A stretch of DNA of 64,000 nt, from the NCBI RefSeq assembly GCF_009908315.1, contig NZ_JAAATW010000002.1:124001-188000 (forward strand). Reading direction: 5' to 3'. The notes beneath the pieces are model-generated. The model was not told where the DNA came from. It saw nothing but the letters and a program-made list of their open reading frames with translations, and did not search any database. This DNA is from Paragemmobacter ruber. Its GTDB lineage: Bacteria > Pseudomonadota > Alphaproteobacteria > Rhodobacterales > Rhodobacteraceae. The position numbers were made by a program, and so were the translations under genes. Below, piece after piece: positions 1 through 64,000 of this stretch (position 1 is its first letter; the number at the start of each line of letters is the position of its first letter).

Positions 1-78
1 CTCGTCGCAGGGGGGATCACTCCTCACGGCACATCACATACGGGGGCGCACCCCCTGATTTTCTTGGGAGGAAAATCA

Positions 79-1101
79 ATGAAATTCAAAGCTAAGGCCT
101 TTGCGGGCGCGGCAACGCTTGCCCTGTTCTCGGCCGCACCGGCGCTGGCACAGGACGTGTCCGCCTGCCTGATCACCAAGACCGACACCAACCCCTTCTT
201 CGTGAAGATGAAAGAAGGCGCCGAGGCCAAGGCCGCCGAACTGGGCGTGTCGCTGAAATCCTACGCGGGCAAGGTCGACGGCGACCATGACAGCCAGGTC
301 GCGGCCATCGAAAGCTGCATCGCCGATGGTGCCAAGGGCATCCTGATCGCCGCCTCCGACACCAAGGCCATCGTGGATTCGGTGAAAAAGGCGCAAGAGG
401 CCGGCATGGTCGTCATCGCGCTCGACACCCCGCTGGATCCGGCTGATGCCGCCGACGCCACCTTCGCGACCGACAACCTCGAAGCCGGCAAGCTGATCGG
501 CGCCTGGGCCGCCGCCACGCTGGGGGCCGAGGCTGCGAACGCCAAGATCGGCTTCCTGAACCTGACCCCGTCCGAACCCACCGTGGACGTCCTGCGCAAC
601 CAGGGCTTCATGATGGGCTTCGGGATCGACGTGAAGGATCCCAACGACATCGGCGACGAGGATGACCCGCGCATCGTCGGCCATGACGTGACCAACGGCA
701 ACGAGGAAGGTGGCCGCAAAGCGATGGAGAACCTCCTCCAGCGCGACCCCGACATCAACGTGATCCACACGATCAACGAACCCGCCGCCGTCGGCGCCTA
801 TCAGGCGCTCAAGGCCGTGGGCAAGGAAAACGACGTGCTGATCGTGTCGGTTGACGGCGGCTGCCCGGGCGTGGCCTCGGTCAAGGAAGGCGTGATCGGT
901 GCGACCTCGCAGCAGTATCCGCTGATGATGGCCGCGCTCGGCGTGGAAGCGATCAAGAAATGGGCCGACGAAGGCGTGAAGCCGGAGCCGACCCCGGGCA
1001 AGGCCTTCTTTGATACCGGCGTCGCCCTGATCACCGACAAGCCCGCCGAAGGTGTCACCTCGATCGACACCACCAAGGGCACCGAGCTCTGCTGGGGCTG
1101 A
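79..1101 (+). CDS. frcB: Sugar ABC transporter periplasmic binding protein (fructose type, FrcB)
   Basis: Periplasmic solute receptor that hands sugar to the FrcC/FrcA importer. The start is the ATG at 79, 340 aa, preceded by a GGAGG box at 67-71; an in-frame TTG at 64 lies upstream of that box. Residues 1-24 form a signal peptide ending in ALA-QD. The mature part is a type I periplasmic-binding fold with the FrcB-like segments [13 protein letters not shown] near the N terminus, [20 protein letters not shown] in the middle and VSVDGGCPG in the last third. From memory it closely resembles Sinorhizobium FrcB. It is the first gene of frcB-frcC-frcA. Ribose, mannose or another monosaccharide cannot be excluded from sequence alone. 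Confidence 0.9.
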
Positions 1102-1116
1102 TCTGAAAAGACTTGC

Positions 1117-1186
1117 GCGGGGGGCGCGTCCCCCCGCACCATCCCGCAAGGGAGAAAGCAGGGGCGGCTCTCGATCAGGGCCGCCC
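1117..1186 (+). terminator. Two intercistronic hairpins between frcB and frcC
   Basis: The first hairpin pairs GCGGGGGG (1117-1124) with CCCCCCGC (1130-1137). The second pairs GGGCGGC (1162-1168) with GCCGCCC (1180-1186). Neither is followed by a long T run, so a stability or attenuation role is more likely than full termination. Binding-protein genes are often expressed above their permeases by this arrangement. The role is inferred. Confidence 0.55.
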
Positions 1187-1229
1187 TTCGTCTAGGCAGC
1201 GCCCGTCGGGCGGCGTGAAGGGGGGACAG

Positions 1230-2291
1230 ATGAGCCAGCCACAGGAATTCGAAAAGGTGCTCGGGCAAAGCGCGACGACCGTCGCGCAGTTCGAAGAACA
1301 GAAGAGCGGCCTTCGCAAACTGCAGCATTTCCTGCATTCCAACCCGGCCGCGGTGCCGATGATCGTGCTTCTGGCGCTGATCGTCATCTTCGGCATCGCG
1401 CGGGGCGAGCGGTTCTTTTCCGCCTATACCCTGACCCTGATCATGCAGCAGGTGGCCGTGGTCGGCATCCTTGCCGCAGGGCAGACCCTGGTGGTGCTGA
1501 CGGCAGGGATCGACCTGTCCATCGGCGTGCTGATGGTCTTTGCCTTCGTCATCATGGGGAATTTCGTTCTGGCCTATGAGATGCCCGCGATGGTGGCCAT
1601 CCTTGCGGGCTTTCTGATCGCCGGGGGCGGCGGGGCGCTGAACGGCTATCTCGTCTCGCGGCTTAAACTGCCGCCCTTCATCGTGACGCTGGGCACTTGG
1701 AACATCATCATGGCGATCTGTCTGATCTATTCAGAGAACGCCACCTTACGCGAGGCGGACCTGACCGCCATCACCCCCTTGCTGCACATCTTCGGCATCA
1801 GCTTCAAGGTCGGCCCGGCCGTGGTGACGCTGGGCGTGGTTGCGATGCTGATCCTTTATGTGGGCCTGTGGTACATGCTGAACTACACCGCCTTTGGCCG
1901 CCACATCTATGCCGTGGGCGATGACCCGGACGCCGCCGATCTGGCCGGGATCCGCACCAACAACGTGCTGTTGAAGACCTACACGCTGGCGGGCCTGATC
2001 GCGGGGCTGGCGGCCTGGGTGTCGATCGGGCGGAACGGGTCCATCTCGCCCTCCACCGTCGTCACCGACTTCAACCTTCAGGCCATCACGGCGGCCGTGA
2101 TCGGGGGGATCTCGCTGTTCGGTGGGCGGGGCTCCATCCTTGGCGTGCTGTTCGGAACGCTGATCGTGGGCGTGATGAGCATGGGGCTGAACATGCTGGG
2201 GGCTGACCCGCAATGGAAGGTGCTGCTGACCGGTATCCTGATCATCGGCGCCGTCGCCATTGACCAGTGGATCCGCAAGGTTTCGGGCTGA
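1230..2291 (+). CDS. frcC: Sugar ABC transporter permease (FrcC)
   Basis: Inner-membrane permease of the FrcBCA importer, in the BPD_transp_2/RbsC-like family. The start is the ATG at 1230, 353 aa, behind an AAGGGGGGAC ribosome-binding stretch. A cytoplasmic N-terminal segment of about 45 residues precedes roughly eight to ten hydrophobic helices. Family marks are AAGQTLVVLTAGIDLSIG near residues 85-105 and AVIGGISLFGGRGSILG in the C-terminal third, the second matching the ATPase-coupling region. It lies between frcB and frcA. Substrate specificity is inferred from the FrcB-like neighbour. Confidence 0.9.
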   Translation: MSQPQEFEKVLGQSATTVAQFEEQKSGLRKLQHFLHSNPAAVPMIVLLALIVIFGIARGERFFSAYTLTLIMQQVAVVGILAAGQTLVVLTAGIDLSIGVLMVFAFVIMGNFVLAYEMPAMVAILAGFLIAGGGGALNGYLVSRLKLPPFIVTLGTWNIIMAICLIYSENATLREADLTAITPLLHIFGISFKVGPAVVTLGVVAMLILYVGLWYMLNYTAFGRHIYAVGDDPDAADLAGIRTNNVLLKTYTLAGLIAGLAAWVSIGRNGSISPSTVVTDFNLQAITAAVIGGISLFGGRGSILGVLFGTLIVGVMSMGLNMLGADPQWKVLLTGILIIGAVAIDQWIRKVSG

Positions 2292-2305
2292 GGGAGGAAC
2301 AGGAT

Positions 2306-3079
2306 ATGGCAAACCCCATTCTGACGGCGCGCGGCCTGACCAAGCGTTATGGCAAGGTGACCGCGCTCGACAATTGCGACTTCGATCTCTACCCCGGCGA
2401 AATCCTTGCCGTGATCGGCGACAACGGGGCAGGGAAATCCACGCTGATCAAGGCGCTCTGCGGCGCCGTGGTCCCGGATGACGGCGAGATCCGGCTGGAT
2501 GGCCAGCCGGTCCACTTCACCAACCCGATGCAGGCCCGCGCGGCGGGGATCGAGACGGTCTATCAGAACCTCGCCCTCTCGCCCGCGCTGTCGATTGCCG
2601 ACAACATGTTCATGGGGCGCGAAATCCGCAAACCCGGCATCATGGGCAGCATGTTCCGCATGCTGGATCGCAAGGCCATGGAAAAGGTGGCGCGCGACAA
2701 GCTGAGCGAACTGGGCCTGATGACGATCCAGAACATCGGGCAGGCGGTGGAAACGCTTTCGGGCGGCCAGCGGCAGGGCGTGGCCGTGGCGCGGGCGGCG
2801 GCTTTCGGGTCCAAGGTCGTGATCATGGACGAACCCACCGCCGCGCTGGGCGTGAAGGAAAGCCGCCGCGTGCTGGAACTGATCCTCGACGTCAAGAAGC
2901 GGGGGCTGCCGATCATCCTGATCAGCCACAACATGCCCCATGTGTTCGAGGTGGCCGATCGCATCCACATCCACCGTCTGGGCAAGCGGCTCTGCGTGAT
3001 CGACCCCAAGGACTACACCATGTCCGACGCCGTGGCCTTCATGACCGGGGCCAAGGTGCCGGAACATGTGATCGCCTGA
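2306..3079 (+). CDS. frcA: Sugar ABC transporter ATP-binding protein (FrcA)
   Basis: Cytoplasmic ATPase powering the sugar importer. The start is the ATG at 2306, 257 aa, behind GGGAGGAACAGGAT and 14 bases after the frcC stop. It has one nucleotide-binding domain: Walker A GDNGAGKST near residue 37, signature LSGGQRQGVAVAR near residue 150, Walker B VVIMDEPTAAL and the switch histidine in LISHNMPHVFEVADR. Many monosaccharide importers use a tandem double ATPase of about 500 aa (RbsA type). The single-domain form is the FrcA arrangement and implies a homodimer. Confidence 0.9.
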   Translation: MANPILTARGLTKRYGKVTALDNCDFDLYPGEILAVIGDNGAGKSTLIKALCGAVVPDDGEIRLDGQPVHFTNPMQARAAGIETVYQNLALSPALSIADNMFMGREIRKPGIMGSMFRMLDRKAMEKVARDKLSELGLMTIQNIGQAVETLSGGQRQGVAVARAAAFGSKVVIMDEPTAALGVKESRRVLELILDVKKRGLPIILISHNMPHVFEVADRIHIHRLGKRLCVIDPKDYTMSDAVAFMTGAKVPEHVIA

Positions 3080-3517
3080 AGTCTCCGGTCTGATCCCCGC
3101 GCCGGGGGGGGGTAAGGGGGGGCTGTTGCCCCCCCTTTTTCTTGCAGGCGCCGTCGCGCAGGGCGCAAGGGGGGGGCAACAGCCCCCCCTTGACCCCCCC
3201 ATCACCTCGATGCCCGACCGTAGCGAAGGCGGTGCACTGTCCGCGCGGCGCGGGCCCTTCGTCGCCCGTGCCCCCCTCCAACTCATGGCTTTGCCGTGGC
3301 CGGTCGCGCCTCTCCCGCTCTGACGAACCGCAGGGATCGGCCCCGGCCGCCATAGGGCGCACCCCGTCGAATCGCCTGCCTTATTTCCCTTGCCTTAACC
3401 TTAACGCCCCGAAAGCGCCGCGCGCGTATGCACGCTTGTCTGCACTGGATTGCTGCATACGGCACTGCACAGCCGAAAACGCAAATCGGGGCGAATTAAT
3501 CCAGCGCCCGCAGAGGT
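3080..3517. other. Gene-free region between frcA and the buf locus
   Basis: It holds the frcBCA terminator and a second G/C-run hairpin, CAAGGGGGGG / CCCCCCCTTG between 3166 and 3192, whose core is the reverse complement of the first. An 8-bp perfect inverted repeat, CGTATGCA (3425-3432) and TGCATACG (3454-3461), has centres 29 bp apart. No credible coding frame was seen; the open frames here are by-products of high GC. Confidence 0.6.
3114..3140 (+). terminator. Rho-independent terminator of frcBCA
   Basis: AAGGGGGGGC (3114-3123) pairs with GCCCCCCCTT (3128-3137) around a TGTT loop, and a T run follows directly. It lies 34 bases after the frcA stop. Confidence 0.8.
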
Positions 3518-3955
3518 TTAGCGGTCCAGACCCAGCACCCGGTCCAGCGACACCCGCCCCGGCCCCGCACAGATCAGCGCCAGGAAGCAGGCCGCCCAGA
3601 TCCCATGGGTCTGCCAGGCCCCGGGATAGACGAAAATCTGGATCACGGCGGTCATCCCCAGCAATCCCAGCGCCGAGAGCCGCGTGCACAGGCCCAAGAC
3701 CAGCAGCGCGGGCAGCACATGCTCCGCCACCGTCGCGGCGATGGCGGCCATGTGCGGCGGGATCAGCGGCAGGGCATATTCCTGTTCGAACAGAAACCAC
3801 GTGCTGTCAGCGATCCGCCAGCCGTCCACCTTTGTCTGGCCCGAGGCGAAGAACACCGCCGCAGGAAAGAAGCGCAGCGCCAGCGCTGCCGCATCCCAGG
3901 GCACTCGCCCCAGAATCGTATTCAATTTCAGTATGTTGGCTGTCAGCATCGCCAT
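3518..3955 (-). CDS. DoxX-family membrane protein of the bufferin locus
   Basis: Small inner-membrane protein of 145 aa from the ATG at 3955, four bases after the bufC stop. Four hydrophobic helices are visible. The DoxX pattern is clear: [20 protein letters not shown] near the N terminus, then [21 protein letters not shown] and [17 protein letters not shown]. DoxX proteins commonly end bufferin operons; a redox or membrane role is suspected but not defined. It is the last gene of bufA-bufB-bufC-doxX. An upstream in-frame start at 3976 would overlap bufC and is less likely. Confidence 0.85.
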
Positions 3956-3959
3956 GATC

Positions 3960-4712
3960 CTACCCCTGTTCCGCAATCCCCGTGATGGCCCCGACGCGCA
4001 TCAGAAGCGGCAGCAGGCGCATCGCTGCGCTGCCCTCGGTCCCTGCCGTGGCGGCAAGCAGCGTCGCGCCCCGCAGCAGCGCATCGGCGCAGAGCGCCTC
4101 TTCCTCGGTCAGTGCGATGACCGGTACCTGATCCGCCCTGTCGCGCAGGACCAGCGCCGTCTCGGCCCGGTTGGCTCGCAGATGGCCGCCCGGCCTCTGT
4201 CCCGGCTGGTTCGCCTCCCAGATCGACACCACCGCAAACCGCGACCGAACCATCGCCACCGACGGATGTAGGCGCAGCGCGTGGCGCCCCGGATCGGCTG
4301 CCGCCTGCATCAGCGCCTCTGCGGAGACCGGCCCCGCATCGGCCGCGTGGTAGGCCTGTCCGCGCTGCCATTCAAGCCGCGCGACGTCGGGCAGATAGGC
4401 CAGGGCGGCGGCCGGTTCAAACCGTTCCAGAAACGCCGCAAAGCCTTGTCCCCATTGCGAAAGGCGTGGAGAGGCGGGCGGGTCCTCCTGCAAGTACACC
4501 CGTGCCGTGGCGGCAAAGAAATCGCCACCCACCAGACGCTCGACCACGGGAAAACGGCATGCCAGCGCACGGGTCAGGCTATGTGCCACGTTGTTGCGAT
4601 AGACGGCGAAACGCCGCTCCACTTCATCGGGGTCGTTCGCGAATGCACCCGGGGGCGGGGGGCCGCCAAACAACGCGGCCCGGAAGGCAGTTGTGAAGGT
4701 CGCATGATCCAT
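3960..4712 (-). CDS. bufC: BufC/HvfC-type partner protein (DUF2063, putative DNA-binding domain family)
   Basis: 250 aa from the ATG at 4712, which overlaps the bufB stop as ATGA, so the two are translationally coupled. The N-terminal half carries the DUF2063 pattern: [34 protein letters not shown] and [10 protein letters not shown]. The annotation name 'DNA-binding' is historical. In MNIO clusters this family is the partner that helps the oxidase engage the precursor peptide. The C-terminal half is weakly conserved, with [18 protein letters not shown] near the end. The assignment rests strongly on position beside bufA and bufB. Confidence 0.85.
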
Positions 4713-5548
4713 CACACGGCCTCCGCCGCCTGCGCCATAACCCGCGCTGCGCGCTCTGCCTCGGCCAGCAGGGTGGGGAAATCGGGAACGTCGTTGTCCC
4801 ATTCGATCAGCGTGGGCAAAGGCCCCGCCTGCGCGATCACCCGGGCATAAAGCTGCCACACGGGATCCGCCACCGGGCAGCCGTGATCGTCGATCAGCAA
4901 GGGACCGGATGGCAGGTCTTCGCGGGCATGGCCACCCAGATGCACCTCGCCCACATGATGCAGGGGGATTGATGCAAGCCAGTCCACAGGATCGGTGCGG
5001 TGATTGGTGCAAGAGACGAAGACGTTGTTCACATCCAACAGCAGGCCACAGCCGGTGCGGCCTGCAACCTCGGCCAGAAAGGTGGTCTCGGGCAGGGTGG
5101 ATTGGGCAAAAAGCAGGTAGGTTGACGGGTTTTCCAGCAGCATCCGGCACCCGAGGGTGGATTGCACCTCATCCACATGGTCGCAGACAATCTGCAGGGT
5201 TTCGGGCGTATAGGGCAGGGGCAGCAGGTCGTTCAGATAGTCGCCGCCATGGCTCGACCATGCCAGATGCTCAGAGAAACTGGCCGGTTCGTAGCGGGAG
5301 ATCAGATCGCGCAGGCGGCGCAGATGGCCCTGATCAGGCCGGTCGGGCCCGCCGATGGACAGGCCAACCCCATGCAGGGACAGGGCGTAATCCTGCCGCA
5401 GCGTGGCCAGTTGGCGATGCGGGGGGCCGCCCGCACCCATGTAGTTTTCCGCATGCACCTCCAGAAACCCGAGGGCGGGTCGCGTGGTCCGGATCGCATC
5501 GAAATGTTCGGACTTGAAGCCCAGTCCCGGCGCGCGGGGAAGCGGCAT
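4712..5548 (-). CDS. bufB: MNIO family peptide-modifying oxidase BufB (DUF692)
   Basis: Multinuclear non-heme iron oxidase expected to modify cysteines of the BufA precursor (thiooxazole formation in studied bufferins). The start is the ATG at 5548, 278 aa, behind GGAGAGGA. Metal-ligand motifs of the TIM-barrel family are present: [48 protein letters not shown] and LIEWDNDVP. Length and motifs match the family. The call as BufB rather than another MNIO rests on the adjacent DUF2282 precursor and DUF2063 partner. No inactivating change was seen. Confidence 0.92.
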
Positions 5549-5614
5549 GGTCCTCTCCATCAAGGGGTTACGGGGCGCGCGTGCAAGGCTGTGCAGACGC
5601 GCCCCGCAGCGGGT

Positions 5615-5893
5615 TCAGGATTCGATCGGTTCCAGCGAACCCATTCCGTTGGGCGTCTCAATGGTCATGCAGGTTCCCGCCGGAACCAGCTTCCACGCAT
5701 TGCCCTGGTAGTCGGTGGTTGAGGTGCCGGCGCATGTGGTGCCCGGGCCTGCGGCGCAGTCATTTTCGCCTGCCAGCGCCACGCCATAGCATTTCTCCAT
5801 CGCGTCTTCCGCGACCGAGGCAGTGGCGGCGGCCATGGTCAGCGCAGCGGCCAGCGTGGCGGTCAGGGTGAGGGTTCTGTCAAAGGCTGTCAT
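5615..5893 (-). CDS. bufA: Bufferin-type RiPP precursor BufA (DUF2282)
   Basis: 92-aa secreted precursor. The start is the ATG at 5891-5893, behind ACAGGAAAAACCG. A signal peptide covers about residues 1-28 (cleavage likely after SVA). The mature part has four cysteines at 35, 46, 54 and 75 in the family pattern EKCYG, ENDCA, TCAGTS and VPAGTC. Bufferins are exported and chelate copper or other metals in the periplasm after cysteine modification. It is the first gene of the buf operon, downstream of a SigF-like promoter. Which cysteines are modified and which metal is bound cannot be read from sequence. Confidence 0.9.
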
Positions 5894-5962
5894 CGGTTTT
5901 TCCTGTCTTGGACTTGGGTTTGCTTTCTGTCGTGAGCGGCGTTTCCCGCCTCTCGTTGCGTC

Positions 5963-5990
5963 CATTCGCCCCCGGGGTGAGGGCCGTTAC
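5963..5990 (-). promoter_or_regulatory. Candidate SigF-dependent promoter of bufABC-doxX
   Basis: On the minus strand, GTAACG (5990-5985), 16 bp, then CGAATG (5968-5963). This matches the Caulobacter SigF consensus as I recall it (GTAACC-N16-CGAA). It would start transcription near 5956, about 60 bases before the bufA ATG. Confidence 0.7.
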
Positions 5991-6080
5991 GCCCGATCAC
6001 CCGACGGTGATCACGGGGGCGCGCTTCGCGGATAAAGTGGGGCTCCTGAAACAATTTGCGGGCAAAAGCGGGGTCTTGCT

Positions 6081-6108
6081 GTAACAATTGCCAAGGTCGT
6101 GGCGATAG
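6081..6108 (+). promoter_or_regulatory. Candidate SigF-dependent promoter of sigF-nrsF
   Basis: GTAACA (6081-6086), 16 bp, then CGATAG (6103-6108): the same architecture as the divergent bufA promoter. It implies SigF autoregulation. The predicted start near 6114 leaves only a few bases before the first ATG at 6119. Confidence 0.65.
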
Positions 6109-6118
6109 GACGTACAGG

Positions 6119-6661
6119 ATGATGGACCGCGAAGCCGAATGGTCGGCGCTGCTGCGGGCGGCGATGGAAGGGGACGGGCGCGCCTATGCCCGCTTCCTCG
6201 GCCTTGTCACGCCTGTGCTGCGCGGGATCGTCCGGGCGCGGGGCCGCGATCTGGGCGCGGCAGGGCAGGAGGATGTGGTGCAAGAGGTTCTGATCGCGCT
6301 CCACACCAAGCGCCACACATGGGATCAGACGGCGCCCCTGTTGCCATGGCTCTATGCCGTGGCGCGGCACAAGGTGGTGGATGCGTTCCGGCGGCGGGGT
6401 GGATCGGTCCATCTGCCGATCGACGACTTCGTCGATGTGCTGGAGGCCGAGGCCGAGCCCGATGCGCTGGCCGCGCGCGACAGCGCGGCGCTGATCGGCC
6501 AGCTTGATGCGCGGTCGGCGGCGATTGTCCGGGCGGTCAGCCTGGAAGGGCAGAGCACGGCCGAGGTCGGCGCGCGGCTGTCGATGTCGGAAGGGGCGGT
6601 GCGGGTGGCCCTGCATCGCGCGATCCAGCGGATGGCGCGGCTCGCCAAGGGGGCGGAGTGA
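6119..6661 (+). CDS. sigF: ECF sigma factor, SigF-like
   Basis: RNA polymerase sigma factor of about 180 aa. Two ATGs (6119, 6122) are possible starts, both very close to the predicted transcription start. Region 2 includes EDVVQEVLIALHTKRHTW and WLYAVARHKVVDAFRRRG; region 4 includes VSLEGQSTAEVGARLSMSEGAVRVALHRAIQRM. The gene is followed at once by the membrane anti-sigma factor nrsF and is divergent from the bufferin operon, the arrangement of Caulobacter SigF-NrsF, which responds to metal or redox stress. It probably controls both itself and buf. Confidence 0.88.
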   Translation: MMDREAEWSALLRAAMEGDGRAYARFLGLVTPVLRGIVRARGRDLGAAGQEDVVQEVLIALHTKRHTWDQTAPLLPWLYAVARHKVVDAFRRRGGSVHLPIDDFVDVLEAEAEPDALAARDSAALIGQLDARSAAIVRAVSLEGQSTAEVGARLSMSEGAVRVALHRAIQRMARLAKGAE

Positions 6662-7296
6662 TGAAGACGGAAGATCTGATCAGCATTCTTGCAGCGGATG
6701 CCACGCCGGACGCGCCACTGCGTCCGGGGCAGATCGCCGCGGCAAGTGTTCTGGCGGTGGTCGTGGTCGTGGGTCTGTTTCTGAGCCTGATCGGGGTTCG
6801 CCCTGCCTTGGCGCAGGCCCTGCTGCGCCCCGAGGTGGCGGCCAAGGCGATCCTGCCCCTGCTCACCTGTGTGCTGGTCGCGCCGGTTGCGCTGCGTCAG
6901 CTGCGGCCGGGTGCGGCCGGATTGCCCGCGGCCCGGCTGCTGGTTCCGCTGTCTTTGGCGGTGGGGCTTTGGCTTTGGGCCTTTATGGCGGTGCCGGCGC
7001 CCTTGCGCTTTGCCGAATGGATGCCCTCTGCGGTGGTGGAATGTCTGGGCCTGATCCTGCTTTTGTCGCTGGTGCCGCTTTGGCTGGTGCTGCGGATGAT
7101 GGGGCGGGGGGCAAGCACGGCGCCCGCGCGGGCCGGGGCCTTGGCGGGCCTTGCCGTGGGTTGCGGTGTTGCGGCGGGCTATTCGCTGTTCTGCACCAAG
7201 GACAACCCGATCTTCTACGTCACCTTTTACGGGGCGGCGATCGGGCTTGTGACGGGTCTGGGCGCCATTGCGGGGCGGCGCGTCCTGCGCTGGTGA
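6661..7296 (+). CDS. nrsF: NrsF-type membrane anti-sigma factor (DUF1109)
   Basis: 211 aa from the ATG at 6661, whose first base is the last base of the sigF stop; a GTG at 6658 is an alternative start. About six hydrophobic helices are visible. The C-terminal segment GCGVAAGYSLFCTKDNPIFY fits the DUF1109 pattern of a cysteine followed by (K/E)D(N/S)P before a helix. In Caulobacter NrsF, conserved cysteines are needed to release SigF under stress. Cysteines here lie in LLTCVLVAP, VVECLG, VGCGVAA and LFCTKDN. It is expected to hold SigF at the membrane. Confidence 0.87.
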   Translation: MKTEDLISILAADATPDAPLRPGQIAAASVLAVVVVVGLFLSLIGVRPALAQALLRPEVAAKAILPLLTCVLVAPVALRQLRPGAAGLPAARLLVPLSLAVGLWLWAFMAVPAPLRFAEWMPSAVVECLGLILLLSLVPLWLVLRMMGRGASTAPARAGALAGLAVGCGVAAGYSLFCTKDNPIFYVTFYGAAIGLVTGLGAIAGRRVLRW

Positions 7297-7315
7297 CGGG
7301 CAGGCGGGCGCCGGA

Positions 7316-8185
7316 TCAGAACCACTGGCCGGGTTCCATCAGCCCCAGATCCATCAACTGCTGGGAATGCCACTGAAAGCCGGTGGAATTGTGCCAGTGA
7401 AAGCTCTTGATGTCCCATTTGGATCCGGGATTGGCCTTCAACGCCTTGGCCGTGCGGAAGGAACAGACCGTGGCGGTCAGGTTGTTGTGCCACGGGCAGG
7501 CATAGGTGTTGTATTCCTCGTCGTTGAAGGTGAAGTCCGGGCGCAGGATGAGGCCCTTCTTCGCCTTGAACAGCGAGATTCGGTCGATCTTGCGGCGGTT
7601 GGAGGGGACATGCTCTTCGAACCGCCAGCGAAGACCACCGAAGAAATCCAGCTGCCGCTCTTTCGGGTGCCAGTTGTTTTCGGGATCCTGCCGGGCCAGC
7701 GCGTAATATCCGGATCGGTCGAGATGCGCGTTTTCAAGGCTGACGGCGCTGGGAAAACGGTCCAGATCGCCGGCATAGAGGTCAATCACATAGGTCAGCA
7801 TCGCATCGCGCCGCTCTTCTGCGTGAAAGGCCAGAAGGTCGCGCACCGTGCGTGTTTCGCAAAAGGGGTGGAACAGATATTCGGCGTTGAAGCAGTAATA
7901 GATCCACAGCCCGGGGAAGGCGTCGATCAAGGTGTTGACCGCCGCCATCAGGGCGCCTTCGGCATGCACGTCGTAGGCGATGCGGTGGACCTTGTCCTCC
8001 ATCCCCTTGGGCATCGGGATCGCGTCAGGGGCCAGAAGCAGCACATCGCGGAACCCTGCCTGCAGGTGATGGCGCAGGGTCGTGTCCACCTCCACCGGGT
8101 CCTCGGCCATGATGATGGCCATGGGGCCCTTGGGCGGCGTCCCCGCCGCGGCGCCGATATAGGATGCCAGACTTTGATGCTCCAT
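7316..8185 (-). CDS. Glycosyltransferase family 2-like protein, target unknown
   Basis: 289 aa from the ATG at 8185 (MEHQSLASYIG). The opening segment (PMAIIMAEDPVEVDTTLRHHLQAGFRDVLLLAP) has the look of a GT-A fold, and FPGLWIYYCFNAEYLFHPF follows at the expected distance. A run of aromatic and histidine residues near the end (SFHWHNSTGFQWHSQQ) is distinctive. I recall similar Rhodobacterales proteins annotated as glycosyltransferase family 2. I see no unambiguous DXD motif, so activity is uncertain. The gene converges on nrsF with a 19-base gap and is divergent from miaB. Confidence 0.65.
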   Translation of the reverse strand: MEHQSLASYIGAAAGTPPKGPMAIIMAEDPVEVDTTLRHHLQAGFRDVLLLAPDAIPMPKGMEDKVHRIAYDVHAEGALMAAVNTLIDAFPGLWIYYCFNAEYLFHPFCETRTVRDLLAFHAEERRDAMLTYVIDLYAGDLDRFPSAVSLENAHLDRSGYYALARQDPENNWHPKERQLDFFGGLRWRFEEHVPSNRRKIDRISLFKAKKGLILRPDFTFNDEEYNTYACPWHNNLTATVCSFRTAKALKANPGSKWDIKSFHWHNSTGFQWHSQQLMDLGLMEPGQWF

Positions 8186-8373
8186 GGACCTGCCCCCAGT
8201 CCCGACCTTTTCGCCCGCGACCGGGTTCCTGCCCGGGCGCCTTTGCCTGCAAGGTCCGGCAAGGGCCAAGGCAATGCAAGCCCCCGCAGGCGGCTTGATC
8301 ACGAAAATGCCGGATGATTGCAGACAGGCGTCGTTTGCGTGTAAGGGGCGTGCTTGCGGAACAGGGGTGCGCC

Positions 8374-9690
8374 ATGGCGGAGCCGAAGAAGCTTTTCATC
8401 AAGACCTATGGCTGTCAGATGAACGTCTATGACAGCGAGCGCATGGCCGAGGCGATGGGTGCGCAGGGCTATGTGACGACCGAGGTCGCCGAAGAGGCGG
8501 ACATGGTGCTTCTCAACACCTGCCATATCCGCGAGAAGGCGTCGGAAAAGCTCTACTCCGACCTGGGGCGCCTGAAACCCCTGAAACAGGCCAAGCCTGA
8601 CCTGAAGATCGGCGTCGCGGGCTGCGTCGCGCAGGCCGAGGGCGAAGAGATCCTGAAACGGATGCCGCTTGTCGATCTGGTGGTCGGGCCGCAGAGCTAT
8701 CACCGGCTGCCCGGGATGGTGGGCGAGGTGGCGAAGGGTGGCAAGGCGGTGGATACCGACTTCCCGGCCGAGGACAAGTTCGACCATCTTCCCGAACGCA
8801 AGGTGCTGCGCGGGCCGTCGGCGTTCCTGACGGTGCAGGAGGGATGTGACAAGTTCTGCGCCTTCTGCGTCGTCCCCTACACGCGGGGGGCGGAAGTGAG
8901 CCGTCCGGTGGCGCGGCTTCTGGGCGAGGCGCGGGCGCTGGTGGAGAAGGGCGTGCGCGAGATCACGCTGCTCGGCCAGAATGTGAATGCCTATCACGGC
9001 GCGGGCGACCGCGGCGACTGGGGGCTGGCGCGGCTGGTGCGCGAACTGGCGCGGATCGACGGGCTGGAGCGTATCCGCTATACCACCTCGCATCCCAACG
9101 ACATGGAAGATGACCTGATCGCCGCCCATGGCGACGAGGCCAAGCTGATGCCCTACCTGCATCTGCCGGTGCAATCGGGCAGCGACCGCATCCTTAAGGC
9201 CATGAACCGCAAGCACACGCGCGACCAGTATTTCCGTCTGGTCGAGCGTATCCGTGCGGCGCGGCCTGACATCCTGCTCAGTTCCGATTTCATCGTGGGC
9301 TTTCCGGGGGAAACGGATCAGGATTTTGCCGATACGATGGATCTGATCCGGACGGTCGGCTTCGGGTCGTCGTTCAGCTTCAAGTATTCCGCCCGGCCCG
9401 GCACGCCCGCGGCAGAGAAGGCACCCGTGGCGGCCGAGGTGGCCGATGCGCGGCTGCAGGCGCTGCAGGCGCTGATCACCACGCAGCAGCGCGCCGCGCA
9501 AGAGGCGATGGTGGGCCGCGAGGTGGGGGTGCTTTATGAAAAGCCGGGGCGGCTGCCGGGGCAGATGGTCGGCAAATCCGATCACTTGCATGCCGTGCAT
9601 GTGACCGATCCCGAAGGGCGGGTGGGCGATCTGGTGCGGGTGCGGATCACGGCATCGGCCCCCAATTCGCTGGCCGGCACGCGGGTGTAA
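8374..9690 (+). CDS. miaB: tRNA-2-methylthio-N6-dimethylallyladenosine synthase MiaB
   Basis: Radical-SAM methylthiotransferase making ms2i6A at position 37 of tRNA. The start is the ATG at 8374 ([17 protein letters not shown]), 438 aa. The N-terminal UPF0004 domain has the three auxiliary-cluster cysteines ([20 protein letters not shown]). The radical-SAM domain has CDKFCAFC near residues 158-165. A C-terminal TRAM domain follows ([26 protein letters not shown]). A perfect GGGCAGGCCTGCCC palindrome just after the stop may end transcription. In many relatives miaB sits near phoH; here two small envelope genes intervene. Confidence 0.96.
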
Positions 9691-9900
9691 GGGCAGGCCT
9701 GCCCCGCAATCGCGCCCCGCAATTGTTGCCGATCGGGAAACAGTCCCGCCCTTGCGCGTGGATCGTATCTTTGCCGTGCCATCGCGGATCACCGCGATGT
9801 GACGGAAGGTGATGTTTTCACTTGCGTTGTGGCCCAAGCGGCGGCAATCCTGCCCTTGAGTATCTGTAGGTGGTGTTTTGTTAACGAGGAGGGCTTCGGC

Positions 9901-10470
9901 TTGTTTCGATACTCGGTGCGCGCGGCGATCGGCGCGCTTTGTCTGATGGTGGCCGCTGGCGCACCGCTGGACGCGATGGCCCAGACCCAACCCGAAGTGA
10001 AAGGCCGCATCGACTGGGGTGCCTGGATTGATGATGACGGCTGCATGCATTGGTGGGCCGATGGCGGGGTGGAGGGCTATATGGTCCCGCGCCGCGATCC
10101 GCATACGGGCAAACCCGTCTGTCTGAAGCGCAACCTCTGTCTGGTCGAGAATACCGACACCCTTTTTGCCACCGACAGCGCCCATCTGACGGCGCATGGG
10201 CGGGCGCGGCTGCAGCAGTTCTTCCGGTCGGCCGGGGCCTTTGGCTATGCCATCTACGGCCATACCGACAGCCGCGCGTCCGACGAATACAACATCCGCC
10301 TGTCGCAGCGCCGGGCGGCGGCGGTAGCGGATGTCGCGCGGTCGGTCGGTGCGCCGGTGGAACGGCAGATCGGCTATGGCGAGCGGCAGCCGCGCGCAAC
10401 CAATGCGACGGCGGAAGGGATGCAGCAGAACCGCCGTGTGGAAGTGGTCTGCTATACGTGGGGTCGGTGA
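9901..10470 (+). CDS. OmpA-domain envelope protein with N-terminal Cys/Trp module
   Basis: 189 aa from a TTG at 9901, chosen because GAGGAGG lies 9-15 bases upstream and a signal peptide (to about residue 27, AMA-QTQ) begins there. After it comes a compact module of about 30 residues, with DDDGCMHWW, GGVEGY, PRRDP and KPVC. A C-terminal OmpA-like peptidoglycan-binding domain follows: DTLFATDSAHLTAHGRARL, IYGHTDSRASDEYNIRLS and GERQPRATNATAEGMQQNRR. It is probably periplasmic and cell-wall associated. The next gene, 14 bases on, repeats the first module as a lipoprotein. Confidence 0.82.
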   Translation: MFRYSVRAAIGALCLMVAAGAPLDAMAQTQPEVKGRIDWGAWIDDDGCMHWWADGGVEGYMVPRRDPHTGKPVCLKRNLCLVENTDTLFATDSAHLTAHGRARLQQFFRSAGAFGYAIYGHTDSRASDEYNIRLSQRRAAAVADVARSVGAPVERQIGYGERQPRATNATAEGMQQNRRVEVVCYTWGR

Positions 10471-10484
10471 TCGTGGGGCCGGTA

Positions 10485-10832
10485 ATGAGTGATGTGTCGT
10501 TGCCCCGCGCCGGGCTTTTCCTTGTGGTCGGGCTGGCGCTCTCGGCCTGTGGCATCCAGCCCTATTCGGGGCCGAACTCGACGATTGCGACGGGTTCGGA
10601 TCGCGGTTTCTTCGACCGCAGCGCGCTGGTGAATGGCGAGGCGGCCATCGCCTATGATCCGGACGGGTGCCAGAACTGGATCATCGACGATGGCATCGAA
10701 GGCTATTCCAGCCCCCGCTACGACCCGGTGTCGGGTCTGCCCATCTGCAACAACCGCTTCCCGCCGGGAACGGTGATTGGCGATTACGAGACCAGGCAGG
10801 GGGGAATCCGCGACTGGGTGCCGACGCCCTGA
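10485..10832 (+). CDS. Small lipoprotein sharing the Cys/Trp module of its neighbour
   Basis: 115 aa from the ATG at 10485. The signal peptide ends in the lipobox LSAC, with the lipidated cysteine at residue 22. The mature part holds DPDGCQNWIIDDGIEGYSSP followed by RYDPVSGLPIC, matching the module in the preceding OmpA-like protein at about 18 of 31 positions by eye. The remainder is short and polar (PPGTVIGDYETRQGG). The function is unknown. Co-transcription is likely, and a terminator follows. I infer that the pair acts together at the outer membrane or peptidoglycan. Confidence 0.8.
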   Translation: MSDVSLPRAGLFLVVGLALSACGIQPYSGPNSTIATGSDRGFFDRSALVNGEAAIAYDPDGCQNWIIDDGIEGYSSPRYDPVSGLPICNNRFPPGTVIGDYETRQGGIRDWVPTP

Positions 10833-10856
10833 TCGCGCGTCAGCGCTGGCAGGCAG

Positions 10857-10887
10857 GGGCTGCGCCGCAGGGTGCGGCCCTTTTTCT
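10857..10887 (+). terminator. Rho-independent terminator after the lipoprotein gene
   Basis: GGGCTGCGCC (10857-10866) pairs with GGTGCGGCCC (10871-10880), ten pairs including two G-U, around a GCAG loop, then TTTTTCTTT. Confidence 0.8.
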
Positions 10888-11035
10888 TTGCCGCGTGATG
10901 CGCGCTTTGCCGCTGTCACGCTTCTTGCACAATCCTTGGGCAGAGTTAGCTCACGGCCTTGAATGGTGCTTGCCTTGTGGCCAAACGCGGCACATCATCA
11001 AGATATTGGCGAAGCCCCTAAAGAAGGAGATCTCC

Positions 11036-12055
11036 TTGGGCATCAGCGCGCTGACCCCCCCGACCCGTTCCGAGGACGTTGTGGAAACGCTGCTCGAATT
11101 TCCCGACAACCGATTGCTGATCGACCTGTGCGGCGAGTTTGACCGCAACCTTGCGCAGATCGAACATCAGATCGGGGTGCACATCCTGCGCCGTGGCAAC
11201 AGGCTGGCGGTGATCGGGGAAAAGGGGGCGCGGGATCAGGCGGCAGCCGTGCTGAGATCGCTTTACGCGCGGCTGGAATCCGGGCGCGGCGTGGCGGCGG
11301 GTGATATCGACGGCGCGATGCGAATGGGCCGCCCGATGCCCGACCGGGCGATGGCCGATGGCGAGCAGATCGAGATGTTCAGTGGCGGCGGGCTGGAACT
11401 GCGCACCCGCAAGAAGCCCATCGAACCGCGGACCGAGGCGCAGAAGGCCTATGTCGCGAACCTGTTCCAGAACGAGCTTGGCTTTGGCATCGGCCCTGCG
11501 GGGACGGGCAAGACCTATCTCGCCGTAGCGGTGGGCGTGACGATGTTCATCTCGGGCGCGGTGGAGAAGATCATCCTGTCGCGTCCGGCGGTGGAGGCGG
11601 GCGAACGCCTTGGCTTTCTGCCCGGCGACATGAAGGAGAAGGTCGATCCCTACATGCAGCCGCTTTATGACGCGCTGAACGATTTCCTGCCGCAGAAGCA
11701 GGTGCAAAAGCTGATCGAAGAGAAGCGGATCGAGATCGCGCCCCTGGCCTTTATGCGGGGGCGGACGCTGTCGAACGCCTTTGTCGTGCTGGACGAGGCG
11801 CAGAACGCGACCACGATGCAGATGAAGATGTTCCTGACGCGTCTGGGCGAGGGCAGCCGCATGGTGATCACCGGCGACCGCACGCAGATCGACCTGCCGC
11901 GCGGCGTGCCGTCCGGCCTGCAGGAAGCCGAGCGCATCCTGAAGGGGGTGAAGGGCGTGTCCTTCAACTACTTCACCGCCAAGGACGTCGTGCGCCACCC
12001 GCTGGTGGCCCGGATCATCGAAGCCTATGAGGCGAACGAGGCGCAGCAGGGCTGA
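11036..12055 (+). CDS. phoH: PhoH family ATPase
   Basis: Cytoplasmic ATPase linked to RNA and ribosome quality control beside ybeY. The start is a TTG at 11036 (LGISALTPP), 339 aa, behind AAGGAGA. An N-terminal KH-like segment (EHQIGVHILRRGNRLAVIGEKG) precedes the PhoH domain. Walker A is GPAGTGKTYLAVA near residue 155, followed by LSRPAVEAGERLGFLPGDMKEKVDPYMQPLYD; Walker B is NAFVVLDEAQNATTMQMKMFLTR; GDRTQIDLPRG follows. It begins the conserved phoH-ybeY-corC-lnt run. The TTG start is inferred from the ribosome-binding site; no ATG fits upstream. Confidence 0.93.
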   Translation: MGISALTPPTRSEDVVETLLEFPDNRLLIDLCGEFDRNLAQIEHQIGVHILRRGNRLAVIGEKGARDQAAAVLRSLYARLESGRGVAAGDIDGAMRMGRPMPDRAMADGEQIEMFSGGGLELRTRKKPIEPRTEAQKAYVANLFQNELGFGIGPAGTGKTYLAVAVGVTMFISGAVEKIILSRPAVEAGERLGFLPGDMKEKVDPYMQPLYDALNDFLPQKQVQKLIEEKRIEIAPLAFMRGRTLSNAFVVLDEAQNATTMQMKMFLTRLGEGSRMVITGDRTQIDLPRGVPSGLQEAERILKGVKGVSFNYFTAKDVVRHPLVARIIEAYEANEAQQG

Positions 12056-12178
12056 ACCGATCAAGGCGCGCGGCCGAACCTGACGCCGCGCGCGCTTTCC
12101 CCGGTTGCGCGGGAAATTTCTGCTGATGAGGCAGGGCAGGGTTTGCGCTTTTGTCTGGTCAGCACTAAAGGGCGGCGC

Positions 12179-12697
12179 ATGGAACCGCTGGTGGATGTCG
12201 TGATCGAGGATGCGCGCTGGGAGGCCTTCGGGCTGACGGCGCTGGCGGAGCGTGCCTGCGTGGCGGCGATGGCGCATCTGCGGCTGGCGCGTGATGGATT
12301 TTCGGTTGTGCTTCTGGGCTGCGATGATGCACGGATTGCCGTGCTTAATGCGGATTTCCGGGGCAAGCCGCAGCCCACCAATGTGCTGTCCTGGCCGTCA
12401 GAGGAACGCGGCGCCGACACGCCGGGGCAGGAGCCGGACTTGCCCGAACCGGGCGCGACGGACGATCCCGAGGAATTGGGCGACATGGCCATCGCGTGGG
12501 AAACCTGCGCGCAGGAGGCCGAGGCGCAGGGAAAGCCCATGGCCGACCATGTTACCCATCTGATTGTTCATGGATTGTTGCATTGCCTCGGCTATGATCA
12601 CATCCACGACGCAGATGCAGCGGTGATGGAGCGGCACGAGGTGGAGATACTTGCCACCCTCGGCCTACCTGACCCATATTTGGCGCGCCCCGCGTGA
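12179..12697 (+). CDS. ybeY: Endoribonuclease YbeY
   Basis: Metal-dependent single-strand endoribonuclease needed for 16S rRNA 3' maturation. The start is the ATG at 12179 (MEPLVDVVIED), 172 aa. The zinc motif is HGLLHCLGYDH near residues 130-140, preceded by the typical DFRGKPQPTNVLSWP segment. An acidic, proline-rich insert (about residues 78-100) separates that segment from ELGDMAIAWET, as in other alphaproteobacterial YbeY. It lies between phoH and corC. Confidence 0.95.
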   Translation: MEPLVDVVIEDARWEAFGLTALAERACVAAMAHLRLARDGFSVVLLGCDDARIAVLNADFRGKPQPTNVLSWPSEERGADTPGQEPDLPEPGATDDPEELGDMAIAWETCAQEAEAQGKPMADHVTHLIVHGLLHCLGYDHIHDADAAVMERHEVEILATLGLPDPYLARPA

Positions 12698-12721
12698 CGG
12701 GGCCTTTTGGAAGAAGGACCG

Positions 12722-13648
12722 ATGGGCAGTAGCAGCGACGGGTCTAACGCAGCGCAGGGCGCGCGGGATTTGACCCAGGACGACGGACAAGAACGCGCGC
12801 AACGCGGGTTCTTCGGGCGCTTGTTAAGCGCGTTTTCCCCTTCGACAGAGACGGCCAGTTCCACAAGCACCGACGGAGCGGCGGCCCACCCAGCCGCGGC
12901 CGCACCGGGCGGCGGATTGCCGGGGATCGGCAACCTGCGGCGGCTACGGGTGGATGATGTGGCCATACCCAAGGTCGAGATCGTTGCCGTGCCGCTGGAC
13001 ATCGGCAAAGAGGACCTGGTCGAGGTGTTCCGCGAACATGGCTTCAGCCGGGTTCCGGTCTACAAGGGCACGCTGGACCAGCCGCAGGGCCTTGTGCTGC
13101 TCAAGGACCTTGCGCTGCAGCACGGCTTCGGCGCCTCGGGGCGGTTTTCGCTCAAGCGTCTGTTGCGCCCGGTGCTTTATGCGCCCCCTTCCATGCCCAT
13201 CGGCGTGCTCTTGCAGAAGATGCAGCGCGAAAGGGTGCATATGGCGCTGGTGATCGACGAATATGGGGGGGTGGATGGTCTGGTGACCATCGAGGACCTG
13301 ATCGAGACCGTGATCGGCGAGATCGAGGATGAACATGACGAGGAGGAGGGCGCGCTCTGGAAGGAAGAGCGGCCCGGCGTCTTTGTCGCCATGGCCAATG
13401 CGCCGCTGGAAGAGATCGAAACCGCGACGGGCCTTCGTCTGCGCCATGACGAGGATGACGAGGAGATCGACACGCTGGGCGGCATCGTCTTTCTGCGCAC
13501 GGGCCGCGTGCCTGCGCGGGGCGAGGTCGTGCCGCATGAGAGCGGGGCCGAGTTCGAGGTGATCGACGCCGATCCCCGCCGGATCAAGCGGGTGCGCATC
13601 CGTCTGCCCGAGGTGGTGGCGCAGCGCGAAAAGGTGGAGGCGGATTGA
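12722..13648 (+). CDS. corC: CBS-domain protein of the CorC/HlyC family
   Basis: 308 aa from the ATG at 12722 behind GAAGAAGGA. Residues 1-75 are polar and low in complexity, with no membrane helices. Two CBS repeats follow (VDDVAIPKVEIVAVP...FSRVPVYKG and LKRLLRPVLYAPPSMPIGVLLQKMQ...MALVIDEYGGVDGLVTIEDLIETVIGEIEDEHD), then a C-terminal CorC_HlyC domain (DTLGGIVFLRTGRVPARGEVV). These soluble forms are tied to magnesium/cobalt efflux or ybeY-lnt function rather than transport itself. It is coupled to lnt by overlap. Confidence 0.9.
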   Translation: MGSSSDGSNAAQGARDLTQDDGQERAQRGFFGRLLSAFSPSTETASSTSTDGAAAHPAAAAPGGGLPGIGNLRRLRVDDVAIPKVEIVAVPLDIGKEDLVEVFREHGFSRVPVYKGTLDQPQGLVLLKDLALQHGFGASGRFSLKRLLRPVLYAPPSMPIGVLLQKMQRERVHMALVIDEYGGVDGLVTIEDLIETVIGEIEDEHDEEEGALWKEERPGVFVAMANAPLEEIETATGLRLRHDEDDEEIDTLGGIVFLRTGRVPARGEVVPHESGAEFEVIDADPRRIKRVRIRLPEVVAQREKVEAD

Positions 13649-15135
13649 TCGGCGCGGGCTGGCGCCGTGCCCGCGCCGGATGGCCCGGCCTGCGGGCGGT
13701 GGCGGGTGCCGCCGCCTGCGGGGTGGTGGTGGCCAGCGGGCAGGCCCCGCTGGGCTGGTGGTGGGCGGCGCTGCCTGCTTTGGCGGCCTTCGTGCATCTG
13801 GTGGCGGGGGCCGCGCGCGGGCGGGGCTGGATCGCCTGGTTTGGCGGGGCGGGCTATTTCGCGGCGGCACTGGCCTGGATCGTCGAGCCGTTCCTGATCG
13901 CGCCCGAAATCCATGGCTGGATGGCGCCCTTTGCGGTGGTGTTTCTGTCTTTCGGACTGGCCCTGTTCTGGGCGCTGGCGGCGGTGGCGGCGCGGGGGCG
14001 CTTTGCGGCGCTGGGATTTGCCCTTGGCCTGACGGTGGCCGAATTCGCGCGGGCGCATGTGCTGACCGGATTTCCCTGGGCGATGATCGGGCATGTCTGG
14101 ATCGGTCATGCGCCTGCGCAACTGGCGGCGATGGTGGGGCCTTTTGGCCTGACGCTGTTCACGCTGGTGGCGGCGGCGCTGTTGGCCGCGCGGCGCCTGG
14201 GGCTGGCCGTACTTGCCGTTGCGATGGTGGGGGCGGCTTTCGGTTTTGGCGCGTGGCGGTTGGCCGGGCCCGAGCCGGCCCCGCGTGCGGCCCTGCTGCG
14301 GCTGGTGCAACCCAATGCCGAACAGGGGCTGAAATGGGATCCCGATCAGGCGCGGCTGTTCTTTGAGCGGCAGTTGTCCTTTACCGCGGCCGGGGCGCGG
14401 CCCGATCTGGCGATCTGGCCGGAAACGGCGGTGCCTTACCTGATCGACGAATACCCCGAGGTCGCCCGCCGCATCGCCGAGGCGGGGCGCGGCAACCCGG
14501 TTGCCGTGGGCGTGCAGCGGGTGGCGGGTTGGCAATACTGGAACAGCCTTGCCGTCATCGGCCAGGGCGGGCGCATCGAGGCCAGCTATGACAAGCACCA
14601 TCTGGTGCCGTTCGGCGAATACATCCCCTTTGGCGATCTGCTCTATGACTGGTTCGGTCTGGTGGCCTTTGCCGCCCAGCAGGGCAACGGCTATTCGCCC
14701 GGGCCGGGGCCTGCGGTGCTGGATCTGGGCGGTGATCTGGGCAAGGTGCTGCCGCTGATCTGCTATGAGGTGATCTTTCCGCAGGATGTGCGCGCCGCGC
14801 CGGAGCGGGCGGACTGGATGCTGCAGATCACCAATGACGCGTGGTTCGGCACCTGGTCCGGCCCGTTCCAGCACATGGCGCAGGCGCGCTTGCGCGCCAT
14901 CGAGCAGGGCCTGCCGCTGGTGCGTGTGGCCAATACGGGCGTCACGGCGGTGGTCGATGCGCGGGGGCGCGTTCTGGACCAGTTGCCCTTTGGCGAGCCC
15001 GGCTATCTTGACGCGCCCCTGCCCGGCGCGCTGCCGCCGACCGTCTATGCGCGTTGGGGGGATGGGCCGGTGATCCTGCTGATCGGGTTGCTCATGGCAG
15101 GACTGTGGGTGGCCGGGCGTCGGACATCGGCTTGA
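13645..15135 (+). CDS. lnt: Apolipoprotein N-acyltransferase
   Basis: Inner-membrane enzyme adding the third acyl chain to lipoproteins. It is 496 aa from a TTG at 13645 that overlaps the corC stop. The N-terminal half is mostly hydrophobic helices. A periplasmic nitrilase-like domain carries the Glu-Lys-Cys triad in LAIWPETAVPY, ASYDKHHLVPFGEYIPFG and LPLICYEVIFP. A last helix lies at the C terminus (VILLIGLLMAGLWVAGRR). The product of the upstream lipoprotein gene is a plausible substrate. The exact start is uncertain; the TTG is the simplest coupled choice. Confidence 0.94.
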   Translation: MIGAGWRRARAGWPGLRAVAGAAACGVVVASGQAPLGWWWAALPALAAFVHLVAGAARGRGWIAWFGGAGYFAAALAWIVEPFLIAPEIHGWMAPFAVVFLSFGLALFWALAAVAARGRFAALGFALGLTVAEFARAHVLTGFPWAMIGHVWIGHAPAQLAAMVGPFGLTLFTLVAAALLAARRLGLAVLAVAMVGAAFGFGAWRLAGPEPAPRAALLRLVQPNAEQGLKWDPDQARLFFERQLSFTAAGARPDLAIWPETAVPYLIDEYPEVARRIAEAGRGNPVAVGVQRVAGWQYWNSLAVIGQGGRIEASYDKHHLVPFGEYIPFGDLLYDWFGLVAFAAQQGNGYSPGPGPAVLDLGGDLGKVLPLICYEVIFPQDVRAAPERADWMLQITNDAWFGTWSGPFQHMAQARLRAIEQGLPLVRVANTGVTAVVDARGRVLDQLPFGEPGYLDAPLPGALPPTVYARWGDGPVILLIGLLMAGLWVAGRRTSA

Positions 15136-15168
15136 CGCGGGCGGGGGTCGCGGATAGGGAGACGGTTT

Positions 15169-15218
15169 AACCGCTACAACGGCTTCCTGGCGTGGCGGGG
15201 ATAACCCCAATGGAGCAC
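15169..15218 (+). ncRNA. SAM/SAH-type riboswitch upstream of metK
   Basis: Stem P1 pairs CCGCTAC (15171-15177) with GTGGCGG (15192-15198), seven pairs with one G-U. The loop contains ACAACGGCTTCCTGGCG. Loop bases GCTTCC (15182-15187) can pair with GGAGC (15212-15216), which is the metK ribosome-binding site, forming an H-type pseudoknot. This matches the SAM/SAH riboswitch class typical of Rhodobacterales metK leaders. Binding would hide the ribosome-binding site and lower translation. Confidence 0.85.
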
Positions 15219-15223
15219 TTCCC

Positions 15224-16393
15224 ATGACCCGTACCAACTATGTGTTTACCTCCGAGTCCGTGTCGGAGGGGCATCCCGACAAGGTGTGCGATCGCGTGTC
15301 GGATGCGATCCTCGATGCCTTCCTGTCGGAAGAGCCCAATGCCCGTGTTGCCTGTGAAACCTTTGCCACCACGAATACGGTTGTCGTGGGCGGGGAAGTC
15401 GGTCTGTCCACCGAGGCGGCGACCAAAGCAATGCTGTCGCGCGTCGAAGGTATCGTGCGCGATTGCGTGAAGGATATCGGCTACGAACAGGACAAGTTCC
15501 ATTGGAACACCCTGAAGGTGCACAACTTCCTGCACGAACAATCCGCCCATATCGCGCAGGGTGTGGATCGGGATGGCGCAGGCGATCAGGGCATCATGTT
15601 CGGCTATGCCTGCCGCGAGACGCCGGAACTGATGCCGGCGCCGATCCAGTACAGCCACGCGATCCTGCGGCGGCTGGCCGAGGTGCGGAAATCCGGCAAG
15701 GAGCCGACGCTGGGGCCGGATGCCAAGTCGCAGCTTTCGCTGCGCTATGAGGATGGCAAGCCCGTCGAAGTGACCTCTATCGTGCTGTCGACCCAGCATC
15801 TGGACGAGGCGCAGACGTCGGACGACATCCGCGCCATCGTGGAGCCCTATATCCGCGAGATCCTGCCCGACGGCTGGATCACCGCGAAGACGGAATGGTG
15901 GGTGAACCCCACGGGCAAGTTCGTGATCGGGGGCCCGGATGGCGATGCGGGCCTGACGGGGCGCAAGATCATCGTGGATACCTATGGCGGGGCCGCGCCG
16001 CATGGCGGCGGGGCCTTCTCGGGCAAGGACCCGACCAAGGTGGACCGGTCGGCGGCCTATGCCGCGCGCTATCTGGCCAAGAACGTGGTGGCGGCGGGGC
16101 TGGCGGATCGCTGCACGCTGCAGGTGTCCTATGCGATCGGGGTGGCGAAGCCCTTGTCGATCTATGTCGATACCCATGGCACGGGGGCGGTGGATGCCGC
16201 CGCCATCGAACGCGCCGTGGCGGAGTGCATGGACCTGACGCCGCGCGGTATCCGCACGGCGCTGGGCCTGAACAAGCCGATCTATGCGCGCACCTCGGCC
16301 TATGGCCATTTCGGGCGCGAGGCGACGGCGGATGGCGGCTTCAGCTGGGAGCGGACCGATCTGGTCGAGGCGCTGAAGAAGGCCGTGAAGTAA
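15224..16393 (+). CDS. metK: S-adenosylmethionine synthetase
   Basis: Makes SAM from methionine and ATP. The start is the ATG at 15224, 389 aa, eight bases after the GGAG that the riboswitch can mask. Family motifs: [20 protein letters not shown] near the N terminus, [20 protein letters not shown] (about residues 120-140), the phosphate-binding [19 protein letters not shown] near residue 260, and a C-terminal [17 protein letters not shown]. It is probably separately transcribed or read through from lnt, and is followed by a strong hairpin. Confidence 0.97.
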
Positions 16394-16415
16394 GCGACCC
16401 GCTGGCGGGTTCGGG

Positions 16416-16453
16416 CGGCGCGCGGGGTGGAAACCCCGCGCGCCGTTTGCGTT
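16416..16453 (+). terminator. Terminator-like hairpin after metK
   Basis: A perfect 12-bp stem pairs 16416-16427 (CGGCGCGCGGGG) with 16434-16445 around TGGAAA, then TTTGCGTTT. The T tract is imperfect. Confidence 0.7.
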
Positions 16454-16482
16454 TGGAGAGGCGTTTTTCGGGGGAGGATGGC

Positions 16483-16926
16483 ATGGGGATCGGGGCGCCG
16501 CCCGCCCAATGGGCGATGGGCATGGCAGAGATGATGGTGACGGATTATCCGGCCTCGCTGGCGTTCTGGACGGGGCCGCTGGGCTTTGCCCTGGCCTTTG
16601 AGCGGCCGGCGCAGAAGCTGGCCTGTCTGGCCCATCCCGACGGGGCGCAGGTGATGATCTATCAGCGCGACGGGGATTGGGAGACCGGGCCGATGGAGCG
16701 GCCCTTTGGCCGCGGGCTGGTGGTGCAGGTCTATGTGGCCGATGCCGATGCAGCGGCGGCGCGGATGCGGGCGGCGGGGGTGCCGTTCTATGTGGAGCCG
16801 CGCGAGAAATGGCGCGACTGGGGTGACCGGATGGGGGGGCAGCGCGAGTTCCTCGTTCAGGACCCGGACGGTTATCTGGTGATGGTGGCCGAGCGGATCG
16901 GGGAGCGGCCCTTGGGGCAGGTCTGA
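16483..16926 (+). CDS. VOC (glyoxalase/bleomycin-resistance fold) family protein
   Basis: 147 aa from the ATG at 16483 behind GGGGAGG. It reads as a single VOC-fold unit with its beta-alpha-beta repeats: AEMMVTDYPASLAFWTGPLGFALAFERP, then VVQVYVADADAAAARMRAAGVPFYVEPREKWRDWG and FLVQDPDGYLVMVAERIG. Bleomycin-type immunity proteins and lyases share this fold; the substrate cannot be read. It stands alone between metK and trmB, and a composite intergenic repeat follows. Confidence 0.85.
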   Translation: MGIGAPPAQWAMGMAEMMVTDYPASLAFWTGPLGFALAFERPAQKLACLAHPDGAQVMIYQRDGDWETGPMERPFGRGLVVQVYVADADAAAARMRAAGVPFYVEPREKWRDWGDRMGGQREFLVQDPDGYLVMVAERIGERPLGQV

Positions 16927-16930
16927 GGGT

Positions 16931-16996
16931 GGAGGGGGCATTCTGCCCCCGTCGCCTTGCGGCGACTCCCCCTGAGGATATTTGCACAACGGGGAA
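16931..16996 (+). repeat. Composite intergenic repeat, copy 1
   Basis: A G-run/C-run hairpin (GGGGGCATTCTGCCCCC) is followed by GTCGCCTTGCGGCGAC, itself a stem, then CCCCCTGAGGATATTTGCACAACGGGG. The same three-part order recurs at 20368 and, reversed, at 36349. Confidence 0.7.
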
Positions 16997-17070
16997 GGGG
17001 CAGGGCGGCTTTGGCTTGACCCTGTGGCGTGGCGGGACTAGGGCGCGCGCTTGAGAATGGGGAGCCTGCC

Positions 17071-17790
17071 ATGACCGATGTGACGCAAGAGGGGATGCCT
17101 GCCGTGCCGGAGCGGCGGAATTTCTATGGCCGGGTGCATGGCAAGACCCTGCGGGCGAGCCAGAAGCAATATCTGGCCGAGGACCTTGGCAAGGTCCGGC
17201 TGGCGGGGATCACGGTGGAGGAGAACCCGGGGCGGTCGCCCATCGACCCGGTGGCGCTGTTCGGGGAACGCCCGCTGTGGCTGGAGGTTGGTTTCGGCGG
17301 CGGGGAGCATCTGGTGCATATGGCGGCCCGTTACCCCCGCATCGGGATCATCGGTTGCGAGCCTTTCGTGAACGGGGTGGCGATGCTTCTGGGCAAGATC
17401 CGGGCGGCGGGGGTGGACAATCTGGCGATCCATCCCGGCGATGTGCGTGATCTGTTCGACGTGCTGCCTGACGCATCGGTGGCGAAGGCCTTTCTCAACT
17501 ATCCCGACCCTTGGCCCAAGGCGCGGCACCATCGGCGGCGCTTCGTGACGCCGGGCTATCTGGTGGCCCTGGCGCGGGTGATGGCGCCGGGGGCAGAGTT
17601 CCGTGTGGCGACCGACATCCCCGATTATGTGCGCCAGACGCTGGAAGAGGTGCCCAAGGCGGGGTTCGATATTGTGGCGCAGGCCGGAGCGGGGGGCGCG
17701 TGGGAGGATTGGCTGTCCACCCGCTATGAGCAGAAGGCGCTGCGCGAGGGGCGGGCGCCCCATTACCTGACCTTCCGGCGTAAAGGTTAA
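17071..17790 (+). CDS. trmB: tRNA (guanine-N7-)-methyltransferase
   Basis: SAM-dependent enzyme forming m7G46 in tRNA. The start is the ATG at 17071 ([16 protein letters not shown]), 239 aa. The SAM-binding loop is [11 protein letters not shown] near residue 75, and the TrmB signature is [20 protein letters not shown] near residue 150. It ends with the [19 protein letters not shown]-type C terminus. Its use of SAM, next to metK, is consistent with the conserved order in relatives. The stop is seven bases from the converging gene's stop. Confidence 0.95.
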
Positions 17791-17797
17791 AAAAGGC

Positions 17798-18859
17798 TTA
17801 AGCCGGGATCGCCCACCATTCGCCGGGGGCCAGCGCGCGGAAGCGGTCGGGGGCGATGCCCTTGGCCTGCAGCGCCTGCGCCAGCGCGGCGGGGGGCGCG
17901 TCGCGGCCTTCGTTCGTGAGCTGGAACGTGCCCCAGTGATGGCCTACGGCGTGTTCCGCGCCGCTGAGGAGGAAGCCTTCCACCGCCTCGGCCGGGTCCT
18001 GATGTTGATCGCGCATGAACCAGCGGGGTTCATAGGCGCCGACGGGCAGGATGGCCGCGCGGATGCGCCCGTGCTTGCGCGGCAGATCGCGGTAGGGACG
18101 GCCCTGATCGAATCCCGTATCGCCGATGTGGAAGATTCGCCCGGCGGGCGTGTCGATCAGGAAGGCCGACCAGAGCGCCATGGAGCGATCGCGGGTGCCG
18201 CGTGCCGACCAGTGGTGGCAGGGTTCGAAGTGCACCGTGGCGGGACCGACGGGAACGGTGTGGCCCCAATTGCCGGTCGCGACCCGCATGTCGGGAACGG
18301 CGTCCTTGATGATCGTGTCATTGCCGAGGGGCGTGATCACCAGCGGGTCATGCGCCTGTTTCAGCCGCGCCAGCGTGGCGAGATCGAGATGATCGTAGTG
18401 ATTGTGCGACAGAAGCACCGCGTCGATGCGGGGCAGTGCCTCGAACCGGATGCCTGGGGCGGTTGCGCGGCGGGGGCCTGCGAAGGAGAAGGGGCTGGCG
18501 CGATCCGACCAGACGGGATCGGTCAAGAGGTTCAGCCCGGCCACCTGAATGAGCAGGGTGGCATGGCCGACCATGGTGATGATCAGATCATCGACGCGGG
18601 GGGCAGGCACGGCCTGCCGGATGCCGATGCTGTCGGGCCACTGGGCGCGACCGCCGCCCGCCTGCCATTTCAGCAGATCGGCAAAGCCCTTGGGCGGGCT
18701 GCCGCCCGGGTTGAAGAAGCGGGTTCCGTCGAAGTTCGGCCCCGGCGGGCCTTGGTAATATCGGTTGCGGGCGGGGGACAGGGCGAAAGCTCCCGTGGCG
18801 GCGGCGGCGGCGCCGGTGGCAAGGAGGGCAGTGCGGGCGAGAAAGCGGCGGCGGTTCAT
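17798..18859 (-). CDS. Exported MBL-fold metallohydrolase (NAPE-PLD-like)
   Basis: 353 aa from the ATG at 18859. The N terminus [18 protein letters not shown] looks like a Tat signal (RRRF). The metallo-beta-lactamase signature is [15 protein letters not shown] near residue 160; further ligands lie in [28 protein letters not shown] and [10 protein letters not shown]. The N-acyl-phosphatidylethanolamine phospholipase D/UlaG-like branch best fits the [18 protein letters not shown] segment. It is probably periplasmic and zinc-dependent; the substrate is unknown. It converges on trmB and diverges from aroA. Confidence 0.85.
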
Positions 18860-19000
18860 GACTGTGGATATGAGACCGCGCGCTGCATGTTCAACCCTTG
18901 CGCACGCCTTGCGTACGGGGGGGCGGCTCCTGTTCCGCAGGGCATGGACCGGCCCCATCGCTTGCGCTATCAGGCGGGCCGGAATGACAGGGAGATCACG

Positions 19001-20347
19001 ATGTCCGGCCATGGCGAAGCGCAACCGATGACCGCCCGCAAATCCGGGCCCCTGAAGGGCGTGGCCGAGGTGCCGGGCGACAAGTCGATCAGCCATCGCG
19101 CGCTGATCTTTGGCGCGATGGCGGTGGGCGAGACGCGGGTGACGGGCCTTCTGGAAGGGCAGGACGTGCTGGACACGGCCAAGGCCATGCGCGCCTTCGG
19201 GGCGGATGTGACACGCCATGCCCCCGGCGTGTGGACGGTGAACGGCGTGGGCGTGGGCGGGTTCCGCGAGCCCGCCGATGTGATCGACTGCGGCAATTCG
19301 GGCACGGGCGTGCGGCTGATCATGGGGACGATGGCGACATCGCCCATCACCGCGACCTTCACGGGGGATGCGAGTTTGCGCAAGCGGCCGATGGGGCGGG
19401 TGACAGATCCCCTGTCGCTGTTCGGCGCGCGGGCCTATGGGCGGCAGGGTGGGCGGCTGCCGATGACGGTGGTGGGCGCGGTGGACCCTGTGCCCGTGCG
19501 CTATGCCCTGCCGGTGGCGAGCGCGCAGGTGAAATCGGCGGTGCTGCTGGCGGGCCTGAACGCGCCGGGGCAGACGGTGGTGATCGAGAAGGAACCCACG
19601 AGGGATCATTCGGAGCGGATGCTGCTTGGCTTTGGCGCGGAACTGGTGGTGGAGAAGACGGCCGAGGGCAATGTCATCACCCTGACCGGGCGGCCGGAGT
19701 TGCGGCCGCAGACCGTGGCGGTGCCGCGCGATCCGTCCTCGGCGGCCTTTCCGACCTGTGCGGCGCTGATCGTGGAAGGGTCTGACATCCTGGTTCCGGG
19801 CGTGAGCCAGAACCTGACGCGCAACGGGCTCTATCTGACGCTGGTCGAGATGGGGGCGCAGATCGAGTTCCAGAACCCGCGCGAGGAGGGGGGCGAGCCT
19901 GTGGCCGACCTGCGGGTGAAGTTTTCGCCCAATCTCAAGGGCATAGAGGTGCCGGAGGAGCGCGCGCCGTCGATGATCGACGAATATCCCATCCTGTCGG
20001 TGGTGGCGGCCTTTGCCGAAGGCACCACGGTGATGCGCGGCGTGAAGGAGTTGCGGGTCAAGGAAAGCGACCGGATCGACGCCATGGCGCGGGGCCTTGA
20101 GGCCTGTGGCGTGCGGGTCGAGGAGGACGAGGATACGCTGATCGTCCATGGTCTTGGCGCGGGGGGCGTGCCGGGTGGGGCGACCTGCGCCACGCATCTG
20201 GACCACCGGATCGCGATGAGTTTCCTTGTCTGCGGGATGGCGGCGAAGACGGCGGTGGCGGTGGATGACGCGTCGCCCATCCTGACGTCTTTCCCGATCT
20301 TTGAGGGGCTGATGACGGGCCTTGGCGCCTTGCTCGATCGCGGGTGA
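19001..20347 (+). CDS. aroA: 3-phosphoshikimate 1-carboxyvinyltransferase, class II
   Basis: EPSP synthase of the shikimate pathway. The start is the ATG at 19001, 448 aa. All four class II motifs are present: GDKS (residues 26-29), SAQVK, RDHSE and NLTR. Other strong matches to the CP4 type are [48 protein letters not shown] and [17 protein letters not shown]. The residue equivalent to CP4 Ala100 is Gly101 here (NSGTG, codon at 19301), as in class I enzymes. It forms an operon with cmk, as in most alphaproteobacteria. Confidence 0.96.
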
Positions 20348-20367
20348 CGATCTTCCTGCGAAAAATC

Positions 20368-20432
20368 GGGGGGCTGTCTGCCCCCGCGCCCCTGCGGGGC
20401 TTTCCCCCGAGGGTATTTGGGCCAAGATGAAG
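20368..20432 (+). repeat. Composite intergenic repeat, copy 2
   Basis: GGGGGCTGTCTGCCCCC hairpin, then GCCCCTGCGGGGC stem, then CCCCCGAGGGTATTTGGGCC. It has the same order of parts as copy 1. It lies between aroA and cmk, and its downstream edge adjoins the cmk ribosome-binding site. Confidence 0.7.
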
Positions 20433-20443
20433 GGGCATTTGTC

Positions 20444-21037
20444 GTGATCTTCACGGTGGCGATCGACGGGCCGGCGGCGGCAGGCAAGGGGACCATCGGG
20501 CGGGCCGTGGCGGCGCGTTTTGGGTTCCGGCATCTGGATACCGGGCTTTTGTACCGGGCGGTCGGCGCGAAGGGCGGCGATCCCGTGGCGGCGGCAGAGG
20601 CGCTTGTTCCCGGTGATCTGGAGCGGGAGGGGTTGCGGACGCTGGCGGCGGGTCAGGCGGCCAGCCGTGTGGCCGCGATCCCGCAAGTGCGTGCGGCGCT
20701 TGTGGAATTCCAGCGCCGCTTTGCGCGGGCGGAGGGCGGCGCGGTGCTGGACGGGCGGGATATCGGCACGGTGATCTGCCCCGAGGCGGAGGTGAAGCTC
20801 TATGTGACTGCCAGTGCGGAGGTGCGTGCGCATCGGCGGTGGCTGGAGGTCGGTGGGGATGAGGCGGTTGTTCTGGCGGAAGTGCGGGAGCGGGATGCGC
20901 GCGACATGGGGCGGGCGGATGCGCCGCTGCGGGCGGCGGCGGATGCTTTCGTGATGGATACCAGTGTGATGTCGGTGGAGGATGCGGTGGCGCGGGCCAT
21001 TGCGGTGGTGGAGCGGCGGCTGGAGGAACGGGGATGA
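20444..21037 (+). CDS. cmk: Cytidylate kinase
   Basis: Phosphorylates CMP and dCMP. The start is a GTG at 20444 ([19 protein letters not shown]), with AAGGGG about eight bases upstream; 197 aa. The P-loop is [47 protein letters not shown] and [16 protein letters not shown] are the other family marks. It is shorter than the roughly 225-aa E. coli enzyme because the NMP-binding insert is reduced. It overlaps the following SDR gene by ATGA. Confidence 0.93.
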
Positions 21038-21819
21038 CGGGGATGACGGGGATGCGGTTGCCGGAGTTGCAGGGCAAGGCGGTGCTTGTGACGGGGGCAT
21101 CGACGGGGATCGGGGCGGCGGTGGCGCGGGCCTTCGCGGCGCAGGGCGCGCGGGTGGGGTTGCATTACAACGCGTCGGAAGAGGCTGCAAAAGCCGTGGC
21201 TTACGAGATCGGGGCGGCCGGCGGGGAGGCGGTGCTGATCCGGGCGGACGTGTCTTCCGGGGCGGGGGCGCGGGCGGCGGTGGAGCAGGCGGTGGCGGCC
21301 TTCGGGCGGCTGGACGGGTTAGTCAACAATGCAGGCGGCATGGTGCGGCGCGTGGCCTATACCGATGTTTCCGAACGGGATTACGACGAGATCATGGATC
21401 TGAACGCGCGGTCGGTGGTGGTGGCGTCGCAGGCGGCCATCGGGCCGCTGAAGGCGGCGGGGGGCGGGTTCATCATCAACACCACGTCGGTCGCGGCGCG
21501 GAACGGGGCGAGCGGCGGGGCCGGGCTTTACGGATCGTCGAAGGCCTTTGTCCACAACGTCACGCGGGGGATGGCCAAAGAGTTGATTCCCTTTGGTATT
21601 CGCGTGAACGCCGTGGCGCCGGGGGTGATCACCACGCCGTTTCACGAGCGCTATTCGACCGAGGCGCAGTTGCAGGCGCAGCTTGCCACGATCCCGGCAG
21701 GGCGGCTGGGCGGGCCGGAGGATTGCGTGGGGGCCTATCTGTTTCTGGCCTGCGAGAGCCTGTCGGGATATGTCGTGGGGCAGGTGATCGAGGTGAATGG
21801 CGGGCAGCTGATGCCCTGA
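21034..21819 (+). CDS. SDR-family oxidoreductase
   Basis: NAD(P)-dependent short-chain dehydrogenase of 261 aa, coupled to cmk by overlap. Three in-frame ATGs (21034, 21043, 21052) are spaced by a 9-base repeat, so the exact start is uncertain. Marks: TGASTGIG cofactor loop, NNAG, catalytic Ser in [13 protein letters not shown] (Tyr-X-X-X-Lys) and [14 protein letters not shown]. The closing [18 protein letters not shown] is typical of FabG-like and sugar-alcohol dehydrogenases. The substrate is unknown. It begins the accessory block between cmk and rpsA. Confidence 0.87.
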
Positions 21820-22196
21820 GGGGCGTCAGGGTTAACACGCTGAATTTCCGTCGATTTTGGCGCGAAGCGCCGTTGGCGACTGTACAGCAACGGGTGCAGG
21901 AACCGGTGCAGACGGGCGTGCATACAAATTCCGGCAGGGTGAGGCCGTGCGGAATGGTTAAGGGTGTTTTGGCGCACAGTGGGCCTGACCCCTGCGCCGG
22001 GCCTGAGGCAGGGCTTGCCAACAGGGGGAGGAGGGTCGTGGGCGGCGTCTTCGCGGCCCGTTCCTGAGGCCCGTTCCGGAGGCCAGCGGCGCCGCCGCCC
22101 GCTTTACGCGCCTTTTACGGGGCCGGGCCGCATCCCGCATGGCACCTTTACGCGGGGCGGGCGCATCTTCGGGGCCTAACTTTCTGGAGATGCACC
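21820..22196. promoter_or_regulatory. Gene-free kdp leader with candidate KdpE sites
   Basis: This is a 377-base gap with no credible gene. CTTTACGCG occurs at 22102-22110 and again at 22146-22154, 44 bp apart, with CTTTTACGGGGC at 22112-22123 between them. The arrangement TTTAC...TTTTAC-G/C-rich recalls the E. coli KdpE site (TTTATA..TTTTTTTACA then GC). This is a candidate only; no clear -10/-35 pair was found. Confidence 0.35.
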
Positions 22197-22280
22197 ATGC
22201 TGGACGTGATCTATCTTGCGCTGGGCCTGATCGCCTTTGCGGCCTTTGGCCTGGCTGTCCGTGCGGCCGAGCGGATGTGA
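22197..22280 (+). CDS. 27-aa single-helix micro-protein upstream of kdpF
   Basis: From the ATG at 22197 behind TCTGGAGATGCACC. The product starts MLDVIYLALGLIAF and ends VRAAERM: one membrane helix plus a short basic tail. I recall similar unnamed peptides just before kdpF in other genomes. It shares the MLD start and single-helix form with KdpF, which begins nine bases after its stop, so it may be a second small Kdp subunit or a divergent KdpF duplicate. No function is assigned. Confidence 0.65.
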   Translation: MLDVIYLALGLIAFAAFGLAVRAAERM

Positions 22281-22289
22281 GGCGGCATC

Positions 22290-22376
22290 ATGCTTGATCT
22301 GATCCTCGGCCTTGCCGTTGCGGCGGGCCTCTTTGTCTATCTGGGCGCGGCGCTGCTGCGGCCGGACCGGTTCTGA
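22290..22376 (+). CDS. kdpF: KdpF, small subunit of the potassium-transporting ATPase
   Basis: 28 aa from the ATG at 22290 (MLDLILGLAVAAGLFVYL), ending LLRPDRF, the characteristic KdpF tail. It is a single membrane helix that stabilises the KdpABC complex. It lies ten bases before kdpA in a tight operon. Confidence 0.85.
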   Translation: MLDLILGLAVAAGLFVYLGAALLRPDRF

Positions 22377-22386
22377 GGCGCGCGGC

Positions 22387-24060
22387 ATGACACTAATTTC
22401 CTATCTTCTGTATTTTGCTGTGCTGGTCGGTCTGGCATGGCTGATGGCGGCGTGGATGGCGCGCGTCTATGCAGGCCAGCTTCCCGCCGCGCTGCGGCGC
22501 GTCGAGGCGGGGCTTTTGCGGCTGGGCGGGGTGGACCCCGGGCGTGGCATGGGCTGGGGCGACTATGCCCGGGCGGTGCTGGCCTTCAATGCGGCGGGTT
22601 TCGTGCTGCTCTATGCGCTGTTGCGGGCGCAGGGCGTGCTGCCGCTGAACCCGGATGGCATCGCGGGCATGGCGCCCGATCTGGCGTTCAACACCGCCGT
22701 CAGCTTTGTGACGAACACCAACTGGCAGGCCTATTCGGGCGAGGCGCAGCTGAGCTATCTGAGCCAGATGGCCGGGCTGACGATGCAGAATTTCGTGAGC
22801 GCGGGCACGGGCATGGCGGTGGCCGTGGCGGTGATCCGGGGCTTTGTCGGCGCGACGGGGGCTACGCTTGGCAATTTCTGGCTGGATCTGAGCCGGTCTG
22901 TCCTGTGGATCCTGCTTCCGCTGTCGGTCGTCCTGGCGCTGTTTCTGGCGGCGCAGGGTGTGCCGCAGACCTTGCAGGGAGCGGTGGTTGCCACGGGCAT
23001 CGAGGGCGAGGAACAGATCATCGCCCGGGGTCCTGCGGCGGCGCAGATCGCGATCAAGCAACTGGGCACGAATGGGGGCGGGTTCTTCGGCGTGAATTCG
23101 GCCCATCCTTTCGAGAACCCGAACATTGCATCGAACCTGGCGCAATCGCTGTCGATCCTGCTGATCCCGGTGGCGTTTTGCTTTCTGTTCGGCCGGATGG
23201 TCGGGGACCGTCGGCACGGCTGGGCGATCTTTGCCGCGATGGCGGTGATGTTCGTGGCAGGCCTTGCGGTGATCCATGGCTATGAGGCGGCGGGGAACCC
23301 GTCGCTGGGCCTCGGGGCGAATATGGAGGGCAAGGAGCAGCGCTTTGGCGCGATGCTTTCGTCGCTTTGGGCGGCATCGACCACGGCGGCATCGAACGGA
23401 TCGGTCAATGCGATGCATGACAGTTTCATGCCGCTGTCGGGCCTTGTGATGCTGGTGTTCATGGCGGTGGGCGAGGTGATCTTTGGCGGCGTCGGGGCGG
23501 GGCTTTACGGCATGATGCTGTATGTCGTGCTGGCGGTGTTCCTTGCCGGGCTGATGGTGGGGCGGACGCCGGAATACCTTGGCCGCAAGATCGAGGCGCG
23601 GGAGGTGACGCTGGCGGTGCTGGCCTTCCTGTCGATGCCCTTGGGAATTCTGGTGGGCGGCGCGGTGGCGGCCACGGTTCCCGCGGCGCTGACATCCGTG
23701 CAGGAGGCCGGGCCGCACGGGATGAGCGAGATCCTGTATGCCTATACCTCGGCCACGGGGAACAATGGTTCGGCCTTTGGGGGCTGGGGCGCGGCGAACC
23801 CGTGGCAGACGACGGCGCTGGGGATCATCATGATCCTGGGCCGCTATGCGATCATCGTGCCGCTCTTGGCGATTGCGGGGTCGATGCTGCGCAAGCCGCA
23901 GGCGCCCGTCACGAGCGGCACCTTTCCGACGCATGGCCCGCTGTTCGTGACGCTCTTGGTTCTGACGGTGCTGATCCTTGGCGCGCTGACCTTCTTTCCT
24001 GTCCTTGCCCTTGGCCCGATCGCGGAAGAGACCGCGCGGATGGCCGGGCAGAGCTTTTGA
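22387..24060 (+). CDS. kdpA: Potassium-transporting ATPase subunit A (KdpA)
   Basis: Channel-like K+-binding subunit of the high-affinity Kdp pump, about ten helices. 557 aa from the ATG at 22387. Selectivity-filter-like loops are visible: [50 protein letters not shown], the loop around [12 protein letters not shown], and [19 protein letters not shown]. Length matches the family. It comes second after kdpF and before kdpB. Expression is expected under low K+ through KdpDE. Confidence 0.96.
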
Positions 24061-24068
24061 GGCAAACC

Positions 24069-26102
24069 ATGTCCAAACATCAAAAGACGGCCGATCTGAG
24101 CGGTCTGTACACGGCTGCGATCCGGGAAAGTCTGGTGAAGCTGGATCCGCGGCGGCTGTGGCGTAACCCGGTGATGTTCGTGACCGCCGTGGTGGCGGCG
24201 CTGACGACGGTGCTGGGCCTGCGCGATTTTCTGGCCGGGGCGGCGGGCGCGGGGACGAGCCTGCACATTTCGGCCTGGCTGTGGCTGTGCGTGCTTTTTG
24301 CGAATTTCGCCGAGGCGCTGGCCGAGGGGCGGGGGCGGGCACGGGCGGATACGCTGCGGGCGACCAAGGCGGAGACGCGGGTGCGGCTTCTGTCGGGGGT
24401 GGAGGAAAGCCCGGAACGGGCGACGGAGGTTCTGTCCACCGCGCTGCGCCCCGGGCAGATCGTCTATGTCGCGGCAGGGGAGATCATCCCCACCGACGGC
24501 GAGGCGGTGCGCGGCATGGCGTCGGTGAATGAAAGCGCGATCACCGGCGAGAGCGCGCCGGTGATCCGCGAGGCGGGCGGGGATCGGTCGGGGGTGACGG
24601 GGGGTACCACCGTCGTGTCGGACTGGCTGGTGATCCGGGTGACGGCGGAGCCGGGGAAGAGTTTCCTAGACCGCATGATCGCGCTGGTCGAGGGGGCCGA
24701 GCGGCAGAAGACCCCGAACGAGATCGCGCTGAACATCCTGCTGGTGGGGCTGACGCTGATATTCCTGTTCGTCGTGGTGACGCTGCCTGCTTTTGCCAGC
24801 TATTCCGGAGCGGCGATCCCGGTGATCGTGCTGGGGGCGCTGTTCGTGACGCTGATCCCAACGACGATCGGGGGGCTTTTGTCGGCCATCGGGATTGCCG
24901 GGATGGACCGGCTGGTGAAGGCCAATGTGATCGCCAAATCGGGCCGCGCGGTGGAGGCGGCGGGGGATGTGGATACGCTGCTTCTGGACAAGACCGGGAC
25001 GATCACCTTTGGCAACCGGATGGCGGATGCGCTGATCCCGGCGCCGGGGGTGGAGCTGCGGCGTCTGGCAGAGGCGGCGGCGCTGGCGTCGCTGGCCGAT
25101 GAGACGCCCGAGGGCAAATCCATCGTGGAGAAGGCGCGCGAGGTGCTGGGGGCGCTGCCCGGGATGCCCGCGGGGGCGGAAGCGGTGGCCTTTACGGCGC
25201 ACACGCGGCTGTCGGGGCTGGATGCGGGCGGGCGGTCCCTGCGCAAGGGGGCGATGGATGCGGTGATCCGTCTGACGGGCAAGACCCCGCCCGGCGCGCT
25301 GGCCGAGCAGGTCGATGCGATCGCGCGGTCGGGGGGGACGCCCCTGCTGGTGGCCGAGGGGGCGGAGATCCTGGGCGCGGTGCATCTGAAGGACATCGTG
25401 AAGCCCGGCGTGCGGGAGCGGTTTGCCGAGTTGCGCGCGATGGGTATCCGCACGGTGATGATCACGGGGGACAACCCTTTGACGGCGGCGGCGATTGCGG
25501 CCGAGGCGGGGGTGGATGATTTCCTGGCCGAGGCGACGCCCGAGATGAAGCTGGATCTGATCCGGCGCGAACAGGCGGGGGGGCGGCTGGTGGCCATGTG
25601 CGGCGACGGGTCGAACGACGCGCCCGCGCTGGCGCAGGCCGATGTGGGGGTGGCCATGAATGCGGGCACGCCGGCGGCGAAGGAGGCGGCCAACCTGATC
25701 GACCTTGACAGCGATCCGACCAAGCTGATCGAGGTGGTTCTGGTGGGCAAGCAACTGCTGATCAGCCGCGGGGCGCTGACGACGTTCAGCATCGCCAATG
25801 ACGTGGCGAAGTATTTCGCCATCCTGCCTGCGATCTTTGTCGCGGCCTATCCGGGGTTGGCGGTGCTGAACGTGATGGATCTGGCCTCGCCCACATCGGC
25901 GATCCTGTCGGCGGTGATCTTCAACGCGCTGATCCTTGTGGCGCTGGTGCCGCTGGCGCTGCGGGGGGTGCGGTATCGGCCGTCGAGCGCGGCGGCGCTG
26001 CTGCGGCGCAACCTTGCGATCTACGGACTGGGCGGCCTGATCGTGCCTTTCGTCGGCATCAAGGCCATCGACCTTGCGCTTGTCGCGCTGAACCTTGCCT
26101 GA
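24069..26102 (+). CDS. kdpB: Potassium-transporting ATPase subunit B (KdpB)
   Basis: P-type ATPase subunit that drives K+ uptake. 677 aa from the ATG at 24069. Key motifs: the TGES loop ([12 protein letters not shown]), phosphorylation site [43 protein letters not shown], and the hinge [24 protein letters not shown]. Helices lie near residues 40-90, 215-270 and at the C terminus. All catalytic residues are intact. It lies between kdpA and kdpC. Confidence 0.97.
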
Positions 26103-26114
26103 GGAGGCCCAAAG

Positions 26115-26693
26115 ATGCTGTCACAGCTTCGCCCTGCCATCGCCCTGACCGCGATTTTCACGCTGCTCACGGGGTTGGCCTATCCCTTTGCGATGACGGG
26201 TCTTGCGCAGGGCCTGTTTCCTGACGCCGCCAATGGCAGCCTGATGGCGCGGGAGGGGGCGGTGATCGGGTCGGCCCTGATCGCCCAACCCTTTGCGGGG
26301 GCGGGCTATCTGCACCCGCGGGCTTCGGCGTCGGGCTATAATGCGGCGGGGACGGGGGCCACGAACCTTGGCCCCACCTCGGCCACGCTGATCGCCGATG
26401 TTGCCGCCCGCCGTGCCGCGTGGGAGGGGCTGAACGGCACAGATGCGCCCATCGACGCGGTCACCACGTCGGGGTCGGGCCTTGATCCCGATATCAGCGT
26501 GGCTTCGGCGCTGGGCCAATCCGGGCGGATCGCCACCGCGCGGGGGGCGGACCCGGCGGCGGTGCGCGCGTTGATCGAGGACGCGGTGGTCCCGCCGCTG
26601 TTGGGGATGTATGGCGAGGCGCGGGTGAATGTGCTGCGCACCAACATCGCGCTTGACGCGGCCTTTCCGATAGCGCCCGCTGGTGGGGAATGA
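26115..26693 (+). CDS. kdpC: Potassium-transporting ATPase subunit C (KdpC)
   Basis: 192 aa from the ATG at 26115, 12 bases after kdpB and behind a GAGGAGG site. One N-terminal membrane helix (IALTAIFTLLTGLAYPFAMTG) is followed by a periplasmic domain with GSALIAQPFAGAGYLHPRAS, YNAAGTGATNLGPTS and SGSGLDPDISVASALGQSGRIATARG. It stabilises the KdpAB contact. Its stop overlaps the kdpD start. Confidence 0.96.
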   Translation: MLSQLRPAIALTAIFTLLTGLAYPFAMTGLAQGLFPDAANGSLMAREGAVIGSALIAQPFAGAGYLHPRASASGYNAAGTGATNLGPTSATLIADVAARRAAWEGLNGTDAPIDAVTTSGSGLDPDISVASALGQSGRIATARGADPAAVRALIEDAVVPPLLGMYGEARVNVLRTNIALDAAFPIAPAGGE

Positions 26694-29365
26694 CATCTGA
26701 CGCCGATCTTCGCCCTTCTCCCGAAGCTCTTCTCTCGCAGGCCGCGCGGGAGGGGCGGGGTCGGCTGAAGGTTTTTCTCGGCGCGGCGCCGGGTGTGGGC
26801 AAGACATGGGCCATGCTGGACGATGCCCATCGCGAAGCGGCCCGGGGCCGCGATGTGGTGGCGGCCCTGATCGAAACCCATGGCCGGGCCGAGACGCAGG
26901 CCAAGCTGGCGGGGCTGACGCAACTGCCGCGCCGGCCCGTGATCTATCAGGGCCGCGTGCTGACCGAGATGGACCTTGATGGCCTTCTGGCGCGCAAGCC
27001 CGACCTCGCGCTGATCGACGAGTTGGCCCATACCAATGCCGATGGCAGCCGCCACGAGAAGCGCTGGCAGGATGTCGAGGAGGTGCTGGCGGCGGGGATC
27101 GACGTCTATACCACGCTGAACATCCAGCATATCGAGACGCTGAACGAGACGGTGGCGCGCATCACCGGGGTGCGGGTGCGCGAGACAGTGCCGGATGGCG
27201 CGCTGGAGATGGCCGATGAGATCGAACTGATCGACCTGCCGCCCGATGAATTGGTGGAGCGTCTGAAACAGGGCAAGGTCTATCCGGCCGATCAGGCAGC
27301 GCGGGCGCTGTCATCGTTCTTTGTGAAGGGCAATCTGACGGCGCTGCGCGAATTGGCCATGCGGACGGCGGCCGACCGTGTGGATGCGCAATTGCGCGAA
27401 CATATGGCCGCCAATGCCATTGCGGGACCATGGCCCACGCAGGAGCGCGTTCTGGTCTGCATCAACGAAAGCCCCGCCGCGCGCGAGGCGATCCGCGTGG
27501 CCAAGCGCAGCGCGGATCGGTCGCGGGCGGAATGGATCGCGCTGAATGTGGCGCAGGCGCGGGGCGAACGTCTGCCCGAGGCCGAGAAGGACCGGCTGGC
27601 GGGCAGTCTGCGCCTTGCCGAGCGGCTGGGGGCCGAGCTTGCCACGCTGGAGGCCGAGCATGACGTGGCCAAGGCCATCCTTGCCTTTGCGCGGGACAGG
27701 AATGTGCGGCGCATCGTGATCGGCCGTCCGCGCCCGCGCCCGTTCTGGGCGCGGATCGCGGGCGAGGATGTGGCGCGCGATATCCTGCGGGAGGCGGGAT
27801 CTTTCGAGGTGACGGTCGCATCGGAGCCTGATGAGAAGCCGTCGCGCCTGCGCCTTGGGCTGCCCGGGCTGGGCGCCGAGCCGCGCGCCTGGGGCGAGGC
27901 GGTGCTGGCGGTGGCGCTGGCGTCGGCCTGTTCCTGGGGGGCTGAGCAGCTTTTCCCGGTGGCGAGCCTGAGCGTGATCTACATGACGGCGGTGGTCGTG
28001 GTGGCCAGCCGCCGGGGCCTTGGCCCGGCCCTTGCGACGGCGGTGCTGGGCTTTCTGGCGTATAACTTCCTGTTCACCCATCCCCGCTATACGTTCAACG
28101 TATCGCGTCAGGGGGAGTTGCTGACGCTGGGGCTGTTTCTGGCCGCGTCGCTGGTGACGGGCAATCTTGCGGCGCGTCTGCGCGCGCGGGTGGAGGCGCA
28201 GGCCGCCATCGCGGACCGCACCAACAAGCTGTATGATTTCAGCCGCCGCGTGGCGGCGGCGGCGACGGCGGATGATGTTGTCTGGGCGTCGGTCAGCCAT
28301 GTGGCGACGACCCTGCGCTGCGAGGCGCTGCTTCTGATGCCGCGCGGGGGGGCGTTGCAGGTGGTGGGTGGTTTTCCCCCGGAGGACCGGCTGGAGGTGC
28401 GGGACAAATCCGCCGCGCAATTTGCCTGGGACAAGGGCGAGGTGGCGGGGCGCGGATCGGATACGCTGCCCATGGCGCGGTGGTTCTTTCTGCCCTTGAT
28501 CGCGGGGGAGCGGCGGCTGGGTGTCCTTGGCATCGCCTATGCGGATGACCGCCTGCTGGCGCGGACCGACCGGCGGCTGCTGGATGCGCTGATAGACCAG
28601 ATCGCGCTGGCGCTGGAACGGCTGCGCCTGACCGAGGATCTGGCGGCGACGCAGCTTGCCAGCGAGACCGAGCGCTTGCGCGCGGCGCTCTTGAATTCGG
28701 TGAGCCATGATCTGCGCACCCCGCTGGTCACGATCATCGGCGCGGCGGGCCATCTGGTGGAGGGTGACCTGCCCGCGGCAGCGCGGCGCGATCTGGCCGA
28801 AAACATCCGCGACGAGGGCGAAAGGCTGGATCGCTATGTGCAGAACCTGCTCGACATGACGCGGCTGGGCCATGGCGCGCTGAAGCCGCGTCTGGTGGCG
28901 CTGGATGTGGCGGAACTGATCGGGGGGGCGCGGGCGCGGATGAAGGGGGTGCTGCGGGATCATCGGCTGCGGGTGGAGCTGGCGCCGGACCTGCCGCTGG
29001 CCAGTGCCGATGCGGTGCTGATGGAACAGGTGCTTGTCAACATCCTGGACAATGCGGCCAAATATGCGCCGGAGGGCAGTGAGATCGTGCTGCAGGCCGT
29101 GCAGAGGGGCGGGATGATCGACATTTCGGTGACGGATCAGGGGCCGGGCATTCCGGAGGCCGATCTGACGCGCGTCTTCGGCATGTTCTATCGGGTGGCG
29201 GGGGGCGACCGGCAGCGCGCGGGCACGGGGCTGGGTCTGGCGATCTGCAAGGGGTTGGTGGAGGCAATGGGCGGCGCGATCCGCGCCGAGGCGGGGGCGC
29301 CGGATGGCAGCGGGACGCGGATCGTGGTGTCGTTGCCGATGGATGCCCCGGGGAGGGTGGCATGA
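26690..29365 (+). CDS. kdpD: Sensor histidine kinase KdpD
   Basis: 891-aa membrane kinase sensing potassium or turgor. Domains in order: the KdpD N-terminal domain with Walker A GAAPGVGKTWAMLDDAHREA (from about residue 30), a universal-stress-like domain (ERVLVCINESPAAREAIRVAKRS), four membrane helices around residues 400-510, a GAF-like domain (560-690), HisKA with the phosphorylated His in NSVSHDLRTPLVTIIGA, and HATPase (NILDNAAKYAPEGSEI, GPGIPE, GTGLGLAICKG). It is coupled to kdpC and kdpE by ATGA overlaps. Confidence 0.96.
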   Translation: MTSDADLRPSPEALLSQAAREGRGRLKVFLGAAPGVGKTWAMLDDAHREAARGRDVVAALIETHGRAETQAKLAGLTQLPRRPVIYQGRVLTEMDLDGLLARKPDLALIDELAHTNADGSRHEKRWQDVEEVLAAGIDVYTTLNIQHIETLNETVARITGVRVRETVPDGALEMADEIELIDLPPDELVERLKQGKVYPADQAARALSSFFVKGNLTALRELAMRTAADRVDAQLREHMAANAIAGPWPTQERVLVCINESPAAREAIRVAKRSADRSRAEWIALNVAQARGERLPEAEKDRLAGSLRLAERLGAELATLEAEHDVAKAILAFARDRNVRRIVIGRPRPRPFWARIAGEDVARDILREAGSFEVTVASEPDEKPSRLRLGLPGLGAEPRAWGEAVLAVALASACSWGAEQLFPVASLSVIYMTAVVVVASRRGLGPALATAVLGFLAYNFLFTHPRYTFNVSRQGELLTLGLFLAASLVTGNLAARLRARVEAQAAIADRTNKLYDFSRRVAAAATADDVVWASVSHVATTLRCEALLLMPRGGALQVVGGFPPEDRLEVRDKSAAQFAWDKGEVAGRGSDTLPMARWFFLPLIAGERRLGVLGIAYADDRLLARTDRRLLDALIDQIALALERLRLTEDLAATQLASETERLRAALLNSVSHDLRTPLVTIIGAAGHLVEGDLPAAARRDLAENIRDEGERLDRYVQNLLDMTRLGHGALKPRLVALDVAELIGGARARMKGVLRDHRLRVELAPDLPLASADAVLMEQVLVNILDNAAKYAPEGSEIVLQAVQRGGMIDISVTDQGPGIPEADLTRVFGMFYRVAGGDRQRAGTGLGLAICKGLVEAMGGAIRAEAGAPDGSGTRIVVSLPMDAPGRVA

Positions 29366-30057
29366 GTGTGGGGGCGCGCATCCTTGTGATCGACGACGAG
29401 GCGCCGATCCGCCGTTTCCTGCGGGTGGCGCTGGTGGCCGAGGGGCATGAGGTGATCGAGGCGGGCAGCGCGCGGGACGGTCTGGCGCTGGCCGCGCGCG
29501 AGGCGCCGGGGCTGATCGTGCTGGATCTGGGGCTGCCGGATGCGGACGGGCTGTCGGTGCTGCGGGATCTGCGTGGCTGGACGCAGGTGCCTGTGCTGAT
29601 CCTGTCGGTGCGGGCCGATGAGGCGGGCAAGGTGGAGGCGCTGGATGCAGGCGCGCAGGATTACGTGGTCAAGCCCTTTGGGATGAAGGAGTTTCTGGCC
29701 CGGGTGCGGGGCCTGTTGCGCGACCGTCTGGCCGAGATCGTGCCATCGGTTCTGACCATCGGGCCGCTGCGGATTGATGCGGCGGATCATACCGCGGCGC
29801 TGGACGGGCAGGCGCTGCATCTGACGCGGCGGGAGTTCGATCTGCTGTGGATGCTGGCCAGCCATCGTGGGCGGCTGGTGACGCAGGAGATGATCCTGAA
29901 GGCGATCTGGGGACCGGCCCATGTGGACGACAGCCAGTATCTGCGGGTCTATGTCCGGCAGTTGCGCCAGAAGCTGGGGGATGACGCCGCCAACCCGCGC
30001 TTCATCGCGACGGAACCGGGGATCGGGTATCGCTTCCTTGACGGGGCGGAACGCTGA
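29362..30057 (+). CDS. kdpE: Response regulator KdpE
   Basis: 231-aa OmpR-family regulator of the kdp promoter. The start is the ATG at 29362, overlapping the kdpD stop. The receiver domain has the acidic pair in ILVIDDEAPIRR, the phospho-acceptor Asp in LIVLDLGLPDADGL and the Lys in DYVVKPFGMKEFLARV. The C-terminal winged helix has LTRREFDLLWMLASHRGRLVTQEMILKAIWG and LRVYVRQLRQKLGDDA. It ends with the usual EPGIGYRF. Confidence 0.95.
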   Translation: MSVGARILVIDDEAPIRRFLRVALVAEGHEVIEAGSARDGLALAAREAPGLIVLDLGLPDADGLSVLRDLRGWTQVPVLILSVRADEAGKVEALDAGAQDYVVKPFGMKEFLARVRGLLRDRLAEIVPSVLTIGPLRIDAADHTAALDGQALHLTRREFDLLWMLASHRGRLVTQEMILKAIWGPAHVDDSQYLRVYVRQLRQKLGDDAANPRFIATEPGIGYRFLDGAER

Positions 30058-30091
30058 GGCGGATGCGGCAGGCGCCGCCCGGGGGCGGCCG

Positions 30092-30442
30092 TCAGATCAG
30101 CGCGATGCGTTCGCGTTGCGACGGGTCGGGATAGGGGCGGTAGAGCCCGATCTCGACCGTGTCGATCATCGCGTGCATCTTTTCGTAAAGCTCCACCGCA
30201 TCGGCATCGGCATCGGCGAGCGCGGTGAAGGCGGCGTCGAGGGCGGCCATGCCTTCGATTTCGATTTCGAGGATGAAATCGGTATGGCGCCCGGAGGCGA
30301 GGCCGAACTTGCGGCGCATGAGCCGCCAGCCCGAGACAAGCTGCAGGCGGTTGAGGTGATCGAGCCAGAGACCGGCCGCATGGGCGAAGGACAGGGCGCG
30401 GGCTTCCGGGCGCAGTTCGATCAGGCAGTGATAGACGTTCAC
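30092..30442 (-). CDS. DUF6614 family protein
   Basis: 116 aa from a GTG at 30442 (VNVYHCLIELRPEARALSF), chosen because GGAAGGAGG lies five bases upstream. It reads as a single ferredoxin-like alpha/beta domain, with RLMRRKFGLASGRHTDFILEIEIE, then YEKMHAMIDTVEIGLYRPYP. I recall this family from Rhodobacterales with no known function. It converges on kdpE with a 34-base gap. Confidence 0.75.
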   Translation of the reverse strand: MNVYHCLIELRPEARALSFAHAAGLWLDHLNRLQLVSGWRLMRRKFGLASGRHTDFILEIEIEGMAALDAAFTALADADADAVELYEKMHAMIDTVEIGLYRPYPDPSQRERIALI

Positions 30443-30590
30443 GGTATCCTCCTTCCGTGATCCCGGTCCGGGACTGTGAGTCTGGGACGGTGCGCCGCAT
30501 CCTGCGGGCTTGCCACTTTCCATCCTGTTAAGACGGCTGCGACGGCCCTTCGCTTAGGGCGGGCGGGGTGAACCCCGCCGGGCCGGCAGG

Positions 30591-31676
30591 TCAGGGGATG
30601 GCGGCGATGGTCAGGAAGGCGAAGAAGATCACGAGGTGGATGCCACCTTGCAGGATGGTCGTGCGTCCCGTCGCCAGCGTGAGGGTCGCCATGAAGAGCG
30701 ACAGGACGAGGAGGACGATATGTTCGGCCTCGAGCCCGAGGATGAGGGTCTGGCCCAGCATCAGCGACAGGATGGCGACGGTTGGGATGGTCAGGCAGAG
30801 GCTGGCCAGCGCAGAGCCGAGGGCGAGGTTCATGCTGGTTTGCAGCCGGTTCGCACGCGCGGCCCGGACCGAGGCCAGCGCTTCGGGCAGGAGCACGATC
30901 AGCGCGATGATGACGCCGATCAGGGCTTCGGGCAGGCCGAGATGCGCGATGCCCTCTTCCACCGGGTGGGCCAGCACCTCGGCCAGAAGGACCACGGCCA
31001 GAAGGGAGAGGGGCAGCAGCAGGAGCGCGATCAGAAAGCTGCGGCGATCCGGGGGGGTGTGGTCGTCGTGGTCATCCTCGGCGTCGCGGAACGCCTCTTT
31101 GTGGCGGATCGTCTGGACGTAGAGGAACAGGCCGTAAAGGGCGAGGGAGACCGTGGCGACAAAGATCAGCTGTTTGGGCGCATAGACCGGCCCGGGGGTC
31201 GTGGTCGTGTAATTCGGCAGAACGAGGCCGAGCACCGCCAGCGTGCCCAGAACGCCCAAGGCCTTGATCGCGCCGCGCGCCTGAAAGCCCGGTTCGTGGA
31301 AGCGCAGGCCCCCGATCAGCAGGCAAAGCCCGACGATGCCGTTCAGCACGATCATGATCGCGGCAAAGACGGTGTCGCGGGCGACGCTGCTTTCGGCATC
31401 GGGCGAGGACAGCAGCATCGAGACGATCAGCGAGACTTCGATCACGGTGACGGACAGGGCCAGCACGATGGAGCCGAAGGGTTGGCCGATGCGGTGGGCG
31501 ACCGTTTCGGCATGGTGCACAGCGGCAAAGACCGCCGCGAAGAGCGCGGGAATGGCGACGAGAAAGAAGACGGCAGGCACGGCGCCATGCAGCACGACAA
31601 GGCCAAGCGCGGCGAGAGAGAGGGCAAGCGCGGGCGCGGCCCATGACCACCAAGGCGTGACGGGGGCGGGGGTCAT
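30591..31676 (-). CDS. Calcium/sodium:proton antiporter, ChaA/CAX family
   Basis: 361 aa from the ATG at 31676 (MTPAPVTPWWSWAAPALAL), with about eleven helices. The two CAX repeats carry the acidic ion-binding motifs: SIVLALSVTVIEVSLIVSML near residue 70 and GVIIALIVLLPEALASVRAA near residue 240. A His/Asp-rich cytoplasmic loop (DAEDDHDDHTPPDRR) lies between the halves. It is probably an inner-membrane Ca2+(Na+/K+)/H+ exchanger; lying beside kdp, it would add to cation balance. The exact ion is not readable. Confidence 0.88.
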   Translation of the reverse strand: MTPAPVTPWWSWAAPALALSLAALGLVVLHGAVPAVFFLVAIPALFAAVFAAVHHAETVAHRIGQPFGSIVLALSVTVIEVSLIVSMLLSSPDAESSVARDTVFAAIMIVLNGIVGLCLLIGGLRFHEPGFQARGAIKALGVLGTLAVLGLVLPNYTTTTPGPVYAPKQLIFVATVSLALYGLFLYVQTIRHKEAFRDAEDDHDDHTPPDRRSFLIALLLLPLSLLAVVLLAEVLAHPVEEGIAHLGLPEALIGVIIALIVLLPEALASVRAARANRLQTSMNLALGSALASLCLTIPTVAILSLMLGQTLILGLEAEHIVLLVLSLFMATLTLATGRTTILQGGIHLVIFFAFLTIAAIP

Positions 31677-32063
31677 GGATGGGGATGCTTTCTGGTCAAG
31701 GGTAAGACTGGGGAGAGACTGGGGTGAGACTGCCGATCTGCGCAGGCCCATGATCGCGTGACAGGGACCGGCTGGCAAGTCTGGGACGTGGGCAAGTCTG
31801 GGATGTCGGGGCGGGGGCGCGGCGCGGCCTTGCCCGCTGTGCCGGGGGCGGGGCGGGTGGGGTGGAGGTCACGCGGCCTGCGGCCCGCCCATTGCTTGGC
31901 GCTTGTTTTCCTGCGTCCGAGCGACTATAGGCCCCCCATCCTGATGGCGGAGTCGCGGTCTGTCCGGTTTTCCGGGACCGGCGCGGTTTTTCCCGCAGGG
32001 TGAGCCAAAGACCGGCGGAGCCAACCGCATGGCCAGAAAACCATGACAAAGGACGAACTGCAT
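31677..32063. other. Gap between the antiporter gene and rpsA, with tandem repeats
   Basis: No gene was seen. Two imperfect tandem repeats are present: AGACTGGGG(A/T)G at 31705-31726, two copies plus a partial third, and a 17-base unit GGCAAGTCTGGGA(C/T)GT(G/C) at 31774-31807, two copies. The repeats share the AGACT/AGTCT core in opposite orientation. The rpsA promoter candidate lies downstream. Confidence 0.55.
31903..31930 (+). promoter_or_regulatory. Candidate housekeeping promoter of rpsA
   Basis: TTGTTT (31903-31908), 16 bp, CTATAG (31925-31930). It would give a leader of about 130 bases before the rpsA start. Both boxes are imperfect. Confidence 0.45.
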
Positions 32064-33743
32064 ATGTGCGCGAAAAACGCTATGGAAGAATTCGAAGCTC
32101 TTCTGAAGGAGAGCTTCGAGATTGACACCCCCGAAGAGGGCACGGTTGTCAAAGGCAAGGTCATCGCCATCGAGGCGGGCCAGGCCATCATCGATGTCGG
32201 CTACAAGATGGAAGGCCGCATCGACCTGAAGGAATTCGCCAACCCCGGTGAACAGCCCAACATCAATGTGGGCGACGAGGTTGAGGTCTATCTGGACCGC
32301 GTGGAAAATGCCCGCGGCGAAGCGCAGATCAGCCGCGAGAAGGCCCGCCGCGAAGAGGCGTGGGACCGTCTGGAGAAGGCCTATGCGTCCGAGACCCGCG
32401 TCGAAGGCGCGATCTTCGGCCGTGTCAAAGGCGGCTTCACCGTCGATCTGGGTGGTGCTGTGGCGTTCCTGCCCGGTTCGCAGGTGGACGTGCGCCCCGT
32501 GCGCGATGCAGGCCCGCTGATGGGCATGAAGCAGCCCTTCCAGATCCTGAAGATGGACCGTCGCCGCGGCAATATCGTCGTGTCGCGCCGCGCCATTCTG
32601 GAAGAGAGCCGCGCCGAGCAGCGCGCCGAAGTGATCGGCAACCTGTCGGAAGGCCAGACCATCGACGGCGTGGTGAAGAACATCACCGAATACGGCGCCT
32701 TCGTTGACCTTGGCGGCGTGGACGGCCTGCTGCACGTGACCGACATGGCCTGGCGCCGGGTGAACCACCCGAGCGAGATCCTGTCGATCGGCGAGACGAT
32801 CAAGGTGCAGGTCATCAAGATCAACAAGGACACCCACCGCATCAGCCTTGGCATGAAGCAGCTGCAGGCCGATCCGTGGGATGCCGTGGAGCGCGCCTAT
32901 CCGCTGGGTTCGGTGCACAAGGGCCGCGTGACCAACATCACCGATTACGGCGCCTTCGTGGAGCTGGAAGCCGGTGTCGAAGGTCTGGTCCATGTTTCGG
33001 AAATGAGCTGGACCAAGAAGAACGTGCATCCCGGCAAGATCGTTTCCACCTCGCAGGAGGTGGATGTCATGGTGCTGGAGATCGACAGCGCCAAGCGCCG
33101 TGTGTCGCTGGGCCTGAAGCAGACGATGCGCAATCCGTGGGAAGTGTTCGCGGAAACTCATCCCGTGGGGTCGACGATCGAGGGCGAAGTCAAGAACATC
33201 ACCGAATTCGGTCTGTTCGTGGGCCTCGACAACGACATCGACGGCATGGTGCACCTGTCGGACCTGTCGTGGGATCAGCGCGGCGAGGATGCCATCCAGA
33301 ACTACCGCAAGGGCGACACGGTTCAGGCCGCGGTCACCGAGGTGGACGTGGAGAAGGAGCGTATCTCGCTGTCGATCAAGGCGCTGGGTGATGACACCTT
33401 CACCGATGCGGTGGATGGCGTGAAGCGCGGGTCGGTCATCACCGTGACGGTGACGGCGATCGAGGAAGGCGGGATCGAGGTGGAGTATAACGGCGCCAAG
33501 TCGTTCATCCGCCGGTCGGACCTGTCGCGCGACCGTGCCGACCAGCGCCCCGAGCGGTTCCAGGTGGGTGACCACGTGGATGTGCGCGTGACCAACATCG
33601 ACCCCAAGACCCGCCGTCTGGGCCTGTCGATCAAGGCGCGCGAGATCGCCGAAGAGAAGGAAGCCGTGGAACAGTACGGTTCGTCCGATTCGGGCGCGTC
33701 GCTGGGGGATATCCTTGGCGCGGCGCTGAAGGGCGGCAACTGA
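32064..33743 (+). CDS. rpsA: 30S ribosomal protein S1
   Basis: 559 aa. I prefer the ATG at 32064 ([19 protein letters not shown]) because AAGGAC lies nine bases upstream and relatives start [12 protein letters not shown]; an ATG at 32043 is in frame. Six S1 RNA-binding repeats are visible, for example [57 protein letters not shown] and [29 protein letters not shown]. The protein binds mRNA on the small subunit. In many alphaproteobacteria it directly follows cmk; here about 11 kb of accessory genes separate them. Confidence 0.96.
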
Positions 33744-33766
33744 GCCATCCTGTCTGAACCTGGTGA

Positions 33767-33794
33767 AAGGCCCCGCCTCCGTGCGGGGCCTTTT
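33767..33794 (+). terminator. Rho-independent terminator of rpsA
   Basis: AAGGCCCCGC (33767-33776) pairs with GCGGGGCCTT (33783-33792), then TT. Confidence 0.85.
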
Positions 33795-33857
33795 GCCATT
33801 CGCGGTGGCGGTCGCGCCGCAGCGCGGGGCGGTTTGGCGGTGTGGCGCGCGTTTTCG

Positions 33858-33885
33858 TTGTGCGCTTGGTTTTTTTGCCTATAGT
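33858..33885 (+). promoter_or_regulatory. Candidate promoter of ihfB
   Basis: TTGTGC (33858-33863), 16 bp, TATAGT (33880-33885), ahead of the ihfB ATG at 33940 and after the rpsA terminator. The intervening T-rich spacer is unusual for this GC-rich DNA. Confidence 0.5.
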
Positions 33886-33939
33886 CCAATCCAAACAACA
33901 GCGTGGCGACCGATCAACGGCACCACAGGGGGGACTTGG

Positions 33940-34224
33940 ATGATCCGTTCGGAACTGATCCAGAAGATCGCGGATGAAAACCCGCATCTCACGCAGCGGC
34001 ATGTGGAGCGGATCGTGAACACGGTCTTTGAGGAAATCATCGAGGCGCTGGCCAAGGGTGACCGGGTGGAGCTGCGCGGATTTGGCGCATTTTCGGTGAA
34101 GGCGCGCGATGCGCGCGTGGGCCGCAACCCGCGGACGGGTGAGGCGGTGAAGGTCGATGACAAGAAGGTGCCGTTCTTCAAGACCGGCAAGCTGCTGCGC
34201 GACCGGCTGAACGGCAAGGGCTGA
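33940..34224 (+). CDS. ihfB: Integration host factor subunit beta
   Basis: 94-aa DNA-bending protein from the ATG at 33940. It is HU/IHF family throughout: [30 protein letters not shown], then the beta-arm [31 protein letters not shown], with the conserved RNPRTGE tip. It pairs with IhfA, not in this window. The rpsA-ihfB order is conserved in the class. Confidence 0.96.
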
Positions 34225-34309
34225 GGTTTTCCGCCGGTTACGCCGTCCCGTCCCTTGCGCGCACGGGTGGGGGGCGCGATAGTCGGGCGTGATCCGAGGG
34301 GGATGCCCG

Positions 34310-34672
34310 ATGCTGCGCTATCTTCGCTATGCTTTCATCGCCATGCTTCTGGTGCTGCTGTTGACGGTGGCGCTGGCCAACCGCACGGTGGTGCCGGTGC
34401 GGTTCCTGCCCGAGGATGTGGGGGCGCTGTTCGGCGTGAACTGGCAGATGGAACTGCCGCTGTTCCTGGTGATGCTGGGCGGTGTGGTGGCGGGCGTGCT
34501 GATCGGGTTCACCTGGGAATGGCTGCGCGAGCACAAGTATCGCCGCACCGCGAGCCAGCGGGGCAAGGAACTGGCCCGGCTGGAGCGCGAGATCGAGGTG
34601 ATGCGCGATTCGACGAGCGTGCCGAAGGACGAGATCCTGACGCTGATCGAAAAGCCGCGGAAAGCGGGCTGA
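34310..34672 (+). CDS. LapA-domain membrane protein (DUF1049)
   Basis: 120 aa from the ATG at 34310. Two hydrophobic helices (FIAMLLVLLLTVALANRTVV and LPLFLVMLGGVVAGVLIGF) are followed by a charged, coiled C-terminal tail (RGKELARLEREIEVMRD). This is the LapA/DUF1049 pattern, found next to ihfB in many proteobacteria. It is a likely inner-membrane protein linked to envelope or LPS assembly; no precise role is established. It lies four bases before trpF. Confidence 0.85.
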   Translation: MLRYLRYAFIAMLLVLLLTVALANRTVVPVRFLPEDVGALFGVNWQMELPLFLVMLGGVVAGVLIGFTWEWLREHKYRRTASQRGKELARLEREIEVMRDSTSVPKDEILTLIEKPRKAG

Positions 34673-34675
34673 TCC

Positions 34676-35314
34676 ATGGGACAGGTGCGGGTGAAGATCT
34701 GCGGTCTGCGGACCGTGGCGGATGTGGCTGCCGTGGCGGCGGCGGGGGCGGCCTATGCGGGGTTCGTGTTCTTTGAACGGTCTCCGCGGCATCTGAGCGT
34801 GGCGCAGGCGGCGGAACTGGCGCTGGCGGCGCCGGTGGGGCTGGCGAAGGTGGCGCTGGTGGTGGATGCGCCGGATGCGGTGCTGGATGCCATCGTGGAG
34901 GGCGTGCCGCTGGATATGTTGCAGCTGCATGGGCACGAGACGCCGGAGCGGGTGGCAGAGGTGCGCGCGCGCTATGGCCTGCCGGTGATGAAGGCGGTGG
35001 GCGTGGCGGATGAGGGCGATCTGGCGGCGCTGTTTGATTACAGCACGGTGGCGGATCAGATCCTTGTCGATGCGAAGCCCCCCAAGGGGTCGGCGCTGCC
35101 GGGGGGGAACGGGCTTTCCTTCGACTGGCGGCTGGTGGCGCAGCGGCGCTGGCTCAGGCCGTGGATGCTGGCCGGGGGCCTGACGGCCGAGAACGTGGCC
35201 GAGGCGGTGCGCCTGACCAATGCGCGGCAGGTGGATGTGTCGTCGGGGGTGGAAAGCGCGCCCGGACAGAAGGATGCGGGCAAGATCGCGGCCTTTGTCC
35301 GGGCGGCGGGGTGA
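34676..35314 (+). CDS. trpF: Phosphoribosylanthranilate isomerase
   Basis: Third-step enzyme of tryptophan synthesis from anthranilate. 212 aa from the ATG at 34676. TIM-barrel marks: [35 protein letters not shown] with the catalytic Cys near residue 9, [16 protein letters not shown], a catalytic Asp in [23 protein letters not shown], and [13 protein letters not shown] with [19 protein letters not shown]. The expected partner trpB follows, but only after a gene on the other strand. Confidence 0.95.
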
Positions 35315-35348
35315 CCCCGGGCGGGAGCGTCCCGGGGTCGGATCGCCC

Positions 35349-36128
35349 TTACATCGCGGGCAGGATCGTCAGGTCGCGGACCGGCTGATCGGTGCCGGTG
35401 ATGGGCAGCGTGCCCGACACGGCGCCGGTGGCGAGGTCAAGGAGGTGCAGACCACCCAGCGCGGCGACATAGGCCGTGTTCGTGCCATCCGCGGTGGTGG
35501 CGACGTCCAGCGCGACCGGGCCTTCCAGCGTGACGCCGAGGCTGCCGATGGTGGCCAGCGTGCCATCATTCGGCGCGGTCTGCTGCAACAGCGCGTTCAG
35601 GCCGGCGTCGATGTCAAACATCGCGGTCTTTTCCGGCTTGCCGTAGCTGTTGGTATAGGCCACGGCCACGACCATCGGGGTGGCGGCGGCGTTGGCATCG
35701 GCGGGATCGAAGTTCAGCATCCCGTCCACGGTCACCTCGCCGGTTTCCATGTTCACGCGGTGGTTCTGGCTGCCCGACATGAAGCGCAGACGGTCCGCGG
35801 CGGGGTTCACGTCCACGATGACGGCGGCGCCTTCGGCGACGTCCAGCATGGTGTTCATCTTGGCGATCTCGGTCGTGGCGCCGGTGGCCGGGTCGATCGT
35901 CACGATGGCCTGCGTGTCGGTCACGCCGATGATGGTGCCGTTGCCGGGACGGTAGTCGATGCCGTGCAGGCGGGTGACGCCCTGTGCCTCGACGCTGCCG
36001 GTGACGGCGCCGGTGGCGGTGTCGATCATCACCAGCGTGCGGTCGCCGGTCAGGCCGAGGGCGGTTTGCGCCTGCGCGGCGCCGGCGGCGGCGGCGGTGA
36101 CGAGAAGGGTGGTCATCAGGGTTTTCAT
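35349..36128 (-). CDS. DUF4394 domain secreted protein
   Basis: 259 aa from the ATG at 36128. The signal peptide ends AQA-QT near residue 21. The rest is a repetitive beta structure, with RTLVMIDTATGAVTGSV, RLHGIDYRPGNGTIIGVTDTQAIVTIDPATGATT and GLHLLDLATGAVSGTL; the repeated D-ATGA- turns suggest a beta-propeller. DUF4394 proteins have no defined function. It lies between trpF and trpB on the opposite strand. Confidence 0.85.
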   Translation of the reverse strand: MKTLMTTLLVTAAAAGAAQAQTALGLTGDRTLVMIDTATGAVTGSVEAQGVTRLHGIDYRPGNGTIIGVTDTQAIVTIDPATGATTEIAKMNTMLDVAEGAAVIVDVNPAADRLRFMSGSQNHRVNMETGEVTVDGMLNFDPADANAAATPMVVAVAYTNSYGKPEKTAMFDIDAGLNALLQQTAPNDGTLATIGSLGVTLEGPVALDVATTADGTNTAYVAALGGLHLLDLATGAVSGTLPITGTDQPVRDLTILPAM

Positions 36129-36224
36129 GGAATCGCTCCTGTCCATAGGTTGCAACGGACGCAGCTACGAAAGGGGCAGGGGCAGGGTTTCAGCGCATGT
36201 GTTCACGAAAGCGTCAGAACGCGC

Positions 36225-36286
36225 GCCCTGTGGCTGCCCCCGGGGATTTCACCCCCGGACCCCCGAGGATATTTGGGCAACGGGGA
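36225..36286 (+). repeat. Composite intergenic repeat, copy 3 (partial)
   Basis: C-run/G-run stretch with GGACCCCCGAGGATATTTGGGCAACGGGG at 36257-36285. The G-run hairpin of the other copies is less regular here. It is about 65 bp from copy 4, which points the other way. Confidence 0.6.
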
Positions 36287-36315
36287 AGCGGCATCATTCG
36301 GAATGGCCTGCATCT

Positions 36316-36416
36316 ACCCCCCCCTGCCTATTCCCCCCCTGCCTATTCCCCGTTGTGAAAATATCCTCGGGGGGTGAGGAGCGTCAGCGACGAGGGGGGC
36401 AGACGGCCCCCCTTTC
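36316..36416 (-). repeat. Composite intergenic repeat, copy 4, plus a short tandem repeat
   Basis: Read on the minus strand, 36416 to 36349 gives GGGGGGCCGTCTGCCCCCC, a GTCGCTGACGCT spacer, then CCCCCCGAGGATATTTTCACAACGGGG. Beside it at about 36316-36351 are two copies of CCCCCTGCCTATTCC. The element lies about 55 bases before the trpB start. Confidence 0.65.
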
Positions 36417-36470
36417 CCCGGCGCGCCAAGGACGCTACATCACATGTCAATAAAACGGGGAGTGCGGGGC

Positions 36471-37703
<1,233 letters not shown>

Positions 37704-37754
37704 CAGCGGGGGCCGATTCGGCCCGGCGCGCGCCGTGACATGACAGACGCAGAA

Positions 37755-37787
37755 GGCCCCCGTTGCGCAAGCAGCGGGGGCTTTGTT
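37755..37787 (+). terminator. Rho-independent terminator of trpB
   Basis: GCCCCCGTTGC pairs with GCAGCGGGGGC around GCAA (11 bp with one G-U), followed by TTTGTTTT. Confidence 0.85.
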
Positions 37788-38077
37788 TTGCCGTGGAAAG
37801 GTCACGATTAATAAATCGTTCTATTTCAATGGTTTGCGCATAAACTTGGGTTTATCCGGGGTTATGCGGCGGTCCGGGCTGCGCCTAAACCTGCGGGCAA
37901 TTCCGCCACAGCACGCGGCATGCAAGACACAGGCTGTCGAGAGGCGGGTTCTTTGGGCTGCGAGGCGCTGCGGAACTTTCGCCATGAAAATGACGGGTTC
38001 TGGCCTTGCCGGATCCTGTTTCGTGAAAGATTAATTAACAACCGCGAGTCTGCGGTTTGCCCTAGAGGGGGTAAGGA
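37788..38077. other. AT-richer gap before the PepSY gene
   Basis: This stretch is clearly less GC-rich than its flanks. It contains ATAAAC-TTGG-GTTTAT and ACCGC-GAGTCT-GCGGT hairpins, and GATTAATTAACA about 40 bases before the next ATG, a possible -10 region. A short open frame here has no credible protein features. A small RNA is possible but unsupported. Confidence 0.4.
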
Positions 38078-38569
38078 ATGATGGGACGCAAGGTCATGGG
38101 GGCGCTGGTTGCCGGCGCGATGGGGGCGACACCGGCCTTGGCCGACGGTTTTTCCGCAGGCATCGTGGAGCAGTTGCAGGCCGAGGGGTTCAAGACCATC
38201 TCGCGCGAGCGCACCTGGCTTGGCCGGACGCGCATCACGGCGGAGGGGGAGCTTGGGCATCGCGAGATCGTCATCAATCCCAACAATGGCGAGATCCTGC
38301 GTGATCTGTTCGTGGAGGCCAACAACGAGACGGAGGGCGCGACGGCCAGCCTTGGCGATGGCGGGACGACGAGCAGCTTTGGCAAGACGGACGATCTGGG
38401 CGAGGATGCGGCAAGTCTGCGCGACAAGTTCACCGACAAGGACTGGGCGGATAACGACTGGGGCGACCGGGGCGATGTCGGCTGGGGGGGCGGCGACGAC
38501 AAGGGTGGTGAAGGCGGCGGTGAAGGCGGCGAAGGCGGGGATGGTGGCGCGGGCGGCAAGGACAATTGA
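38078..38569 (+). CDS. PepSY-like secreted protein with Gly/Asp-rich tail
   Basis: 163 aa from the ATG at 38078 (a second ATG follows at once), behind GGGGTAAGGA. The signal peptide ends ALA-DG near residue 22. A PepSY-like domain of about 55 residues follows: GIVEQLQAEGFKTISRERTW, then LGRTRITAEGELGHREIVIN and GEILRDLFVEA. The last 60 residues are low complexity, rich in Gly, Asp and Glu. It is paralogous to the protein at 52410. The next gene encodes a membrane LuxR-type regulator, suggesting a sensor-partner pair. Confidence 0.8.
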   Translation: MMGRKVMGALVAGAMGATPALADGFSAGIVEQLQAEGFKTISRERTWLGRTRITAEGELGHREIVINPNNGEILRDLFVEANNETEGATASLGDGGTTSSFGKTDDLGEDAASLRDKFTDKDWADNDWGDRGDVGWGGGDDKGGEGGGEGGEGGDGGAGGKDN

Positions 38570-38587
38570 TCCCGCCCGCCTTGGCGG

Positions 38588-39115
38588 GTGGCCGGTGGCG
38601 TGACGCGGAAGTGGGTCATCGGTGGCGTGCTGCTGGTTCAGGCACTGGCTGCCATTTTCTTTGTCTTTGACATTCTGGCGTCGATCCTCGGGATCTACAC
38701 CCCCCCGGTGCCGTGGGAGATCCGCGAGCTGATGGAGGTGGGGGCGGCGCTTGGCCTTGTGCTGGGCTTCTTCCTCGGGGCGGCGATGCTGCGGCGGATC
38801 ATCCGGGAACGGAACACCGCGCAGGAGCGGTTGCGGCGCGCGTCTGGCGCCTTCATGGATCTGCTGGAAGAGCGGTTTGCGGAATGGGCGCTGACCCCGG
38901 CGGAGCGGGATGTGGCGCTGTTCGCGATCAAAGGGATGTCCACATCCGAGATTGCGGCGCTGCGGGCCACGTCGGAGGGGACCGTGAAGGCGCAGACCAA
39001 TGCGATCTATCGCAAGGCGGGGGTGAGCGGGCGGCCGCAGCTGCTGTCGTTGTTCATCGACGATCTGATGCGGGACGATGTGACCGATCAGGTGCGCCCG
39101 AAATCGGCGGCCTGA
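38588..39115 (+). CDS. Membrane-anchored LuxR-family regulator
   Basis: About 175 aa from a GTG at 38588; a GTG at 38600 is also possible. Two N-terminal helices (KWVIGGVLLVQALAAIFFVFDIL and MEVGAALGLVLGFFLGAAML) are followed by a basic linker and a C-terminal LuxR-type helix-turn-helix: WALTPAERDVALFAIKGMST, then SEIAALRATSEGTVKAQTNA and YRKAGVSGRPQLLSLFIDDL. There is no receiver domain. It probably regulates transcription from the membrane. It follows the PepSY gene by 18 bases, so a joint envelope-signalling role is likely but inferred. Confidence 0.82.
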   Translation: MAGGVTRKWVIGGVLLVQALAAIFFVFDILASILGIYTPPVPWEIRELMEVGAALGLVLGFFLGAAMLRRIIRERNTAQERLRRASGAFMDLLEERFAEWALTPAERDVALFAIKGMSTSEIAALRATSEGTVKAQTNAIYRKAGVSGRPQLLSLFIDDLMRDDVTDQVRPKSAA

Positions 39116-39127
39116 GCCGGGCGCGGG

Positions 39128-39508
39128 TCAACCAGCGGGCAGATCGACGGCGTATTCCTTCAGAATGGACAGGGGCACGATGTCGAGCGTGCGGATATGC
39201 GTGGCGGCAAGGCGGACGCGGGGGGCGGCGCCTTCTTCATGCGCCTGATAGAAGCGGGCGGCGCAGAGGCACCAGTGATCGCCGGGCTTGAGCCCCGCAA
39301 AGCCGTATTCGGGGCGCGGGGTGGACAGGTCGTTGCCGAGATATTTCGACAGGGCGAGGAATTCCGCCGTCATTTCGGCGCAGACGGTGTGGACGCCGGT
39401 ATCCATCGGGCCGGTGTCGCAGCAGCCGTTGCGGAAGAAGCCCGTGAGGGGCGCGGTGGAGCAGGTCTCCAGCGGTTGGCCGAGGACGTTGAGCGAGGGT
39501 TCTTGCAT
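39128..39508 (-). CDS. DUF2237 family protein
   Basis: 126 aa from the ATG at 39508 (MQEPSLNVLGQPLETCSTAP). Family marks: PLTGFFRNGCCDTGPMDTGVHTVCAEMT with a CC pair and a third Cys, FLALSKYLGNDLSTPRPEYGFAGLKPGDHWCLCAARF, and RTLDIVPLSILKEYAVDL. The conserved cysteines suggest metal or redox chemistry, but the family role is unknown. It converges on the LuxR gene and diverges from the DUF2339 gene. Confidence 0.87.
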   Translation of the reverse strand: MQEPSLNVLGQPLETCSTAPLTGFFRNGCCDTGPMDTGVHTVCAEMTAEFLALSKYLGNDLSTPRPEYGFAGLKPGDHWCLCAARFYQAHEEGAAPRVRLAATHIRTLDIVPLSILKEYAVDLPAG

Positions 39509-39657
39509 GCGCGGTCTCCGGTCTGCGGCGGCTGGGGTGCAGGGTAGCGTCATGGGGGCCGATGTCGAGGGCGGGCCGTCCCATGCGCGGCGATTTGCAG
39601 CGCGGGGGGGATGGGGTAAGGTCGCGGCATTTGACGGGCTGTTGCAGGGGACGGGCA

Positions 39658-42411
39658 TTGGAAGCGGTCATACTGGGTTTGCTTGCGGTTCTGGCCATTC
39701 CGGTGGGTCTGATCGTGCTTTGGGTGCGCGTGTCGGGGATGCGTCGCGAGATCGCGGCGCTGACGCTGCGGCTGACCGATGCCGAGCGGCGGTTGGCGCA
39801 GGGCGGGGCGCCCGGGGGCGCGCGGGCCGGGGTGGCAGTGGCGGCGCTGGTGGACGAGGTGGGGCCGTGGCGTGTGGCCGAAACGGTGGTCGCGGAGGCG
39901 AACCCGCCAGACGCCGCACCCGTGGCGGAGGTGGCGGAAGCGCCTAACCCGGCCCCTACCGCCGCTGTCGCGCCGACCGAGGCGCCAGAAGCGGCGCGCA
40001 GGCCCGCGCCGCCCCTGCCGCCCGCGCCGCGCGGGCCGGGGGTGATCGAGCGTTTCGGGTCGTGGCTGGTGGCGAACTGGGTCTATGCCGTATCGGGCGT
40101 GTCGCTGGCCTTGGCCGGTGTGTTTCTGGTGCAATACGGGATGGAGCGCGGCTTTCTGCCGCCCGCGCTGCGTGTGCTGGCGGCGATCGGGTTCGGCCTT
40201 GGGCTGATCTATGCGGGCGAGCGGGTGCGGCGGCGGTTCGGCGATGGCGAGGCGTCATCCACCGCCTATCTGCCGTCGGTCTTTTCCGGGGCGGGGCTGG
40301 TGTCGATCTTTGCCGCCGTGCTGGCGGCGCGGCAGCTTTATGATCTGATCGGGGCCGAGGTGACCTTTGCCGCGCTGGTGGCGACGGCGGCGGGCGCGGT
40401 GGTGCTGGGCTGGTTCCACGGGCCGCTGCTGGCGGCGCTGGGTCTGACCGGGGCGGTGCTGTCGCCGTTCATGGTGGGGGGCAGTTCGGACAGCGTGGAT
40501 TGGCTGCAGGGCTATTTCCTGCTGGTGGCGGCGGCCGGGCTGGCGGTGGATGCGGTGCGGCGCTGGGCCTGGGTGTCGGGGCTGGCGGTGGCCTTGGCGG
40601 CGGGGGCGGGGATGCTGCTGCTGGCGGGCGGCGGCGCGGTTGCGGCCTATCAGATGGCGGTGGCGGTGCTGGCGCTGATGTCGGTGGGCATCCCGGCGCT
40701 GCGGCTGTTTCCCGATCATGCGGGGCCCACGGTTCTGCAGGTGTCGCTGATCCTGAAGGGCGGCGGGCGGCCGATCTTTCCGGTGATGCTGGCATGGGTG
40801 GTGATGGCCGTGGCGGTGGCTGCGCTGGTGCTGTTCGAGCCGGGGGCGGGCTGGGGGCTGTTGCCCTTTGTGCTGCTGGCGGGGCTGGCTGTCGCGCTGG
40901 CGCTGTGGACCGGGGAGGCGCCGGGGTTGCAGGACCTGCCGCTGGTGCCTGCGGCGGGGTTCGTGGCGCTGGTGGCGCTGGCGCCCGAGCGGTGGAGCGA
41001 GGTGTTCCGCGCCTTTGAGGCGGCGCTGCAGCGCGCGCCCGAGACGGCGGCGCCATGGACGGTGACGTGGCTTGTGGTGCTGTCGGCGGGGGTGAGTGTC
41101 GCGCTGGCCTTTCGTGCCGGGCGGGGGGCGGTGCATCCGGTGATCCTGTCGATCGCGGGGGCGCTGGCCGCGCCGGTGACGGCGCTGGTGCTGGAGCTGA
41201 CATGGCCGGTGGCGGCGGTGATCGGGGCCTATCCTTGGGCCTTGCAGGTGATGGCGCTGGCGGCGCTTATGGTGGGGTTGGCGATGCGGTTCGCGCGGGC
41301 GGATGGCGGCGATCTGCGGCGGGCGGCGCATTTCGGCCTGTCCGCGCTGGCGCTGATCGCGCTGGCGCTGTTCCTGATCCTGTCGAAGGCGGCCTTGTCC
41401 TTCGCGCTGGCGGTGCTGGTGGCCGTGGCGGCCGGGCTGGACCGGCGGTTGCGGCTGCCCGAGATGGCGCTGGCGGTGCAGGCGGGGGTGGTGCTTCTGG
41501 GCTGGCGGATGGCGGTGGATCCGGGGCTGTTCTGGGCCTTTGATGCGCCGCTGATCGGGGCGGTGGCGGCCTATGTCGGGCCGATCCTCGGGCTTGGGGC
41601 GGCGCTGTGGCTGTTGCCGCGCGCGGGGCGAGACGGGGCGCGGGCGTTTGCGGAAAGTGGGATCGCGCTGGCCTTGGTGCTGTTGGCGGATGTGTTGCTG
41701 CTGCGCTGGATTTCCGGGGATGTGGGTTACCTGCGCGCCGATGCGCATTGGTCGATGGCGCTGGTGGCGTTGCCGTGGCTGGCGATGGCGCTGGTGCAGT
41801 TGTACCGGGTGAAGCTGGGCGGGCGGCTGGCCCTGCTGCGCTATGGGCTGGCGGGTGTGGCTGGGGTGATCTGGGGGCTGGGGATGCTGGTGGCGGTGAC
41901 GCTGATGAACCCGCTGTTCGGCTTTGACCCGGTGCGCGGGCCGTTGCTGGTGGACAGCCTGTTCGTGGCCTATGGGCTGGCGGGCCTTGTGATCCTGTTG
42001 GCGCGGCGGTTCCTGCGGCATCTGCCGCTGTGGCTGCGCCGGGGGCTGGATGGCCTTGGCGTGGCGCTGGTGGCCATCTATGCCGGGCTGGAGATCCGGC
42101 GGTTCTGGCGGGGGGATGACCTGTCGGTGCCGGGGACGAGCCAGCCGGAGCTGTACTCCTATACCATCGCGCTGCTGATCGTGGGGGCGGTCCTGCTGTG
42201 GCAGGCGATCGCGCGGTCGTCGGTGGGTCTGCGGCGGCTGGCGCTGGGCCTGATCGGGGTTACGGTGGCGAAGGTGTTTCTGGTGGATGCGGCGGGGCTG
42301 TCGGGGCTGATGCGGGTGTTTTCCTTCCTTGCGCTGGGCCTGTCGCTGGCGGGGCTGGCCTGGCTGAACCGCTGGGCGGCGCTGCGGGCAGAGGGCGGCG
42401 CGGCGAAGTGA
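39658..42411 (+). CDS. DUF2339 large polytopic membrane protein
   Basis: 917 aa from a TTG at 39658 (LEAVILGLLAVLAIP). The N-terminal helix is followed by a short coiled segment (MRREIAALTLRLTDAERRLAQ), then an Ala/Pro-rich linker (about residues 80-130) with PAPPLPPAPRGPG, then FGSWLVANWVYAVSGVSLALAGVFLVQYG. From there to the end it consists of more than twenty hydrophobic helices. This is the DUF2339 plan. The function is unknown; links to envelope stress or cell wall have been suggested. No other start has better support. Confidence 0.88.
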   Translation: MEAVILGLLAVLAIPVGLIVLWVRVSGMRREIAALTLRLTDAERRLAQGGAPGGARAGVAVAALVDEVGPWRVAETVVAEANPPDAAPVAEVAEAPNPAPTAAVAPTEAPEAARRPAPPLPPAPRGPGVIERFGSWLVANWVYAVSGVSLALAGVFLVQYGMERGFLPPALRVLAAIGFGLGLIYAGERVRRRFGDGEASSTAYLPSVFSGAGLVSIFAAVLAARQLYDLIGAEVTFAALVATAAGAVVLGWFHGPLLAALGLTGAVLSPFMVGGSSDSVDWLQGYFLLVAAAGLAVDAVRRWAWVSGLAVALAAGAGMLLLAGGGAVAAYQMAVAVLALMSVGIPALRLFPDHAGPTVLQVSLILKGGGRPIFPVMLAWVVMAVAVAALVLFEPGAGWGLLPFVLLAGLAVALALWTGEAPGLQDLPLVPAAGFVALVALAPERWSEVFRAFEAALQRAPETAAPWTVTWLVVLSAGVSVALAFRAGRGAVHPVILSIAGALAAPVTALVLELTWPVAAVIGAYPWALQVMALAALMVGLAMRFARADGGDLRRAAHFGLSALALIALALFLILSKAALSFALAVLVAVAAGLDRRLRLPEMALAVQAGVVLLGWRMAVDPGLFWAFDAPLIGAVAAYVGPILGLGAALWLLPRAGRDGARAFAESGIALALVLLADVLLLRWISGDVGYLRADAHWSMALVALPWLAMALVQLYRVKLGGRLALLRYGLAGVAGVIWGLGMLVAVTLMNPLFGFDPVRGPLLVDSLFVAYGLAGLVILLARRFLRHLPLWLRRGLDGLGVALVAIYAGLEIRRFWRGDDLSVPGTSQPELYSYTIALLIVGAVLLWQAIARSSVGLRRLALGLIGVTVAKVFLVDAAGLSGLMRVFSFLALGLSLAGLAWLNRWAALRAEGGAAK

Positions 42412-42595
42412 TCGGGCGCACTGGACCGCATGGCGGCGCGCGTCTATAACGCGCGCCATGATGCAGATATTCGCGATAGTTGCCCGAATTAGCGGCCCGG
42501 CGCGCTGAGAAAGCCGCCGGGAGACCCCGCCTGTCGCCTGCGGCACCGTAACGGATGCCGCCGCCCTGCCCGAATGATCGCAAGGACAGCCGCCC
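42412..42595 (+). promoter_or_regulatory. ileS upstream region with two candidate promoters
   Basis: TATAAC at 42445-42450 lies inside a GGCGCGCG...CGCGCGCC inverted repeat. Closer to the gene, GTAACG (42548-42553), 17 bp, CGAATG (42571-42576) repeats exactly the two hexamers of the bufA SigF-like promoter, with the spacer one base longer. Neither is proven. Confidence 0.35.
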
Positions 42596-45529
42596 ATGTG
42601 CGCCGAGACCACCGCCACGCCCGATTACCGTTCCACCGTCTTTTTGCCGGAAACCGAATTTCCCATGCGCGCGGGCTTGCCGCAGCGGGAACCCGAATGG
42701 CTGGCGCGGTGGGCGCGGATCGGGGTCTATGACCGGCTGCGCGAGAAGGCTGCGGCGGCGAAGGGCACGCGGGCGCCGTTTGTGCTGCATGACGGCCCGC
42801 CCTATGCCAACGGGCATCTGCATATCGGCCACGCGCTGAACAAGGTGCTGAAGGATATGGTCGTGCGGTCGCAGCAGATGATGGGCCGCGACGCGCGCTA
42901 TGTGCCGGGCTGGGATTGCCATGGTCTGCCCATCGAATGGAAGATCGAAGAGCAGTATCGCGCCAAGGGATTGAACAAGGATGACGTCGATGTGGTGGCC
43001 TTCCGGCAGGAGTGCCGGAAGTTCGCCGAAGGCTGGATTGATGTGCAGCGCGAGGAGTTCAAGCGGCTGGGGATCACCGGCAACTGGGCCGATCCCTATC
43101 TGACGATGGATTACCACGCCGAGGCCGTGATCGCGGATGAGTTCATGCGCTTTGTGATGAACGGGTCGCTTTATCAGGGGTCGAAGCCCGTGATGTGGTC
43201 GCCGGTGGAGAAGACGGCGCTGGCGGAAGCGGAGGTGGAGTATCACGATCATACCAGCCACACGATCTGGGTGCGGTTCCCGGTTGTGGCGGCGGCGGAT
43301 GCGACCTTCACCAAGACGCGGACGGATGTGGTGATCTGGACCACCACGCCTTGGACCATCCCGCAGAACCGAGCGATCAGCTTTGGCCCCGGGATCGGCT
43401 ACGGGCTTTATGAGATCATCGGGCGGCCTGAGGACAGCACGGCGACCATCGGGCAACGGGTGATCCTTGCCGACAAGCTGGCCGAGGCGACCTTTGCGCA
43501 GGCAAAGCTTGCGGGGCCGGATTTCGTGCGGCGGCTGTGCGATGTGGGGGCAGAGGATCTGGCGTCGATGGTGTGCGCCCATCCGTTCCGCGGGGTCGAG
43601 GGGGGCGCGGGCGAGTGGGATTTCGACGTGCCGATGCTGCCCGGGGATCACGTCACCGACGATGCCGGGACGGGGTTTGTCCATACCGCGCCGAGCCATG
43701 GCGACGACGACTATCAGATGGGGCTGAAGTTCGGCCTGCCGATGACCTATAACGTCGAACCCGATGGCAGCTATCGCGCTGATCTCCCTTTGTTCGGCGG
43801 GCAGGCGATCCTGACGGCAGAGGGCAAGGAAGGCCCGGCGAATGTGTCGGTCATCAAGCAGCTGGCCTATTCGGGTGCGCTGTTTGCCAAGGGCAAGCTG
43901 CGCCATTCCTATCCCCATTCGTGGCGGTCGAAGGCGCCGCTCATCTTCCGCAACACGCCGCAATGGTTTGTGGCGATCGACCGGGCGCTTGAGGATGGGA
44001 TGTCCACCCATGGCGAGACGATCCGGCAGCGGGCGCTGAATTCCATCAACCAACTGGTGGAATGGACGCCCGCGACGGGGCGCAACCGGCTGCATTCGAT
44101 GATCGAGGCGCGGCCCGACTGGGTGCTGTCGCGGCAGCGCGCCTGGGGCGTGCCGCTGACCTGTTTCGTCAAGAAAGGCGCGCGGCCCGATGCGCCCGAT
44201 TTCCTGCTGCGCAACCCGGAGGTGAACGCCCGGATCAAGGCCGCGTTCGAGGCGGAAGGCGCGGATGTCTGGTATGTGGCGGGCTTCAAGGCGCGGGTTC
44301 TGGCGGGGATCGTGGACCCGGACGCCTATGATCAGGTCTTTGACGTGCTGGATGTGTGGTTTGATTCAGGGTCCACCCATGCCTTCGTCCTGCGCGACCG
44401 GGCGGATGGCGCGGCGGACGGGATTGCCGATCTGTATCTGGAGGGCACCGACCAGCATCGCGGGTGGTTCCATTCGTCGATGCTGCAGGCCTGCGGGACG
44501 AAGGGGCGCGCGCCTTACCGGGGCGTGCTGACGCATGGCTTCACGCTCGACGAGAAGGGCATGAAGATGTCCAAGTCGCTGGGCAATACGGTGGCCCCGC
44601 AGGAGGTGATCGACGAATACGGCGCCGATATCCTGCGGCTGTGGGTGGCGCAGTCGGATTACACGGTGGACCTGCGGATCGGGAAGGAGATCCTGAAGGG
44701 CGTGGCCGACAGCTATCGCCGCCTGCGCAACACGATGCGGTTCATGCTGGGCAACCTGGCCGGGTTCACCGAGGCCGAGCGGGTGGCGGTGGCCGAGATG
44801 CCGGAGCTGGAGCGCTGGGTGCTGCACCGGCTGGCGGAACTGGATGGCGAGGTGCGTGCGGGCTATGCGGCCTATGATTTCCAGGGCGTGTTCCAGAAGC
44901 TGTTCGCCTTCTGCACGACGGATCTGTCGGCGCTTTACTTCGATATCCGCAAGGATGTGCTCTATTGCGATGCGCCCGGCAGCCTGCGGCGGCGGGCGGC
45001 GCGGACGGTGCTGGACCTGATCTTCCACCGGCTGACGACATGGCTGGCGCCGATCCTCGTCTTCACGATGGAGGATGTGTGGCTGTCGCGCTTCCCGGGC
45101 GAGGGGGAGTCGGTCCATCTGCAGGATATCCCCGAGACGCCGGGCGCTTGGCTGGATGCGGCGCTGGCGGCGAAGTGGGAGCGTATCCGTGCGGCGCGCC
45201 GGGTGGTGACGGGCGCGCTGGAGGTGCAGCGTGTGGCCAAGGTGATCGGCGCCTCGCTGGAGGCGGCCCCGGTCGTGCATGTGGATGCGGCGACGGCGGC
45301 GCTGTTGCAGGGCGTCGATTTCGCGGGCGTCTGCATCACGTCGGATATCGCGGTGGTGACGGAGCCCGCGCCGGAAGGGGCCTTCACGCTGGCGGATGTG
45401 CCGGGGGTGGCGGTGGTCTTCCGGGCCGCGCCGGGCGAGAAATGCGAACGCTGCTGGCAGGTCCTGCCGGATGTGGGAACGCATGCGCATCCGGGCGTCT
45501 GCGCGCGCTGTGACGGGGCGCTCGCGTAG
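42596..45529 (+). CDS. ileS: Isoleucyl-tRNA synthetase
   Basis: 977 aa from the ATG at 42596, with AAGGAC ten bases upstream. Class I marks: HIGH-type PYANGHLHIGHALNK near residue 70, PGWDCHGLPIEWKIEEQY, an editing domain (TTTPWTIPQNRAISFGPG, GTGFVHTAPSHGDDDYQMG), GTDQHRGWFHSSMLQA and the KMSKS loop GMKMSKSLGNTVAP. The C-terminal zinc finger CERCWQVLP...CARCDGALA is intact. The stop codon lies inside a 30-base palindrome. Confidence 0.97.
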   Translation: MCAETTATPDYRSTVFLPETEFPMRAGLPQREPEWLARWARIGVYDRLREKAAAAKGTRAPFVLHDGPPYANGHLHIGHALNKVLKDMVVRSQQMMGRDARYVPGWDCHGLPIEWKIEEQYRAKGLNKDDVDVVAFRQECRKFAEGWIDVQREEFKRLGITGNWADPYLTMDYHAEAVIADEFMRFVMNGSLYQGSKPVMWSPVEKTALAEAEVEYHDHTSHTIWVRFPVVAAADATFTKTRTDVVIWTTTPWTIPQNRAISFGPGIGYGLYEIIGRPEDSTATIGQRVILADKLAEATFAQAKLAGPDFVRRLCDVGAEDLASMVCAHPFRGVEGGAGEWDFDVPMLPGDHVTDDAGTGFVHTAPSHGDDDYQMGLKFGLPMTYNVEPDGSYRADLPLFGGQAILTAEGKEGPANVSVIKQLAYSGALFAKGKLRHSYPHSWRSKAPLIFRNTPQWFVAIDRALEDGMSTHGETIRQRALNSINQLVEWTPATGRNRLHSMIEARPDWVLSRQRAWGVPLTCFVKKGARPDAPDFLLRNPEVNARIKAAFEAEGADVWYVAGFKARVLAGIVDPDAYDQVFDVLDVWFDSGSTHAFVLRDRADGAADGIADLYLEGTDQHRGWFHSSMLQACGTKGRAPYRGVLTHGFTLDEKGMKMSKSLGNTVAPQEVIDEYGADILRLWVAQSDYTVDLRIGKEILKGVADSYRRLRNTMRFMLGNLAGFTEAERVAVAEMPELERWVLHRLAELDGEVRAGYAAYDFQGVFQKLFAFCTTDLSALYFDIRKDVLYCDAPGSLRRRAARTVLDLIFHRLTTWLAPILVFTMEDVWLSRFPGEGESVHLQDIPETPGAWLDAALAAKWERIRAARRVVTGALEVQRVAKVIGASLEAAPVVHVDAATAALLQGVDFAGVCITSDIAVVTEPAPEGAFTLADVPGVAVVFRAAPGEKCERCWQVLPDVGTHAHPGVCARCDGALA

Positions 45530-45554
45530 GATGGGCAATACTGCCCATCCTACG
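45525..45554. repeat. Perfect 13-bp palindrome over the ileS stop and DUF3253 start
   Basis: 45525-45537 (CGTAGGATGGGCA) pairs exactly with 45542-45554 around ATAC. The ileS TAG (45527-45529) and the next gene's ATG (45531-45533) both lie in the left arm. The GTAGGATGGGCA core resembles short mobile palindromes seen in many genomes. Confidence 0.8.
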
Positions 45555-45794
45555 GATGCGGCAATTGCGGCGGTCCTGACGGACCTTGCGCTGCGGCGGG
45601 GCCGGGGCAAAAGCTTTTGCCCGTCGGAGGCGGCCAAGGCGCTGGCCGCGGATTGGCGGCCCCTCATGGGCGAGGTGCGGCGCGTGGCGGCGGGGCATCC
45701 GGATGTGGTGGCCACGCAGAATGGCGTGCCGGTGGACCCGGTGGCGGCACGGGGGCCGATCCGGTTGACGCTGCGGGACAGTCCGGCGCAGTGA
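45531..45794 (+). CDS. DUF3253 family protein
   Basis: 87 aa. The ATG at 45531 is the only start that keeps the family N terminus (AAIAAVLTDLALRRGRGKSFCPSEAAKALA), so the first seven codons or so are supplied by the palindrome. The rest is WRPLMGEVRRVAAGHPDVVATQNGVPVDP and a short basic tail, a winged-helix-like DUF3253 domain. It follows ileS by one base. Translation may be damped by the hairpin. The function is unknown. Confidence 0.78.
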   Translation: MGNTAHPTDAAIAAVLTDLALRRGRGKSFCPSEAAKALAADWRPLMGEVRRVAAGHPDVVATQNGVPVDPVAARGPIRLTLRDSPAQ

Positions 45795-45914
45795 TCCCGG
45801 CTTAGGGCCAGATCCGTTGCGAGATAGGGCCAGATCGCGGAACGCTGCTTTGCGGCTTGCCCTCGTGCAGCCGGAGGATTAGCCGTTTCGTAACGATTTC
45901 ATGACAGGTGTCCG

Positions 45915-46751
45915 GTGACTTTCGGCGTCTTTCTGGCGGTTCTGGCGGCGGCCTTCCTGCACGCCTTGTGGAATGCGCTGATCAAGGTGGGCACGTCCAA
46001 GGCGGGCGGGATGGTGATCCTGTCGATTGCCGAGATCCCCATCGGATTGACGATCGCGATGTTCTGTCCTTGGCCCAAGCCGGAGGTGTGGTGGTGGATC
46101 CTCGCCTCGGGCTGCACGCATTTCTGCTACAAGTCCTTCCTCGTCTTCGCCTATGAGCGGGGGGATCTGAGCCGGGTCTATCCGATCGCGCGGGGGGCGG
46201 CGCCGATGGTGGTGGCGCTGGTCGGGGCTTTCACGCTGGCCGATGCGATCAGCACGCGGGAATATCTGGGGATCGCGGTGCTGGGCGCGGGCATCCTCTT
46301 GATGGCGCGGGGGGTTTTCACGCGGGGTGAGGATCGGCGGCTTTTGCCCTTTGCGCTGGGGTCGGCCTGCGCCACCGCGACCTATACGATGATTGACGGG
46401 CTGGGGGCGCGGGTTTCGGGCGATGCGGTGGCCTATGTGGCCTGGGTCTTTGTGGCGGATGGGCTGATCTTTACCACGGGAATGCTGCTCTGGAAGGGCG
46501 CGGGCGTGATCCCGCGGGACGGCCGCGCCTGGGGGTTGGCGACCTTCGCCTCGGCTGCGTCCTATGGGGCTTATGCGGTATCGGTCTGGGCGATGACGGT
46601 GGCGCCCCTGGCGGTGGTGGCGGCGTTGCGCGAGACGTCGATCCTGTTTGCGGTGCTGATCGGCTGGCTGGCCTTTGGCGAGAAGATGGGGGTAGAAAAG
46701 GCCGTGGCGGCGCTGGTGATCGTGGCCGGGGTGGTGCTGACGCGACTTTAG
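45915..46751 (+). CDS. EamA/DMT family transporter
   Basis: 278 aa from a GTG at 45915 (VTFGVFLAVLAAAFLHALWNALIKVG). It has ten hydrophobic helices in two EamA repeats; repeat ends read LSRVYPIARGAAPMVVALVGAF and LAVVAALRETSILFAVLIGWLAFGEKMG. It is probably a drug/metabolite exporter; the substrate is unknown. The start lacks a strong ribosome-binding site, so an internal start is possible. Confidence 0.87.
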   Translation: MTFGVFLAVLAAAFLHALWNALIKVGTSKAGGMVILSIAEIPIGLTIAMFCPWPKPEVWWWILASGCTHFCYKSFLVFAYERGDLSRVYPIARGAAPMVVALVGAFTLADAISTREYLGIAVLGAGILLMARGVFTRGEDRRLLPFALGSACATATYTMIDGLGARVSGDAVAYVAWVFVADGLIFTTGMLLWKGAGVIPRDGRAWGLATFASAASYGAYAVSVWAMTVAPLAVVAALRETSILFAVLIGWLAFGEKMGVEKAVAALVIVAGVVLTRL

Positions 46752-46834
46752 GCGATCCGGGGCTTCCGGCGGATGCTGTTCGTGGGAAGGGTTTTTCCGC
46801 AGGGCATCCGGCAGAGGCAGCGCGTCCTGCCGGG

Positions 46835-47542
46835 TCAGGTGACCCGGTCGATGTTGCGGTCGGGGATGATCTGCTGGGCGATGCCTGCGAAGGTGAGGTA
46901 GAGCGAGGTGATCACCAGCCCCCAATGCGCCCAGCTTTGCGGGTTGAAATCCACCCATGCCGCCCAGCCTGCGAAGAACACCCAGCCGAGCGCCATGGGC
47001 AGCGTGACAAGGCGCCAGCGCGCGGTGCGCACGGGGTGGACGAATTTCAGCGGCGTGAACATGCCCACCGTCAGCGCCACGACCACGATCAGGCTGACCC
47101 ACCAGGCCGGATGCAGGGCGAAGAGGACGAGGATGACCATGTTCCAGCAGGCGGGAAAGCCGGAGAAGGATTTATCCTTCGTCTTCATCCGCGTGTCGGC
47201 GAAATAGACTACCGAGCCATAGACGATGGCGATGATGGCGAACCAGCCGGTCCAGCCCGGCAGCAGGCCGGATTTGAACAGGGCATAGGCCGGGATGAAG
47301 ACATAGGTCAGGTAATCTACGATCAGGTCCATCAGGACGCCGTCATAGGTGGGCCAGTTTTTTGTCACGTCGTAGCGGCGGGCGAGGGGGCCGTCGATCC
47401 CATCCACCAGCAGCGCCACGACAAGCCAGAGGAACATCAGGCTCCACTGTTCCTGCACGGCGGCGAGCATGGCGAACATCGACAGCACAGCGCCGGTCGC
47501 GGTGAGGAGGTGAACGCCGAGGGCCTTGAAACGAATATCCAT
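46835..47542 (-). CDS. pcs: Phosphatidylcholine synthase
   Basis: Inner-membrane CDP-alcohol phosphotransferase joining choline to CDP-diacylglycerol, the one-step PC pathway of alphaproteobacteria. 235 aa from the ATG at 47542. The active-site pattern DGxDGxxAR...GxxxDxxxD is present: LLVDGIDGPLARRYDV, then YDGVLMDLIVDYLTYVFIPA. Seven to eight helices are visible. SFSGFPACWNMVILVLFALHPAW is typical of Pcs. It is separate from xerC by 40 bases and transcribed the same way. Confidence 0.93.
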   Translation of the reverse strand: MDIRFKALGVHLLTATGAVLSMFAMLAAVQEQWSLMFLWLVVALLVDGIDGPLARRYDVTKNWPTYDGVLMDLIVDYLTYVFIPAYALFKSGLLPGWTGWFAIIAIVYGSVVYFADTRMKTKDKSFSGFPACWNMVILVLFALHPAWWVSLIVVVALTVGMFTPLKFVHPVRTARWRLVTLPMALGWVFFAGWAAWVDFNPQSWAHWGLVITSLYLTFAGIAQQIIPDRNIDRVT

Positions 47543-47582
47543 CGTCTTGGTTTGCCCCGAAATGGCGCCCCGTGCAATCGCC

Positions 47583-48506
47583 TCAGGCGCGGGGGTGCGC
47601 CTTTTCGTAAACTTCCATCAATCGGGCGGCGTCAACGGCGGTATATGCCTGCGTTGTGGACAGGGAGGCGTGGCCCAAGAGTTCCTGGATCGCGCGCAGG
47701 TCGCCGCCGGCCGACAGAAGGTGGGTGGCAAAGCTGTGGCGGAGCGCGTGGGGGGTGGCGGTGGCGGGCAGGCCGAGCTGCATCCGCGTCTTTTCCATCA
47801 CCAGCGCGATGAGACGGGGGTTGAGCGCGCCACCGCGCGCGCCGCGGAAGAGCGGTTCGTGGCGCGACAGGGGATGGGGGCAGAGGCGGACGTAGCGGGC
47901 GACGGCGTCGCGGGCGGCGGGCAGGACGGGGACGAGGCGCGTCTTGCCGCCCTTGCCGGTGATGCGCAGCGTGTCGGGGAGGGGGTGGTCGGCCCCGGTG
48001 AGACTCAGCGCCTCGGAGATTCGCAGGCCGCAGCCGTAGAGGAGGGTGACGACGGCGGTGTCGCGGGCGGCGATCCAGTCTTCGCGGGCTTGGTCGCCCA
48101 CGGTTTCCAGCATGGCGCGGGCGCCATCTTCGGACAGGGGGCGGGGGAGTTTGCGGCGGTGTTTGGGGCCGCGGGTGGACAGGATGGCGGTGGCGTCAAC
48201 GCCGTCGCGATCTGCTGCCCAGGCGGTGAAGCCTTTGACGGCGGATAGCGCGCGGGCCAGCGAGCGGGCCTGCAGGCCGCGCGCGCGTTCATGCGCCATC
48301 CAGGCGCGGATGTCCTGTTGCGGCAGGCTGGCCAGGGCGGCGGTGCCTGCTGTCCCGCCGCGATGGGTGGAGAGAAAGGCGAGGAACCGCGTCACGTCGC
48401 GCGCATAGGCGGTGATCGTGTTGGCGGCGGCCCCGTCCAGCGCGCGCAGATGGGTGAGCCAGCGTTCCAGCGCGTCGCGCTCTTGCGGCGAGAGGAGGGT
48501 CGTCAT
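47583..48506 (-). CDS. xerC: Tyrosine recombinase XerC
   Basis: Resolves chromosome dimers at dif together with XerD. 307 aa from the ATG at 48506. It has an N-terminal SAM-like core-binding domain (LERWLTHLRALDGAAANTITAYARDVTRFLAFL). Catalytic residues: Arg in YGCGLRISEALSL, Lys in GKGGKTRLVPVLP, His-X-X-Arg in TPHALRHSFATHLL, His in LGHASLSTTQAYT and Tyr in the same segment. It is intact and chromosomal rather than an integron or phage integrase by length and context. It overlaps DUF484 by ATGA. Confidence 0.93.
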   Translation of the reverse strand: MTTLLSPQERDALERWLTHLRALDGAAANTITAYARDVTRFLAFLSTHRGGTAGTAALASLPQQDIRAWMAHERARGLQARSLARALSAVKGFTAWAADRDGVDATAILSTRGPKHRRKLPRPLSEDGARAMLETVGDQAREDWIAARDTAVVTLLYGCGLRISEALSLTGADHPLPDTLRITGKGGKTRLVPVLPAARDAVARYVRLCPHPLSRHEPLFRGARGGALNPRLIALVMEKTRMQLGLPATATPHALRHSFATHLLSAGGDLRAIQELLGHASLSTTQAYTAVDAARLMEVYEKAHPRA

Positions 48507-49198
48507 GACAGCCAGCGGCGCATGGTCCGTTCGAAGACGCCCGCGAAGAAGGCCAGCAGGTCGGTGCCATGGGTGGGTTTGAACTGGTGCGGGTCTTCGG
48601 CGCCAAGGACCAGCATCCCGGGCAGGCGGCCCGTTCCGAAATCGAGGCGCATCAGCGCCTCGGACCGGATCCAGCCGGCGCGTTCGCCGTAAAGATCATC
48701 CGTGTCGGGCTGGACCTGCCGCAGGACAACGGGGCGCATCGGCACGTTGCGGCCGCCCGCGAGGTAGCTGGTCACGAAGCCCGGTTCGGCCACAAACAGC
48801 ACATCGCCCAGCTTGCGCAGGAGGGCGGGGCTGTCCTCGGGCTGCACGCTTTCCAAGACGAGGCGGACGCAATCCACGCGCAGGGTGGCGGCCACGTCGG
48901 TGGCGAGGGTTTTCAGGAAATCCTCGAAGCTGAGCGGGTCGAGCATTTGCAGGATCGCGCGGTGCACCTGATTGGTGCCTGCGAGGTTTTCGTAAGCGGC
49001 GGCGATGACGGAGCGATGGGTGTCTTCCAGCCGGTCAAGCCGCGCCTCGAGCCGTTCCATCGCGATGCCGCGCAGATCGACGATGTTCGATCCCATCGCA
49101 CGCTCATTCGCGGCGATGAGGGCGTTCATCACGTCGCGGTCTTCCAGCAGAAGTTCCGGCTCTGACAGGAGCCGGTCACGCAGGTCAGGTTCGATCAT
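48503..49198 (-). CDS. DUF484 family protein
   Basis: 231 aa from the ATG at 49198. The start is LRDRLLSEPELLLEDRDVMNALIAANERAMGSNIVDLRGIAMERLEARLDRLEDTHRSVIAAAYEN, a helical segment; a GAF-like domain follows, ending LPGMLVLGAEDPHQFKPTHGTDLLAFFAGVFERTMRRWL. DUF484 proteins are nearly always next to xerC. The role is unknown. It is coupled to xerC by overlap. Confidence 0.9.
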   Translation of the reverse strand: MIEPDLRDRLLSEPELLLEDRDVMNALIAANERAMGSNIVDLRGIAMERLEARLDRLEDTHRSVIAAAYENLAGTNQVHRAILQMLDPLSFEDFLKTLATDVAATLRVDCVRLVLESVQPEDSPALLRKLGDVLFVAEPGFVTSYLAGGRNVPMRPVVLRQVQPDTDDLYGERAGWIRSEALMRLDFGTGRLPGMLVLGAEDPHQFKPTHGTDLLAFFAGVFERTMRRWLS

Positions 49199-49205
49199 GT
49201 AATGT

Positions 49206-49242
49206 CACTGCCCGTTTCTTATGGGTGATTTGCCGGGCAGTG
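49206..49242 (-). terminator. Inverted repeat between fsa and DUF484
   Basis: CACTGCCCG (49206-49214) and CGGGCAGTG (49234-49242), a perfect 9-bp stem with a 19-base loop, just after the fsa stop. There is no good U tract, so it may be a regulatory site rather than a terminator. Confidence 0.4.
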
Positions 49243-49252
49243 TAGCAGAAGA

Positions 49253-49906
49253 TCAAAGGATCTTCTGCCCCGTTTTTGCCCAGTCCTTCATGAACTGATC
49301 CAGCCCCTTGTCGGTAAGGACATGCGAGGCCATGCCCTTGATGACGGCGGGCGGCGCGGTCATCACGTCGGCGCCGATCAGGGCGCATTGGGTGACGTGG
49401 TTCGCGGTGCGGACGGAGGCGGCGAGGATCTGGGTTTCAAAGCCGTAATTGTCATAGATCGTGCGGATGTCGCCGATCAGTTCCAGCCCGTCGAGGTTGA
49501 TGTCATCCAGCCGCCCGATGAAGGGGGAGATGAAGGTGGCGCCGGCCTTGGCGGCGAGAAGCGCCTGATTGGCCGAGAAGCAGAGGGTGACGTTGACCAT
49601 CTTGCCTTCGCCCGACAGGACCTTGCAGGTTTTCAGGCCATCCCACGTCAGCGGCACCTTGACGGCGATGTTCGGCGCGATCTCGGCCAGCTTGCGGCCT
49701 TCGGCGATCATGTCTTCGGCCTTGAGGGCCACGACCTCGGCCGAGACGGGACCCGAGACGATGGAGCAGATTTCGCGCGTCACCTCGATGATGTCGCGGC
49801 CGGATTTCAGGATCAGCGACGGGTTGGTGGTGACGCCGTCCACCATGCCAAGGTCGTTGAGTTCGGCAATGGCTTCGACATCGGCGGTGTCCACAAAGAA
49901 TTTCAT
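49253..49906 (-). CDS. fsa: Fructose-6-phosphate aldolase / transaldolase-like (TalC/FSA)
   Basis: 217 aa from the ATG at 49906 ([20 protein letters not shown]). Small transaldolase family: [17 protein letters not shown], Schiff-base Lys in [49 protein letters not shown], and the C-terminal [15 protein letters not shown]. Length and motifs fit the short TalC/FSA group; transaldolase and FSA activities are not separable by eye. It is divergent from priA. Confidence 0.9.
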
Positions 49907-49993
49907 CGGCGCGGTCCTTATGGGTTGCGGGGCTTCGGGGGCGGGTTTACCCCAAAGGCATGGCGGGCGAAAGACATATGCGGGGGCTGACCG

Positions 49994-52186
49994 GTGCATG
50001 ACCGGACCTATCCGGAGGGGGCGCTGGTCGGGGTGCTGACGACCGAGCCCTTGGGGCGCGTGCTGGATTACCGCGCGCCGGAAGGGGGCTGCGGCGACGG
50101 GGATTTCGTCGAGGTGCCGCTGGGGCCGCGCCGGGTGCTGGGCGTGGTCTGGGGGCCGGGGCGCGGGGATTGGGATATTGCCAAGGTGCGCGCGGTGGGG
50201 CGCGTGCTGGAGGCGCCGCCGATGCGGGCGGAGTTGCGCGCCTTTCTGGGACGGGCGGCCGATTACACGCTGACGCCCCTGCCGCAGATGCTGCGCTTGG
50301 CCACCCGCGCGCCGGGCTTGATGGAGGGGGCGGCGCTGCGGCGGGTCTACCGTCTGGGCGGGGTGGTGCCCAACCAGTTGACCGATGCGCGGCATCGGGT
50401 GGTGGAGGCTTTGCGCGCGTTTCAAGGCGCGCCGATGACCTTGGGGGAGCTTGCGGAAGAGGCGGGGTGCGGGACATCGGTCATCAAGGGGCTGGTGAAG
50501 CTGGGGGTGGTGGTGGAGGAAGAGGCGCCGCGCGATCTGCCTTTTCCGCCCCTGGACCCTCGGGGCGGGCCCGCGTTGCAGGGTGATCAGGTCGCGGCGG
50601 CGGATGCGCTTGTCGCGGCGGTGGCGGCGGGGGAGTATTCCACGACGCTGCTGAAGGGGGTGACTGGGTCGGGCAAGACAGAGGTCTATCTGGAGGCGGT
50701 GGCGGAATGTCTGCGCGCGGGGCGGCAGGCGCTGGTGCTGCTGCCGGAGATCGCGCTGACGGCGGAATTCCTGAAACGGGTGGAGGCGCGGTTCGGGGCG
50801 CGGCCTGCGGAATGGCATTCCGGCGTCACGATGACCGAGCGGCGGCGCGTCTGGAAGATGGTGGCGACGGGGGGCGCGTCGGTGGTGGTGGGGGCGCGGT
50901 CGGCCTTGTTCCTGCCCTATCAGCGGCTGGGGCTGATCGTCGTCGATGAGGAACATGATACCTCCTACAAGCAGGAGGAGGGTGTGCTTTATAACGCGCG
51001 CGACATGGGCGTCTTGCGGGCGTCGATCGTGGGTTGCCCGGTGGTGCTGGCCAGCGCGACGCCGTCGCTGGAGACCTGGGCGAATGTCGAGGCGGGGAAG
51101 TATGGGCGGCTGGACCTGAGCGCGCGGTTCGGTGCGGCGGAGATGCCCGAGATGCGGGCCATCGACATGCGGGCCGAAAAGCTGCCAGCGGATCGCTGGG
51201 TGAGCGAGTCTCTGGCGGGGCAGGTGGCGGCGCGGGTGGCGGCGGGGGAACAGGCGATGCTGTTCCTGAACCGGCGCGGCTATGCGCCGGTGACGCTGTG
51301 CCGGGCCTGCGGGCATCAGGTGGGATGTGACCATTGCGACGCGCGGATGGTGGAGCATCGGTTCCAGAAGCGGCTGGTCTGCCATCAATGCGGGGCGACG
51401 AAGCCGGTTCCCGTGGCCTGCCCGGCCTGCGGGGTGGAGGGGCGGATGGCCGCCGTGGGGCCGGGGGTGGAGCGGCTGGCCGAGGAGGTGGCGGCGCGTT
51501 TCCCCGAGGCGCGGGTGGCGGTGCTGTCGTCTGATCTGTTCGGGTCGGCGCGGGCGCTGAAGGCGCAGATCGAGGCGATCGCGGGGGGCGAGGCCGATAT
51601 CATTATCGGCACGCAGATCGTGGCGAAGGGGCATAACTTTCCGCTGCTGACGCTGGTCGGCGTGATTGATGCGGATCTCGGGCTGCAGGGATCGGATCTG
51701 CGGGCGGCAGAGCGGACGTTTCAGCTGATGCGGCAGGTGGCGGGGCGCGCGGGGCGGGCCGAGGGGCGCAAGGGCGTGGCGCTGCTGCAGACGCATCAGC
51801 CGGAGCATCCCGTGATCCGTGCGATTCTGGGGGGCGATGAAGAGGCCTTCTGGCGGGCCGAGGCGGCGGAGCGGCGGGCGGCGGGGGTGCCGCCTTACGG
51901 GCGGATGGCGGGGATCATCCTGTCGTCGCCTGATGTGGCACAGGTTTTTGATTTTGCGGGTGAACTGGCGCGGCGCGACGGGCCGTTGCGGCGCGTGGGG
52001 GCGCAGGTCTTTGGCCCCGCGCCCGCGCCCATCGCGCGGGTCCGGGGGCGGCACCGGGTGCGGCTTCTGGTGAAGGCCGAGAAGGGCGTGGCCTTGCAGG
52101 CGGCGCTGGCGGACTGGGTGGCGCAGCTGAAGCCGCCCGCCAACCTGCGGCTGGCCATCGACATTGATCCGCAGAGCTTTTTGTAA
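49994..52186 (+). CDS. priA: Primosomal protein N' (replication restart helicase PriA)
   Basis: 730 aa from a GTG at 49994 ([20 protein letters not shown]). An N-terminal DNA-binding region precedes the helicase core: Walker [20 protein letters not shown] box [49 protein letters not shown] and [22 protein letters not shown]. The zinc-binding insert [16 protein letters not shown]...CHQCG...CPACG has all eight cysteines. It restarts stalled forks. The fsa-priA arrangement is divergent with an 87-base gap. Confidence 0.95.
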
Positions 52187-52409
52187 ATCGCGCGCGTGAC
52201 GGACGGGCGGCGCGCATCGGGGAAAGGGCGCTGCGCGCGGCGGCCCGCCATGCGGGGCCGCATGGGCCTATGGACCATTAGAGGGATTTCGCAAAATCAC
52301 GAATCGCCCAATATGTCGCCACAAGTCTGCCAAATCATTGAGGGACAAGGATTAAGAAAGCTTGAAATGGCTGTTGCCCGGGGCGCGCCCGGGTGGGCCG
52401 GGGGTGGGA

Positions 52410-52958
52410 ATGATGTCGGGGATCAGACGCTGGGTGGTGGTTGCGGTCGCGGGGCTGTGCTTGGCCATGCCCGGCATGGCGCTGGCGCAGGCGGTGACCG
52501 AGGAGCAGATGGTCGCGCGGCTGGAGGCGCAGGGGTTTACCGTGGTCGAGACCGGGACCACGCTTCTGGGGCGTGTCAGGATCACGGCCGAGGGCGTGCT
52601 GGGGACGCGGGAAGTGGTGTTGAACCCCCGCAACGGCAAGGTGTTGCGCGATATCATCATTGATGCGACGCCGCATGTTGCGCCTGCGCCGGTCGCTGTC
52701 TTGCCGCCCGTGCCGGAACCGCCTGTCGCGGCGGCGGCGGCTGTGACATCCCCTGTGCCGACACCCGCGACTGCGCCCGCAACTGCGCCCGCGACTGGGC
52801 CCGTGGGCGAGGCCGCGCCGGCGGCGGCCGATCCGGCCCCGGCGGATGCCCATGCGACGGATGTGAGCCGGTCCGCCACGTCGCCTGCGGATGGTGCAGG
52901 GCCTGCGGCGGGGGCCGATGCGCCCGACAGCGCGGCCGCCGCACCGGCAAGCGAATAG
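52410..52958 (+). CDS. PepSY-like secreted protein with Ala/Pro-rich tail
   Basis: 182 aa from the ATG at 52410 (a second ATG is adjacent). The signal peptide ends ALA-QA. The domain TEEQMVARLEAQGFTVVETG, TLLGRVRITAEGVLGTREVV, LNPRNGKVLRDIIIDA is roughly half identical by eye to the protein at 38078. The last 90 residues are Ala/Pro/Thr-rich, including tandem TAPATAPATAPATGP, and are probably disordered. A 223-base gap precedes the gene. No regulator gene is adjacent, unlike its paralogue. Confidence 0.8.
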   Translation: MMSGIRRWVVVAVAGLCLAMPGMALAQAVTEEQMVARLEAQGFTVVETGTTLLGRVRITAEGVLGTREVVLNPRNGKVLRDIIIDATPHVAPAPVAVLPPVPEPPVAAAAAVTSPVPTPATAPATAPATGPVGEAAPAAADPAPADAHATDVSRSATSPADGAGPAAGADAPDSAAAAPASE

Positions 52959-53063
52959 CGCCCCCCCGGGGAGCGGTGCGCGCGGGTGGGCTGTCGCCGC
53001 GCGCAATGTGTCGGTGACAAGTTTTGACTGTCCTGCCGCCCGCAAGGGGCGTAGAGGCGGGGT

Positions 53064-54305
53064 ATGGGACTGCGGATCGTCACCTTGGCCGATGCAGAGC
53101 GGCTGCCCCTTTGGCGGCGGCCGGAAAGCCTGCTGTTCCTCATGGCTTTTGCGATGCCCATCGCCTTTGCGACATGGTCTGCGCTGCTGAACAACTTCGT
53201 CATCGAGGCGGCGCAGTTTTCCGGGGTTGAGATCGGCTGGCTGCACACGGTGCGGGAAATCCCCGGCTTTCTGGCCATCGGGGTGATCTTTCTGATCCTG
53301 TTTCTGCGCGAACAGGTGCTGGGCGTGGCGTCGCTGGGCCTTTTGGGCCTGGCCACGGCGGTGACGGCGTGGTTTCCGTCCTTTGGGGGCATGCTCTTGG
53401 TGACGCTGCTTTCGTCGATCGGGTTTCACTACTTTGAAACAGTGAACCAGTCGCTGCAGTTGCAGTGGATCGACAAGAAGCGCGCGCCGCAGGTGTTGGG
53501 CTGGATCGTGGGGGTGGGATCGGGGGCGTCGCTGCTGGCCTATGGCACGATCGTGCTGCTGTGGGACAGGCTGAACCTGACCTATGACACCGTCTATCTG
53601 GTGTCGGGGGGGATCACGGCGGGGATCGCGCTGTTCTGCTATCTTGCCTATCCGCAGTTCGAGGGGCCGCATCCGCAGAACCGGCACATGGTCCTGCGCC
53701 GCCGCTACTGGCTGTTTTACGCGTTGCAGTTCATGGTGGGGGCGCGGCGGCAGATCTTCGTGGTCTTTGCCGGGTTCATGATGGTGGAACGCTTCGGGAT
53801 GAAGGTCTCGGAGATGACGATGCTTTTGCTGGTGAACTATGTGCTGCAGATGGTGGCGGCGCCCGCGATGGGCCGCGCGCTGGGCCGGTTCGGCGAACGC
53901 AACGTGATGGCCTTTGAATATGTCGGGCTGACGCTGGTGTTTCTGGCCTATGGCGGGCTGTACTGGTTCGGCTGGGGGATCGTGATCGCGGGGGGCCTGT
54001 ACATTCTGGACCAGATGTTCTTTGCGCTGTCCTTTGCGTTGAAGACCTATTTCCAGAAGATTGCCGATCCGGCCGATATCGCGCCCACGGCGGCGGTGGC
54101 CTTTACGATCAACCACATCGCGGCGGTGTTCCTGCCTGCGGCGCTGGGATACATGTGGGCGCGGTCGCCGGATTACGTCTTCCTGATGGGGGCCGGGATG
54201 GCCGGGGTGGCGCTGGCGCTGGCGCTGATGATCCCGCGGCATCCGGAACCGGGCTATGAGACGGTGTTCGGGTCGTGGCGCGCTAAGGGTGCACCGGCGG
54301 AGTAA
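53064..54305 (+). CDS. MFS transporter
   Basis: 413 aa from the ATG at 53064 (MGLRIVTLADAERLPLWRRP). There are about twelve helices, with a cytoplasmic loop (FEGPHPQNRHMVLRRRYWL) between the halves. FLIFLRE, LSSIGFHYFETVNQSLQLQWIDKKRAPQVLGW and FALKTYFQKIADPADIAPTAAVAFTINHIAAVFLPA are distinctive. The conserved TINHI motif and DP-DIAP loop suggest one narrow subfamily, but I do not recognise the substrate. It is followed by an AT-rich palindrome. Confidence 0.85.
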   Translation: MGLRIVTLADAERLPLWRRPESLLFLMAFAMPIAFATWSALLNNFVIEAAQFSGVEIGWLHTVREIPGFLAIGVIFLILFLREQVLGVASLGLLGLATAVTAWFPSFGGMLLVTLLSSIGFHYFETVNQSLQLQWIDKKRAPQVLGWIVGVGSGASLLAYGTIVLLWDRLNLTYDTVYLVSGGITAGIALFCYLAYPQFEGPHPQNRHMVLRRRYWLFYALQFMVGARRQIFVVFAGFMMVERFGMKVSEMTMLLLVNYVLQMVAAPAMGRALGRFGERNVMAFEYVGLTLVFLAYGGLYWFGWGIVIAGGLYILDQMFFALSFALKTYFQKIADPADIAPTAAVAFTINHIAAVFLPAALGYMWARSPDYVFLMGAGMAGVALALALMIPRHPEPGYETVFGSWRAKGAPAE

Positions 54306-54347
54306 GGGCCGGCGGAGTGAGGGCCAAAAATCTTGTGAAAATTTTTG

Positions 54348-54369
54348 CAAATTTCTTCCAAGAAATTTG
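54348..54369. repeat. AT-rich perfect palindrome before msrA
   Basis: CAAATTTCTT (54348-54357) and AAGAAATTTG (54360-54369) around CC, 48 bases before the msrA start. Its AT-rich arms and two-base centre are like the first two palindromes behind ruvB. It could be an operator for msrA or an end-of-transcript hairpin for the MFS gene. Confidence 0.6.
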
Positions 54370-54416
54370 TGCGCCGGATCCCTATATTGGGGCGGAAGCT
54401 ATGGAGGGCCGAGGAC

Positions 54417-55067
54417 ATGTTTTTCGTGGATCGCCGCAAGATGGAAATGGTCACGCCGGACAAGGCGCTGCCGGGGCGGCCTGAGCCTTTGCCCACGGCG
54501 GAGACGCATTTCCTGAGCGGTATCCCTCTGAAATCCCCGGTGCCGGAGGGCATGGCAGAGGCCATGTTCGGCATGGGCTGTTTCTGGGGGGTGGAGCGGA
54601 AGTTCTGGCAGACCAAGGGCGTCTGGCTGACGATGGTGGGCTATGCGGGCGGCTTCACGCCGAACCCGACCTACAAGGAGACCTGCACCCAGCTGACCGG
54701 GCATAACGAGGTGGTGCGCGTGATCTTTGACCCCGCCATCATCACCTATGAGGGCCTGCTCAAGCTGTTCTGGGAAGGGCATGATCCGACGCAGGGGATG
54801 CGGCAGGGCAACGATATCGGGTCCACCTATCGCAGCGGCATCTATGTCTATGATGCGGCGCAGGAGGCGGCGGCGCGCGAGACGAAGGCCGCCTATCAGG
54901 CGCGGCTGACGGCGGCGGGGTATGGGGCGATCACGACCGAGATCCTGCCGACACCGACCTTCTATTTCGCCGAGGATTACCATCAGCAGTATCTGGCAAA
55001 GAATCCCGACGGTTATTGCGGCATCGGGGGGACCGGGGTAACCTGCCCCATCGGACTGACCGCCTGA
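54417..55067 (+). CDS. msrA: Peptide methionine sulfoxide reductase MsrA
   Basis: Repairs S-methionine sulfoxide. The start is the ATG at 54417 ([21 protein letters not shown]) behind GGAGGGCCGAGGAC, 216 aa. The active site is [15 protein letters not shown] with the catalytic Cys. Other marks: [54 protein letters not shown] and [25 protein letters not shown], the last holding resolving cysteines. No signal peptide, so cytoplasmic. Confidence 0.95.
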
Positions 55068-55106
55068 AGACGCGGCAGCGCTTTTCAGGGGGGGGACATC
55101 TGACAG

Positions 55107-55970
55107 ATGGGGTCGGGGCGCATTGATACGCGCACCGTCGGGCTTGAGGCGGGCTGTGCGCTTGCCAAATGGCTGACGGGCAAGGAACATATGCATTACG
55201 GGCTGTGGGGCGGGTTGAAGCCGGTGGCGGCCAATCTGGGCGCGGCGCAGGACGCCTATAGCCAGCGGCTGATGGCGCTGTTTCCGGCCGGGGCGTTGCG
55301 GATACTCGATATCGGTGGCGGCGCGGGCGAGACGGCGAAGCGGCTGATCGCGCTGGGCCATCGGGTGGAGATCGTGGTGCCGTCGGCCTTTCTGGCGGCA
55401 CGCTGCCGCGAGAACGCGCCCGAGGCGGTGGTGCATGAGGCGATGTTCGAGACGGCGGCGGTGACGGGACCGTTTGACCTGTGCCTGTTTTCCGAGAGTT
55501 TCCAGTATATCCCGCTGGAAGAGAGCCTGCCGAGGGCGAAGGCGCTTTTGGCGCCGGGCGGGGCGATCGTGATCGGTGACTGTTTCCGGCGGCTGGATGG
55601 GGATTGGCTGCGCAACCCCCATCGCACCGTGGGCGGCGGGCATGTGGTGGAGGCCTTTCAGGCGGCGGCCGCGCGCGAGGGGCTGGTGATCGAGGAAGAG
55701 TTGGACGTGACCGATGAGGTTGCGCCGTCGATTGATGTGGAGCAGGCCTTTTTCAATGTCCTCGGCGTGGGCGTGACGGGGATGGACCGGGAGTTGCGTG
55801 CCAAGCGGCCCGTGCTGCGCGGGCTGGCGGTGGGTGTCTTGGGCCGGATCATGGGCGCGCGGCGGCGCGCGTCGCTGATGCGGCGGCTGACGGGGGCGGA
55901 GCGGACGGGTGAGGCCTTTCGCAGGAACAACCGCTATCTGCTGATGCGGTTGCGCCCTGCGGCGGTTTAG
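55107..55970 (+). CDS. SAM-dependent methyltransferase, substrate unknown
   Basis: 287 aa from the ATG at 55107, behind GGGGGGGAC. Class I methyltransferase: motif [31 protein letters not shown] near residue 70, [36 protein letters not shown] later. The N-terminal [15 protein letters not shown] and C-terminal [12 protein letters not shown] regions recall methyltransferases of the small-molecule type. It lies between msrA and prmA, same strand, with 40 and 36-base gaps. Confidence 0.82.
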
Positions 55971-56005
55971 GGTTTACCGGGGGCGATCCTAGAGGAGACC
56001 GCCAG

Positions 56006-56878
56006 ATGCCCACCTATTCCGCCCTGACGACGCTGGAGGGCGAAGACGCCGCCGTGGCGCTTGCCAATGCGATCGAGCGGATGGACCCCGAACCCACCGG
56101 CGTGGGCGTCTTCGAGATCGAGGATGACAGCGGGCTGTGGGAGGTGGGGGCCTATTTCCTGGAAAAGCCCGACATGGTGATGCTGGAGGTGATCGCGCTG
56201 GCCTTTGGGGCAAAGCCCTTTGCGCTTTCGGAACTGCCCGAGATCGACTGGGTTGCCAAGGTGCGGCGCGAGTTGAGCCCGGTGGAGGCGGGGCGGTTCT
56301 TCGTGTTCGGCAGTCATGACGCGGACAAGGTGCCTGCGGGGCGGGTTGCCCTGCAGATCGAGGCGACGGTGGCCTTCGGCACCGGGCATCATGGCACCAC
56401 GCTGGGCTGTCTGCGGGCGTTTGACCGGCTGTTTGACGGTGGGTTCCGGCCCGCTTGCGTGGCCGATATCGGGGCGGGGACGGCGGTGCTGGCGATGGCG
56501 GCAGCAGCGGTGCTGCCCGAAGCGCGGGTGATCGCGTCGGACATCGACGCGGTGGCGGTCGAGGTGGCGGTGGCCAATGTGGGGATCAACGGGCTGGAGG
56601 GCCGGGTGGAATGTCTGGAGGCGGCGGGCTTCGGTCATCCACGGCTGGCCGAGGCGGCCCCTTTTGATCTGGTCTTTGCCAATATCCTGAAAGGGCCGCT
56701 GATCGAACTGGCCCCCGATATGGCGGCGCATGTGGCGCAAGGCGGGCTGGCGATCCTGTCGGGTCTGCTGGTCGTGCAGGCCGAGGCCGTGACGGCGGCC
56801 TATGTGGCCGAGGGATTCGCGCTGGAGGGGCGCGAGGATATTGGCGAGTGGTCCACGCTGGTTCTGCGGCGGCAATAA
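56006..56878 (+). CDS. prmA: Ribosomal protein L11 methyltransferase
   Basis: 290 aa from the ATG at 56006 behind AGAGGAGACC. PrmA marks: IEATVAFGTGHHGTTLGCLRAFDRL, motif I DIGAGTAVLAMAAAAVLPEARVIASDIDAVAVEVA and FDLVFANILKGPLIELAPDMA (the NxxxxP-type active segment). The N-terminal substrate-binding domain is present (MPTYSALTTLEGEDAAVALANAIE). It methylates ribosomal protein L11. A GGCAAA...TTTTGCC hairpin lies in the gap after the gene. Confidence 0.93.
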   Translation: MPTYSALTTLEGEDAAVALANAIERMDPEPTGVGVFEIEDDSGLWEVGAYFLEKPDMVMLEVIALAFGAKPFALSELPEIDWVAKVRRELSPVEAGRFFVFGSHDADKVPAGRVALQIEATVAFGTGHHGTTLGCLRAFDRLFDGGFRPACVADIGAGTAVLAMAAAAVLPEARVIASDIDAVAVEVAVANVGINGLEGRVECLEAAGFGHPRLAEAAPFDLVFANILKGPLIELAPDMAAHVAQGGLAILSGLLVVQAEAVTAAYVAEGFALEGREDIGEWSTLVLRRQ

Positions 56879-56997
56879 ACCAAAGTTGTATTAAAAGTTG
56901 CGGCAAAAAAACGGCAAAGGGGGCGCTCTGCCCCAATTTTGCCATGATCTCTGCATAAGCCTTAAAATTGGTGGGGGTCGTGATTCAGGTGCAAGCC

Positions 56998-57351
56998 ATG
57001 TCTGACCCTAATTTGGAAGACTTCTATACCCGTGTGGGGCGCATCGAACGCGCCCATTCCATGGGATACGGCTTTGAGGCGCCCGATACGCTTGGGCGGT
57101 CCTTCTATCATCGCACGCCGGTGCAGCGGCGCCCGGTCTTCAGGATCGGCGTTTTCCTGTTTTGCGCGTGCTTCGGGATGAAGGGCGCCATCCACTATCA
57201 CATGGGCGATGTGGCCTTTGACCGCCGTGTGGCCGAGATCGAGGCGCGCGGTGGGTTCGACGCCGTGCAGGGGTTCCTGATGCGGTCCGAGCCGATCACG
57301 CGGCTGGTGTCGAAGGGGATCGGGATCGTGGTGGAGCGCAGCCGCCTGTGA
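56998..57351 (+). CDS. Hypothetical membrane protein
   Basis: 117 aa from the ATG at 56998 (MSDPNLEDFYTRVGRIER). The N-terminal third is polar (GYGFEAPDTLGRSFYHRTPVQRR), one helix follows (RIGVFLFCACFGMKGAIHY, about residues 49-67), then an amphipathic tail (FDRRVAEIEARGGFDAVQGFLMRSEPITRL). I do not recognise the family. It converges on the DUF1127 gene and shares a bidirectional terminator region. Confidence 0.7.
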   Translation: MSDPNLEDFYTRVGRIERAHSMGYGFEAPDTLGRSFYHRTPVQRRPVFRIGVFLFCACFGMKGAIHYHMGDVAFDRRVAEIEARGGFDAVQGFLMRSEPITRLVSKGIGIVVERSRL

Positions 57352-57454
57352 GCCTTGCCACCTTGTCACCCATGCCCGGTGATCGGGCGGGGCGCTGAGG
57401 TGGAATGCGCTGCGGTTCCTGTGTCCGTCGGCAAGGCCGCCAGTTGAAATGCAA

Positions 57455-57485
57455 AGAGCCGTCGTCCCCCACGGACGACGGCTCT
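57455..57485 (-). terminator. Terminator of the DUF1127 gene (bidirectional)
   Basis: AGAGCCGTCGTCC (57455-57467) pairs exactly with GGACGACGGCTCT (57473-57485), 13 bp around a CCCAC loop. On the minus strand it is followed by TTTGCATTT. Confidence 0.82.
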
Positions 57486-57509
57486 GGCATGTCGTTCGGT
57501 TGCTGTGGT

Positions 57510-57713
57510 TCAGCGACCGAGCATTTCGATATCGCCACGGCACAGACCGATATCGTCCAGCTCGCGATCCGAGAGCTTGGCGAGGGTGTTGCGCGTGACG
57601 CGGGCGTCGTTCCAGTTCGAGAACGCGATATAGGCATTCGAGATGAACTGGACGGCGCGGAAGATCGAAATGGCGCCGAACGGCGCCGGGCGGGTCGTTT
57701 CAAAGGCGGCCAT
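57510..57713 (-). CDS. DUF1127 family small protein
   Basis: 67 aa from the ATG at 57713 (MAAFETTRPAPFGAISIFRA). The C-terminal half carries the DUF1127 motif: WNDARVTRNTLAKLSDRELDDIGLCRGDIEML. Such proteins are often stress-induced and, in Agrobacterium and Rhodobacter relatives, tied to phosphate or RNA-related responses; the molecular role is unsettled. A GAAGCG-TTTT-CGCTTC palindrome lies 32-47 bases upstream. Confidence 0.9.
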   Translation of the reverse strand: MAAFETTRPAPFGAISIFRAVQFISNAYIAFSNWNDARVTRNTLAKLSDRELDDIGLCRGDIEMLGR

Positions 57714-58042
57714 GGGGTTGATCCTTTACAAACTGCTCATGGTTGAAGCGTTTTCGCTTCGTGAGAGGCATATAATCGTGCTGCATGTGCAAAGCCAGCG
57801 CTGCGGATGCAATTCACCCTTGCAGCGCATGCATGACAAAAGACCCCAAAGGGGCCGTTATTGTTTGATTAATGTCGGGCGGCTGCGCCTGTGTCAGATC
57901 CGAGGTCGGTTTTGACGGGGGCAGCGTCGCTTGTCCGCTATGGATAACAAAACCTTCGCAAAGGCTGCAAGCAGAAAAGTCCTTTGCCTGATGTTCCCGT
58001 TTCGTGCTAGTTCTGGCGCAAGAAAAAAGAAATGGGGCGGGC
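57714..58042. promoter_or_regulatory. Divergent gap between DUF1127 and ruvC
   Basis: A perfect inverted repeat GAAGCG (57745-57750) TTTT CGCTTC (57755-57760) lies just upstream of the DUF1127 gene, with an ATTATATG stretch beyond it on the minus strand that could form the -10. No gene, tRNA or clear ruvC promoter was seen in the remainder. Confidence 0.45.
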
Positions 58043-58561
58043 ATGCGCGTTCTGGGGATTGATCCCGGCCTTCGCAACCTTGGCTGGGGGGTGATCGACG
58101 TCGCCGGGGCGCGGCTGACCCATGTCGCCAATGGCATCTGCCATTCCGCGCCGGGCGAGGGCGAGGGCGATCTGGCGCAGCGCCTGTTGTCGCTGCACGC
58201 CCAACTGACCGAGGTGCTGCGGCAGTGGCAGCCGGATACGGCGGCGGTAGAGCATACGTTCGTGAACAAGGATGCGGTGGCGACGCTCAAGCTGGGTCAG
58301 GCGCGGGGGATCGCGCTGCTGGTGCCGGCGCAATTCGGGTTGTCGGTCGGGGAATATGCGCCCAATGCGGTGAAGAAGACGGTGGTGGGCGTGGGCCATG
58401 CGGCCAAGGTGCAGGTGGATCACATGGTGAGGCTGCATCTGCCGGGGGTGAAGGTGGCGGGGCCGGATGCGGCGGATGCGCTGGCGGTGGCGATCTGTCA
58501 TGCGCATCACTGCCAGAGCGCGGGCCGGTTGCAGGCGGCGCTGAAGAGGGCTGTGGGATGA
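58043..58561 (+). CDS. ruvC: Holliday junction endonuclease RuvC
   Basis: 172 aa from the ATG at 58043 ([20 protein letters not shown]). Catalytic acids: Asp in GIDPGLRN, Glu in [12 protein letters not shown], and two Asps in [56 protein letters not shown] is typical. It cuts four-way junctions in recombination. It overlaps ruvA by ATGA. Confidence 0.96.
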
Positions 58562-59238
58562 TCGGCAAGATTTCAGGGCGGCTCGATTGGCGCGGGCCGG
58601 ATACGGTGCTGATCGAAGTGCGTGGCGTGGGATACATCGTCCATGTGAACGAGCGCACCATGGCCGCGCTGCCGGGCGTGGGAGAGGCGGTGTCGCTCTA
58701 TACCGATCTTCTGGTGCGGGAGGATCTGCTGCAACTCTTCGGCTTTCCGACCATGCTGGAGAAGGAGTGGCACAAGCTTCTGATGACGGTGCAAGGCGTG
58801 GGGGCGAAGGCGTCGATGGCGATCCTTGGCGCGCTGGGCGCGGAAGGCGTGGCGCGGGCGATCAGCTTGGGCGATGCGCGGGCGGTGCAGGCGGCACCCG
58901 GCGTGGGGCCAAAACTGGCGCAGCGGGTGATCCTTGAGTTGAAGGCGAAGGCGCCGGGATTGATGGCGATGGGCGGACGGCTGGCAGTCTCGGCCGTGGC
59001 GGATGAGGCGGATGCGGTGATCGAGCCCGTCGCGACGGCGCCGAAGCGGGTGGCGAAGGTGGACCGGGGCGCGCAGGCCCGCGCGGCGGCGCATGCGGAT
59101 GCGCTGTCGGCCTTGGCGAACCTTGGCTACAGTCCTGGCGATGCGGCGCAGGCCGTGGCGACGGTGACGGCAGAGATGCCGGAGGTCGATGCAGCCGGGC
59201 TGATCCGGGCCTCGCTGAAGCTGCTTGCGCCCAAGTAA
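58558..59238 (+). CDS. ruvA: Holliday junction branch migration protein RuvA
   Basis: 226 aa from the ATG at 58558. Three domains: the N-terminal OB fold ([21 protein letters not shown], then [12 protein letters not shown]), the helix-hairpin-helix region ([19 protein letters not shown] and [22 protein letters not shown]), and the C-terminal RuvB-binding domain ([21 protein letters not shown]). It is coupled to ruvC. ruvB is not adjacent: htpX lies between. Confidence 0.96.
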
Positions 59239-59300
59239 GGCTTGCGCGGCGGGTCGCGCTGCCCATCTTGAGGAAGGGGTGGGCTGCGGAGGGCCGGGAT

Positions 59301-60182
59301 ATGAACGGACATGGCAAGACATTCATCCTGATGGCGGCGCTGACCGCGCTGTTCATGGGCATCGGTGCGATGATCGGTGGCGGCACCGGGGCGCTGTTGG
59401 CCTTGGTGGTGGCGGCGGGCATGAACCTTGTGGGTTATTGGAATTCGGACAAGGCCGTGCTGCGCATGACCGGCGCCCGCGAGGTGACCGCCCAGACCGC
59501 GCCGGACTTTGTGGGGATGGTGCATCGGCTGGCCGATGGGGCGGGGATGCCGCGGCCCAAGGTCTATGTGATCGACACGGATCAGCCGAATGCCTTTGCC
59601 ACCGGGCGGAACCCGGAGAATGCGGCGGTGGCGGCGACGACGGGCCTGTTGCGGCGGCTGACGGCAGAGGAGGTGGCGGCGGTGATGGCGCATGAACTGG
59701 CGCATATCCAGAACCGCGACACGCTGATCATGACGGTGACGGCGACCTTTGCCGGGGCGATCGGGATGCTGGCCAATTTCGCGATGTTCTTTGGGCGCGA
59801 TCGGCAGGGGGGGATGCTGGGGGCGATTGCGGTGATGATCTTCGCGCCCCTCGCGGCGGGGCTGGTGCAGATGGCCATTTCGCGATCACGCGAATATCAG
59901 GCCGACAAGGTGGGGGCGGCGATCTGCGGCAATCCGATGTGGCTGGCCTCTGCGCTAAAAAAGATTGATGCCTTCGCCAAGGGCATCGACAATGACGCCG
60001 CCGAGCGGAACCCGGCGGTGGCGCATATGTTCATCATCAACCCGCTGCACGCCCAACGGCGGGATGCGCTGTTCTCCACCCATCCGGCGACGGCGAACCG
60101 GATCGCGGCGCTGGAGGCATTGGCGGCCGAGGGCAAGCGTTGGGGTAAGGTCGGGGTTCAGGCGCGGGGACCGTGGGCCTGA
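59301..60182 (+). CDS. htpX: Membrane metalloprotease HtpX
   Basis: M48-family zinc protease for membrane-protein quality control. 293 aa from the ATG at 59301 ([22 protein letters not shown]). The zinc site HEXXH is [14 protein letters not shown] near residue 133, with the third ligand in [13 protein letters not shown]. Two N-terminal and two middle helices are visible. The segment [11 protein letters not shown]-like [18 protein letters not shown] closes the family pattern. It sits between ruvA and ruvB, an unusual place. Confidence 0.94.
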
Positions 60183-60212
60183 ATGGCTTGCCAAAGGCGT
60201 GGCGTTCTGTGA

Positions 60213-61253
60213 ATGTTCCCGCCCATGATGACCCCTGATCCGACCCTGCGCCCCGAACGCCTGCCCGAGGATGCCGACCGGGCCTTGCGCCCACAGGCCC
60301 TGGAAGAGTTCGTGGGGCAGGCAGAGGCGCGGGCCAATCTGCGCGTCTTCATCGAAAGCGCCCGGATGCGGGGCGAGGCGATGGATCACACGCTGTTTCA
60401 CGGGCCGCCCGGGCTTGGCAAGACGACACTGGCGCAGATCATGGCGCGGGAATTGGGGGTTGGGTTTCGGATGACATCGGGGCCGGTGCTGGCCAAGCCC
60501 GGCGACCTGGCGGCGATCCTGACCAATCTGGAACCGCGCGACGTGCTGTTCATCGACGAGATCCACCGGCTGTCACCCGTCGTGGAAGAGGTGCTCTACC
60601 CGGCGATGGAGGATTTCGCGCTGGATCTGGTGATCGGCGAGGGGCCTGCGGCGCGGACCGTGCGGATCGACCTGCAGCCCTTCACGCTTGTGGGGGCCAC
60701 GACACGGCTTGGGCTGCTCACGACACCCTTGCGGGACCGCTTCGGAATCCCGACGCGGCTGCAATTCTATACCGAGGATGAACTTGACCTCATCGTCGGG
60801 CGTGGGGCGCGTCTTCTGGGGGTGCAGGCGGAACCCGAGGGCACGCGGGAAATCGCGCGCCGGGCGCGGGGGACGCCGCGCGTGGCGGGGCGTCTGCTGC
60901 GGCGGGTGGTGGATTTCGTGCTGGTGGAAGGGGACGGACGGCTGACCAAGGGGATCGCTGACCGGGCGCTGACGCGGCTGGGCGTGGATCATCTGGGGCT
61001 GGATGGTGCAGACCGGCGCTATCTGGGCCTTCTGGCCGAGAACTATGGCGGCGGGCCGGTCGGGGTGGAGACCATCGCAGCGGCGCTGTCTGAGGCGCGG
61101 GATGCGATTGAGGAGGTGATCGAGCCGTTCCTCTTGCAGCAGGGCCTGATCCAGCGGACGCCGCGCGGGCGGATGCTGGCGGCCAAGGCGTGGCGGCATC
61201 TGGGACTGGAGCCGCCGAAAGGGCCGGGACAGGCGGATCTGTTCGAGGGGTGA
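60213..61253 (+). CDS. ruvB: Holliday junction branch migration ATPase RuvB
   Basis: 346 aa if the ATG at 60213 is used; ATGs at 60225 and 60228 are alternatives and none has a strong ribosome-binding site. AAA+ marks: Walker [17 protein letters not shown], Walker [26 protein letters not shown], sensor segment [23 protein letters not shown], and the winged-helix end [19 protein letters not shown]. It drives branch migration with RuvA. Its stop is directly followed by three palindromes. Confidence 0.96.
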
Positions 61254-61254
61254 G

Positions 61255-61360
61255 CGCCAAAACTTTTCTGGAAAAGTTTTGGCGGCGGGGAGACGAAAAA
61301 TTTCCGGGGAAATTTTTCGGTTCGGGGGACACCAAAAGTTTTTGGGAAAACTTTTGGTGT
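61255..61360. repeat. Three tandem AT-rich perfect palindromes behind ruvB
   Basis: Palindrome 1: 61255-61268 pairs with 61271-61284, 14 bp, core CCAAAACTTTTC. Palindrome 2: 61294-61305 with 61308-61319, 12 bp, CGAAAAATTTCC. Palindrome 3: 61329-61342 with 61347-61360, 14 bp, ACACCAAAAGTTTT. All are perfect. Spacers are 9 bases each. The shared theme is AAAAN(T/A)TTT with G/C ends. The array starts two bases after the ruvB stop. Confidence 0.85.
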
Positions 61361-61361
61361 T

Positions 61362-62006
61362 GCGGATGGTGCGGTGGGATGGCTTTGGGTTAGGAACGCC
61401 CGACCGTCCGCGGGGGCTTTGCGCCGGTAAGATCAGGCTGTCCGGGTCCAGGGGCGCTGGGGGCGGGGGCGCAAGGGTCGGCGGCGCGCCACGCACGATG
61501 ATGAGGGGGCGGTTTTCGAAGGCGCGTTCGGCCTCGTATAGAGCCGCTTCGCGGACGCTGTTCATCATGATGTCGACGGCGCACTCAAATTCCTTTGCGC
61601 TCACAGTCAGGCCCGGCACGCCAAGCTCTGCAAGGATGTCGAACTTCTGCGGCCGCAGCGCCTTGCGCACGTCCACGGATGTGTCACGCAGGAGATCCCA
61701 TCCATCCTTGCGGTTGGACGTTCCGTCAGCCACCTTTGTGAGGGCTGTGCCGTAGTCATAGGCTACGCCGACCATGTAGCCCACCAGCTTTTCAGCGGTT
61801 TTCGCGCCTAGGAGACGCGTGAGGATTTCTAGGTATTCGGACTGGTTCTCGATGATCCGGTCCCTGATCCAGTCTGCTGCGACATTTTCCGCAAAGACGA
61901 AGCCTTCGGCGAGGATGTCATCCTGCAGATTGTTCAGCGATGTGAGGGGGCTTGGGTCAGGCTGAGCGCCTTGGTTCGCGGGGCTTGTCGAGGGGCAGGC
62001 CCACAT
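61362..62006 (-). CDS. Hypothetical protein of atypical composition; frame lacks a stop before ruvB
   Basis: From the ATG at 62006 the frame encodes a credible protein for about 200 residues: NNLQDDILAEGFVFAENVAA, DRIIENQSEYLEILTRLLGA, EKLVGYMVGVAYDYGTALTK, LTVSAKEFECAVDIMMNSVR, then a proline-rich stretch. There is no stop there; the frame stays open through the three palindromes and antisense through ruvB to 60573 (477 codons). GC is visibly lower than in the flanks, suggesting acquisition or decay. I end it at the palindrome edge. I do not recognise the family, and the N terminus (ACPSTSPANQGAQPDPSP) may be non-native. Confidence 0.45.
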
Positions 62007-62245
62007 CGCTTGCCCGCACGCCGGTAAAGGTCACTGACACATCTCTGATCAAGGGTCGGACAACCGGACATGATGAAAAGCATGGAAGGGGGGGCACGCG
62101 TCGCGCCAAAGGTGAAGTGCAGGTCCGGCCTGTGCGCGCGGCGGGCGAAGCGGACGGGCCATGTGACGGGCGTTGTGTTGAATCCCCCTGAATTTGGCGT
62201 CATGGCTGGACGCGCGGCGGGCCATGTCAGACGGAGGTGGATAGG

Positions 62246-62872
62246 ATGACCCCGGATCAGGTGGAAGCGTTGTTCACGCGTGCGGATGGGCAGTATCTGT
62301 TTGCGCGTTGGGGGCGGCCGATCGTGCCGGTGGTGTTTGGGGTGGAGGATGCCACGCTGTCGGTGGTGAAGGGCGCCGTGGAGGCGGTGGTTGCGCTGGC
62401 CGGGCATCGCATTGCCGAAACGGACCCGGAACTGGGCGCCAATCTGATGGTCTTCTTCTGCCGGGACTGGGCGGAACTGCCGGAGGTGCCGAACCTTGAC
62501 CGGCTGGTGCCGGAGTTGCGCGGCCTGTGCGCGCGGCTGGAGGCGGCGGGGGCAAACCAGTACCGCATCTTCCGTTTCGACGCGGCAGGCGCGATCCGGG
62601 CGGTGTTCGTCTTTGTGCGGATGGATGCACATCTGGCCGCCGTGCCGGCGGAGGTGCTGGCGCTGAGCCAGGCGGTGCAGATGATCCTTCTCTGGTCGGA
62701 CCGGGCCTTTGGGGACCAGTCCCCGCTGGCGCAGGGCGCGGGCGGCGCGGTGCTGCTGCGGCCCGAGATCGCGGCGCTGATCCGGGCGGGCTATGATCCG
62801 GTTCTGCCCGCCGTCGCCACGGATGCAAGCCATGCGCTGCGGCTGGCGGCGCGGATCGGGCGGGCGATCTGA
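62246..62872 (+). CDS. Conserved-looking hypothetical protein
   Basis: 208 aa. The ATG at 62246 (MTPDQVEALFTRADGQYLFARWGRP) is chosen because GGAGGT lies seven to eight bases upstream. Alternating alpha/beta composition: IVPVVFGVEDATLSVVKGAVEAVVALAGH, NLMVFFCRDWAELPEVPNLDRLV, YRIFRFDAAGAIRAVFVFVRM and LSQAVQMILLWSDRAFGDQS. There is no signal or membrane segment. The family is unrecognised. It lies between the atypical gene and acs, same strand as acs. Confidence 0.72.
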   Translation: MTPDQVEALFTRADGQYLFARWGRPIVPVVFGVEDATLSVVKGAVEAVVALAGHRIAETDPELGANLMVFFCRDWAELPEVPNLDRLVPELRGLCARLEAAGANQYRIFRFDAAGAIRAVFVFVRMDAHLAAVPAEVLALSQAVQMILLWSDRAFGDQSPLAQGAGGAVLLRPEIAALIRAGYDPVLPAVATDASHALRLAARIGRAI

Positions 62873-63226
62873 TCCGCAGGGGCGGGGAATCAGCCGCGCG
62901 GTGGGGCTGCGCTGTGCGGGGGATCACGGAGTTGTGAGCGCAAACAGGGGCGCAGGGCAGTTTTGCCGCGCGGTGGTTGCACTTTTCCTGCGGGACAGGG
63001 GTGGCGCCCGGGTGCCCGGAAATTTCATGACGGATCGCAGGGTTGCGGATCGCGGTGTTAAGGAATTTTCAAAATTTCTGCCGGCCCGTCAAAAAATTTA
63101 CAAAATTTATGATAGACATCAACGGGTTGTTGGTAATTAACTGGCGGCGAAATTTCGCGGGCGCGTGATGGAGGAGTCTCCGAAGGGGAGGCTGCGCGGG
63201 CTTGCGGCGTAATCGGAGGTGGATCC
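62873..63226 (+). promoter_or_regulatory. AT-rich acs upstream region with direct repeats
   Basis: No gene was seen in 354 bases. CAAAATTT occurs at 63070-63077 and 63101-63108, 31 bp (about three turns) apart; the first lies in AATTTT-C-AAAATT. TATGAT (63109-63114) and TTGGTAATTAAC downstream may form promoter parts. A CGGAGGT ribosome-binding site precedes the acs ATG. Confidence 0.45.
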
Positions 63227-64000
63227 ATGGCAGAAACCGTACAGGAAGGGGTCTATGCGGCCTCGGCCGAATTCGTGGCGCGGGCGCATGTCGATGCGGC
63301 GGGCTATGCGCGGATGTATGCGGCATCGGTCGCCGATCCTGTGGCGTTCTGGGCGGCGCAGGGAAAGCGGATCGACTGGATCCGCGACTATACCAAGGTC
63401 AAGGATACGAATTTCGACATCGGCAAAGTTTCGATCAAGTGGTTCGAGGATGGCACGCTGAACGTGAGTGCCAACTGCATCGACCGGCATATGGTGACGC
63501 GGGCGAACCAGACCGCGATCATCTGGGAGCCGGATGATCCTAAGACTCCGGCGCAGCACATCACCTATGCGCAGCTTCTGGAGAACACCTGCCGGATGGC
63601 AAATGTGCTTAAGGCGCATGGGGTGACGAAGGGCGACCGGGTGGTTCTCTACATGCCGATGATCCCGGAGGCGGCCTATGCGATGCTGGCCTGCGCGCGG
63701 ATCGGGGCCATTCATTCGGTGGTCTTCGGGGGCTTTTCGCCGGATGCGCTGGCCAACCGGATCAACGATTCCGCGGCCAAGGTGGTGATCACCGCCGATC
63801 ATGCGCCGCGCGGGGGCAAGAAGACGCCGCTGAAGGCCAATACCGATGCCGCGCTTCTGCACTGTGGTGATCATGTAAAGTGCATGGTGGTCAAGCATAC
63901 GGGCGATCAGACGTCTTGGGTGGATGGGCGCGACGTGGACCTGAAGGCCGAGATGGCGGCGGCGGCCCCCTATTGCGCCTATACGGAAGTGGGGGCGGAG
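63227..64000 (+). CDS. acs: Acetyl-CoA synthetase, N-terminal part (cut by window end)
   Basis: 258 codons from the ATG at 63227 (MAETVQEGVYAASAEFVARA) to the edge with no stop. ACS marks: FWAAQGKRIDWIRDYTKVKDTNFD, IIWEPDDPKTPAQHITYAQLLENTCRMANVLKAHGVTKGDRVVLYMPMIPEAAYAMLACARIGAIHSVVFGGFSPDALANRI. The residues RGGKKTPLKAN that help bind CoA are present. The adenylation core and catalytic lysine lie beyond the window. It converts acetate to acetyl-CoA. Confidence 0.93.
   Translation, partial: MAETVQEGVYAASAEFVARAHVDAAGYARMYAASVADPVAFWAAQGKRIDWIRDYTKVKDTNFDIGKVSIKWFEDGTLNVSANCIDRHMVTRANQTAIIWEPDDPKTPAQHITYAQLLENTCRMANVLKAHGVTKGDRVVLYMPMIPEAAYAMLACARIGAIHSVVFGGFSPDALANRINDSAAKVVITADHAPRGGKKTPLKANTDAALLHCGDHVKCMVVKHTGDQTSWVDGRDVDLKAEMAAAAPYCAYTEVGAE

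Follow-up and report, generated by a model that had tools for sequence, protein, structure and literature searches.

In Caulobacter crescentus, the CC3254-57 operon and the sigF-nrsF genes are described with the promoter GTAACC-N16-CGAA; the start of CC3254 was mapped by 5'-RACE, giving a 61-nt leader, and both sigF-dependent expression and NrsF cysteine mutants are on record (PMC3511200). The system is induced by Cr and Cd, and the sensitivity of sigF mutants to these metals is not increased (PMC3511200). Copper induces the SigF regulon in both media tested, and the sigF mutant is copper-sensitive. Caulobacter bufferin 1 is reported to carry Cys-derived thiooxazoles and to bind copper (PMC12452194, PMC13097082). 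In Sinorhizobium meliloti, the ECF16 pair RpoE7-EcfR7 is accompanied by the divergent four-gene operon SMb20530-SMb20527, which includes DUF692 and DUF2063 genes (PMC6180224). In Cupriavidus metallidurans, metal-treated cells expressed the orthologous gig operon more strongly once rpoQ had been deleted (PMC10304878). The ECF16 pair BcrS-AbcS has been reported from Brucella melitensis, and the words DUF692 and DUF2282 are absent from the main text of that paper (PMC8315932).

Gene content of the locus

The window is the whole analysed stretch of 64,000 nucleotides of Paragemmobacter ruber DNA, and the locus studied here occupies less than 4 kb of it (Table 1). All six genes lie where the original prediction had placed them, and every one of their products exceeded the Pfam gathering score. 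The sequence assigns SigF to the ECF sigma factors of the ECF16/SigF kind. Against the NCBIfam models, BufB (379 bits with MNIO_BufB, cut-off 310) and SigF (208.6 bits with NF009165, cut-off 198) scored above the cut-offs, and the matches of BufC to HvfC and of DoxX to HvfX were both under them. NrsF passed the Pfam NrsF cut-off but reached only 49 against the equivalog AntiSigF_NrsF (cut-off 300), and BufA matched BufA2 weakly. The BufB sequence matched the solved chains 3bww and MbnB 7dz9; a search with BufC at E 0.001 matched no solved chain.

Table 1. Coordinates of the genes and promoter-like sites of the locus (positions in the window).
Feature	Position	Strand	Description
doxX	3518-3955	-	Pfam DoxX, 65.6 bits, E 6.6e-18; small membrane protein
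bufC	3957-4712	-	Pfam DUF2063, 79.9 bits, E 1.7e-22; partner protein
bufB	4712-5548	-	Pfam MbnB_TglH_ChrH, 349.4 bits, E 1.4e-104; MNIO maturase
bufA	5615-5893	-	Pfam DUF2282, 92.2 bits, E 2e-26; 92-aa precursor
bufA SigF-type promoter	5990-5963	-	GTAACG-N16-CGAATG; -35 at 5990-5985, -10 at 5968-5963
sigF SigF-type promoter	6081-6108	+	GTAACA-N16-CGATAG; deviant -10
sigF	6119/6122-6661	+	Pfam Sigma70_r2, 37.1 bits, and r4_2, 34.9 bits; start codon ATG at 6119 or at 6122
nrsF	6661-7296	+	Pfam NrsF, 119.5 bits, E 2.3e-34; membrane anti-sigma factor

Two features of a Buf1 cluster were found: a DUF2282 precursor with four conserved cysteines, each in a column that is Cys in 122/122 aligned rows, and MNIO and DUF2063 genes adjoining the precursor gene, all on one strand. 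The BufA N-terminus, judged by eye, looks like a signal peptide. As in ECF16 SigF-NrsF pairs, the ECF sigma gene adjoins a gene for a DUF1109/NrsF membrane protein. NrsF has two conserved cysteines, Cys128 (95/96 aligned rows) and Cys178 (88/96), and their distance of 50 residues equals that of Caulobacter C131/C181, a correspondence drawn from spacing. This locus and the SigF/NrsF-bufferin module of Caulobacter are very probably orthologous.

Facing promoter sites and their conservation

Both promoter-like sites were located as claimed in the 225-bp gap between bufA and sigF. The bufA site agrees with the published Caulobacter motif GTAAC-N16-CGAA. Its predicted start at 5956 gives a 63-nt leader, against the 61 nt mapped for Caulobacter CC3254 (PMC3511200); the sigF start at 6114 is likewise a prediction. 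The original prediction had read the same signature on both sides, and for the -35 element and the 16-nt spacer it stands; however, the -10 of sigF is CGAT rather than CGAA. This CGAT is unique among 72 sigF sites, of which the other 71 have CGWA (CGAA or CGTA).

The 3.96-Mb genome contains 27 exact matches to GTAAC-N17-CGA (reversed pattern, 75), so about 0.0015 exact sites are expected in the gap, which contains two, each pointed at its own gene. That these matches arose by chance, with the neighbouring genes unrelated in control, is extremely improbable, although the 27 genomic occurrences and the one-mismatch scan of the whole window speak for it: the scan found 24 sites against 19.6 expected, 20 of 100 shuffles were as high, and by itself it is at chance level. 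Beyond the excess in the gap, chance is opposed by the retention of the sites through rearrangement and by their absence from 23 NrsF-lacking genomes.

A family draw of 295 genomes contained 46 NrsF-positive ones (G000 and G018 included). Thirty-five of the 44 other NrsF-positive genomes were taken in, and nine with fragments or sub-cut-off matches only were left out (G135, G146, G164, G179, G225, G229, G233, G245, and G261). From 138 loci, 132 were kept and six were set aside, two as true copies (L209 of L083 and L235 of L128) and four having neither a scored bufA-bufB nor a scored sigF-nrsF pair (L134, L147, L188, and L216). Six loci with SigF or NrsF pieces (L098, L116, L118, L143, L146, and L186) were counted as buf-only, and the buf-only locus L109, with <150 nt upstream, was excluded from the counts. 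The site pattern allowed a spacer of 15-16 nt and a CG[AT] -10, and eight control patterns were run alongside.

The predicted site recurred widely in relatives; the counts ignore kinship, and the relatives are not independent. In the 59 divergent loci, including that of the window, it was present upstream of bufA in 54 and upstream of sigF in 57, compared with at most 5/59 and 2/59, respectively, for the control patterns. The bufA spacer in these loci was 16 nt in 51/59 and 15 nt in three, and each other length within 12-21 was found in at most two loci. In the 12 tandem loci, with sigF behind the buf operon and on its strand, the site was present at bufA in nine and at sigF in none. It was lacking at bufA in 5/59 divergent and 3/12 tandem loci, and at sigF in 2/59 divergent and 5/18 sigF-only loci. 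For the named buf loci that have no paired sigF, 6/12 NrsF-holding genomes showed the site (the other six lacking it) vs. 0/23 NrsF-lacking genomes (Fisher p 0.0006); with three loci that have NrsF pieces nearby removed, the proportions were 5/9 vs. 0/23 (p 0.0006). Locus L098, with a looser site and an NrsF below the cut-off, was kept out of this comparison. The genes, the sites, and the conservation of the sites with SigF/NrsF are direct observations of this analysis. In the SigF+NrsF tree, the smallest well-supported set comprised six divergent loci, including that of the window, and two sigF-only loci.

Since the -10 of the window sigF is off consensus, self-activation of sigF in this genome may be weak. 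A rival reading, in which SigF drives bufA while sigF-nrsF is transcribed from another or a constitutive promoter and the loop is not self-amplifying, appears somewhat unlikely. It draws on the same CGAT, the sole case in 72, on the weak autoregulation of Caulobacter sigF, whose promoter is active without SigF (PMC3511200), and on Cupriavidus rpoQ, which depends on RpoD (PMC10304878). Against it, the window sigF has an intact -35 and an intact 16-nt spacer that line up with those of relatives, the site is kept by 57/59 divergent sigF genes, and a scan of 3000-7500, limited to the sigma-70 consensus, turned up no sigma-70-type promoter.

Further regulon members were sought at 26 of the 27 exact genomic sites (L035 gave no row). 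Besides bufA and sigF, 21 of 24 sites lie inside open frames of at least 196 codons. The three outside such frames (L018, L019, and L025) are weak candidates named by eye; the next frame resembles a short-chain dehydrogenase at L019 and a glutathione S-transferase at L025, where it lies 92 nt on and the -10 is CGAT. The genome holds 15 CGWA-type sites (backwards control, 67), among which that of bufA alone was judged convincing. The description of the system as self-contained fits this genome, where one DUF2282 (bufA), one NrsF, and no other convincing SigF site were found, although SigF of Caulobacter additionally controls msrPQ and another buf operon.

Proposed mechanism and signal

For SigF sequestration, the signal, the chemistry, and copper binding, we infer the following scheme from the relatives named above. 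NrsF would keep SigF at the inner membrane until a stress in the periplasm, in all likelihood too much copper or else an oxidant or metal that modifies thiols, changes Cys128/Cys178 of NrsF and SigF is released. RNA polymerase carrying SigF would then transcribe bufABC-doxX and, probably more weakly, the sigF operon from their respective sites. BufB with BufC would turn the BufA cysteines into thiooxazoles before export, the exported peptide would bind copper in the periplasm, and NrsF made in the same response would reset the switch.

The original prediction of a metal- or redox-responsive locus derives solely from relatives, and these disagree: Cr, Cd, and Cu induce the Caulobacter system, whereas S. 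meliloti promoter fusions gave no response to Cd, chromate, or H2O2 (PMC6180224). That the SigF-driven buf operon senses an oxidative signal (thiol oxidants such as hypochlorous acid), copper being only one of its triggers, seems rather unlikely. Such a signal would agree with Brucella, where the ECF16 factor BcrS answers HOCl and drives bcrXQP from a TGTAAC/GCGAAA promoter (PMC8315932), with an msrB-like gene that, in the relative L223, points away from sigF and is preceded by a site, and with CcdA-thioredoxin pairs joined to the module in other relatives. However, the two Caulobacter genes tested rose at most twofold with H2O2, tBOOH, paraquat, and diamide (PMC3511200), and the regulon of that species answered copper in both media.

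The CcdA-thioredoxin pairs are possibly a new lead. In several relatives, outside the window, the module includes genes for a membrane protein of the CcdA type and for a secreted thioredoxin, which either separate doxX from sigF or diverge from sigF and have a SigF-like site in front. Tentatively, and with somewhat less than even confidence, the SigF-bufferin module may belong to a wider periplasmic copper-thiol defence in which CcdA/thioredoxin perhaps reduces bufferin or NrsF cysteines and sets the switch threshold. If real, the link would hint at what keeps the sensor or peptide cysteines reduced. A CcdA-bufferin link was not found in print: the listed matches for MNIO with CcdA are, by title, not about bufferin, and the main text of PMC12452194 lacks the words thioredoxin, DsbD, CcdA, disulfide, and thiol.

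Comparison with described modules

A bufferin operon facing its own SigF-NrsF is supported by two published orthologous systems (PMC3511200, PMC6180224) and by the 132-locus footprint; the reading of the facing promoters is correct but already published, in Caulobacter and Sinorhizobium. Caulobacter has the same six gene families, the same promoter motif and spacing, and two conserved NrsF cysteines (PMC3511200), and differs from this locus in the sigF -10. In S. meliloti, GTAAC...CGAA stands at both promoters, tabled as mapped by 5'-RACE or RNA-Seq, and the other two operon genes are not named there as DUF2282 or DoxX (PMC6180224). Brucella BcrS-AbcS is alike in sigma/anti-sigma type and promoter consensus but drives methionine-sulfoxide repair under HOCl (PMC8315932). 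Cupriavidus gigPABT/rpoQ-rsqA also has a divergent operon beside a sigma/anti-sigma pair, encoding a four-Cys periplasmic peptide, the metal-binding enzyme-like GigA, a DUF2063 protein, and a DoxX-like protein; no RpoQ dependence of gig is reported there (PMC10304878). The present loci add comparative support, across rearrangements, to a regulatory link shown directly in Caulobacter and S. meliloti but not in Cupriavidus. The locus is an ordinary relative of the published module of a stress-released sigma factor, a copper-binding peptide, and maturation enzymes, a copper-stress module built alike in another alphaproteobacterial lineage.

Gene content and promoter sites

The locus consists of two divergent gene groups separated by a gap of 225 bp. 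The original prediction, a bufferin-type operon (bufA-bufB-bufC-doxX) facing its own sigF-nrsF pair, was confirmed in gene content, all six genes exceeding their Pfam gathering scores at the predicted coordinates. BufB also exceeded the cut-off of the NCBIfam bufferin-maturase model and matched solved MNIO chains in sequence comparison; BufC matched no solved chain at E 0.001. The closest named BufB relatives among the matches listed belonged to Gemmobacter and Rubellimicrobium (75-76% identity), which suggests a host in or near the Rhodobacteraceae/Paracoccaceae. The genome search detected a single DUF2282 gene and a single NrsF gene. A strong terminator-like hairpin was located upstream of the buf locus, 3' of an operon read as a putative sugar transporter, and a similar G/C-run hairpin was noticed by eye near 3170-3190.

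Features of the bufferin-SigF locus (window positions)
Feature	Position	Strand	Basis
terminator-like hairpin	3114-3137
doxX	3518-3955	-	Pfam family match over gathering score
bufC	3957-4712	-	DUF2063, over Pfam gathering score
bufB	4712-5548	-	MNIO, over Pfam gathering score
bufA	5615-5893	-	DUF2282, over Pfam gathering score
bufA site, GTAACG-N16-CGAATG	5990-5963	-	motif search
sigF site, GTAACA-N16-CGATAG	6081-6108	+	motif search
sigF -10	6103-6108	+	part of sigF site
sigF	6119 or 6122 to 6661	+	Pfam family match over gathering score
nrsF	6661-7296	+	Pfam family match over gathering score

The shared promoter signature claimed for both sides of the gap was likewise present, with a deviant -10 (CGAT instead of CGAA) at sigF. 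The exact pattern GTAAC-N17-CGA occurs 27 times in the 3.96-Mb genome (the reversed pattern is commoner, with 75 matches), so about 0.0015 sites would be expected in the gap, versus two observed. The one-mismatch scan of the window remained at chance level (24 observed vs 19.6). If transcription started at 5956, the predicted bufA leader would be 63 nt long, compared with the mapped 61 nt of Caulobacter CC3254 (PMC3511200).

Site conservation in related loci

Through BufB, 80 loci were collected (the best 80 of 549 confirmed matches), and 57 further stretches were added: 21 came from the genus, taken around BufA or NrsF places, and 36 from the family, taken around NrsF in 35 of 44 further NrsF-positive genomes. 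Together with the window, this gave 138 loci, six of which were set aside. The 132 retained loci comprised 59 divergent, 12 tandem (buf followed by sigF on the same strand), 2 of another opposed order, 40 buf-only, 18 sigF-nrsF-only, and 1 with neither, and since they were selected for BufB or NrsF, these numbers are uninformative on how common the module is.

The search of relatives for the motif, suggested along with the prediction, allowed spacers of 15-16 and required CG[AT] at the -10. A site preceded bufA in 54/59 divergent, 9/12 tandem, 2/2 other opposed, and 9/39 buf-only loci, and sigF in 57/59 divergent, 0/12 tandem, 2/2 other opposed, and 13/18 sigF-only loci, the counts not being independent, as loci inside each group are related. 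The stricter GTAAC-N17-CGA was found in divergent loci before bufA in 36/59 and sigF in 30/59, and in tandem loci in 8/12 and 0/12, respectively. Eight altered patterns reached at most 5/59 before bufA and 2/59 before sigF in divergent loci. The lack of a separate site for sigF downstream of the buf operon in all tandem loci would follow if the bufA site served the operon and sigF alike; three of the twelve (L086, L179, and L195) had no site before bufA either. Two changes are needed to place the tandem order on the SigF+NrsF tree, one in a group of 9 loci and one in a group of 3, the latter with long branches.

With CG[AT] imposed by the search itself, the -10 before sigF (72 sites) was CGAA in 44, CGTA in 27, and CGAT in one, the window, which is the only departure from CGAA/CGTA; before bufA (74 sites), it was CGAA in 50, CGTA in 14, CGAC in 5, and CGTC in 5. 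In the 70 loci with a sigF site (tandem excluded), the median distance from CG[AT] to the first possible sigF start was 13 nt, as in the window, and 58 fell within 5-20 nt. Such short distances suggest an almost leaderless sigF mRNA throughout the group.

For the 37 buf-only loci of the BufB-collected set, a whole-genome NrsF search was performed; judged by their titles, many of the genomes were assembled from metagenomes. NrsF was over the cut-off in 12, below it in one, and not found in 24. A site preceded bufA in 6/12 NrsF-holding vs 0/23 NrsF-lacking genomes (Fisher p 0.0006, ignoring kinship), with one too-short locus and the below-cut-off NrsF locus, which has a site, omitted. The strict pattern gave 5/12 vs 0/23 (p 0.002, ignoring kinship), and removal of three loci with NrsF pieces inside the locus itself (L116, L118, and L146) gave 5/9 vs 0/23.

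In loci L186 (G006:C3, ~2377-3185) and L146 (~3679-4640), nrsF (partial in L186) is divergent to bufA, no sigF was found between them, and the bufA site is retained; both genomes hold additional NrsF genes elsewhere. Two consecutive bufA genes precede bufB in L096, L097, L100, L103, L108, L111, L121, L123, and L126.

CcdA-thioredoxin genes and other neighbours

Between doxX and sigF, 7/12 tandem loci (L086, L179, L183, L194, L195, L217, and L221) encode a CcdA-type protein together with a secreted thioredoxin. In one example of each scanned, DsbD_TM was exactly at the Pfam cut-off and Thioredoxin was over it. In the closely related L180 and L185, the two genes diverge from sigF and are faced by a GTAAC-N15-CGA site ~140 nt upstream (CGAC, not CGAA, in L185). 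Among 16 close CcdA homologues in the genus (E below 1e-50), 8 lie inside a buf or sigF locus by coordinates, one of them containing an internal TAG; the genome that carries the window has no such close homologue, just a distant CcdA (E 6e-5). The link to the module was not found in the literature searched, which is not proof of its being unpublished.

CcdA-like and thioredoxin genes joined to the module were also seen in L186, L098, and L118, as well as in L180 and L185, and CcdA alone in L184, where the match has one internal TAG. In L223, sigF diverges from a putative secreted methionine sulfoxide reductase B gene (near 4198, minus strand; named from reading the sequence), which is preceded by a GTAAC-N15-CGAA site. 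Of the 72,556 plasmids recorded in PLSDB, 351 carry a gene for a BufB relative, including 73 from Escherichia, 18 from Klebsiella, and 8 from Salmonella.

Proposed mechanism and known systems

Cys128 of NrsF is conserved in 95/96 aligned rows and Cys178 in 88/96, the remaining two cysteines in 11/96 and 6/96. The Cys128-Cys178 spacing of 50 residues equals that of C131-C181 in Caulobacter NrsF, the replacement of which reportedly raised the regulon and shifted SigF to the soluble fraction (PMC3511200). The genes, the sites, and their linkage are present in the module, and the remaining steps are extrapolated from relatives: SigF would be held by NrsF, the cysteines of which may be acted on by periplasmic metal or thiol stress; SigF would direct transcription of bufABC-doxX and, probably more weakly in the window, of itself; and BufA would be modified by BufBC, with the exported peptide binding copper.

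Several counterparts are described in the literature. Caulobacter CC3254-57 is SigF-dependent through GTAACC-N16-CGAA, with NrsF as a negative regulator; dichromate and cadmium induce it, and the oxidants that were tried do not (PMC3511200). Copper is also described as an inducer there, and a sigF mutant as sensitive to copper (PMC8224329), and thiooxazoles are described in Caulobacter bufferin 1 (PMC12452194, PMC13097082). The S. meliloti RpoE7 system shares the divergent layout of the window, with both promoters listed, and is reported not to respond to Cd, chromate, or H2O2 (PMC6180224). Cupriavidus gigPABT/rpoQ has this layout too, RpoQ dependence not being shown in the part of that study available (PMC10304878). 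Brucella BcrS, of the same sigma type as in the window, responds to HOCl (PMC8315932), and sigma factor and NrsF genes are noted in Buf1 clusters by the MNIO survey (PMC12452194). These published relatives and the site comparison support the reading of a bufferin operon facing its own SigF-NrsF with a shared signature. Systems of this type had therefore already been published, regulation and layout included, and the novelty of the window locus is low.
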